A DNA stretch of 40,286 nucleotides from Pseudomonadota bacterium (lineage in GTDB: Bacteria; Pseudomonadota; Alphaproteobacteria; Acetobacterales; Acetobacteraceae), in contig JAKAEC010000011.1 in the NCBI GenBank assembly GCA_021818425.1, positions 1-40,286 of the forward strand. The letters are read 5' to 3'. Positions within the stretch are counted from its first letter, which is position 1. Every line of letters begins with the position of its first letter. The translations under genes were made by a program, and so were the position numbers. This document shows positions 1 to 40,286 of this stretch, piece after piece. The notes below the pieces were generated by a model, which searched no databases, was not told the DNA's origin, and saw only the letters and a list, made by a program, of their open reading frames with translations.

Positions 1-165
1 TTTTCTTCACGGCCGGCTTTTTAGCGGCGGCGGTTTTCTTCACGGCCGGCTTTTTAGCGGCGGCGGTTTTCTTCACGGCCGGCTTTTTAGCGGCGGCGGC
101 TTTCTTCACGGCCGGTTTTTTAGCGGCGGCGGCTTTCTTCACGGCCGACTTTTTGGCGGCGGTCT
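1..165. repeat. 33-bp tandem repeat array inside the histone-like gene
   Basis: Five head-to-tail units of 33 bases start at 1, 34, 67, 100 and 133. The first three are identical, the fourth differs at about two positions, and the fifth is more diverged and runs into unique sequence. Each unit encodes 11 residues on the minus strand. Near identity at DNA level, including third positions, points to recent unit duplication rather than only selection on the protein. The array continues past the left edge. Confidence 0.9.
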
Positions 166-223
166 TCTTCGCGGGTGCCCGCACAGCTAGCGGCTGCGCG
201 TTGTACTTGTCTTCATTGGTCAC
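1..223 (-). CDS. Histone H1-like Lys/Ala-repeat DNA-binding protein (partial)
   Basis: The reading frame starts at GTG 223 (reading leftwards), nine bases after a clear AAGGAG, and runs off the left edge. The first 16 or so residues (MTNEDKYNAQPLAVRAP) are ordinary. From there the protein is a repeat of about 11 residues built on AAAKKPAVKK, so it is almost wholly Lys, Ala, Pro and Val. Such tails are known from bacterial histone H1-like proteins and from extensions of HU-type proteins, and they bind DNA non-specifically through charge. No folded domain is visible in this part; one could lie beyond the edge. The role in nucleoid compaction is inferred from composition alone. The start is well supported by the ribosome binding site; the full length is unknown. 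Confidence 0.75.
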   Translation of the reverse strand, partial: MTNEDKYNAQPLAVRAPAKKTAAKKSAVKKAAAAKKPAVKKAAAAKKPAVKKTAAAKKPAVKKTAAAKKPAVKK

Positions 224-825
224 GGGAAATTGCTCCTTGCTTTCAAGGTTATGGTTGAGTTCCGGTAGGCTGCGATCCGGCACGGAAGCGTTTTTGTCTC
301 CTCGGCGATATGCCGTCCTTCTTGTTTGCGTGCGGACTCCATGTCCGCGGAAATCAGACTCAGCTGCGCCGCGAATCGCGTGATGCACGCAAGAATCGCT
401 ATTCTGCCTCTAGCAACGTGCTGTCAACAAAAAGCGTAAGCAAACGCACCGCTGCGGCGAATTTTTTTGGATTCAATATATCCTCGAAGTCGCCGGGCTC
501 GGTTTTGCCGTGAAAGCGCCCGGCACATAACATTTTGTATCCGAATATTGTTCGTCGTCGGGATGGTTCCAAAAAATGCCGCTGCAAAGCAATGCAAGCC
601 AATTCTGCTAGGCTGGCGTTGGACAGACAAATCACCAAAGCATTGATGGATCATGAGCGGAATGAACTGCCAAGTCGGTTGCCGGAGCAATATGCAAACG
701 TTTGAGAACGCGTTTGCGCTGCCAAGCCTCGTGCCCCTGCCGCACCGGTATCTGCGATGATTTGTCGAGATTTTCTATAAGGGGTATGCTTGGCCTCGGG
801 CTTGTTGGCGATGCGGAGGGTGAGC
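224..825. other. Intergenic region, no gene recognised
   Basis: About 600 bases separate the divergent histone-like gene and the UPF0262 gene. Short open frames exist on both strands but none shows a recognisable family, a good ribosome binding site or sustained coding character. I see no tRNA-like fold and no clear terminator. It should hold the promoters of both flanking genes; AT-rich stretches near 465-485 and 525-545 are candidates only. Confidence 0.5.
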
Positions 826-1302
826 GTGGAAGATGCAAAAGGCAGGCTAACGGAGATTGTTCTGGGCGAAGAGATGCTGCACCGGGCTTCACCACTTCAG
901 CAGGCCGACCGTGAACAGGCAGTGCGTGACTTGGAGCAAGAGAATGAATTTTATCTGCCAAGTCACCCAAACCTGCATAGCATCTTGCACCTTTCCATTC
1001 GGGATGGACGACTCGTATTCGATGTACGTGACGAGATGGACAGGCCCGTACAGGCCGTGCTGTTGGCGCTTGGACCATTCAAGACGCTGATACGCGATTA
1101 CAAGATGTTGCTGGATTCTTATGCCGACGCAGTGGCGGAAGGGCGGGAGACGCGCATTCAGGCTATCGATATGGGCCGGCGTGGATTGCATAATGAAGGC
1201 GCCGAGCTGATGCAGGAACGCTTGGCTGGCAAGCTGGAGATTGATTTTTCTACCGCTCGACGCCTATTCACTCTTGTCTGCGCTTTACACCAGAAACTTT
1301 AG
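826..1302 (+). CDS. UPF0262 family protein
   Basis: The 158-residue product matches the UPF0262 family, an alphaproteobacterial family of about 155-165 residues with no established function. The C-terminal half carries the family's strongest block: [20 protein letters not shown], followed by a segment reading [21 protein letters not shown] 826 is chosen because GGAGG lies six bases upstream and the resulting length fits the family; ATG 811 and TTG 790 in the same frame are alternatives without a good ribosome binding site. The stop is 14 bases before mtnA, so the two are probably cotranscribed, but that says little about function. Family membership is confident. Confidence 0.85.
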
Positions 1303-1316
1303 GAAGTTTTAACGCG

Positions 1317-2405
1317 ATGAAAATAGATGGCACCCCATATCGCTCGATCTGGGTGGACGAGACCGATGGTTGGTCTGTTCGCATTATCGATCAGACGAAG
1401 CTGCCTTGGAGTGTAGATCTTGTCCGACTGACCACGCTTGAGGAGATGGCGCATGCTATCAAGGCGATGCTGGTGCGCGGCGCGCCGCTGATCGGGGCAT
1501 CCGCTGCTTATGGTGTGGCCTTGGCGATGCGCGTCAATGCTTCCAATGCTGCCTTGGCGCAGGCGCTTGAGGTGCTGGGCGCGACGCGCCCCACCGCGAT
1601 CAATCTGCGCTGGGCGCTCAAGCGCGTGGCTGCGCTGTTGCAAACGCTGGAGCCTTCCGCCCGAGCCGACGCCGCTTATGCTGAGGCAGCGAAAATCTGC
1701 GATGAGGACGTCGCGGTGAACGAGGCGATCGGTCGCAATGGCTTAGTCTTGATCGAGGAGATAGCGAAGGCGAAGAAACGGGTAAATGTGCTGACACATT
1801 GCAATGCCGGCTGGATTGCTACGGTGGATTGGGGCACTGCCCTGGCGCCAATCTATAAGGCGCACGATGCGGGACTGGAGGTGCATGTGTGGGTTGAGGA
1901 AACTCGTCCTCGCAATCAAGGCGCGTCTCTCACTGCATGGGAGCTGGGCAAGCATGGTGTGCCGCATACGGTGATTGCAGATAATGCCGGAGGGCATTTC
2001 ATGCAGCATGGACAAGTCGATCTCGTGATAGTTGGTACCGACCGCGTGACCCGTCAGGGCGATGTCTGCAATAAGATCGGCACGTATTTAAAAGCGCTTT
2101 CCGCGCGCGATAATAAGGTGCCGTTCTGGGTTGCACTTCCCTCCTCTACCATAGACTGGACGATCAGAGATGGGCTTTCCGATATTCCCATTGAGGAACG
2201 GTCGGCCTCGGAGGTAACGACGATGACCGGTCGTGCGCTGGACGGCTCTATCGCCACCGTACGGATCGTGCCAACCTCAAGCCCCGCCGCCAACCCAGCT
2301 TTCGATGTGACGCCAGCGCGCCTAGTGACGGGGCTGATCACCGAACGCGGACTTTGCGAGGCCACGGAAAGCGCGCTGACCGGAATGTTTGGCGACTTGG
2401 CATAA
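1317..2405 (+). CDS. mtnA: Methylthioribose-1-phosphate isomerase
   Basis: This 362-residue enzyme converts S-methyl-5-thioribose-1-phosphate to the ribulose form in the methionine salvage pathway, in the cytosol. It belongs to the aIF2B/MtnA family. Visible signatures are RGAPLIG at 54-60, THCNAGW around 160-166 with the catalytic Cys at 162, ETRPRNQG at 195-202, and [18 protein letters not shown] from 240 with the catalytic Asp at 242. Length and motif spacing are normal and the frame is intact. AGGAAG upstream of ATG 1317 serves as ribosome binding site. No other salvage gene (mtnP, mtnK, mtnB) is in the window. Downstream begins a zone of insertion-sequence debris. Confidence 0.95.
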
Positions 2406-2609
2406 AAAGCGTAACGGCAGCAAGGTCCAACGTTTCTTCGCGCCGATTTCCTCCACAAAAGTAGCCTAATTTTCCTTCGGTCGGTTTTCAGTTTGGCAAT
2501 GAGCAACCAAGTGCTGCCGTTCGCCAACGGGCCGTATGAGCCGTTCTCTTGCAATGCCGGCGTGGGGGCATTGCAGGTATGGGGACTTTGGGGCCAGCGT
2601 ATTCTGTGA

Positions 2610-3545
2610 TCAGGTAGACGCATGTCCTGCATGTTTGATGTAATTTGTGCATTCTGCTGGGCTGAACTGGTCGCGCAGTGAGCCGATGCGCTTCCGTGTA
2701 GCTTCAACGGTTCTTTCGTCTGCTTTTCGGAGCAAGGTTTTGTGCTTTGCGAAGACCTGCTCGATGGGATTGAGATCAGGGCTGTATGGCGGCAGGAAGA
2801 ACAGCTTATTGCTGGCTCTTAGGATCGCATTATGTACGAAATTTGCGGTCTTAGTGGCTAAGATTATCGGCGATGATGCGGTTTCCGGGACTAGGTGTGG
2901 GGACGAGGAGGTCCAGGACCCGGGAGGTGAAGGATACGTCGTCGATCGGCCCATCTATAACGCAGAGCACCATGATACGGTTGTGCCGAAACCCGGCCTA
3001 AACGTCGGCGCCCTCTAGTGTTCATAGGGGGCTCTGGCTAGAAGCGGGTTCCACGTGTGTCCTGGCCGAGTACGGGTCAAGTTGGTCTTCCCCGTGTTTT
3101 ATCGACGAAGACCAAGCGGGTGGGATCCAACACGCGCTGAAGTGTTCGAGAACGTGCCCGCAGGCGAACCCAACTCGCCCCGTTCGTTCGCATGAGCTTT
3201 TTGTTGAATGTGAGGCCGTCCAGCGCAGAGAGCGCTGGACGGTGCCGCAGAATATGTTGATGTCGCTTACTCTGAAATCAGCAGCAAGGGCACGCACAAT
3301 TCAGTCCAGTTTAGCCATAAGACGGTTGGTGATGATATCGGCTGCGTCGGGTGGGTAGGTAATTGCCGCCAATCTTGTGGGACGCCAGCGCCGTGCGCGG
3401 CGCGCAGGGTGGCCGATTTACACTGCGCAGGCGACCGATAGGTCAAAGCATTTGGCCGCCTTCCCGACGGTCGAGTCATGTACGAACGCAACCGCCACAT
3501 GAATACGCCATTCAAGTGAACGGCAGTCGAGCTATTGCCGTTGGC
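2610..3545 (-). pseudogene. Decayed IS630-family transposase
   Basis: Read right to left, fragments of an IS630 (Tc1/mariner-type DDE) transposase appear in order but in different frames. Near 3300-3540 is a helix-turn-helix-like part with ALAADFRVS; near 3100 LVFVDKT replaces the family's LVFIDET; near 2960 DGPIDDVSFT is visible; near 2870 the second catalytic Asp lies in ADNLSH; and 2610-2830 holds the best preserved part, with FFLPPYSPDLNPIEQVFAKH, then EATRKRIGSLRDQFSPAEC. Several frameshifts and in-frame stops rule out a functional protein. Terminal inverted repeats could not be defined. It differs from the IS630 remnant at 8130-8656. Confidence 0.85.
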
Positions 3546-3718
3546 CTTAAGCGCGGTGCCAATTTTGAATCGCATTTTCCTTGTCGTGGGAAATCTCAAT
3601 TTCGATTTAGACCAAAGCTGACAGATGCTAGGTGTTTAGCGAGTAACTTTACGCTATCAGATTGGTCCATCTGACTAATTAAAATTGTTTTAAGTGCCGC
3701 TTTGATGACGCCTCTTAA

Positions 3719-4915
3719 GGGGTCGCTGAACAAGTTGGTGATTTTTAAAACCTTCTGAAATAATCTGATCTTGGACCGTGCCTCCGGCGGGTCGCGGGGG
3801 AGTAATTTCCGGATTTTTTGCGGCTGCAGCCATGGAGGTTGGCAACTGCGCGCGCCTATACTGCCAACAGGCGCCGCCTGACCATGAAGAGATTGACGAG
3901 GGCGCATGTGGCGAACAGCCAGTCGGCGTTTTTGTTGATCCCCCGGTAGCGGACCTTGGTAAAGCCGAATACGCGCGTCATCACGCCGAAACAGTGTTCG
4001 ACACTGGCGCGGACCTTGGACTTGAGCGCTCCTGGCTTTCTCGGCCTGATCGATGACGCCCTTGAGCCTGCAGGCGGTTGATGAAACCCTTGGCTCTGGG
4101 TGCGCGACGGCGGATGACCTCGCGTTGGCCGCGATAAGCCTGATCGCCCGGGACACGCCTTTCATCCCCATGCAGCAAGTCTTCCAGCGCCGTGCTGTCA
4201 TGCGCGTTCGCGGGCGGAGGGGCCGAAGGTACCGGCGGTGCAAAGCGCCAATGGAATGGCCCCGAAGGGGGGCTGCCACCGAGTGGATCAACTTGGTCCC
4301 CGAATCCACGCCGATATGCGCCTTCATGCCGAAATACTATTGTTTTCCCTTGCGAGTCTGGGGCATCTCGGGATCGCGCGCTTTCGCCTCATTCTTCGTT
4401 GAAGACGGTGCATGAATGATGGTGGCATCCACGATTGTGCCTGTCGAAACCCTCAGCCCGCGGGTGGCCAGATAGTCATTCACCTCTTTTAAGAGCTGGC
4501 TGCATAATTCGTGGCATTCCAGAAGATGCCGGAAATTGAGGATCGTCGTCTCGTCAGGCACAGGCTCATAGCGAAGATCGATGCCGGCAAATCGGCGCAC
4601 CACTTCGGAATCATGGAGCGCCTCTTACGCCCCTGGGTCCGACAGGACAAACCAATGCTCTAGGAAATAGATACGCAGCATGCGATCCAGCTCAATCGGG
4701 CGGCGGTCCTTGCCCGGTTTCGGCTAAAACGGCTAAAGCCGCGTCCATGGCGCAACCGCCTCCATCTCCGCCAGAAACGCCGCACGACGCGTCATCTTGC
4801 CAAAACGTTCAAACCCAGCCCCCGCAAAGCTCAACTGACGCATCAGAAGCATTTCCCTGGATATCCTAGGCAAATTCTACCTATGCCAAAAAATGCTAAC
4901 TTGTTCAGAAGTTCC
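3719..4915 (-). mobile_element. IS5-family insertion sequence, decayed, flanked by TTAA
   Basis: The element is about 1,197 bases. Its ends form an imperfect inverted repeat of 18 bases, matching at 13 positions: the left end 3719-3736 reads GGGGTCGCTGAACAAGTT, and the right end 4898-4915, reverse-complemented, reads GGAACTTCTGAACAAGTT. Both flanks carry TTAA (3715-3718 and 4916-4919), consistent with a four-base target duplication of the IS5 group. The right copy of TTAA contains the stop codon of the adjoining HlyD gene, so the insertion left that reading frame intact. The transposase inside is broken. Confidence 0.75.
3856..4852 (-). pseudogene. Broken IS5-family transposase
   Basis: The gene starts at ATG 4852 (reading leftwards) and family pieces follow in shifted frames. 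A segment around 4560 reads VRRFAGIDLRYEPVPDET, typical of the IS5 N-terminal part. VDATIIHAPSSTKN carries the first catalytic Asp. An amber stop then interrupts KGKQ-YFGMKAHIGVDS near 4335. GDQAYRGQ near 4130 carries the second Asp. VEHCFGVMTRVFGFTKVRYR near 3970 carries the Glu. The frame ends at a TAG at 3856. At least three frameshifts and one stop separate these pieces, so the product cannot be made as a single protein. Direct transposition by this copy is unlikely. Confidence 0.85.
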
Positions 4916-5842
4916 TTAAGTCTGGTTCCTCTTTTTGTTCGGTAGAATGGTCACCGTGGCGGTCATACCCGCGATGAGATGCGTGCCTGCGGGAACATGG
5001 TCGATAGCAATGCGTACGGGAATGCGAGCTGCTAAGCGTACCCAGGTAAAGGTGGGGTTTACATCTGCCAGCAGCGTGGGGGCAGCGATCCGTTCCCTAT
5101 CCGCGATGCCAGCTGCAAATCCTTGCACATGACCGTCGATGGGCGGGCCGCCCTGCAGGAGCTGTACCTCCGCTTTGTCGCCGATCTGGATGTGGCGGAG
5201 CTTCGTCTCCTCAAAGTAGCCATCTACATAAAGAGAGTCAGTGTCGACGATGGCGATGACCGGATTGCCCGCGACTACGTAGTCGCCCGGCCGCATGGAG
5301 AAATTCGTCACCACGCCGTTTACTGTGGCGCGTACCGTGGTGCGCCGTAAGTTGAGTTGTGCTACGTTTAGATTTACCTGTGCCGCCGCATAGTCCGCTT
5401 GTGCCGCTGCATAGTCTGCCTGTGCCACGCGCGATTGCGTGTCGGCGTCATCGCGCGAAACCGCCGATGCGGCGTTGCTGGAAAGTGCTGCGTAACGCGC
5501 GGCGTTTTGTTCGGCGTTCTGCAGCGTGGCCTGGGCCTTCGATTTGGTGGCCGCCGCTTGCGCCAATGCGGCATTAGCCTGCTCCAAGGCGAGGTTGAAG
5601 CGCGAGGGATCAATCTGGAACAACTTTTCGCCGCTATGCACTGGCTGGTTGTCGTGTACGAACACGCGCACAATCGGGCCGCTCACATCCGGTGCTAGCG
5701 AAACGATGTCCGCACGCACGCGCCCGTCCCGGGTCCAAGGGCTGTCCATGTAATAAACCCAGAGCTGCCAAGCAACGAACACCGCGATAGCCAGGGCGAC
5801 TAGCGTGACAAGGAAACGCCAAACGAAGGACGCGGACGGCAT
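4916..5842 (-). CDS. HlyD-family membrane fusion protein of an AaeA/EmrA-type efflux system
   Basis: The 308-residue periplasmic adaptor starts at ATG 5842, preceded by AAGGGGAG; an in-frame TTG at 5860 is less likely. One N-terminal membrane helix spans about residues 9-28. A biotinyl-lipoyl-like half follows (VSLAPDVSGPIVRVFVHDNQ), then an Ala/Gln-rich coiled-coil hairpin at about 80-160 with repeated QADYAAAQ units, then the second lipoyl half and beta-barrel (RATVNGVVTNFSMRPGDYV, VDGYFEETKLRHIQIGD). Such proteins bridge an inner-membrane pump to an outer-membrane channel. The operon partners FUSC and DUF1656 lie upstream, as in aaeXAB-like systems exporting aromatic acids. The substrate here is unknown and no outer-membrane factor gene is next to it. 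Its stop lies within the TTAA target of the IS5 insertion. Confidence 0.9.
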   Translation of the reverse strand: MPSASFVWRFLVTLVALAIAVFVAWQLWVYYMDSPWTRDGRVRADIVSLAPDVSGPIVRVFVHDNQPVHSGEKLFQIDPSRFNLALEQANAALAQAAATKSKAQATLQNAEQNAARYAALSSNAASAVSRDDADTQSRVAQADYAAAQADYAAAQVNLNVAQLNLRRTTVRATVNGVVTNFSMRPGDYVVAGNPVIAIVDTDSLYVDGYFEETKLRHIQIGDKAEVQLLQGGPPIDGHVQGFAAGIADRERIAAPTLLADVNPTFTWVRLAARIPVRIAIDHVPAGTHLIAGMTATVTILPNKKRNQT

Positions 5843-5856
5843 GAGACTCCCCTTGA

Positions 5857-6063
5857 TCAAAAATAATTATTTGCTGCCCAGCTGACGAGGCCCGTTAGCG
5901 CGACGAGCAGACAGAGATCGAAAAGCGGCCTATGCCAGATGAAGCGGTAGAGGCCCAGCGCCGCGATGCCCCGGCGGATTAGCGTAGAAACCCCCAGCGC
6001 GATGGCCAGCCAGATGAGCAACGGCGGAAATAGCACGCCGTAGATATTTACTTCACCGATCAT
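5857..6063 (-). CDS. DUF1656 small membrane protein (AaeX-like)
   Basis: This 68-residue protein has two predicted membrane helices (about residues 8-28 and 45-64) and the DUF1656 opening MIGEVNIYGVLFPPLL. Members sit beside FUSC pumps and HlyD adaptors, as AaeX does in E. coli, and probably belong to the inner-membrane part of the efflux assembly; the exact role is not established. Its ATG at 6063 overlaps the TGA of the upstream FUSC gene (ATGA), and its own TGA at 5857-5859 is 14 bases before the adaptor start. Translational coupling of the three genes is therefore likely. Confidence 0.88.
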   Translation of the reverse strand: MIGEVNIYGVLFPPLLIWLAIALGVSTLIRRGIAALGLYRFIWHRPLFDLCLLVALTGLVSWAANNYF

Positions 6064-8075
6064 GGGACCCTCAGGTTTGGAGAGGCGCAGGAGAAATCCG
6101 GCGGCGGCGCATCAGGGTAAAGTAGAGAGCGCAGGCCCGAAAGAACCATCAGCGCCGCGCGATAAGCCAACGGGTCATTCATCAGTGTAGCTATCGTTTC
6201 ATCCAGCGCTTGGGCGAGGCTGGGCGGGGCCGGGCGGCGTGGGTTATCCTGGTAATGTGCGGCGAGGCGGTGAAAGACGATCTGGCTGCCCGCCTGCGCG
6301 GCCGGCGGTAGGTGCCATTGCTCACGGTGCAGGCCGATTACGTTCAGCCCCACGCGCAGATCTTGAAGCGCGCCCGAAACGGCGCTGTCTGCGCCCGAGG
6401 CAACGGCCGCAAGGCGCGGCATCATTAGCCCTAGCCGATCCATCATAATACCCGTCATGGCGGCGCGGTCGGGCGCGCTGTTGGCCTGCGCCGCGGTAAC
6501 AATGTCGCGCCAATTGGCGCGCATTAGACGCTTGGCACTCCAGGCTGCGCCCACTGAGCGGATAAGCCGCGTCAGGACCAGGGCGCTGCCGAGACCGACG
6601 AGTAAGCTTAAGGAACTTCCTGCGAATTTGATGAAGTTCGCATTGTACCCATTGCCGAGGGCAAGCTGTGTAGCGCCAAACGCGCCAAAAATCATTCCGG
6701 TACCAAAGTTGGCGGGACGAGAGATCAAAACGCCGATGACCAGCCCCGCCGGAAGCAGCACGAGGTAAAGTTCGGTAAATCCGGTTATTGCAGGCAAAAG
6801 AGCAAAACTAATGACGAAAATGCCGGCGATTACGATCATGCTGTTGCGCAACATCTGTGCAATGGCGGGGGCAGGATCGTCCTGCGCCGCGAAAAACGAA
6901 CAGGCAACTGCAACCATGATTGCGGCGCCGGCGCCATAGGCCCACGCTGTCTCAATCCAGATTGCGCATACGAGCAGAATTGAGAGCACGGCAGAAACGG
7001 CCGAGAGGAAGGCCAGCTTATGATCGACGGTATGTCGGGTGATGGCGATATATTCCATCTCCAGCTTCAGACTGGTGGGGGCGGGGGTGCCGTCAACCAC
7101 ATGTCGGCGGATCAGCCGGGATTGGTGCGCGATGCGCACCAATTCTTCCAGCCGCAAGGCGAGACTTGCGCGCAGCAGGCTGGTCCAACTGGGTTGCTCT
7201 TGTGCCAACTCCCGGATTTCTTGCAGCAATGGGTCGGAACCTTCGGGTTTGCCGGCCTTAATCCACTCATCCGTATGGGTGAGAACGGCTTGCATGGCGG
7301 GGGTCATGCCGTTCAGCCGGTGCAACTCTGCCACGCGTTGGCCGATGGAAGCCAGAACTGGCATCAGGCTGACCACATACATGCGTAGCCGCGTGACCTG
7401 TCGCACCGCCGATTGCATGTGGGAAATATCATAGGCGAGCTGCGAGACCATCATTGCCGTGTCTGTAGCCTCAAAGGCTAGGCGGCGGCGGGCGTCGCGT
7501 GCTAGCGGGGATTCGCCGTCGCCACCCAGGGCAGCGCTGGCCCAATCCATCCCGGGCTGCACCCACGAGGCGATGCGCCGCGCCAGCACTGGCCCCATGG
7601 CGCGCGGTAGAATGAGCGTTCCGATCATGGTGGTGCAGACGATGCCTAGCGTGATTTCCTCGCAGCGCGTCAGCGCGGTTTCAAACACATGGCTGGGGTC
7701 AGTGACGGAGGGAAAGCCGATGATGCCAGCTGTGTAACCGGAGAGCATGAACATATAGGCACGTGGGGAGCGGTCCATCAACGCGATGTACAGGCAAAGC
7801 CCAACCCACAACGCCATGGCGGCGCACAGCAGCGCCGGGGCATTGACAAAGCTGGGTACCATAATCACCGCCGCTGTGCCGCCAATGAGTGTGCCGAAGA
7901 AACGGTAAATCGCCTTGGAGCGCATAGCGCCCGCCAAGGGGTGCGCAACGATAAAGGCCGTCGCCATCGACCAATAGGGATTATCCAGCCCCAACCAACA
8001 AGAGATGTAGAACGCCAGCATGGCGCCGGTGAAGGCTTTCAGAGCAAAGAGAAGTTCATCAGGCCTGGGCATCAT
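6060..8075 (-). CDS. FUSC-family (AaeB-like) aromatic acid efflux pump
   Basis: The 671-residue inner-membrane protein has two blocks of membrane helices (about residues 10-160 and 355-500), each followed by a cytosolic portion, the duplicated layout of the FUSC/AaeB family. Opening residues PRPDELLFALKAFTGAMLAF and the segment NPYWSMATAFIVAHPLAGA are typical. Family members export aromatic carboxylic acids or similar compounds with an HlyD adaptor; the substrate here cannot be read from sequence. ATG 8075 is followed directly by ATG 8072 and neither has a strong ribosome binding site. It is first in the operon with DUF1656 and HlyD. A truncated IS630 copy ends only some 50 bases upstream, so its promoter may be partly IS-derived. 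Confidence 0.9.
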   Translation of the reverse strand: MMPRPDELLFALKAFTGAMLAFYISCWLGLDNPYWSMATAFIVAHPLAGAMRSKAIYRFFGTLIGGTAAVIMVPSFVNAPALLCAAMALWVGLCLYIALMDRSPRAYMFMLSGYTAGIIGFPSVTDPSHVFETALTRCEEITLGIVCTTMIGTLILPRAMGPVLARRIASWVQPGMDWASAALGGDGESPLARDARRRLAFEATDTAMMVSQLAYDISHMQSAVRQVTRLRMYVVSLMPVLASIGQRVAELHRLNGMTPAMQAVLTHTDEWIKAGKPEGSDPLLQEIRELAQEQPSWTSLLRASLALRLEELVRIAHQSRLIRRHVVDGTPAPTSLKLEMEYIAITRHTVDHKLAFLSAVSAVLSILLVCAIWIETAWAYGAGAAIMVAVACSFFAAQDDPAPAIAQMLRNSMIVIAGIFVISFALLPAITGFTELYLVLLPAGLVIGVLISRPANFGTGMIFGAFGATQLALGNGYNANFIKFAGSSLSLLVGLGSALVLTRLIRSVGAAWSAKRLMRANWRDIVTAAQANSAPDRAAMTGIMMDRLGLMMPRLAAVASGADSAVSGALQDLRVGLNVIGLHREQWHLPPAAQAGSQIVFHRLAAHYQDNPRRPAPPSLAQALDETIATLMNDPLAYRAALMVLSGLRSLLYPDAPPPDFSCASPNLRVP

Positions 8076-8129
8076 GCTCTGGAAGCATGAAAAAGAGGTA
8101 GCAAGCTAGCCATTGTTTGCAAGGCCGCT

Positions 8130-8656
8130 TTGCGGTGGCGCGGAGGCTGTATCGTCCCGCCGGTCGCGCCGGTAGCGGCCATGGGTGCGGGTCATGTTCG
8201 TCTTGGCCCATGTCTCATCGATGAACACCAAGCGAGAGCTGTCACTTTTTCCGTGATGCCGTCGCCAGCGGGCGCGTTTGGTGGCAATGTCAGGCAGCTC
8301 CTGCTCGGCGGGCAGCACGTTTTTTGAAGCCGATGCTCTCGGACTGGAAAGAAGCGCGACAGCATGCCGGCATCAGATAGGACACCGCGCTCAGCCCATA
8401 ACCGCAGGCTCAACCCCGCCAGTGTGATGTCGGGCTAAGCCTCGAGCCATGTGCGCTCAGGCTTTAGCTTCGAAGGCCGATGCCTGCCCGTTCCCGCACA
8501 GCGCCGATCACTAAGCTGGCGGAACCGCCAGACCCACTTGATCGCCGATGAGTCACTCAAACCAAATCGTCGCGCCGCCGAACGGCAACTCTCCTCACCG
8601 CGCTCAACGGACGACATCTCATGCTCACGCAAGTCTTGAAAATAAGTACGTGGCAT
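8130..8656 (-). pseudogene. Truncated IS630-family transposase
   Basis: The copy begins at ATG 8656 with an N-terminal helix-turn-helix region (SVERGEESCRSAARRFGLSD, then SSAIKWVWRFRQ and GRHRPSKLKPER). It is then stopped and frameshifted, and reappears as AEQELPDIATKRARWRRH and LVFIDETWAKTNMTRTHGR, which includes the first catalytic Asp. Family homology stops near 8160-8180, so the second Asp and the Glu are gone. Just upstream of the start, CACGA-CAAAA-TCGTG at 8694-8708 could be part of the IS end. The left truncation point lies close to the start of the FUSC efflux gene. Confidence 0.85.
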
Positions 8657-8734
8657 CCGGGCAGCCCCCCTCAACCAGCACATAGTGTGAATCACGACAA
8701 AATCGTGTCGAAAAATAAAAAAGATTCCGCCCAT

Positions 8735-9092
8735 TCAAAGAAGATTCTAAAGACGAGGATTTCCCGTTGCTGGATCTCCCCTTGAGTTTGAACGATTTTT
8801 TGTTGCTGTTCCGCAAAGCCTGCCTCGCATCGAAGATCGTTGGACACTATGGCATGTCGACACCATTCGTAGGATAGTGCCGTGTGGCGAGGGATGCCAG
8901 CGTGCCAACGCGGTGGAAGAATCTGAGGACACTGGATTGCCGCACGTTTTCCTATATGGCGGCTGAAGGTAAGTTGCGGCGGCCGGTTTGCGGTATCGCC
9001 GCCTTGAAGGAGTTGTGCCGCATCCCAACAGGAGCAACCTTCATCCTACTCAGTCGGGGGTTGCTGCTCAACACGCGGCTTCTAGGCATGCG
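8735..9092. other. Unassigned region between IS630 remnant and argE
   Basis: About 360 bases without a recognised gene. Short frames run on both strands (for example minus 8747-9037 and plus 8884-9096) but match no family I know. A short minus-strand stretch around 8740-8830 has coiled-coil-like composition (AEQQQKIVQTQGEIQQREI) and could be the tail of a lost gene. It may be scar sequence left by insertion-sequence activity. Confidence 0.4.
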
Positions 9093-10229
9093 TTAAGATG
9101 ACAGTCCGGCAATCACGCGGTCCAGAAACGCATCGTAATCATCCAGCTCTTTCTGGGTCACATATTCATCAGGCTTATGCGCACGCTCGATGCTGCCTGG
9201 GCCGCAAACTACAACGGGCAGATGCAGTTGCTGGCTGAACAGTCCCCCTTCGGTGCCGAAGTCGACCTTGCAGCTCGGCGTACCGGCGGCGCGTAGAATT
9301 TTTGTAGCAAAATCGCCTGCAGGATTTGTTTCAAGACCGGGGTATGCATTGGTCGTCTCGATTTCAATCCGACCCTTGCCTTGCTGTGCCATGATCTTAG
9401 CTGCCTCGCCGCGCAGCCACTCTAGCAGTTCGCTAGGTTCATCCCCCATAACGTTACGAATTTCGAACTGCATCTCGCAATATTCTGGTACGATATTCAG
9501 CGTGCTGCCGCCCTCGATTGTGCCAATATGCACGCTAGTGGCAGGAAAGGGATAGGCGCTGTCATGTGCGCCATGGGCGGCAAGGAGTGCTTGCAGCCTC
9601 TGCGCCGCGCATACCATCTCCGCGGCTAGCGAAATCGCATTGCATCCGAGTGCAGGGTTGGCGGAATGCGCAGCTTGGCCGAAGCAGCAGATGCGGCCAG
9701 CGAGCTTGCCTTTGTGACCCAATGCAACCTTTAACTCTGTTGGTTCCCCGATAATGCAGCCTTCTGCTTGAAACTTTTCTTTAGCTAATCTCGCCAATAG
9801 GTTCCGTACACCTAAACAACCCATTTCCTCGTCGTAGGAAATGGCCAGATGCAATGGGCGGGCGAGTTTGGCCTTGTCCGCCCTTGCTGCAGCGCAGAGC
9901 GCCGCCGCAAGGAATCCCTTCATGTCGCTACTACCGCGGCCGTAAAGCCTGCCGCCCTGGCAGGTCAGAATGAACGGATCCGTGTTCCAGGCTTGGCCCG
10001 CCACCGGCACCACATCGCTGTGGCCAGAAAGCACTAAGCCCGCCCCGGTCGTTGGTCCAAAGCTCGCCAGAAGATTGAATTTTCCGGGCTTGGTGCCAGA
10101 AAAAACATGAACCCGGCCGTTGGCAGCATGGATACGCCCGATGCACCAGCGGATCAACGCTTCGTTGCTATCCGCGCTGATGGTGGGGAAAGCGATTAGC
10201 GTGGCCAAGGTGTCTGCGGTGGTTATCAT
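9093..10229 (-). CDS. argE: Acetylornithine deacetylase (M20 family)
   Basis: The 378-residue zinc enzyme removes the acetyl group from N-acetylornithine in cytosolic arginine synthesis. M20 family signatures are complete: SGHSDVVP at 68-75 with metal ligand His70 and Asp72, GRGSSDMKG at 98-105 with bridging Asp102, YDEEMGCLG at 132-140 with Glu134 and Glu135, GEPTELK at 161-167, and near the C-terminus FGTEGGLF and RAHKPDEYV with the last metal-binding His. Close relatives include succinyl-diaminopimelate desuccinylase (DapE), but the HSDVVPVAG and GEPT context and length favour ArgE. It starts at ATG 10229 with a weak ribosome binding site. It stands alone, with no other arg gene in the window. 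Confidence 0.9.
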   Translation of the reverse strand: MITTADTLATLIAFPTISADSNEALIRWCIGRIHAANGRVHVFSGTKPGKFNLLASFGPTTGAGLVLSGHSDVVPVAGQAWNTDPFILTCQGGRLYGRGSSDMKGFLAAALCAAARADKAKLARPLHLAISYDEEMGCLGVRNLLARLAKEKFQAEGCIIGEPTELKVALGHKGKLAGRICCFGQAAHSANPALGCNAISLAAEMVCAAQRLQALLAAHGAHDSAYPFPATSVHIGTIEGGSTLNIVPEYCEMQFEIRNVMGDEPSELLEWLRGEAAKIMAQQGKGRIEIETTNAYPGLETNPAGDFATKILRAAGTPSCKVDFGTEGGLFSQQLHLPVVVCGPGSIERAHKPDEYVTQKELDDYDAFLDRVIAGLSS

Positions 10230-10529
10230 TTACTCGAAGCGTAGCGCGGCGGGGGCGGATGGGGAAGCCCTGTTTTACTCGCCTTACAAGCGCCAACCGG
10301 CAGTTGCTGCTAAAATAAAGCCCTGGCGCATAGGGGGCTTATTCCCGGTTCGGTAAATTAGATGTCGGTTCCGATTAGATTTATTCAGGCTGCTGGCAAC
10401 ATGGAAATTTGGGACTTGCAGGACCGGCTCGAGATTTTGATATCGCCACAGGTGCTCATCCGAATGTGATGCTGTGTCCTGCTTCCAACCTTCCTGGCGC
10501 ATCTCTATTAGCCGCTAAAGGACGTGAGC
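10230..10529. other. Intergenic region between argE and permease pseudogene
   Basis: About 300 bases between divergent genes. No coding family is recognisable. The last 13 bases (AAAGGACGTGAGC) hold a good ribosome binding site for the pseudogene start at 10530. Promoters for both flanking genes should lie here, but none is clear enough to place. Confidence 0.4.
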
Positions 10530-11550
10530 ATGGCCATTGACCCTTGGGGAACGGTTGATCGGCACACCATATTTCCAAATCGCTGGATCAACACCACGAT
10601 GCCCCGCCCAATCTCTCCATTGTCGGGTTATGCTCTAACATCGTGATGTTCACCGTCGTCTCTGGCGTTTGTAAGTTCGGTGTTCAATCTTGATTTCATC
10701 AGCTCCTGCTTGTCCAGCATCATCGACATGATGGCAAGCGCGGTGTTCAGCGCGCTGCATGCGGTGAAGGGGGCAACTTTGCGTGTCGAAGATGGCACAA
10801 AAATGCTAGCAATTCGGTACAATCGGAGTGGCAATGGTGACGATTGCTATTTATGCTGGCTGCCTGGCATCCGACGCAGTACTGGGTGGGCTGTCGTCAT
10901 ACACTACGCCGGCCGAATCACGAACATATACTCATCGTTTGCATCGAAACAGCAACTTTCGCCTCCATCATCTTCGGGGACGATCTCATCCACGTCCATG
11001 CGCGCTCGCCTCGGGCGTTGCCCACACCAATGCCGTGAACGTTTATTGCCGCGTGGGCTATACCATCAACCTCATCCAGACCTTCGTGCACTTCTCTAGA
11101 CGGGGCGCCACTGCTCGAACCGTTACTGCCATCGTCATGCTTATCTGCTGGCCATCGCGCTGGTTGAAGTGGGCAATTTCCGAATCGACCACGCTAATTT
11201 CATCCCGCTGCTTAATGTATTGGCGATCTGGTCCGTGATCAACGTGATGGATTTTTACTTCGTCCCGTCATGGCGATCATGATGCATGTGCATTCTTCGT
11301 TCAGGAACGCGGCGTATACAGGCGGTTTAGCAAGTCGGGCGTCTTTTGCTACGTCCCCGGCGTTCCTATCAAGTTTCCATTTGTTTTCACAGCGCTTTAC
11401 ACCCGGTACGTCGTCAAGGCGTTAGATCGGGTTGAACTCTCCTGGATTGTCGGCATTGTGACCATCGGCTTGGTCTATTACTCTCTGGCCAGCAAGGCCG
11501 TTGCCCGCATGCCCCCGGTCGCGTTTACCGGGGGGCTCCGGTTGGGGTAA
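10530..11550 (+). pseudogene. Degraded NCS1-family nucleobase/thiamine permease
   Basis: AAGGA followed seven bases later by ATG 10530 marks the old start. Pieces of a cytosine/purine/uracil/thiamine/allantoin permease then appear in order in different frames: FSALHAVKGATLRV near 10745, AMVTIAIYAGCLASDAVLGG near 10830, IFGDDLIHVHAR near 10970, LLAIALVEVGNFRIDHANF near 11145, NVLAIWSVINVMDFYFVPSW near 11215, and a C-terminal part with TALYTRYVVKALDRVELSW followed by IVGIVTIGLVYYSL near 11390-11490, ending at TAA 11548-11550. These correspond to membrane segments of NCS1 symporters. Stops and several frameshifts break it, and the remaining length is well below the usual 430-500 residues, so internal deletions are likely. 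The former substrate cannot be told. Confidence 0.8.
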
Positions 11551-11872
11551 GCTGGCAGCAGATATCGTGCCGTACTGGCTGGCCTTTTGCGTTCGCTAAT
11601 TATTAGGTGGTGCCAGCGATGTAGCCAATATTCAGGCCCGCTAGTTCGTGACCAATCCAAAACCAACACTTGTATATAGCCGTGCCATATCTGTAGCCTT
11701 AACCGGAACTGGCGCCTGCGTCCGCCACACCTGTCCACGGGATGTATCGAGCGGCAGAGTCGGAAAGAATGCAGAAAATGTGTGCGGGGTACGATCTTTG
11801 CGGGTCATGCCGTAAAGTATGTACGCCCGCGCGGATTGGATGACTTCGTGAGCTAGTTCGGCGTCTGCAGCA
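11551..11872. other. Intergenic region between permease pseudogene and ssb
   Basis: About 320 bases with no recognisable gene. Minus-strand open frames here only read out of the ssb end in another frame. No strong terminator hairpin for ssb is evident. Confidence 0.4.
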
Positions 11873-12367
11873 TCAGAACGGAATTTCGTCGTCCAGATCG
11901 TTGCCTGGGCGCGTGTCCCAGCCGCCGACTGTCCGGCCCACTGGTTTGCTAGTCGGCGCGGAGGAGGTGGCACGTCCCACGTAATCCTCGCTGCTGCCTA
12001 TGCCGGTCCCGCCGCCGGCGCGGTCCAGCAGCACCAGCTCGCCGTTAAAGCGTCCGATCATAATCTCGGTGGTATAACGCTCCTGGCCCGACTGGTCGGT
12101 CCATTTCCGGGTTTGCAACTTGCCCTCAAGGTATACTTTGGAACCCTTGTGCAGATATTTCTCCGCCACGTCGCCGAGGCGCTCGTTCATGATGACCACA
12201 CGGTGCCATTCGGTCAGTTCCTTGCGCTCGCCGCTGGCCTTGTCGTTCCAGACCTCGGAGGTCGCTACCGCCAGGTTCACGATCTTCATGCCGGTTTGCG
12301 TGCTACGAACTTCCGGGTCGCGCCCCAGATTCCCCACGATGATCACCTTGTTCACACTACCAGCCAT
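11873..12367 (-). CDS. ssb: Single-stranded DNA-binding protein
   Basis: This 164-residue protein binds single-stranded DNA during replication, recombination and repair. The OB fold covers about residues 4-112: it opens with SVNKVIIVGNLGRDPEVR, has EWHRVVIMNERLGDVAEKYL in the middle, and ends with QERYTTEIMIGRFNGELVLL. A Gly/Ser/Thr-rich linker follows, ending in DLDDEIPF, the conserved acidic tip that recruits partner proteins. Length and motifs are standard and the frame is intact. It is transcribed away from uvrA, with about 157 bases between start codons and a SOS box within that space, as is common for this gene pair in proteobacteria. Confidence 0.97.
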   Translation of the reverse strand: MAGSVNKVIIVGNLGRDPEVRSTQTGMKIVNLAVATSEVWNDKASGERKELTEWHRVVIMNERLGDVAEKYLHKGSKVYLEGKLQTRKWTDQSGQERYTTEIMIGRFNGELVLLDRAGGGTGIGSSEDYVGRATSSAPTSKPVGRTVGGWDTRPGNDLDDEIPF

Positions 12368-12495
12368 CGGACCCTCTGTTACTCAAAATTGTCCGTCAGG
12401 ATAACGCATTTGACGGGGTCTGGCCAGCTTGCCATTTGGCGCCGCTATCTCTTCGACTGACATTGCTTTGTAGGTCAACAGCCCCTATCTTGAAA

Positions 12496-12510
12496 GAACA
12501 TTGCACGAAC
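12496..12510. promoter_or_regulatory. Alphaproteobacterial SOS box (LexA site)
   Basis: The sequence GAACATTGCACGAAC is a perfect direct repeat GAAC-N7-GAAC, that is GTTC-N7-GTTC on the other strand, the known LexA operator of alphaproteobacteria. It ends 14 bases before the uvrA ATG, overlapping the expected transcription start and leader region of uvrA. It therefore most likely controls uvrA; an effect on the divergent ssb is possible. Confidence 0.85.
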
Positions 12511-12524
12511 ATCCGGGGCAGAAC

Positions 12525-15392
12525 ATGGCGGAGCAAAAAGGTGCGGGATTCATCATCGTCCGTGGCGCGCGAGAGCATAACCTGAAAAATATCGACATCC
12601 AGATCCCCCGTGAACAACTCACCGTCATCACTGGTCTTTCAGGTTCGGGCAAGTCCTCCCTGGCGTTCGACACCATTTATGCCGAGGGCCAGCGTCGCTA
12701 TGTGGAAAGCCTCTCCGCCTATGCGCGCCAGTTCTTGGAGCTGATGGGCAAGCCAGATGTGGACAGTATTGAGGGCTTGTCGCCTGCCATCTCCATCGAG
12801 CAGAAAACCACCTCCAAGAACCCGCGCTCCACCGTCGGCACGGTCACAGAAATTTACGACTATATGCGTCTGCTCTGGGCGCGCGCGGGCGTACCTTATT
12901 CACCCGCTACAGGCCTGCCGATTGAGGCGCAGACGGTGACCCAAATGGTGGACCGCGTGATGGCGATGAAGGAGGGCACGCGCCTTTTGCTACTCGCCCC
13001 CGTGATTCGTGGCCGCAAGGGCGAGTACAAGAAAGAACTAGCGGAATTCCAGCGTAAGGGCTTCACTCGCGCCAAGATCGATGGGAAGATTTATGAGATC
13101 GACCAGACGCCGGCTCTGAACAAGAAGCTGAAGCACGATATCGAGATAGTTGTGGACCGAGTAGTGGTGAAGCCCGGCCTACAGCAGCGCCTAGCAGATA
13201 GTTTTGAAACCGCGCTGGGGCTAGCGGATGGTATTGTCTATGCCGAAAACTCCGATAGCCGTGAGCATACAGTATTCTCCTCCCGCTTCGCCTGTCCTGT
13301 CTCCGGCTTCACCATCGAGGAGATCGAGCCGCGCCTCTTCTCCTTCAACTCGCCGCATGGCGCTTGCCCGGCATGCGGCGGCCTAGGGCACGAGATCTAT
13401 TTTGATCCGCGTCTAGTAGTGCCGGACGAGCGGCGAGCGCTGAACGACAATGCCATCGCCCCCTGGGTAGGTGTGCAGTCGCTCTATTACGACCAGACCA
13501 TCGCGGCTATCGCCAAGCATTACGGCGTGAAGCTTTCGACCGCCTGGGAAGATGTGCCGGAGGATGTACGCAACGTGTTTCTCTTTGGCTCGGGCCGGGA
13601 GGAGATCAAGTTCACCTACAAGGACGCTAGCCGCGCCTATAGCGTGGCGAAGCCATTCGATGGTATCATCAAGAATCTCGAGCGTCGCTTTCGCGAAACC
13701 GATTCCGCCTGGACACGCGAGGAACTCTCGCGTTACCACGCCGAACGCCCCTGCGCCGCCTGTCACGGAGCGCGGCTGAAGCCGGAAGCCTTGGCGGTAA
13801 AGGTGGCAGAAAAAAGCCTAGCAGAAATTGCGGAGCTTTCCATCGACGAGGCGCGGGAGTGGTTTGGCACGGTCGCGGAAACACTAACGCCGCAGCGTTT
13901 TGAAATCGCCAAGCGAATCTTGCGGGAAATCGAAGAGCGACTGCAATTTTTACTCGATGTTGGGTTAAACTACCTCACTTTGTCGCGATCGTCCGCGACG
14001 CTCTCAGGTGGTGAAAGCCAGCGCATCCGCTTGGCCAGCCAGATTGGTTCGGGTCTTACCGGTGTGCTTTATGTGTTAGACGAACCGTCTATTGGCCTGC
14101 ACCAGCGTGACAACGAACGCCTACTCAGTACCCTGGTGCGGCTGAAAAATCTCGGCAACACCGTACTGGTAGTGGAACATGACGAGGACGCCATCCGTGC
14201 AGCCGACCATCTAGTGGATATGGGACCGGGTGCCGGCGCCGATGGCGGGAATGTGGTGGCTCAGGGCACACCCAAGGAAGTGGCGGCCAACCCAAAATCT
14301 ATCACCGGCGATTATCTTTCCGGCCGCCGCGCCATTACCGTACCGGTGCGCCGCCCGCTGCAGAAGAACCGCGTAGTCAAGCTCTATGGCGCGCGTGGTA
14401 ACAATCTTAAGAATGTCACGGCGGAGTTTCCGCTGGGGCTGTTCACCTGCGTCACCGGCGTTTCCGGCGGCGGTAAATCTACTCTGGTAGTGGACACACT
14501 CTACAAGGCGCTCTCTCGCCGGCTCATGGGTTCGGGCGAGGTGCCGGCGCCATTCGAGAAAATCGAAGGCATTGAGCAGCTCGACAAAATTATCGATATC
14601 GACCAGTCTCCCATTGGTCGTACCCCCCGCTCCAACCCCGCGACATACACCGACCTTTTCGCGCCCATCCGCGACTGGTTTGCAGAGATGCCGGAATCCC
14701 GCGCACGCGGCTACAAGGCTGGCCGCTTTTCCTTCAATGTCAAAGGCGGGCGTTGCGAGGCTTGTCAGGGTGACGGCGTGCTGAAGATCGAGATGCATTT
14801 CCTGCCAGACGTATTTGTCACCTGCGACACCTGCAAGGGAAAGCGCTATAACCGCGAGACGTTAGAAGTAAAATTCCGAGGCAAATCCATCGCTGATGTA
14901 CTGGATATGTCTGTGGACGAGGCTTTGGTTTTCTTCTCCGCCGTGCCGAAAATTCGCGACCGTTTAAGTATTCTAGCGCGCGTGGGGCTGGGCTACATCA
15001 AGCTCGGCCAGCAAGCCACCACGCTTTCTGGTGGCGAGGCACAGCGCATTAAGCTAGCTAAAGAACTCGCCCGTCGCGCCACCGGCCGCACGCTCTACAT
15101 TCTGGATGAGCCTACCACCGGCCTTCATTTTGAAGACACCCGCAAGCTGCTGGAGGTACTACACGCGCTGGTAGATGCGGGCAACACCATCATCGTCATT
15201 GAGCACAATTTGGAAGTGATCAAAACCGCCGACCATATCATCGACATCGGACCGGAAGGTGGGGCAGGGGGCGGGTGCGTCATCGCAGTCGGTACGCCAG
15301 AGGTTATCGCGGCCACGGAGGGCAGCTATACTGGTAAATTCCTGGCGCCATTGCTGGTGCCAAAACCAATGAAAGCCCTTAAAAACGCGTGA
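12525..15392 (+). CDS. uvrA: Excinuclease ABC subunit A
   Basis: This 955-residue ATPase finds bulky lesions with UvrB in nucleotide excision repair. It has two ABC modules. The first has Walker A GLSGSGKS at 37-44 and signature [12 protein letters not shown] from 493; the second has GVSGGGKS at 645-652 and [12 protein letters not shown] from 834. Zinc-binding pairs are visible: CPVSGF with CPACGG in the first half, and CEACQGDG with CDTCKGKRY in the second. The start is taken at ATG 12525, where homology begins ([20 protein letters not shown]); an in-frame TTG at 12501 lies inside the SOS box. Length fits the family (E. coli has 940 residues). DNA damage induction through LexA is inferred from the upstream box. 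Confidence 0.97.
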
Positions 15393-15423
15393 CAAAGGGG
15401 CAAGTAGAGAGGTAGCTCACGTC

Positions 15424-16143
15424 GTGAACCGTTTCCGTCGGCTTATTGGAAGCTGGATTGCCGATTTCCTCACTCAAGAGGTTACAATGCCGCCGGCCCT
15501 ACCGGTGGATATCACAGCGCTACAAAAGCTGCTGCATCAAGCGGATGTAATTTTGGTGGAGGGCAATCTGCGGATTAGCTCCATCATCAAATATCTCACC
15601 CAGTCCACTTGGTCACATGCCGTGCTCTATGCTGGCAATGGCGTTTGCATCGAGGCCGATGTGGTGCAGGGCGTACGTCGCTTTCCCCTAGTCGAGCTTG
15701 CTCCTTATCACATCCGCGTCTGCCGCCCTATCAGCATCACCCCGGTAGATGCCCGCGAAATTATCGCCCATGCAGAATCCCGCGTCGGTGTGCAATACGA
15801 CCTGAGACACGTATTCGATCTAGCCCGCTACATGGTACCATTGCCAATGCCGCAATCCTGGCGTCGTCGCGCGATCGCGCTGGGCTCGGCTGACCCAAGC
15901 CGAGCTATTTGCTCCACTCTCATTGCCGCGGCGTTCCAAAACGTCCGTTATCCGATTTTGCCCGAACCGCCATCGGCGCAGCCTGTCACTCGGGCGGCGA
16001 CCGCCCGAGTGCAGGAAATTTTCCATATCCGCGACACAGGTCTGTTCACGCCCCGGGATTTCGATATCTCCCCATATTTCAAAGTCATCAAGCCAGACAC
16101 GCCTCGTCCATTCGATCATCACAATCTGGTTTGGGTGGCTTGA
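15424..16143 (+). CDS. YiiX/YebB-like permuted NlpC/P60 cysteine hydrolase
   Basis: This 239-residue protein resembles the circularly permuted NlpC/P60 group, in which the catalytic His precedes the Cys. The likely residues are His65 in WSHAVLYAGNG, Glu77 shortly after, and Cys163 in RAICSTLIAAAF; GVQYDLRHVFDLARY at 122-136 is also typical. Such enzymes cleave amide or thioester bonds in peptides or lipids; the substrate here is unknown. There is no clear signal peptide, although the N-terminus is basic (MNRFRRLIGSW), so location is uncertain. It starts at GTG 15424, 31 bases after uvrA, and may be cotranscribed with it; ATG 15487 is an alternative. Confidence 0.75.
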   Translation: MNRFRRLIGSWIADFLTQEVTMPPALPVDITALQKLLHQADVILVEGNLRISSIIKYLTQSTWSHAVLYAGNGVCIEADVVQGVRRFPLVELAPYHIRVCRPISITPVDAREIIAHAESRVGVQYDLRHVFDLARYMVPLPMPQSWRRRAIALGSADPSRAICSTLIAAAFQNVRYPILPEPPSAQPVTRAATARVQEIFHIRDTGLFTPRDFDISPYFKVIKPDTPRPFDHHNLVWVA

Positions 16144-16778
16144 GCCGCCTAACAAAGACGTGTGCTGCTTGGCCATTCCAATTTCGTGCCGCTATATGCA
16201 GCAGGACCCCGCGCGTTGTTTGCTCTCCAAGCCAGAAGAATGTACAAAATACCTCAGAAATTCCGGCTATGCGCCCAATTAGGTGAAAGAGACTCTAGGC
16301 AAAGCGCGTCGTCGTGTGGGTGGAAGAATCTTCAACACCATGCTCTGTCAGGACCTCATCTTCTTCACATAGCTTGGCCAACGGGCCTATCGCTCTACGC
16401 GGCGACCGTCGGCTAAGGTGATCAATCCGTTCGGTGACATCACACACTTCCCACTGATGCGCGATGTGATGGCGCGGCATGCATATATACTCACGGTTAA
16501 GGAACTGTACGTGATGCCACCGCGTTCGTGCAAGCTCGGCAGGGCATCTGCCCGTCGAGTGTTTCAACAGGGCCCCCTACCCCGACGTGACTCATGGGGT
16601 GCTGTCCGTGCGGTGGACGCCTTTTAACCATAGCCTTACCGCAGATAAGAGATGCAGCGGCTTTACGGAGTTTTTGCCTGTTTTTCTGCCGTCATTTGAA
16701 CGGATGCGGTCGGGCTGTGTCGCTCGGCCATTGCCCAGATCGGTGGCCTCACTTCGGCCTCTGTGGCGAGGCTTGGCG
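16144..16778. other. Long gap with a possible gene remnant
   Basis: About 635 bases separate two convergent genes. On the plus strand near 16415-16570 a frame reads VINPFGDITHFPLMRDVMAR and then HAYILTVKELYVMPPR, which looks like real former coding sequence. It has no recognisable family, no proper start and no support on either side. Other frames are broken. I treat it as probable gene debris. No RNA gene is seen. Confidence 0.35.
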
Positions 16779-17231
16779 CTATGCGTTCGTGCCGTAAACT
16801 GCCTCGGCGCGCCTCAAGAACGCGTTCACCATACGGTGCACTGCCTCCGTGAACACTGCCCCGATGGCCTTTTGTAGGATTAGGTTGCGGAATTCGAAAT
16901 CCACGAAGAATTCGACTAGGCAACCGTCTGGGTTCGGCACGAAGTCCCAGCGGTTTTGCAAGTATTTGAACGGCCCATTCTCATATTCCACGCGGATGGC
17001 GCAGGGGCCTTCGCCGGAGCCCGGTTGAAGTGTTACCCGGCTGGTGAAGCTTTCCCGGAAGGGGCCAAAACCAATTGTCAAATCCGCAATCATCAAGTTA
17101 TTCACGTGACTGCGCACACGCGCCCCCACGCACCAGGGTAGGAATTTGGGGTACTTCCCCACATCCGCCACCAGCGCGTATAACTGCTGCGCGCTGTAGG
17201 GGACGATTTTCTGCTGCTCGTATTTCGTCAC
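16779..17231 (-). CDS. COQ10/RatA-like START-domain protein
   Basis: The 150-residue protein has the polyketide cyclase/START-like fold of the COQ10 and RatA family. It opens with YEQQKIVPYSAQQLYALVAD, followed by KYPKFLPWCVGARV, GFGPFRESFTSRV and VEFFVDFEFRNLILQKAIG. Mitochondrial COQ10 binds ubiquinone and supports respiration; the E. coli homologue RatA was described as a ribosome-associated toxin, but the alphaproteobacterial members are usually read as quinone binders. I favour that reading here, which is inference. Its GTG start at 17231 shares one base with the lipA stop TAG (TAGTG), so it is coupled to lipA at the end of the pdh-lpd-lipA transcript. Confidence 0.85.
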   Translation of the reverse strand: MTKYEQQKIVPYSAQQLYALVADVGKYPKFLPWCVGARVRSHVNNLMIADLTIGFGPFRESFTSRVTLQPGSGEGPCAIRVEYENGPFKYLQNRWDFVPNPDGCLVEFFVDFEFRNLILQKAIGAVFTEAVHRMVNAFLRRAEAVYGTNA

Positions 17232-18181
17232 TAGGCCGCCAGTTGCTTCGCCCGGGCCGCGCGCAAGTCCTTAAAATCCGCATCCGCATGATAGGATGAG
17301 CGGGTGAGCGGGCTTGCAGAGACCTGCAAGAAGCCCTTGGCCCGTGCCATGCCTGCCAACTCCTTAAACTCTTCCGGCGTCCAGAATTTCTCTACCGCTG
17401 CGTGCTTTGCCGTCGGCTGGAGGTACTGGCCTATGGTGATGAAGTCCACATCAGCGATGCGCAGATCATCCATCACCTGGGAGATTTCGGACTTACTTTC
17501 TCCCAGTCCCACCATCAGCCCAGATTTGGTAAATATCGAGGGGTTGATCTCCTTCACGCGATCCAAGAGCCGGATGGATTGATAATACCGCGCCCCTGGC
17601 CGGATGCTAGGATAGAGCCGTGGCACCGTCTCGAAATTATGGTTGAATACGTCCGGTCGTGCGCCAGCCACAACCTCGATGGCGCTCGGCTTGCGCAGGA
17701 AATCTGGCGTCAAAATCTCGATCGTGGTTTCGGCGGCGGCTAGGCGGACGGCGGCAATCACGGCAGCGAAATGCGCAGCACCGCCATCGACCAAATCGTC
17801 GCGGTCAACCGAGGTGATCACCACATGCCGCAGGCCCAGCTGCACCACGGCTTGCGCCACGCGGTGAGGTTCATCGGCATCCAGCGGAGCCGGCAGCCCG
17901 GTGGAAACATTGCAGAAGGCGCAGGCACGGGTGCAGATTTCGCCCATTATCATCATGGTGGCGTGACGCTGAGACCAGCATTCTCCAATATTCGGGCAAG
18001 AAGCTTCCTCGCAGACAGTAGCAAGTTTTTGCTCGCGTATCAGTGCCCTTGTCTCGTGATATACGCGATGGGTCGGCGCCTTCACGCGGATCCAAGATGG
18101 CTTGCGGACAATCGGGTTGTCAGGGCGGTGTTGTTTCTCCGGGTGACGAACACGGTGGTCTATCTCGATGCGTGTGGCCAT
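17231..18181 (-). CDS. lipA: Lipoyl synthase
   Basis: This 316-residue radical SAM enzyme inserts two sulfurs into octanoyl groups on lipoyl domains. Both iron-sulfur sites are complete: the auxiliary cluster motif [12 protein letters not shown] with Cys57, Cys62 and Cys68, and the radical SAM motif CTRACAFC with Cys83, Cys87 and Cys90. The C-terminal LTRSSYHAD includes the Ser that ligates the auxiliary cluster. Length is normal. It lies downstream of pdhABC and lpd on the same strand, so cofactor assembly is placed with its main client, the lipoyl domains of PdhB and PdhC. ATG 18181 is 47 bases after the lpd stop. Confidence 0.97.
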
Positions 18182-18228
18182 TTTAACGCCTGCCTGAATA
18201 GCAGCCCCGCAAGGAGGTGCATTGTAGT

Positions 18229-19623
18229 TTAGAAGTGGATAACCCGCCCGAACGCGTCAAGCACGGATTCGTGCATGGCCTCCGAAATGGTGGGGTGCGG
18301 AAACACCGTCTCCATCAAGTCTTCTTCCGTGGTTTCCAACTGCCGGGCCACCACGTAGCCCTGGATCATTTCGGTCACTTCCGCCCCGATCATATGGGCG
18401 CCCAGAAGCGCGCCAGTCTTGGCGTCGAAGATGGTTTTCACCAGCCCTTCGGGTTCGCCCAGCGCAATTGCCTTGCCGTTACCGACAAACGGAAAACGCC
18501 CAACCTTCACCTCATGCCCGGCGTCCCTGGCCTTTTGCTCGGTTAGCCCCACGCTGGCCACCTGTGGTCGGGCATAGGTGCAGCCGGGGATGTTCCAGGT
18601 CTCGAACGGGCGCGGGTTCAGTCCTGCAATGGCTTCCACGCACACCACGCCCTCATGGCTTGCCTTATGCGCGAGCCATGGTGGTCCAGCGAGATCGCCG
18701 ATGGCATAAACGCCGGGTTCTCCGGTGCGGCCATAGCCGTCCACCATCACATGGGTGCGGTCGACCACAACTTTAGTGTTTTCCAACCCGATATTCTCGA
18801 TATTGCCGATAATACCAACCGCCGAGATTACCTTCTCCACCACGAACGCCTGGCTCTTGTTGCCAGCCTCCACGGTAACTTTAACGGAATTTGGCCCCTT
18901 TTCGGCCTTCTTCACCACGGCCGAGGTGAGGATCTTGATGCCCTGTTTCTCGAAGCTCCTTTGCGCCAAGCTAGAGATTTCGGCATCCTCAACGGGTAGT
19001 ATGCGGTCTAGCATCTCCACCACCGTCACATCCACGCCGAGCGTGTTGTAGAAGCTCGCGAACTCAATGCCGATGGCCCCTGACCCCACAATCAGGAGGG
19101 ATTTCGGCAAGGTTTCCGGCACCATGGCCTCAAAATAGGACCAGATCTGTTTACCATCCACTTCCAGCCCAGGAAGCTGTCGCGGCCGCGCGCCGGTTGC
19201 CAGGATAATATGCGGGGCTTCCAGCTGTGCCACCGGCTTGCCATCGCGCGAGACCGAAAGATTACCCTCTCCCATCAGTTTACCGAAGCCGTCGTAAACC
19301 GTAACCTTGTTTTTCCTCATCAAATGGCCGATGCCGCTGGAGAGTTGCTTGGACACCGCTCGCGAGCGTGCCACCACCTTCGCCAGATCCACCTTCACAT
19401 CGCTAACGCTGATGCCGAACGCATCAGCATGGTCGATCAGGTGCTTCACCTCGGCCGAACGTAGCAGGGCCTTAGTGGGAATGCAGCCCCAGTTTAAACA
19501 GATGCCGCCAAGATGCTTGGCCTCGACCAGTGCCACCTTCAACTTCAGCTGTGCAGCGCGGATGGCGGCGACGTAGCCGCCCGGCCCGCCGCCCACCACG
19601 ATCACGTCGAATTTGTCAGCCAT
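18229..19623 (-). CDS. lpdA: Dihydrolipoamide dehydrogenase (E3)
   Basis: The 464-residue FAD enzyme reoxidises dihydrolipoyl groups of the pyruvate dehydrogenase complex and makes NADH. The FAD-binding site is [10 protein letters not shown] at 11-20. The redox disulfide is in [13 protein letters not shown] with Cys42 and Cys47. The NAD site is around [13 protein letters not shown]. The C-terminal [12 protein letters not shown] holds the active-site His and Glu. The NWG variant of the disulfide motif is common in pdh-linked E3 proteins of alphaproteobacteria. ATG 19623 has GGGGAT upstream and lies 14 bases after pdhC, consistent with an operon. Confidence 0.96.
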
Positions 19624-19637
19624 GTTGCAATCCCCGT

Positions 19638-20945
19638 TTATAGCAGCAGGCCAAGCGGCTCTTCGAGCAGGCCCTTGACGGTTTGAACGAATTCAGCCGC
19701 CCCCGCGCCATCCATCACGCGGTGGTCGGCGGACATGGTGATGCTCATCACCGTGGCGATTTTGATCTCGTCATCCTTCACTACTGGCCGTTTTGTCCCG
19801 GCGCCAATCGCCAGTATCCCGGCCTGAGGCGGGTTGATGATGGCAGTGAACTCCGCCGTGCCATACATGCCAAGATTGGAGATGGAGAAGGTGCCGCCTT
19901 GGAATTCTTCGGGCTTTAGCTTGCCAGTTTTCGCCCGGCCAGCCAGATCCTTCATGTTGTTAGAGATCGCGGCTAGGCCAAGCTGGTCGGCTTTGCGGAT
20001 GATCGGTGTAATCAATCCCTCCGGTATCGAAACGGCAACGGAAATGTCTACGTCGTGGTACTGGATGATCGCCTCTTCGGTCCAGGAGGCGTTCACATTC
20101 GGATGGCGGCGGAGCGCGATGGCGCAGGCTTTGATCACGAGATCGTTTACGGAGAGCTTGAACGCGCCCGGGCCCTCCTTCGGCGATTTGTTGTTCAGCT
20201 CGGTGCGCAGGGCCAACAGCTTGTCGATCTCCACATGCGCCGTAACATAGAAATTTGGTACCTCCTGCTTCGATTCCGTTAGGCGCTTGGCAATAACCTT
20301 ACGCATGGTGGAGTTTGGCACCTTCGTGTGCGGCGCGGTGATGGCTGGGGCCGTGGAAGCTGGTGCAGGTGCCGTACGGGTAGATGCAGTGGGTTTCGCC
20401 TGAGCGGGCGTAGGAAGCGACACGGAAGCAATGGGTTGCGTTGCCTTGGCGCTGGTCTGCGCGCCCTCCACATCCGCGCGTACAATTCGCCCATTTGGGC
20501 CGGATCCCTTGATTGTGGCAAGGTCAAGGCCGTTCTGTTTGGCGATGCGCCGGGCCAACGGCGATGCGACGATTCGCTCACCATGCGCGGTGCCATGCCC
20601 GCCACCGGATGGAGTGGTCGTTGGGGCAGCAGCCTTCGGCTCTTCCTTTAGCGCAGGTGTTTTTGCAGCGGGGGCGGCAGCCGGGGAATCCGCTATCTCG
20701 GCCTTCTCAGCGGTAATCACGCCAATCACGGTATTCACTGCAATACCTTCGCTGCCTTCGGGCACCACAATTTTGGCGAGGAAGCCTTCATCCGCAGCTT
20801 CCACTTCCATGGTCGCTTTGTCGGTCTCGATTTCGGCGATCACGTCGCCGGATTTGATCTCGTCCCCTTCCTGCTTGAGCCATTTGGCAAGTTTGCCCTC
20901 GGTCATGGTGGGAGAGAGGGCGGGCATCAGGATATTAATGGCCAT
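19638..20945 (-). CDS. pdhC: Dihydrolipoamide acetyltransferase (E2 of pyruvate dehydrogenase)
   Basis: The 435-residue core subunit transfers acetyl groups to CoA. There is one N-terminal lipoyl domain (about 2-77) with the lipoylated Lys43 in [11 protein letters not shown]. An Ala/Pro linker follows, then the peripheral subunit-binding domain at about 128-162 ([31 protein letters not shown]), a second Ala/Pro/Thr linker and the catalytic domain with HRVMDG at 408-413, His and Asp being the catalytic pair. GGGAGG precedes ATG 20945 by nine bases. The first 50 residues are nearly the same as those of PdhB, as expected from the shared lipoyl domain. Confidence 0.96.
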
Positions 20946-20963
20946 GTTGGAATGCCTCCCGGA

Positions 20964-22310
20964 TCAGAAGAATTTCTTCACGGCGTCTACGACCCAGCCA
21001 GGCTGGGGCAGCGCCAGTTTCTCGAGGTTGGCCGCATAGGGCATTGGCACATCCACGCCTGTCACGCGGGCGGGTGGGGCATCTAACCAGTCGAAGCAAT
21101 GTTCCACCACGGTCGCGATAATCTCCGAGCCGATGCCCGCAAACGGCCAGCCTTCTTCCACGCTAACTACTCGACCGGTCGTCTTCACCGACTCTACTAT
21201 GGTCTCGACATCGAGTGGTCGGATGGTGCGTAGATTGATCACTTCCGCGGAAATGCCCTGATCGGCCAACGCCTCGGCGGCCTTTAGCGCCACGTCCACC
21301 ATGATCGAGAAGGCGATGATCGTCACATCACTGCCCCGGCGTTCCACTTTGGCTTTACCAATGGGCAAAATGAAATCCTCATCCTCAGGCACCTCGAAAC
21401 TATGGCCGTAGAGGATCTCATGTTCCAGGAAGATTACCGGGTTCGGATCGCGGATGGCCGCGCGCAGCAAGCCTTTCGCATCGGCGGCGGACCAGGGGGC
21501 AATCACCTTCAGTCCGGGGCAATGCGAGTACCAGGAAGCATAGCACTGAGAGTGCTGAGCTGCGACGCGCGCCGCCGCCCCGTTCGGGCCGCGGAAGACG
21601 ATGGAAGCCCCCATCTGCCCGCCAGACATATAAAGTGTCTTGGCGGCGGAATTGATGATCTGGTCGATCGCCTGCATGGCGAAGTTGAAGGTCATGAATT
21701 CTAGGATCGGCTTCAGACCGTTCATTGCCGCTCCCACGGCCATGCCAGTGAAGCCGTGCTCGGTAATGGGCGTGTCGATCACGCGGCGGGGACCGAATTC
21801 ATCGAGCATCCCTTGGCTGATCTTGTAGGCGCCCTGATATTGGGCGACTTCCTCGCCAATTAGGAATACGTCCTTGTCGGCACGCATCTCGACCACCATC
21901 GCCTCGCGTAACGCCTCGCGTACCGTCATGGTCCTGGTCTTGCCCCACTCCTTCTCAACCGTTTCCTTCGGTGTGGTGTTGGTTCTTTTCTGCTGGGCCG
22001 GGGCATTCGTCCTTGGCGTCTCTGTGGGTGAGGTCTGCGGGCCGGGCTTTAGCTCTTCCTTCGTCTGTTCTCCGTCGCCGTTTAGCCGGGCGATTACGGC
22101 ATTGACCGCCACGCCCTCGCTTCCTTCCGGCACCAAAATCTCGGTCAGAGTGCCCTCATCCACGGCTTCCACTTCCATGGTCGCTTTGTCGGTCTCGATT
22201 TCAGCCAGAATATCGCCGGACTTCACCTCATCGCCCACGTCTTTTAGCCATTTGGCAAGCTTGCCCTCGGTCATGGTGGGGGAGAGGGCGGGCATCAGTA
22301 TATCGGTCAT
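20964..22310 (-). CDS. pdhB: Pyruvate dehydrogenase E1 beta with N-terminal lipoyl domain
   Basis: The 448-residue protein joins a lipoyl domain (about 1-77, Lys42 in [11 protein letters not shown]) through a polar Pro/Thr/Glu linker to an E1-beta transketolase-like domain beginning near residue 122 ([20 protein letters not shown]). E1-beta signatures include [35 protein letters not shown] and [20 protein letters not shown]. With PdhA it forms the thiamine diphosphate-dependent decarboxylase. An extra lipoyl domain on E1-beta is a known alphaproteobacterial trait, so the fusion is normal here. Five bases separate it from pdhA, pointing to coupled expression. Confidence 0.96.
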
Positions 22311-22315
22311 GGCGC

Positions 22316-23329
22316 TTAAGTCTCCACCAACACATTAGTATAAAGTTCGGAAGGGTCAGGCTCCGGCGAGGCTTGCGCAAAATCCGCCGCCGCCTGCACG
22401 CGCGCCTTCACGCTGTCGTCGAGCTTCCGCAGTTCGGCCTCGGAGACCCCCATCTCCTCCAGCTTCTTCCTGGCCGAATCTATGCAGTCATGCTCGGCGC
22501 GCATCTTTTGTACCTCCTCGCGGGTGCGGTATTTTGCTGGGTCAGACATCGAGTGCCCGCGGTAGCGGTAAGTCTTCATTTCCAGCAGGAACGGCCCCTT
22601 GCCGGCCCGGCAATGCGCCACCGCCTGCTCGCCGGCCGCCTTTACAGCCAGCACATCCATACCGTCCACGGCCATGCTTGGCATGCCCCATGGCGAAGCG
22701 TTATGTGAAAGGTCGGTGGAGGCTGTAGCGCGCTCGATCGACGTGCCCATGGCGTAGCGGTTGTTTTCGATAATAAACACGACAGGCAGCTTGAATAGAG
22801 AGGCCAAGTTGTAGCTTTCATATACCTGGCCCTGGTTGGAAGCGCCCTCGCCAAAATAGGTGAGGCAGACGGCATCATTCTGCCGATACCAGTTGGAAAA
22901 GCCGATGCCGGTGCCCAGTGAAACCTGCGCGCCGACGATGCCGTGCCCGCCGAAGAAGCCTTTCTCCTTCGAGAACATATGCATGGAACCACCTTTGCCC
23001 TTGGAATAGCCGCCGCTGCGCCCGGTCAGCTCCGCCATCACGCCTTTTGGGTCCATGCCCGTGGCCAGCATATGGCCATGGTCGCGGTAGGAGGTAATCA
23101 CCTCATCGCCGTCCTTCAGGCAATGCTGCATGCCGATTACCACAGCCTCTTGCCCGATATAAAGATGGCAGAACCCGGCGATGAGGCCCGTGCCGTAAAG
23201 CTGCCCGGCCTTTTCCTCGAAACGGCGGATCAGCAACATACGCTCATAGGCGCCCAACAATTCGTCCCGGCTCATCGCAGCGGCGGGTTTTCTATTGGGC
23301 TTTTTGGTTTTGTCAGGGCTTGCGGCCAT
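22316..23329 (-). CDS. pdhA: Pyruvate dehydrogenase E1 alpha
   Basis: This 337-residue subunit binds thiamine diphosphate and decarboxylates pyruvate together with PdhB. Visible signatures are [20 protein letters not shown] at 35-54, YRDHGHML at 81-88, [10 protein letters not shown] at 110-119, and the cofactor motif starting at GEGASNQG (160-167) and ending at [10 protein letters not shown] (Asn189, Asn190). The phosphorylation-loop-like segment [16 protein letters not shown] is present near 255. ATG 23329 opens the pdhA-pdhB-pdhC-lpd-lipA-COQ10 block. The 235 bases upstream contain a perfect palindrome (23439-23461) that may end ftsB transcription or bind a regulator. Confidence 0.96.
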
Positions 23330-23430
23330 GTCTCTTGGCTCCCGGGTTTGTATTCACTCCGTCGGCAGCTAGGCCGAACATGCCGTAACGCGCAAGAGAC
23401 AGAATTGCAAAGATCTTCTTTGTAAGCGCG

Positions 23431-23461
23431 AAAAAATGAATTAACCACAAAGTGGTTAATT
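23431..23461 (-). terminator. Perfect 10-bp inverted repeat plus T-run between ftsB and pdhA
   Basis: On the minus strand AATTAACCAC, TTT, GTGGTTAATT (23461 to 23439) forms a perfect hairpin and is followed by CATTTTTT (to 23431). That is the layout of an intrinsic terminator for ftsB. The stem is AT-rich with four central GC pairs, so it is not strong. The same perfect dyad, about 110 bases upstream of the pdhA start, would equally suit an operator for a dimeric repressor of the pdh operon. Sequence alone does not decide. Confidence 0.5.
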
Positions 23462-23564
23462 GGTGCATGCCGCCATCAAAAGGCAGGCTGTCAGAGAAAT
23501 AAAATTACAATCAGCGCGCTTTCAGCCCGCACCGATACCAACTCGGCGGTTGAAAAGGAAATGA

Positions 23565-23888
23565 TTATTTTGGACTTTTCGGTGACGGCAGCTCGATCAC
23601 AAGGTCATGGGGATTGGCGAGGTTAAGCACGGCGCGCGCTTCCTCATCCAGCATGTCTGGCTCGATACTTTGGCCCGAAAGGGCGGCCACCTTTGTCTGC
23701 CACGTCCGCAATTGTTGGTCAGTGGCGTTTTCTTGTTCTCGTGTCATCTGCAATTGCTGGCGCTGTTGAGCCTGGACCTCGAGCCCATTTTTTCCATGAA
23801 TGGCATTCCACATGAAATAATACGTAAGTGCCAGAAACACCGTCGGCGCCAGTATTCCACGGAGACGGATTTTTATCGCGCGAAGCAA
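23565..23888 (-). CDS. ftsB: FtsB/DivIC-family septum formation initiator
   Basis: The 107-residue protein has one N-terminal membrane helix (about 10-28) followed by a coiled coil rich in Gln and Glu (QAQQRQQLQMTREQENATDQ) and a C-terminal segment EEARAVLNLANPHDLVIELP that matches the family's usual ending. FtsB works with FtsL and FtsQ in the divisome. The start is a TTG at 23888; AAGGA lies six bases upstream and no ATG is available in frame. Position just upstream of pdhA is a common alphaproteobacterial arrangement (often eno-ftsB-pdhA), which supports the call. The stop is 235 bases before pdhA. Confidence 0.85.
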   Translation of the reverse strand: MLRAIKIRLRGILAPTVFLALTYYFMWNAIHGKNGLEVQAQQRQQLQMTREQENATDQQLRTWQTKVAALSGQSIEPDMLDEEARAVLNLANPHDLVIELPSPKSPK

Positions 23889-24022
23889 ATTTGATCCTTG
23901 ACAGGCGAGAAGATGAACTCTTGCCCGAGTCTTGAGTCATTCTCCGGGATTTCGCAAGAGGTTTTTTGTTTATCTTCATGATTTTAATGAATTTGTTTAA
24001 CTGCGCCGCAGCCAGGGTAGAG

Positions 24023-24874
24023 TTAAGGCCACTTCGCCTCAGGTGGCATGGACATCAGGATCGCCTCTGTATTACCGCCGGTTTTCAGGCCGAAGGTTGT
24101 GCCCCGGTCATAAAGCAGATTGAACTCCACATAGCGCCCGCGCCGGATTAGTTGCGCCTCGCGTTCCTCGGGCGTGTAGCGCTCGTGCATACGCCGCCTT
24201 GCAATGGGGGGGTAGGCCGCGAGGAACGCCTCGCCTACATCGCGAGTGAAGGCAAAATCGGCTGCTACATCGCCGCTATCCAGGTAGTCGTAAAAAATTC
24301 CTCCGGAGCCGCGCGGTTCGCCCCGGTGTGGCAGGTAGAAATACTCATCGCACCAAGTCTTGAACTTTTCATAATAGCTGGGGTCGTGTCGGTCGCAGGC
24401 AGTCTTGTAGGCGGCATGGAAGCAGGCGGCATCCTCAGCGGCGGCTTCGGTGTCGGGTTGCAGCGGTGTAATGTCACCGCCTCCACCGAACCACCCCTTT
24501 GCCGTCACAATCATTCTCGTGTTCATATGCACGGCCGGCACCTTGGGGCTACGCGGATGCGCTACCAGTGAAATGCCCGCAGCCCAGAATTTGGCGCAAG
24601 CCTCTGTGCCGGGGAGCCGGCCGGCGAATTCGGCGGTTAAGTCGCCAGCTACTACGGAAATGTTTACTCCCGCCTTTTCGAACACCTGCCCTCGCAGCAG
24701 GCTCATCTCACCGCCGCCGCCGCCGGGCCTGTCCCAGGCTGTGCGGGCGAAGCGAGCCGTGCTTGCGGCCTCACTCTCAATTGCCTCGAATTCGGTGCAG
24801 ATCCGGTCGCGCAATGCTGCGAACCACGAAGCGGCCGCAGGCTTCAGTGTTTCGTGAAGAGGAGGCTCAATCAT
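24023..24874 (-). CDS. hemF: Oxygen-dependent coproporphyrinogen III oxidase
   Basis: This 283-residue enzyme performs the two oxidative decarboxylations of coproporphyrinogen III in heme synthesis and needs molecular oxygen. Family motifs are complete: FEKAGVNISVVAG, VHMNTRMIVTAKGWFGGGGD around 120-139, HRGEPRGSGGIFYDYLDSG, and the C-terminal EFNLLYDRGTTFGLKTGGNT followed by EAILMSMPPEAKWP. Length is normal. ATG 24874 has no strong ribosome binding site. It is divergent from petA with 107 bases between start codons, so heme supply and the cytochrome operon may share a control region; that is inference. Confidence 0.96.
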   Translation of the reverse strand: MIEPPLHETLKPAAASWFAALRDRICTEFEAIESEAASTARFARTAWDRPGGGGGEMSLLRGQVFEKAGVNISVVAGDLTAEFAGRLPGTEACAKFWAAGISLVAHPRSPKVPAVHMNTRMIVTAKGWFGGGGDITPLQPDTEAAAEDAACFHAAYKTACDRHDPSYYEKFKTWCDEYFYLPHRGEPRGSGGIFYDYLDSGDVAADFAFTRDVGEAFLAAYPPIARRRMHERYTPEEREAQLIRRGRYVEFNLLYDRGTTFGLKTGGNTEAILMSMPPEAKWP

Positions 24875-24981
24875 GAAGTTGGTTTAAGCCACACCACACG
24901 GATGATCCACACTTGAAATTTTTTTGCACTGCCGTCACGCTATGTTTCAAAGGGAAGAGGTCGTCTTCCGGGGAGCAAAAC

Positions 24982-25539
24982 ATGGCTGAATCAACAGCGG
25001 GCCCAGATGCCGTGCCGCCAGAGGCTGGTCGGCGTGATTTCTTAAAAATTCTTGCCATGGCGGGCGGCGCCGTAGGAGTGGGCTCGGTGGTTTGGCCACT
25101 ACTTGGCGCGCTGACCCCTGGCGCTGGCGGCAAGGCGCAAGCCCGGCCAATCATCAATGTGTCGGACATTGCCGAGAATAGTGCCAAGGCGGTGCAATGG
25201 GCGGGCTTGCCGATATTGATCCGGCGGCTGACCGACCAGCAGATCGCCGTTGCTTCCGTGGTGGCAATGGCGGACCTTCCCGACCCCGCGGAGGTTTCTT
25301 CCCGAGTAGCTCCCGGCAACAGGCATTTCGTGGTGGTGGTAGGGTTGAACACCGGCATACCCTGTCAGCTTGAGGGCAATAGCCCCACCGACCCGCGCGG
25401 CCACTACGACGGTTGGGTGTGCCCGTGTGATGGCAGCGAATACGACGTGCTGGGGCGCGTGCGCTCTGGTCCTGCGAAGTACAACCTTGCCATCCCGCGC
25501 TTCACCTTCATCAACAATAATCAGATCCAGCTTGGTTAA
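24982..25539 (+). CDS. petA: Rieske-family subunit of cytochrome bc1, cluster ligands lost
   Basis: The 185-residue protein starts at ATG 24982 after GGGGAG. It has a twin-arginine-like leader RRDFLKILAMAGGAVGVGS from residue 17 that also forms the membrane anchor, a bc1-type neck region (LPILIRRLTDQQI) and a Rieske fold. The first cluster box, normally CTHLGC, reads NTGIPC at 123-128: the Cys ligand is Asn123 and the His ligand is Gly125. The second, normally CPCHGS, reads CPCDGS at 147-152: Cys147 remains but the His ligand is Asp150. Only one of four [2Fe-2S] ligands survives, while the disulfide cysteines Cys128 and Cys149 remain. It should not bind a normal Rieske cluster. The frame is open and the rest of the fold (GWVCPC, EYDVLGRVRSGPAKYNL) is well kept. 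Confidence 0.88.
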   Translation: MAESTAGPDAVPPEAGRRDFLKILAMAGGAVGVGSVVWPLLGALTPGAGGKAQARPIINVSDIAENSAKAVQWAGLPILIRRLTDQQIAVASVVAMADLPDPAEVSSRVAPGNRHFVVVVGLNTGIPCQLEGNSPTDPRGHYDGWVCPCDGSEYDVLGRVRSGPAKYNLAIPRFTFINNNQIQLG

Positions 25540-25549
25540 GGAGGGGCAG

Positions 25550-26656
25550 ATGCGAGTTGAAGCAAAGCAAGGTTGGTTGGCGTCGCGTGTGCCCGGGTTT
25601 ACGTGTGTTCGCGACATGCTGTGCGAAAGCCGTTCCCCCGGCGCGCCATGGCTGGCCACGCTGCCGACGCTTCTGGCCGCGATGTTGGTGTTACTGCTGG
25701 CGTCGGGCGTCGTGCTTGCCCCGTTCTACGACCCTCGGCATGCCTACGCCGCGCTGCAGACAATCATGCGAGATGTGCCAGGCGGCTGGTTGGTTTTGAG
25801 CTATCATCAGATTGGCGCGAGCCTCGCTTTTGCCCTGCTGTATCTACATCTTTTCCGAATACTGCTCGTGCGCGGTTACCGCGCCCCGGCTGAATTCGGC
25901 TGGATGCTCTGGGTGAAGCTGCTCGTGGTATTGCTACTCGCTGGCTGGATGGGGTTCGTACTGAATGGCGGCGTCGGGGGACACTCATCGCTGTTCAATG
26001 CCGTCAATGCCGCAATGCTGCTCCCAGGCATTCCTGGCGCAGTGGCGATGTGGGTTTTCGGCGGAGCGTCGGGTGGTGCCACGTTGGCGCGGTTGCTGGT
26101 GTTTCATGCGCTGCTAGCGCTATGCGCGGCGTGGATCATTCTGATGGCATTCGCTGCCGACAAAAAAGCCCGGCCAGTGCTGCAAGGGCCGGGTGTGCCA
26201 TTCTGGCCAATTTATGCGGCGCAGTACTTTGCGGCGCTCTCAGTGCTGGCACTGGTGTTCGCCGTGCTACTCGGTTTTGTACCGCATTGGGGGCAGGGCA
26301 CGCAAAATACCATCCCTGCTGCTACCGCAGTAATACCGGCTGCTATCTCCTACCCATGGTATCTTACCCCGGCTGCTGGACTGGCGGGAGCTTTTCCTGG
26401 GGTGGCCGGGCATATCTGTGCGATGATTCTGGCAGCGGCGCTGCTTTATGCACTGCCCTGGTTGGACCGCTCCCGCGGCGCGCGGCATGGGCGGGTTTAC
26501 ATGGCGCTGACTTGGCTCTTGGGAGTGGACGTATTGATGCTTGGACTGGTGACTGCCTTTCCCATGGGGGGAGTGCTGCCGAAGTTGCTCGGCCTTTGGT
26601 TCTATTTCCACTTCCTTGTGCTCACGCCGTTGGTAACGATGATGGAGGCCGCATGA
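25550..26656 (+). CDS. petB: Cytochrome b subunit of bc1, catalytic motifs degraded
   Basis: The 368-residue membrane protein starts at ATG 25550 behind AAGGAGGGG and ends in an ATGA overlap with petC. Fold and helix order follow cytochrome b (MRDVPGGWLVLSYHQIGASL, YLHLFRILLVRGYRAPAEFG, FYFHFLVLTPLV). Heme ligands His86, His100 and His186 are present, but the fourth, expected 14 residues after His186, is Ala200, so heme bH lacks a ligand. The Qo-site PEWY is YPWY at 268-271, losing the Glu. The PWGQ segment after GYVL reads NGGV. The Qi-side KD pair after VPF-P is QY. The usual LH..G..NP turn is absent. It is shorter than the 400-430 residues usual in alphaproteobacteria. Quinol oxidation of the normal kind is unlikely. 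Confidence 0.85.
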   Translation: MRVEAKQGWLASRVPGFTCVRDMLCESRSPGAPWLATLPTLLAAMLVLLLASGVVLAPFYDPRHAYAALQTIMRDVPGGWLVLSYHQIGASLAFALLYLHLFRILLVRGYRAPAEFGWMLWVKLLVVLLLAGWMGFVLNGGVGGHSSLFNAVNAAMLLPGIPGAVAMWVFGGASGGATLARLLVFHALLALCAAWIILMAFAADKKARPVLQGPGVPFWPIYAAQYFAALSVLALVFAVLLGFVPHWGQGTQNTIPAATAVIPAAISYPWYLTPAAGLAGAFPGVAGHICAMILAAALLYALPWLDRSRGARHGRVYMALTWLLGVDVLMLGLVTAFPMGGVLPKLLGLWFYFHFLVLTPLVTMMEAA

Positions 26657-27360
26657 TGCGCCGTTTTTTTGCCTCTTTGTTGGCGGGCGGGCTGTTGGCA
26701 GGTGTTGGCGCGCACGCGCAGGACACACTTGCCCCGCTGCGGTTCCAGTCGGACGGTGTCTTCGGCAGCATAGACTTGGCTGCAGCGCAGCGTGGTTTTG
26801 CTGTTTATCAGGGCGTTTGCGCAAGCTGCCATGGCATGAAGGCGTTACATTACCGGGATCTGGAGGCGCTGGGGCTGACCCCGGAGCAGGTGGCGGGCAT
26901 CGCCGCCGGCGTGAAACTGGCCGATGGCCACGCCGCGACACCGAATTCCCGTTTCAAGCAGCCGCCGTTGGTCAGCAGAGGGGGGGCGGTGCCGCCGGAC
27001 CTTTCCAGCATCGTTGCGCAGCGTTCTGGCGGTACGCATTATATATACGACTTTCTCACCGGTTTTGGCCCAGCCCCAGCAGGTGTTACGCTGCTAACCG
27101 GCCATTCCTACAATGGCGCCTTTCCGGGAGGGCAGGTTGCTATGCCAGCTGTGTTGCATGACAATGCGGTGGCCTATGCCGATGGCACGAAAGCTACTAC
27201 GGCGCAGGAAGCTGCAGATGTGGCGGAGTTCTTGACCTGGTCTGCGGATCCAAATCTTTCGACCCGGCATGCGGTGGGGGTGCGTGCGGTGATCTTCTTC
27301 GCCTTCCTGGTGATCGTGGCGGTGCTGACGAAGCGCCGGATATGGCGGGAGAGGGGCTAA
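26653..27360 (+). CDS. petC: Cytochrome c1
   Basis: The 235-residue protein has a cleavable-type signal (RRFFASLLAGGLLAGVGAHAQ), a heme c motif CASCH at 56-60 followed by MKALHYRDL, the family block YNGAFPGGQVAMPAVL with axial ligand Met164, GAVPPDLSSIVAQRSGGTHY upstream of it, and a C-terminal anchor helix at about 210-226 with basic RRIWRERG after it. Unlike its two operon partners it keeps all residues needed to bind its cofactor. ATG 26653 overlaps the petB stop; ATG 26656 is an alternative, both served by GGAGG at 26644. Normally c1 takes electrons from the Rieske protein; with that protein altered, its present electron donor is unclear. Confidence 0.92.
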   Translation: MMRRFFASLLAGGLLAGVGAHAQDTLAPLRFQSDGVFGSIDLAAAQRGFAVYQGVCASCHGMKALHYRDLEALGLTPEQVAGIAAGVKLADGHAATPNSRFKQPPLVSRGGAVPPDLSSIVAQRSGGTHYIYDFLTGFGPAPAGVTLLTGHSYNGAFPGGQVAMPAVLHDNAVAYADGTKATTAQEAADVAEFLTWSADPNLSTRHAVGVRAVIFFAFLVIVAVLTKRRIWRERG

Positions 27361-27928
27361 GTGACGTCGTGGAGGCGGTGCGTACCTGCCGCCTCTGCCA
27401 TAGTATACTGCCGCTTGGTGCCAGGCCCGTTTTACGCGTCTCCACCATGGCAAAGCTGTTGGTCATCTACCAGGCGCCGGGCACTAGGGCTCATGCCCGC
27501 CTCTTGCCGTTTAATGATGCCTCGGGTGACCGCTTGCGCGCCTGGATGGGTATTGGCCTATTGGCGGCCGCGATATTTTTCACGACGAAACACGCATAGC
27601 CTTTATGGCCATGGGGTTTTGCTACCCTGGCCGTCTGCCCAGTGGCGGCGACGCCCCGCCGCAACCGGAATGCGCGTCACTCTGGCATGCAGCACTACTG
27701 ACGCGAATGCCGCAAATCGAGCCGGTCCTGCTCGTCGGCGGCTATGTGCTGCGGCGCCATCTTGGCAACGCAAACATGACGGCGGCCGTTCGCGCCCACG
27801 CCCTAGCCGGCTCCTTCGTGCTGCTTTCCCACCCTTCCTGGCGCACCACTGCCTGGGAACAGAATAATTCCTGGCGTGGCGCAGAGGTTTTGCCAAGGTT
27901 GAAGGTGGAAGTTGCGCGGCTGATATAA
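27342..27928 (+). pseudogene. Frameshifted uracil-DNA glycosylase-superfamily gene
   Basis: Two frames together make one protein of the uracil-DNA glycosylase superfamily. The first (from ATG 27342, overlapping the petC end) gives EAVRTCRLCHSILPLGARP, LLVIYQAPGTRAH and LPFNDASGDRLRAWMGIG. The second gives IFHDETRIAFMAMGFCYPGR, PPQPECASLWHAALLTRMP and LLSHPSWRT, ending at 27928. They are joined by a single shift between about 27555 and 27575. The active-site QAPGTR and HPS blocks are both present, so only the frameshift breaks the gene. A sequencing error or programmed event cannot be excluded, but pseudogenes elsewhere in the window make true decay plausible. Confidence 0.8.
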
Positions 27929-28017
27929 ATTTCGGGACTTTCCTGGCGGCTTCCTCTATATAGGAGCCGCAACATGCTGGCGCGGCGGCAGAACCGCGCG
28001 GATTGAGGATTATGACC

Positions 28018-28899
28018 ATGCATTTACGCAATCCCATTGAATGGGTGGCAGGTCAGTTCGCAGCCCCAGCCAGAACCGTTGGGTGCGCTCCGCCCGAGGT
28101 TTATTGGCCTCTGTCGCAGAAGACAGCAATTCCTGAAATCCAGGCCATCACCATGGAGGATTTGAAGGCGGCGCTGCGGCTTGGGCTGAATGACTTTGTA
28201 GCCTGCCGCACGGACGTGATCTTTCTTTGCGTGATTTATCCAGTGATAGGCTTGTTCATAGCTGGGGCCGAGGCGCAAGGCGGGTTGTTACATCTCGTGT
28301 TTCCCACGGTTGCGGGTTTCGCGCTGGTGGGACCGTTTTTCGCGCTGGGGCTTTTTGAGATGAGCCGCCAGCGCGAATTGACGGGCAAGATCCGCTGGCT
28401 TGATACGTTCAACGTGCTGCGCTCCCCCTCCATCGGGTCCATCGCCCTAATGGGCCTGGTGCTTGTTGGGTTGTTCTTGACTTGGCTGGCGGTGGCGCAT
28501 GGCATCTACCGTATGACACTTGGGGGTGCTACGCCGGAGTCGATTGGCGTGTTCATGCGGGATGTCTTTGCCACGCAGGCGGGGTGGGCAATGATCGCGC
28601 TCGGTTGGGCTACCGGGGCACTATTCGCGGCCGTTGTGTTGGCGATCAGCGTGGTGTCGTTCCCGTTGATGCTGGATCGGCCGACAACTCTCCGCACCGC
28701 GATGGCGGTTTCGTCGAGGGCGATGCGACGTAACCCGGGCTATCTGGGATGTTGGGGGGTGCTGGTGGGTAGCGCGTTGTTTGTGGCAGCCCTGCCCTGC
28801 TTTGTCGGGCTGATTGTAGTGCTGCCGGTTTTTGGGCATGCCACTTGGCATCTGTACCGCCGGGTTGTGAAGCCACCAATGGTGGAGGAGCGGGTGTGA
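28018..28899 (+). CDS. DUF2189 membrane protein
   Basis: The 293-residue protein has about six membrane helices and the DUF2189 pattern. A cytosolic N-terminus with IPEIQAITMEDLKAALRLGL leads into a helix with DVIFLCVIYPVIGLF. FPTVAGFALVGPFFALGLFE and MSRQRE follow, and later come SFPLMLDRPTTLRTAMAVSS and FGHATWHLYRRVV. The function of this family is unknown. ATG 28018 is preferred because GAGG lies nine bases before it; ATG 28012 is also possible. It stands alone between two broken genes. Heme-copper-like or cytochrome-associated roles have no support here. Confidence 0.85.
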   Translation: MHLRNPIEWVAGQFAAPARTVGCAPPEVYWPLSQKTAIPEIQAITMEDLKAALRLGLNDFVACRTDVIFLCVIYPVIGLFIAGAEAQGGLLHLVFPTVAGFALVGPFFALGLFEMSRQRELTGKIRWLDTFNVLRSPSIGSIALMGLVLVGLFLTWLAVAHGIYRMTLGGATPESIGVFMRDVFATQAGWAMIALGWATGALFAAVVLAISVVSFPLMLDRPTTLRTAMAVSSRAMRRNPGYLGCWGVLVGSALFVAALPCFVGLIVVLPVFGHATWHLYRRVVKPPMVEERV

Positions 28900-29069
28900 G
28901 GTAAAAATTTTCGTTTTGGTCGGAGGTTTTGCCCCGGCTCAAATCGGGTTTGGCGTGGGTGACCTATGACACGATCGTTGTGTGTCGCGCGAGTTGGTTT
29001 TCTGCATTCCTGCCCGGGTCTTCCGTAATCGTGGTCTCGCACGCCGAGTGACATTTTTATCTTGTGCAG

Positions 29070-29515
29070 ACAAATGGAGGCGCAACCTGCAGGTTTGGGT
29101 TAAGATTTTCTCTGTCCTGTCGCTGCACGCCGGGCGATGTTGTTGCGGATTTTTTGGTGTTCTTTTCGGATCATGCCAGTGTTGGTTTGGTTTTCATGAG
29201 ACAGTTGATTCTAGACTGCGTGTTCGCCTTCATTTTTTGGCATTGCCTTTCAACATTATTTGATTGCGTTGGTGCATGACTGGCGGCCCGTCAAAGAGGT
29301 CAAGGCGGCGATCAAGGCGGATTTCCGGTTGCTCACTTCTTTCAAGGTTGGGCTGTTCGCTTTAATGGTGCTGATGCGGCTTAAGTTTTTAGGACGGGTA
29401 TGAATCCAAATAGCCCGGTTAATTGGTTCTTGATGTGGATCGGCTTCGCCACGTCGTTTCCGACGAACTGGGTGCTGATCAAGACGGGCGTGACAGAGCA
29501 CGGCAAGTATAGGCA
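29070..29515 (+). pseudogene. Degraded DUF4396 membrane protein gene
   Basis: Family pieces run in order through shifting frames: CTPGDVVADFLVFFSDHASV near 29130, MRQLILDCVFAFIF near 29200, then a one-base shift in a T-run near 29236, FQHYLIALVHDWRPVKEVKA followed by AIKADFRLLTSFKVGLFALM near 29250-29370, another shift, and MNPNSPVNWFLMWIGFATSF followed by PTNWVLIKTGV from 29400. DUF4396 proteins are small membrane proteins of unknown function. The earlier part of the gene, up to 28900, is not recognisable. It cannot give a full product. Confidence 0.65.
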
Positions 29516-29527
29516 ATGCGGCAATGG

Positions 29528-30205
29528 TCAGATGTCCCGGAAGGCACTCAGCGGTTTGATCGCACTCCCCGTCGTGTCGAAATTTCCTTCGTCTAACCAT
29601 GACAGAATCGCGTCGCGATGTGTGGGCCACTCTGTGCTGAGTATTGAAAACATCGCTGTGTCGCGTTGGCGTCCCTTTACCGCCATGTGCGCGCGCAGCG
29701 TGCCTTCATAGGAAAAGCCAAGCCGGAGCGCGGCTTTGCGCGAAGGTTCATTCAGTGCATTGCACTTCCAAACCAGTCGCCGATAGCCCAGATCATCCGC
29801 CGCGTGGCGTAACGCCAGGAACATTGCTTCTGTCGCTGCCCGGGTGCGGCGTAGTTCCGGCCCGAACCAGATATTGCCAAGCTCAATGGTGGCGTTACGG
29901 GGCTCGACATTCAGCAGAGAAAGAAAGCCGCTTACGCGTCCCGTGGCAATCGGCCGTACCGCCCAGAACGCCGCAGTCAGGTCGGAGCAATATGCTGCGA
30001 TCAGCGCTTCAGCATCCGCAAGGTTCTTCCATGGCCCGAAGGACATATAGGTGAAGCTGTCATCAGCAAATTGTGCGGCCTCGAACAATTCCGCCGCGTG
30101 ACGGCGGGCCAGTGGTTCTAGTGCTACGCGTTCGCCCGTGAATGTCTGCCGCGATGGCAAAGGGCGGGGCCAGTTGTCAACCTCCGGACCCAGGGGCAGG
30201 GCCAT
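29528..30205 (-). CDS. GNAT-family N-acetyltransferase (RimJ/RimL-like)
   Basis: The 225-residue protein carries the GNAT fold of the RimJ/RimL branch: FTGERVALEPLARRHAAELF at the start, ATIELGNIWFGPELRRTRAA around the acetyl-CoA-binding turn, and YRRLVWKCNALNEPSRKAAL followed by RLGFSYEGTLRAHMAVKGRQ at the C-terminal half. It should move an acetyl group from acetyl-CoA to a protein or small molecule; the target is unknown. Its ATG shares one base with the hldE stop (TGATG), so it is coupled to hldE. The last part after STEWPTHRDAILSWL is unlike the family and the stop abuts gene debris, so the C-terminus may be altered. Confidence 0.85.
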   Translation of the reverse strand: MALPLGPEVDNWPRPLPSRQTFTGERVALEPLARRHAAELFEAAQFADDSFTYMSFGPWKNLADAEALIAAYCSDLTAAFWAVRPIATGRVSGFLSLLNVEPRNATIELGNIWFGPELRRTRAATEAMFLALRHAADDLGYRRLVWKCNALNEPSRKAALRLGFSYEGTLRAHMAVKGRQRDTAMFSILSTEWPTHRDAILSWLDEGNFDTTGSAIKPLSAFRDI

Positions 30206-31665
30206 CAGCCGCGCAGCCGGGCCAGCGTGGCCGTAGTAGAATGACCAGGCAGCAGTTCCGCAAGCGCCACCGACCCGCCCCAGCTTTCCACAAGTTCTGC
30301 TCCCACCACTGTCTCGCGGGTGTAATCCGCGCCTTTGATCAGCACGTCCGGACGCAGGCGTTTAATCAATTCGATCGGCGTATCCTCTTCGAACATGCAG
30401 ACGAGATCGACCGAAGCGAGAGACGCCAGCACGGCCGCGCGCTCGGCTTCGCCCTGGACAGGGCGGGTGGGGCCCTTCAGCCGTTTCACGGAGGCATCGG
30501 CGTTAATGCCCACAATCAGCCGCTGGCACCTAGCGCGGCACTGCTCGAGCAGATGCACATGGCCGGGGTGAAGCAGGTCAAAACAGCCATTTGTAAATCC
30601 CACCGTATAGCCGCGCAGGCGCCAGCGCTCGGCAGCCTCGGCGGCCGCGGCAGGTGTGACTATTTTCTGTAGTATCCCCGTGGCCGGGGCGATGGCGGCT
30701 AGGATATCCGAAGGTCGGGCCACGGCGGTGCCCACCTTTCCAACCACGATGCCGGCCGCAATATTCGCTAGGCGAGCGGCTTCGGCGAGCGGCGTTTCGA
30801 CGGCGAGGGCCGCTGCCAGGGTGGCCACCACCGTGTCACCGGCGCCGGACACATCGAACACCTCCCGCGCTTCGCCGGGTAAATGATGCACCTCGTCGGG
30901 GGTGATTAGGCTCATGCCGTCTTCCGAGCGCGTGACCAGCACCGCGCTGAAGCCATGGCGCTTCAGCAATACTTGCGCGGCGGCGACGATGCAGGCTTCC
31001 GTGTCCACCTTCATGCCGGTGGCCTCGGCCAGTTCTTTGCGGTTGGGGGTGACGATGTCTGCCCCTTCGTAGCGGGTGTAGTCGTGCCCCTTGGGGTCAA
31101 CAATGATCCGGCGGCCTAGCTTCTTTGCCCCATTTATCAGCGAGGCGCAGACGGGCGCGCTCAGCACACCTTTGCGGTAGTCCGAGAGCACGGTGACTGT
31201 CGTCGCGGCCATCGCGTCCAGCGCAATCTTCACCAGCCGTTCAGAGAGTTTTTCTGGTAGTGCTAGGGTTTCCTCGCGGTCGGCGCGGATAAGGTGCTGA
31301 CCCTGCGCGATATAGCGTGTTTTCAGCGTGGTGGTGCGACCATTCTGCACTAGCAGCCAAGGTTCCACCCTCTCCTGTCCGCCGATGAGGCCGGTGAGGT
31401 CAGAGCCAGCTTGGTCGTCGCCCACCATGGAAACAAACGCTACCGAGGCGTCGAGCGCCACTAGGTTGCGCACTACGTTGCCCGCACCGCCCGGCATAGC
31501 AACTTCGCGTGTTACGGTGAGAATGGGCACTGGCGCTTCCGGACTCACTCGAGCAACTTCGCCGTAAACGTAGCGGTCCAGCATCACATCTCCTACCACT
31601 AACACGCTGGCACGGCAGAAGCGTTTCACATGGGCGCCGAAATCGGCGGTCGTATTATTGGTCAT
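30205..31665 (-). CDS. hldE: Bifunctional heptose-7-phosphate kinase / heptose-1-phosphate adenylyltransferase
   Basis: The 486-residue cytosolic protein makes ADP-heptose precursor for lipopolysaccharide core. The N-terminal ribokinase-type domain (about 1-330) has VLVVGDVMLDRYVYGE at 21-36, SPEAPVPIL, PGGAGNV at 58-64 and the nucleotide/catalytic DVSGAGDT at 271-278. The C-terminal nucleotidyltransferase domain (about 350-486) has FTNGCFDLLHPGHVHLLEQ with HPGH at 366-369, and KGADYTRETVVGAELV. Both halves are intact, so it is the fused form. ATG 31665 faces hslO with a short shared promoter region. Confidence 0.95.
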   Translation of the reverse strand: MTNNTTADFGAHVKRFCRASVLVVGDVMLDRYVYGEVARVSPEAPVPILTVTREVAMPGGAGNVVRNLVALDASVAFVSMVGDDQAGSDLTGLIGGQERVEPWLLVQNGRTTTLKTRYIAQGQHLIRADREETLALPEKLSERLVKIALDAMAATTVTVLSDYRKGVLSAPVCASLINGAKKLGRRIIVDPKGHDYTRYEGADIVTPNRKELAEATGMKVDTEACIVAAAQVLLKRHGFSAVLVTRSEDGMSLITPDEVHHLPGEAREVFDVSGAGDTVVATLAAALAVETPLAEAARLANIAAGIVVGKVGTAVARPSDILAAIAPATGILQKIVTPAAAAEAAERWRLRGYTVGFTNGCFDLLHPGHVHLLEQCRARCQRLIVGINADASVKRLKGPTRPVQGEAERAAVLASLASVDLVCMFEEDTPIELIKRLRPDVLIKGADYTRETVVGAELVESWGGSVALAELLPGHSTTATLARLRG

Positions 31666-31732
31666 GATAAACCGCTAACCCGGCTCCGCCCTTATGGCAA
31701 CGTCGGTAAAACATGCTTATCTGGCGTCCATC

Positions 31733-32689
31733 ATGGTAGAGCTTCCTGCATTTCTTGACTCCACTCGGCCGAAAGTGCCGGACCTTTCTGTGCCGCGCGG
31801 CGTGACCCCATTCTATCTGCCCGCGCGCCCGGTACGCGGGCGGCTGGTGCGGCTCGGGCCACTTGCGGCCACGCTGCTTTCTCGCCATCGGCATCCTGCC
31901 CCAGTGCGCGCGTTGCTAGGGCAAGCGTTGGCCCTAGCGGCGGGTCTTTCTACGGCGTTGAAATTCAATGGTTCTTTTTCCATCCAGATCCGTGGTGATG
32001 GTCCGATCCCTATGCTGGTGGTGGATTGCACTGAAGACGGTGCCCTACGCGGCTATGTGCGCGTGAGTGAGGGGGCGCAGTTTCCTGACGACGCCGTCGC
32101 CCGCCAGCTTCTGGGTGACGGCTATATTGCCTTCACTGTCGACCACGGGCTGGACCGCGAACCGAGCCAAGGCATTGTTGCTATTGAGGGCAGGACCCTT
32201 GCGGAAATGGCGGATTATTATTTCTCCACGTCCGAGCAACTGCCCGTGCGCCTGTTCCTAGCGGCGGCGGAAACAGCATCCGGCTGGCGTGCTTCGGCCC
32301 TTGTGTTGGAGCGCGTAGCGGGTGCCGGCGGTGTTGGCCCGGAGCTTTCGGCAGCCGAACAGGAAGAGGCTTGGCACACGGCCTGTCTGCTTGCAGAGAC
32401 GATCACTGTGGACGAACTGCTGGACGACGCGCTTTCACCAGAACGTCTGCTCTACCGGCTGTTCCATGGCGAGGGAGTGGCGGTTTCCAGGCCGCGAACG
32501 CTCAGCTTTGGCTGCCGTTGCTCGCGTCAGCGTTTGGGCGGAATCCTGGAAGGCTTCAACCAGGATGACCTCGACCATATGGCTGTCGAAGGACAAATCG
32601 TAATGACCTGCGAATTCTGCAATTTCGATTTCCGCTTCGCCCGGGATGACGTAGCCGGGCGGCCAAACCCGACGGAGGGCATAATATAA
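31733..32689 (+). CDS. hslO: Hsp33 redox-regulated chaperone
   Basis: The chaperone is switched on by oxidation and holds unfolding proteins. The zinc site is visible in GCRCSRQRLGG (Cys-X-Cys) and, about 30 residues later, TCEFCNFDF (Cys-X2-Cys). The N-terminal domain shows GRLVRLGP, ALKFNGSFSIQIRGDGPIPM and SEQLPVRLFLAAA. I take ATG 31733 (318 residues) because homology begins there and it leaves room for promoters facing hldE; ATG 31694 is in frame but would leave only 28 bases between the divergent starts. Its TAA shares one base with the ATG of the next gene. Confidence 0.93.
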   Translation: MVELPAFLDSTRPKVPDLSVPRGVTPFYLPARPVRGRLVRLGPLAATLLSRHRHPAPVRALLGQALALAAGLSTALKFNGSFSIQIRGDGPIPMLVVDCTEDGALRGYVRVSEGAQFPDDAVARQLLGDGYIAFTVDHGLDREPSQGIVAIEGRTLAEMADYYFSTSEQLPVRLFLAAAETASGWRASALVLERVAGAGGVGPELSAAEQEEAWHTACLLAETITVDELLDDALSPERLLYRLFHGEGVAVSRPRTLSFGCRCSRQRLGGILEGFNQDDLDHMAVEGQIVMTCEFCNFDFRFARDDVAGRPNPTEGII

Positions 32690-33420
32690 TGAAAAGGCTT
32701 GTCTTCGCACTTCCGCTGCTTGCGCTGGCGTCCTGTGGCTCGACCCCGCCCGCGCCAAGCTTCCAGAAGCTAGATTATTCCTATTTGCCGCCGATCCTGC
32801 TGAATGTCAGCAATGTGAATGTCGTTAACAACTATGTGCCGACCCCCTCGCAAGTGCAGACTGCCGCGAACGATCCCGCCCCGCCGGCCGTTACGTTGAT
32901 GGCCATGCTGCAAAGCCGGCTGCGGCCCGCAGGCCAACCAGGCACTGCCACGGTGACGGTGCAGACTGCTTACGTCGACGACGTGAACGGTACTCTCACG
33001 GGAGCAATGACTGTGGATTTGAACTTAGCTAGCGCGAATGGGCGCGCCACCGGCTTTACTGAAGCCAGCGTGAGCGCCAGCCAGACTGCCCCCGATTCTG
33101 GGAACCCGGATGATACGCGCGCCGCTCTCTATGCGCTGACCAAACAATTGATGACCCAGATGAACGTGCAATTACAATATCAGATTCAGAAAAATCTGCC
33201 GAACTGGGTTTCCTGGACCAATGGAGGCGCGGCCGATGCCGCTGCGATGGGGGGCAGTGCCGGTGGTGGGGTTTCAACGGCCACGCTGGCGCCGCCAACT
33301 GGTGCTGCCGGTACGGCGCCAGCCGCGCCTGCGCCATTGCCCACCCCAGAGGACGGCAACCCCGCCGTGCCTAATTATCTTCCTGGTGCCGGTCCTGCTG
33401 CGCTTGGCGGTGTTCAATGA
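32689..33420 (+). CDS. Predicted lipoprotein, Pro/Ala-rich C-terminus
   Basis: The 243-residue protein begins MKRLVFALPLLALASCGSTP, a lipoprotein signal with lipobox LASC, so the mature protein starts at Cys16. The middle part alternates short beta-like segments (PPAVTLMAMLQSRLRP, ATVTVQTAYVDDVNGTLTGA) and recalls small outer-membrane lipoproteins of Acetobacteraceae; I do not recognise a named family. The last 60 residues are Ala, Pro and Gly rich and probably disordered. It overlaps hslO by one base and the cupin gene by four bases (ATGA). Function unknown. Confidence 0.8.
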   Translation: MKRLVFALPLLALASCGSTPPAPSFQKLDYSYLPPILLNVSNVNVVNNYVPTPSQVQTAANDPAPPAVTLMAMLQSRLRPAGQPGTATVTVQTAYVDDVNGTLTGAMTVDLNLASANGRATGFTEASVSASQTAPDSGNPDDTRAALYALTKQLMTQMNVQLQYQIQKNLPNWVSWTNGGAADAAAMGGSAGGGVSTATLAPPTGAAGTAPAAPAPLPTPEDGNPAVPNYLPGAGPAALGGVQ

Positions 33421-33761
33421 CGCGCCTAGCCGTCCTATCTCGTGCCGGCACCGTGCCGTGGGAAGATGTGGCGGAGGAAAAGCTGATTGCCGGCGCGCCA
33501 AAAACCCGCACCATCGTGCTTTACGAGAATACCACTCGCTGCCTTTCGGCCGGGGAGTGGGAGGCTAGCCCTGGTAAATGGCGCATCGCCTATACCGAGT
33601 GGGAGTATGTGGAGGTGATCTCCGGCGCTTGCGTGGTGGAAGGCGATGACGGCCGCCGCATCGAAGCCGGTCCAGGCGATAAATTCGTCATCGAGCCAGG
33701 TTTCACCGGAACTTTGGAGGTTATTTCGCCCATGCGCAAAACTTGGGTGATCCATGAATAG
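33417..33761 (+). CDS. Small cupin-domain protein
   Basis: The 114-residue protein is a single cupin barrel of the Cupin_3 (DUF861) type. Relevant segments are SAGEWEASPGKWRIAYTEWE, YVEVISGACVVEGDDGR and GPGDKFVIEPGFTGTLEVI. The usual metal-binding histidines of cupins are not obvious: the first motif has Tyr-Thr-Glu-Trp-Glu in place of a His pair. Relatives are often annotated as transcription factors or ureidoglycine-hydrolase-like proteins, but function is unknown. Its ATG lies in the stop of the lipoprotein gene, so the two are translated together. Confidence 0.8.
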   Translation: MTRLAVLSRAGTVPWEDVAEEKLIAGAPKTRTIVLYENTTRCLSAGEWEASPGKWRIAYTEWEYVEVISGACVVEGDDGRRIEAGPGDKFVIEPGFTGTLEVISPMRKTWVIHE

Positions 33762-33764
33762 CGG

Positions 33765-33782
33765 AAGCTTCTTATGAAGCTT
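33765..33782 (+). terminator. Weak hairpin after the cupin gene
   Basis: AAGCTTC, TTAT, GAAGCTT forms a seven-base-pair hairpin four bases after the cupin stop. No run of T follows directly (a short TTTT comes about ten bases later), so as an intrinsic terminator it is marginal. Confidence 0.35.
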
Positions 33783-33846
33783 GACGTAGGGCTTTTAGCG
33801 GTTTAGACGGCGCGCTCTATTACACATCTTCTTTTGTTCGGATATC

Positions 33847-34116
33847 ATGGCCAATATCGCATCTGCCCAGAAACGCATCCGCCAGACGCTGAAGCGCACG
33901 GCGCGCAATAAGGCGCGCAAGTCCCGCGTGCATAGCTTCATCCGCAAGGTGGAGGAGGCTGTGGCAGCCGGAAATAAGGAAGCCGCCCAAATCGCGTTCC
34001 GCGACATGCAGCCAGAGCTACAGCGCGCCGCAGGTAAGGGTGTACTGAAGGCTAATTCAGTCTCACGCAAGCTTTCTCGTCTTTCGGCCCGCATCAAAGC
34101 GGTTGCTACCGCCTGA
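33847..34116 (+). CDS. rpsT: 30S ribosomal protein S20
   Basis: The 89-residue basic protein binds 16S rRNA in the small subunit. It opens [20 protein letters not shown] and continues with [19 protein letters not shown] and [20 protein letters not shown], the normal S20 pattern and length. It sits just before dnaA, a frequent arrangement in alphaproteobacteria, and is closed by a strong terminator at 34173-34216. Confidence 0.98.
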
Positions 34117-34172
34117 AAGCTGCTATCGGAGAGATAGGGGCGCAAGTCTGATTTAAAATTTAGACAAATGCT

Positions 34173-34216
34173 AGCCGCCGTCATCTTGTTGCAATAACAT
34201 GATGACGGCGGCTTTT
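34173..34216 (+). terminator. Strong intrinsic terminator after rpsT
   Basis: AGCCGCCGTCATC at 34173-34185 pairs perfectly with GATGACGGCGGCT at 34201-34213. The loop can pair further (TGTT with AACA), and the right arm runs straight into TTTT. It should stop rpsT transcription before dnaA. Confidence 0.9.
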
Positions 34217-34504
34217 CGTATTGTGGCTTTCTGTTTGGCTGAAGGATTTGCTTGGCTCGGAACATAAGAAAGTTCCTTATTTTAACTCATTGATATTTAT
34301 TGATTATTTTTTTAAGTCAGCGCGTTGGAAGCATTGGCGAAGATTTTAGGCGCTTGCCTCCGTGAACGCTTTTGACCTAAGTTCGGCTCCTCAAGTAACT
34401 GAGTTGGATTGTCTCATTTCTGCGAAAGTTGTGTGCCTTTGTGCGCACATCTTTGCAGGGCGGAGCATTGCGCGGCAGTTTTCGGCGGGGGCAGGCAAGG
34501 CAGA
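34217..34504. other. AT-rich region upstream of dnaA
   Basis: About 290 bases between the rpsT terminator and dnaA. The stretch 34260-34320 is strikingly AT-rich (TTATTTTAAC, TTTATTGATTATTTTTTTAAG) against the GC-rich surroundings. It probably contains the dnaA promoter. I looked for DnaA boxes (TTATCCACA type) and found no good match, so I do not call an origin here. Confidence 0.5.
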
Positions 34505-35932
34505 ATGGAAATCAATCTGGAGATCGGCACGTCTGGCAATGGCGGCGTGGCGCTGCACCCCCCCCAGTCGTGGAGTGGTGAGGCTCAGCTCGTGGAACAA
34601 TGGACTCGGGTGCGCGCTCGGCTGCAGGCAGAGGTTGGCGAGGTCGAATATCGAACTTGGCTGAAGCAGGTCAGCTTTGCCGGGGTTGCGGGAGACGAGG
34701 CGGTGGTGATGCTCCCCACTCGCTTTCTGCGCGATTGGGTGAACAAGGAATATGGGGAACTGATTGCGGCCTTCTGGCAACAGGAGAACGCCGCGGTCCG
34801 GCGAGTTGAGTTCCGTACCGGCGCGCCGTCGGCGCGACCGGCAGCACCCGACTTGGCGGAGCCGCGCCCGGCGCAAGCGCCGCAGCAACGGCCAGACACA
34901 ATGGCCGCGCTGGACCAGCGTTTCACTTTTGAGACCTTCGTGGTCGGCAAGCCTAACGAGTTCGCGTATGCCTGCGCCCGGCGTGTGGCCGAGGCGCCCG
35001 CCACCATCGGGTTCAACCCGCTTTTTCTTTATGGCGGTGTGGGTCTGGGCAAGACACATCTGATGCACGCTATCGCCTGGGAATTGTCGGCCAACGGTCG
35101 TGGCGCACGCCCGGTATCGGTTGCCTATATGTCGGCTGAGAAGTTCATGTACCGCTTCATCAATGCGCTGCGCGCGCAATCGACGCTTGAGTTCAAAAAT
35201 GAATTGCGATCGGTTGATGTGCTGATGATCGATGATTTGCAGTTCCTCATAGGCAAGGACAACACTCAGGAAGAATTCTTCCATACCTTCAATGCGCTGG
35301 TAGATGCGGGCAAGCAGATCGTCATTTCCGCCGACAAATCGCCATCCGACCTTTCGGGGTTGGAGGACCGGCTGCGCACGCGTTTAGGCTGTGGCATGGT
35401 GGCGGATCTGCATGCTACCACCTTCGAGTTGCGCTACTCAATTCTGGAAGCAAAAGCGCAGCGCGCAGGGGTAGAGGTGCCGCCCAGGGTGCTTGAGTTC
35501 CTGGCCCGCAAGATCACGAGCAACAACCGCGAGTTGGAGGGAGCGCTCAACCGGCTTGTAGCGCACGCCAATCTGTTTAACCGGCAGATCACGCTCGACG
35601 CGGCGCATGAAGTGCTGCATGACGTGCTAAAGGCGCATGACCGTAAGATTTCGATTCAGGAGATTCAAAAACGCGTCTGCGAGCATTACAACATTCGGGT
35701 TGCAGAGATGTCGTCCGCCCGGAGGGCGCGCAACATCGCAAGGCCGCGCCAGGTGGCGATGTATTTGGCTAAGCAGCTTACCTCTAAGAGCCTGCCGGAC
35801 ATCGGCCGACATTTCGGCGACCGCGACCATACCACGGTTATGCATGCGGTCTCACGTATTGGTGAATTGATCGGCCAGGACGCAGCGTTCGCCGAGGATG
35901 TGGAGCTGTTGAAGCGGCTGTTGGAGAATTAA
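34505..35932 (+). CDS. dnaA: Chromosomal replication initiator DnaA
   Basis: The 475-residue AAA+ protein binds and opens the origin. Domain I is visible in RARLQAEVGEVEYRTWLKQV; a Pro/Ala-rich domain II follows; domain III has FTFETFVVGKPNEFAYACAR, Walker A GGVGLGKT at 177-184, Walker B VLMIDDLQFL and sensor regions; domain IV ends with the DNA-binding signature FGDRDHTTVMHAVSRI. ATG 34505, with AAGG shortly upstream, fits the usual N-terminus; an upstream in-frame ATG at 34409 would add 32 residues (HFCESCVPLC...) that do not resemble DnaA. Followed by dnaN and recF in the classic order. Confidence 0.95.
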   Translation: MEINLEIGTSGNGGVALHPPQSWSGEAQLVEQWTRVRARLQAEVGEVEYRTWLKQVSFAGVAGDEAVVMLPTRFLRDWVNKEYGELIAAFWQQENAAVRRVEFRTGAPSARPAAPDLAEPRPAQAPQQRPDTMAALDQRFTFETFVVGKPNEFAYACARRVAEAPATIGFNPLFLYGGVGLGKTHLMHAIAWELSANGRGARPVSVAYMSAEKFMYRFINALRAQSTLEFKNELRSVDVLMIDDLQFLIGKDNTQEEFFHTFNALVDAGKQIVISADKSPSDLSGLEDRLRTRLGCGMVADLHATTFELRYSILEAKAQRAGVEVPPRVLEFLARKITSNNRELEGALNRLVAHANLFNRQITLDAAHEVLHDVLKAHDRKISIQEIQKRVCEHYNIRVAEMSSARRARNIARPRQVAMYLAKQLTSKSLPDIGRHFGDRDHTTVMHAVSRIGELIGQDAAFAEDVELLKRLLEN

Positions 35933-36051
35933 GCTCTGTCGTATTAGCCCGCGCGGATTACGGCGCTTCCCTCTACCGGGTCCCCTTGCTAGTCTAAGGC
36001 GCGAATCGGTCCAAAAAATCCGGGGATTCGCTCGCTGTCTGGAAGGGTGCC

Positions 36052-37176
36052 ATGAAGTTCAAGGCCGATCGCGCCACGTTGATGAAATCTCTTGCCCATG
36101 TGCAGAACGTGGTCGAGAAGCGTAACACAATTCCTATTCTGGCCAATGTATTGCTTCAGGTCAAAGACGGTCGGCTTGCCATCGCTGCGACGGATCTTGA
36201 AATCGCGCTAGTGGAGGAGGTCGTTGCCGAGACGCTTCGTGATGGCGCGGTCACGGTTCCCGCTGCTACACTTTACGAAATCGTCCGCCGCCAGCCGGAG
36301 AATGCGGTGATCGAGCTGGATCATCCGGGAGGAGACGCGCAGCTGGCGCTTCGCGCCGGGCGTTACGCCACGAGCCTAGTAGCGCTCTCGGTCGACGAGT
36401 TTCCTAAGCTCGATGTGGGTAAGCTCTCTCATAATTTCGTGCTCTCGGCGCAGGAGCTGCGCGGGCTGATCGACCGCACGCGCTTTGCGATCTCCACCGA
36501 GGAAACGCGCTATTACCTGAACGGCATCTATCTGCACGCCGCTGAAGGGCAGCATGGCCCGTGCCTGCGTGCCGTGGCGACCGACGGGCACCGTCTGGCC
36601 CGCGTTGAGGAGCCGCTGCCGCATGGGGCTGCGGGCATGCCCGGGATCATTATTCCTCGTAAGACCGTAACCGAACTGCGCAAGCTGCTGGACGAAGCTA
36701 CCGGCGAGGTGGAGATTGCCCTTTCAGAAACGCGTATCCAGTTCAGCATCGGCGCCATGAAGTTAACTAGTAAACTGATCGACGGTACCTTCCCAGATTA
36801 TGACCGGGTGATTCCGCGCGGAAACGACAAGATTCTGCGTGTGGACAAGAAGGATTTCAACGACGCGGTGGGGCGCGTTTCCGCCATTTCGGCAGAGAAA
36901 CATCGGCCGGTGAAACTTTCGTTGGCCAGAGACTTGCTGGTGATCTCCGCGGCCTCCGCCGAACAGGGCTCAGCTTCCGAGGAACTGGGCGGGGATTTGG
37001 TGGATTACCAATCCGGGCCTTTGGAAATCGGCTTCCAGGCGCGTTACCTTTCGGACGTAACGGACCAAGTTAAAGGCAAGGTAGAATTCGCCTTCTCCGA
37101 CGGCGCGGCTCCAACCTTGGTGCGCGATCAGGATGATAATTCCGCCGTCTACGTACTGATGCCGATGCGGGTTTAG
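36052..37176 (+). CDS. dnaN: DNA polymerase III beta subunit (sliding clamp)
   Basis: The 374-residue clamp has the three repeated domains expected for a dimeric ring. It opens MKFKADRATLMKSLAHVQNV and VEKRNTIPILANVLL, carries FAISTEETRYYLNGIYLH and ATDGHRLARVEEPLP in the middle, and ends NSAVYVLMPMRV, the usual C-terminus near the partner-binding pocket. GGAAGGGT precedes ATG 36052. The amber stop at 37174-37176 is followed directly, in the same frame, by recF-like coding sequence. Confidence 0.97.
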   Translation: MKFKADRATLMKSLAHVQNVVEKRNTIPILANVLLQVKDGRLAIAATDLEIALVEEVVAETLRDGAVTVPAATLYEIVRRQPENAVIELDHPGGDAQLALRAGRYATSLVALSVDEFPKLDVGKLSHNFVLSAQELRGLIDRTRFAISTEETRYYLNGIYLHAAEGQHGPCLRAVATDGHRLARVEEPLPHGAAGMPGIIIPRKTVTELRKLLDEATGEVEIALSETRIQFSIGAMKLTSKLIDGTFPDYDRVIPRGNDKILRVDKKDFNDAVGRVSAISAEKHRPVKLSLARDLLVISAASAEQGSASEELGGDLVDYQSGPLEIGFQARYLSDVTDQVKGKVEFAFSDGAAPTLVRDQDDNSAVYVLMPMRV

Positions 37177-37179
37177 CCG

Positions 37180-38286
37180 ACGCAGATCTCCCGCCTCATA
37201 CTCACTGATTTCCGCTCCTATGCAGGTTTGCGTTTTGAACCGCCTGCTAGGCGCTTGGTGTTTGCCGGGCCAAACGGGGCCGGCAAAACCAATCTGCTGG
37301 AGGCTGTTTCTCTGCTGGTGCCGGGGCGAGGGTTGCGCGGAGCGCGGTTTTCGGAACTGGCACGCCAAAATGGGGGAGGGTGCTGGGCAGTAGCGGCACG
37401 GTTCGATAACGGGTTGGAGATTGGGACCGGCGCCGCACCTGGCGCGCCCGACCGCCGGGAGTTCCGGCTGAACGGACTGAAGCCCCGGGCACAGAGCGAG
37501 GTGGCAGAAAAATTTGCCGCAATATGGCTGACGCCGCAGATGGACCGGCTGTTTACCGACACCGCTTCCGGCCGCAGAAGATTCCTGGACCGGCTGGTGG
37601 TGGCGCTAGAGCCCTTCCATGCCCGCGAGATTGCGGCGTTCGAGAGCGCTTCCGCCCAACGCAACCGGCTGTTGGGTGAGTTGCCCTATAACCCCGCCTG
37701 GGTGGCAGCGCTAGAGGATGCCATGGCTCGGCACGCGGTGGCAGCCACAGCCGCGCGGGCGGCGCTTATTACGCGATTGAATGCGACGCTGACCGCGGGT
37801 GCAGCAGACCCTTTCCCGCGTGTGGCGCTGGGGCTGGCTTGTCCGATTGCAGAAAAGCTGGCCATTGCGCCGGCGTTGGACGTGGAGGATTGGCTGCGCG
37901 ATTCGCTTGCGGCAACGCGCAATGCCGATGCGGCGGCAAAGTCCGCTGGCTATGGGCCGCAGAAAACCGATCTTTTAATTACTGATGCGACTGTCTCCCG
38001 TCCCGCTTCGCTCTCATCCACGGGTCAGCAGAAAGCCATGCTCATCGGCATCGTGCTCGGCCATGCCGCGTTGATCACAACGGCGCGGGGCAAGCCGCCG
38101 TTGTTGCTCTTGGATGAGCCCCTGGTGCATCTGGACGCGCCGCGCCGCGCCGCGCTCTTTGCGGCGTTGGCAAGGGCGGATGTTCCGGCCTGGCTTACCG
38201 GCACGGATATGGAGATTTTCGATGGGCTGGACGCGGCCGCCTGTCGAGTTTGCGGCAGCGTGCTGGAGCAGTTGCCGTTTTTTTGA
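37180..38286 (+). CDS. recF: DNA replication/repair protein RecF, start codon unclear
   Basis: RecF loads RecA at gaps and acts in replication-linked repair. Coding similarity begins right after the dnaN stop (QISRLILTDFRSYAGLRFEP), followed by Walker A FAGPNGAGKTNLLEA, QMDRLFTDTASGRRRFLDRL, signature SLSSTGQQKAML and Walker B PLLLLDEPLVHLDAPRR. The frame from 37177 has no ATG, GTG or TTG until TTG 37228, which would remove the conserved first strand. The codons available earlier are CCG, ACG, CAG, ATC, TCC, CGC, CTC and ATA. I place the start at ACG 37180 as a formal choice (368 residues). A non-standard start, read-through of the dnaN amber codon, or a lost start are all possible. The rest of the gene looks under selection. 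Confidence 0.75.
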   Translation, partial: TQISRLILTDFRSYAGLRFEPPARRLVFAGPNGAGKTNLLEAVSLLVPGRGLRGARFSELARQNGGGCWAVAARFDNGLEIGTGAAPGAPDRREFRLNGLKPRAQSEVAEKFAAIWLTPQMDRLFTDTASGRRRFLDRLVVALEPFHAREIAAFESASAQRNRLLGELPYNPAWVAALEDAMARHAVAATAARAALITRLNATLTAGAADPFPRVALGLACPIAEKLAIAPALDVEDWLRDSLAATRNADAAAKSAGYGPQKTDLLITDATVSRPASLSSTGQQKAMLIGIVLGHAALITTARGKPPLLLLDEPLVHLDAPRRAALFAALARADVPAWLTGTDMEIFDGLDAAACRVCGSVLEQLPFF

Positions 38287-38315
38287 CTTCATGGCGTTCC
38301 AGCGTATGGAGCCAC

Positions 38316-39131
38316 ATGCGTATACTTCTGCTTGGCGATCTGCTTGGCCGTTCCGGCCGCGAGGCGGCCCTGAACCATATTCCGGCACTTCGTGCCTCGC
38401 ACCGCCTGGACTTCGTGGTGGTGAATGCCGAAAATGCCTCTCATGGCTTTGGGCTTGGGCCAGATATGGCGCAGGCATTATTCGACGCCGGGGCGGACGT
38501 GATCACCCTTGGTAACCACGCGTGGGATAGACGCGAAATTATCCCCTATATTGCCAATGAAAAACGTCTAATCCGGCCGATCAACTATCCGTCCGGCACG
38601 CCGGGCGGTGGCGCATACCTAGCCATGCTGCCGGATGGTCGCCGAGTGCTGGTGGCGCAGGCGATGGGGCGGCTGTACATGGATCCGTTGGACTGTCCCT
38701 TCCGCGCAATCGAGGAGCTCCTCGCCCGCCATCGGTTGGGCGTGACCGCTCAGGTCATCTTGCTCGACATTCACGCCGAGGCAACATCTGAGAAAATGGC
38801 CTTTGGCCATGCCTTCGACGGGCGAGTGAGCGCTGTCACCGGCACGCACACCCATATTCCCACAGCGGACCACCAGATTCTGCCGGGCGGCACCGCATAT
38901 GCCACGGACCTTGGCATGTGCGGAGATTACGACTCCGTCATTGGTATGCAGAAGGCCGCTGCTCTGAACCGCTTTATCCGCAAGATGCCGGGCGAAAAGC
39001 TGAGCCCGGCAGATGGCGCGGCGACACTTTGCGGCGCCTTTCTGGAAACGGACGATGCCACCGGCCTTGCCCGCAGGATCGAGCCGTTGCGCCTAGGCGG
39101 TCGGCTGTCGTCGGTTTTGCCGCCCGCCTGA
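38316..39131 (+). CDS. YmdB/TIGR00282-family metallophosphoesterase
   Basis: The 271-residue calcineurin-like phosphoesterase has the family's metal and substrate motifs: ILLLGDLLGRSGREA at 3-17, VVNAENASHGFGL, ITLGNHAWDRREI, LLDIHAEATSEKMA, GTHTHIPTADHQILPGGTAY and TDLGMCGDYDSVIGM. Bacillus YmdB is a 2',3'-cyclic nucleotide phosphodiesterase; the biological role in alphaproteobacteria is not established. ATG 38316 has GGAG just upstream and lies 29 bases after recF, so it may be cotranscribed. Confidence 0.92.
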   Translation: MRILLLGDLLGRSGREAALNHIPALRASHRLDFVVVNAENASHGFGLGPDMAQALFDAGADVITLGNHAWDRREIIPYIANEKRLIRPINYPSGTPGGGAYLAMLPDGRRVLVAQAMGRLYMDPLDCPFRAIEELLARHRLGVTAQVILLDIHAEATSEKMAFGHAFDGRVSAVTGTHTHIPTADHQILPGGTAYATDLGMCGDYDSVIGMQKAAALNRFIRKMPGEKLSPADGAATLCGAFLETDDATGLARRIEPLRLGGRLSSVLPPA

Positions 39132-39206
39132 ATCAGTTTCACGCCCTGTTAAGAAGAGTGGTGGCAATGTCAGCGTTATTTTGCAACCTCGGTTTGGCAG
39201 GATGGA

Positions 39207-39638
39207 ATGACGTCTTTGGTCTTGGAGCTTAAGCAGGGTGAGTCGATGATCCTTAACGGCGCGGTCATCCGGTTCAAGACCCGCACGCGACTTGAGCTGA
39301 ACAACCACGCGCGGTTTCTTTTTGGTAAGCAGATCATGCGGGCCGAGGACGCCAGTAGCCCCATCCGTCAAGCCTACTTCGCGCTCCAAGAGGCTTACAT
39401 CAGTAAGGAGGAAGCGCGCGCGGCTGCGCTGCAGGCCGCACGGGAGTTGGTTGCAACGATGTTAGCCACAGCCGATGAGGAGGCTCGGCGCGGCTGGGCC
39501 GCTTTGCTGCGTCTGTGCACAGAGGATACTGCTCTGGAGGCGCTGAAGCTGGCGCGGCAAATGATCCAGGCGGAGGAGGCTCAGACGGCGGCGCGCAGTG
39601 CCTCCAGCCTAGCCAGCAGGCCCGGCACATCGGGCTGA
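39207..39638 (+). CDS. flbT: FlbT-like flagellin post-transcriptional regulator
   Basis: The 143-residue protein resembles FlbT: LVLELKQGESMILNGAVIRF at the start, then RAEDASSPIRQAYFALQEAY, WAALLRLCTEDTALEALKLA and RQMIQAEEA. In Caulobacter FlbT binds the flagellin mRNA leader and limits flagellin synthesis. No other flagellar gene is present here, so it is either detached from its cluster or a relic; the frame is intact. The Ser/Ala-rich C-terminal tail is not conserved and its last 58 bases overlap the convergent LOG-family gene. Confidence 0.8.
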   Translation: MTSLVLELKQGESMILNGAVIRFKTRTRLELNNHARFLFGKQIMRAEDASSPIRQAYFALQEAYISKEEARAAALQAARELVATMLATADEEARRGWAALLRLCTEDTALEALKLARQMIQAEEAQTAARSASSLASRPGTSG

Positions 39639-40138
39639 ACCTCGAATAGGCCGCAGGTATCGGGCCGGGCGAAGCCGCGCGCGATGGAGGAATTGATCAT
39701 TGCCACGAATGGTTCCGCCCAGCCCGCTATGTTCACCATGATGATTGGCTTTTGGTGTTGGCCAAGCTGTTTCCAGGTTAAGATTTCGAAAGTTTCGTCG
39801 TAGGTGCCAAGCCCGCCTGGCATTACGACAAAAACATCGCCTAGCGCGAAGAGACGGCGCTTGCGAGTATGCATCGAGTCCGTCACGATCAGCTCCGTCA
39901 ACCCCTGGAATTCTACCTCACGCTGGCGCAGGAAATCCGGAATGACACCCGTTACCTTGCCGCCTGCGCCCAGCGCGGCGCTCGCCGTGATGCCCATCAG
40001 CCCAACATTGCCGCCGCCGAACACGAGGCGCATGTCGCGCCCGCCCAGCCCCTCGCCAAGCGCTTTGGCCGAGGCTGCGTATACCGGGTCCGCGCCTCGA
40101 TTCGAGCCGCAAAAGACGGTGACGGAAAAACTACTCAT
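39581..40138 (-). CDS. LOG-family (TIGR00730) nucleotide phosphoribohydrolase
   Basis: The 185-residue Rossmann-fold protein has the LOG signatures LVFGGGNVGLMG, the substrate loop TDSMHTRKRRLFALGDVFVV and PGGLGTYDETFEILTW. Family members cleave nucleoside 5'-monophosphates to base and ribose 5-phosphate; some activate cytokinin, others are general nucleotide hydrolases. ATG 40138 is used because homology starts at SFSVTVFCGS; upstream in-frame codons lack support. It converges on flbT with a 58-base overlap at the 3' ends. Confidence 0.9.
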   Translation of the reverse strand: MSSFSVTVFCGSNRGADPVYAASAKALGEGLGGRDMRLVFGGGNVGLMGITASAALGAGGKVTGVIPDFLRQREVEFQGLTELIVTDSMHTRKRRLFALGDVFVVMPGGLGTYDETFEILTWKQLGQHQKPIIMVNIAGWAEPFVAMINSSIARGFARPDTCGLFEVQPDVPGLLARLEALRAAV

Positions 40139-40191
40139 GAAACTCAGCCTCGCTTCCAGTTCTCGCGCGTTCGTGGCAGGCTGGCGGCGCC

Positions 40192-40286
40192 ATGGCAAGC
40201 GACGACACAAACGGTATAACCGGCTCTCCCACGCCCAAGGGGCGCGATTTGCGTCTCATTTTTCTGATTGTGCTGGCCGTGATCGG
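40192..40286 (+). CDS. Start of a membrane protein gene (partial)
   Basis: From ATG 40192 a frame runs to the window's right edge (about 31 codons). It begins with a short polar stretch (MASDDTNGITGSPTPKGRD) followed by what looks like the start of a membrane helix (LRLIFLIVLAVI). It is divergent from the LOG-family gene, with 53 bases between starts. Too little is visible to name a family. Confidence 0.45.
   Translation, partial: MASDDTNGITGSPTPKGRDLRLIFLIVLAVI

Follow-up and report, generated by a model that had tools for sequence, protein, structure and literature searches.

A Rieske subunit predicted to lack its [2Fe-2S] cluster in a retained cytochrome bc1 operon of a genus of Acetobacteraceae

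The petABC operon and its degenerate cofactor sites

The window, i.e. the whole stretch of DNA analysed here (40,286 nucleotides, contig JAKAEC010000011.1 of assembly GCA_021818425.1, Acetobacteraceae), harbours a cytochrome bc1 operon, petABC, that begins with petA. The features of the operon are the following:

24982-25539, + strand: petA, Rieske subunit whose cluster site is incomplete, 185 aa (translation; TIGR01416 match above the cut-off)
25024-25113, + strand: Tat signal and membrane anchor, petA residues 15-44 (UCR_Fe-S_N match)
25348-25365, + strand: petA box 1, NTGIPC; ligand Cys replaced by Asn, ligand His replaced by Gly, disulfide Cys128 kept (alignment)
25420-25437, + strand: petA box 2, CPCDGS; ligand Cys147 and disulfide Cys149 kept, ligand His replaced by Asp150 (alignment)
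25550-26656, + strand: petB, degenerate cytochrome b, 368 aa (Cytochrome_B Pfam match)
25805-25807, + strand: petB His86, first haem bL ligand, kept (alignment)
25847-25849, + strand: petB His100, first haem bH ligand, kept; its partner position is not His (alignment)
26105-26107, + strand: petB His186, second haem bL ligand, kept (alignment)
26351-26362, + strand: petB YPWY in place of PEWY, the catalytic Glu replaced by Pro (alignment)
26656-27360, + strand: petC, cytochrome c1, 234 aa (Cytochrom_C1 match, 200 bits)
26818-26832, + strand: cytochrome c1 haem-binding motif CASCH

The petA frame starts with ATG and is open over its 185 aa. Its product matched TIGR01416, the whole-protein model of the bc1-type Rieske subunit, at 118.5 bits (cut-off 97.4) and UCR_Fe-S_N, the model of the Tat signal and anchor, at 30.8 bits (cut-off 24); the score against the Pfam Rieske [2Fe-2S] domain was 15.2 bits, below the cut-off of 20.3. 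Among solved structures, phmmer matched petA to 57 distinct sequences (E ≤ 0.001), bc1 Rieske subunits such as 1zrt ranking highest. An AlphaFold model built from 4 sequences reached a mean pLDDT of only 44.4 and was set aside; the Rieske fold was therefore deduced from the sequence.

When petA was aligned with 29 intact Rieske proteins from its family, NTGIPC (residues 123-128) fell in the CTHLGC columns and CPCDGS (residues 147-152) in the CPCHGS columns, and no displaced cluster ligands were found elsewhere in the petA protein. The intact proteins were recovered by a motif filter from 30 family loci, one of which gave none; as they were chosen by motif (CTH or CSH plus CPCHGS) among the best-scoring loci, they are intact by construction. 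One of the four [2Fe-2S] ligands is left in the window petA (Cys, His and His are now Asn, Gly and Asp), and the disulfide pair Cys128 and Cys149 is present; cysteines are assigned to the cluster or to the disulfide after the bovine structure. The original prediction had described three replaced ligands in an intact frame, with the disulfide cysteines, the leader and the anchor all retained, and the alignment and model matches agree with it on each count; both boxes fall within its interval, 25337-25456. With these ligands replaced, petA is predicted to encode a Rieske subunit without a bound cluster.

Alignment also showed that the neighbouring cytochrome b is crippled, a point missed by the original prediction. 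Compared to the canonical alphaproteobacterial bc1 complexes (1zrt, 2yiu), the window operon shares the family match above the cut-off, the Tat signal and anchor, the petABC gene order, the disulfide pair, the cytochrome c1 haem motif and the haem bL ligands; by contrast, the PEWY Glu is missing from it, as are three of the four cluster ligands and one of the haem bH ligands.

As to the surroundings of the operon, petA is closely preceded, on the opposite strand, by a gene for coproporphyrinogen III oxidase, an enzyme of haem synthesis (24023-24871, -). Downstream of petC there is a DUF2189 membrane protein (28003-28896), separated from it by one ORF without a Pfam match (27361-27867). An ordinary pyruvate dehydrogenase cluster (17234-23329, -) is also present in the window; its genes encode E1, a lipoyl-domain-bearing subunit of the transketolase type, E2 and E3, and after them comes a radical SAM gene resembling lipoyl synthase.

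Ligand replacement and selection across the genus

petA was found in 35 of the 38 genomes of the genus, including all 23 with at least 90% completeness and at most 5% contamination; the three genomes without it are 77-85% complete. Every one of the 35 genes encodes Asn at the position of ligand 1 and Asp at that of ligand 4, and both disulfide cysteines are kept in all of them. Ligand 2 is replaced by Gly in 29 and by Ala in 6. At ligand 3, 23 genes retain Cys and 12 have Ser, so that three ligands are lost in 23 genes and all four in 12. The replacements are genus-wide and old. The Asn codon is AAT in 12 genes and AAC in 23, the Asp codon GAT in 20 and GAC in 15. These changes are synonymous only and both residues therefore look held in place rather than drifting.

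A DNA pattern for PCDGSxYD was present in 6 of 249 family genomes (102 genera), namely in all five genomes of this genus among the 249 and in 1 of the 244 others, where it falls in an unrelated frame. Among 34 petA proteins of the genus (that of G253, whose 5' part is missing, was excluded from this count and from the codon fit), 44 columns are invariant. The ancestral residue is conserved in 33 of them, the Ser and Tyr columns of box 2 among these. Seven of the remaining 11 (A43, L83, V117, N123, L130, D150 and L157) carry a residue absent from 28 intact proteins, a comparison set from which locus L028 (long ISP type) was excluded.

petA and petB occur together in 35 of 35 genomes and petC in 34, the last one being cut off by a contig end. 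In cytochrome b, the two haem bL ligand positions are His in 35 and 34 of the 35 proteins respectively, while at the haem bH positions His is found in 9 and 10 (G274, gapped at the second of these, was counted as lacking His there). Both bH ligands were retained in none of the 35 proteins and neither of them in 16. The Glu of PEWY is replaced by Pro throughout (35/35), and all 34 cytochrome c1 proteins keep CxxCH and the Met-ligand region. The bH positions vary widely and the bL positions are nearly fixed. With former cluster-ligand positions of petA fixed at new residues and bH positions variable, the census separates the parts of the complex still constrained from those set free.

One-ratio codon models gave an omega of 0.144 for petA (34 sequences), 0.163 for petB (35) and 0.108 for petC (34). 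Fixing omega at 1, with kappa fixed at 2.1 and the tree topology held, lowered lnL from -11175 to -12068 for petA (cost 893), from -26134 to -27661 for petB (cost 1527) and from -13551 to -14977 for petC (cost 1427). All three genes are under purifying selection. The intact petA of the family had an omega of 0.087 (27 genes; L028 and L021, which has the same boxes as L020, were left out of the codon rows). Constraint is thus looser in petA of this genus than in intact petA, and looser in petB than in petA.

In the five-genome clade of the window, nine of the 10 petA pairs gave a dN/dS of 0.108-0.169; the dS of the other pair was out of range. Across the genus, pairs with dS between 0.05 and 1 had a median dN/dS of 0.33 for petA (maximum 0.59, 218 pairs), 0.48 for petB (maximum 0.89, 203 pairs) and 0.30 for petC (maximum 0.58, 138 pairs); we ascribe the elevated ratios between distant genomes to saturation at synonymous sites. 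A very recent loss of function, one of the two readings first offered for petA, is not supported: the replacements are common to all 35 genes, and petA has an omega of 0.144, with omega = 1 far worse. The other reading, a new structural role, fares better in the form of a protein retained as a non-redox structural part, and had already been proposed (PMC10715153).

Other Rieske genes and respiratory complexes

The original prediction asked for a search for a second, complete Rieske gene, and none was found in the window's own genome or in the genus. In the own genome (86% complete) there was no second TIGR01416 match, and the one PF00355 match, a 421-aa frame on C80, is judged solely from its length to be a ring-hydroxylating oxygenase. 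No other bc1-type Rieske protein was found across the 38 genomes: the secondary TIGR01416 matches (11, in 10 genomes) all scored under the cut-off (20.1-22.9 bits vs. 97.4).

COX1-family matches were present in all 38 genomes. The own genome has three, with frames of 544, 696 and 559 aa (529, 434 and 247 bits respectively); by length, we take the 544-aa frame for a putative cytochrome c oxidase and the 696-aa frame for a putative bo3 quinol oxidase.

Complex I genes were detected in 32 of the 35 genomes with petA. NuoD was matched at E 1.7e-44 or better in 31 of them (in G253 and G264 in pieces only), and NuoA in one further genome, G258. NuoD and NuoA were both not found in G261 (96% complete), G266 and G271. 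The 51-kDa (NuoF) family had one match in G261 (531-aa frame) and none in G266 or G271. Around the nuo genes of G224, the single genome from which the gene order was taken, lie a putative HU gene, beside nuo, and a putative lolC, downstream of it. The HU gene had only 31-39% identical matches in G261, G266 and G271, and lolC was missing in G261 and G266 and present in G271. The missing Complex I genes of these three genomes are probably assembly gaps and not a counter-example. As nearly all petA-bearing genomes carry Complex I genes, co-occurrence says little about a link between this complex and the bc1 operon, and the present data speak neither for nor against the published proposal on Complex I.

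For three members of another genus of the same family (g96), cytochrome c1 is matched weakly (G096 and G153) or strongly (G232) and TIGR01416 not at all or very weakly; a further member, G196, has both matches. This pattern is possibly the petA loss published for Acidiphilium.

Known counterparts and the role of the retained complex

A ligand-less Rieske protein with its disulfide pair is already known in print. Degli Esposti et al. 2023 described Rieske proteins of Acidocella, acidophilic kin of the vinegar bacteria, without three or four of the ligands and with the disulfide pair kept, within a 'deranged' bc1 whose cytochrome b has lost haem bH ligands and whose cytochrome c1 is intact; a structural role was suggested for it, with stabilisation of Complex I as one suggestion (PMC10715153). 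The window petABC matches this complex in every respect that the available part of the article lets one compare. The genus shares with it the joint loss of haem bH and ISP ligands, at least one bH ligand being absent in 35 of 35 genomes. Given this fit, the genus is probably Acidocella. The same article describes a 'deranged' COX1-like protein of Acetobacter, likewise a respiratory protein kept without metal ligands, although it belongs to a different complex. To what the available part of the article reports, the present analysis adds a census of the genus and estimates of selection, together with an Asn/Asp pocket that is fixed; the replacement of the PEWY Glu by Pro is likewise absent from that part.

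We consider it probable that the window petABC encodes such a deranged bc1 without a Q cycle, kept most likely as a structural assembly. The Rieske subunit would still be made, exported through the Tat pathway, anchored, folded and disulfide-bonded, without the [2Fe-2S] cluster. Cytochrome b would keep its haem bL site but neither the bH site nor the Glu needed for catalysis at the quinol-oxidation site, and cytochrome c1 would keep its haem site. Without cluster, haem bH and a working Qo site, we infer that the complex cannot run the Q cycle. The assembly would hold cytochrome c1 and stabilise other respiratory complexes, among which Complex I is the published suggestion. A purely structural role leaves unexplained the invariant Asn and Asp at the ligand positions, the invariant Ser and Tyr of box 2 and the retained haem bL ligands.

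The fixed Asn and Asp and the retained bL ligands therefore leave room for a rebuilt function, which we regard as possible and rather unlikely. The complex would then be rebuilt, not broken, for another redox or sensing task: its Rieske head would have a new, strictly conserved Asn/Asp pocket where the cluster was, and haem bL and haem c1 would take part, outside the Q cycle, in electron transfer from a new donor to a cytochrome c oxidase. It may form a scaffold for a supercomplex into which electrons enter by a new route, or act as a redox-insensitive lock on cytochrome c1. Besides Asn and Asp codons that change only synonymously in 35 of 35 genes, and bL ligands fixed while bH positions vary, the seven invariant residues absent from the 28 intact proteins and the COX1-family genes of all 38 genomes are in accordance with it. 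However, no donor or partner was identified, the switches between Cys and Ser at ligand 3 and between Gly and Ala at ligand 2 speak against a new metal site, and invariance alone cannot separate redox from structural constraint.

We find it improbable that petABC is non-functional and slowly being lost, with nothing but chance or a coupling to petC holding it in place. The higher omega of petA compared to intact petA (0.144 vs. 0.087), the distant petB pairs with dN/dS up to 0.89 and the drifting haem bH positions would fit slow decay, but the whole operon is kept, omega = 1 is strongly rejected for petA, petB and petC, petA is retained in the 23 high-quality genomes and its 35 matches are full-length without inner stops (one is cut at the 5' end by a contig end). 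More doubtful still is a Rieske protein in which Asn, Cys and Asp would still hold an iron-sulphur cluster or some other metal. Cys147 is kept in the window and in 23 of 35 genes, with Asn and Asp conserved; however, it is Ser in the other 12, where no compensating residue was noticed, and the Gly/Ala position cannot ligate. A sequencing or assembly error behind the ligand changes, for which no supporting evidence was found, can be dismissed, and so can chance, as the same changes recur in independent assemblies of the genus (35/35 petA). Recent loss, a pseudogene and sequencing error were all rejected as main explanations by the genus census and the codon models.

Kept most likely as a structural assembly, the petABC complex of this genus would be a clear natural case of a respiratory complex that selection maintains although its electron-transfer chemistry is gone. 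Such a case opens to experiment the question whether complex III may be required purely as a scaffold, which its catalysis usually obscures.
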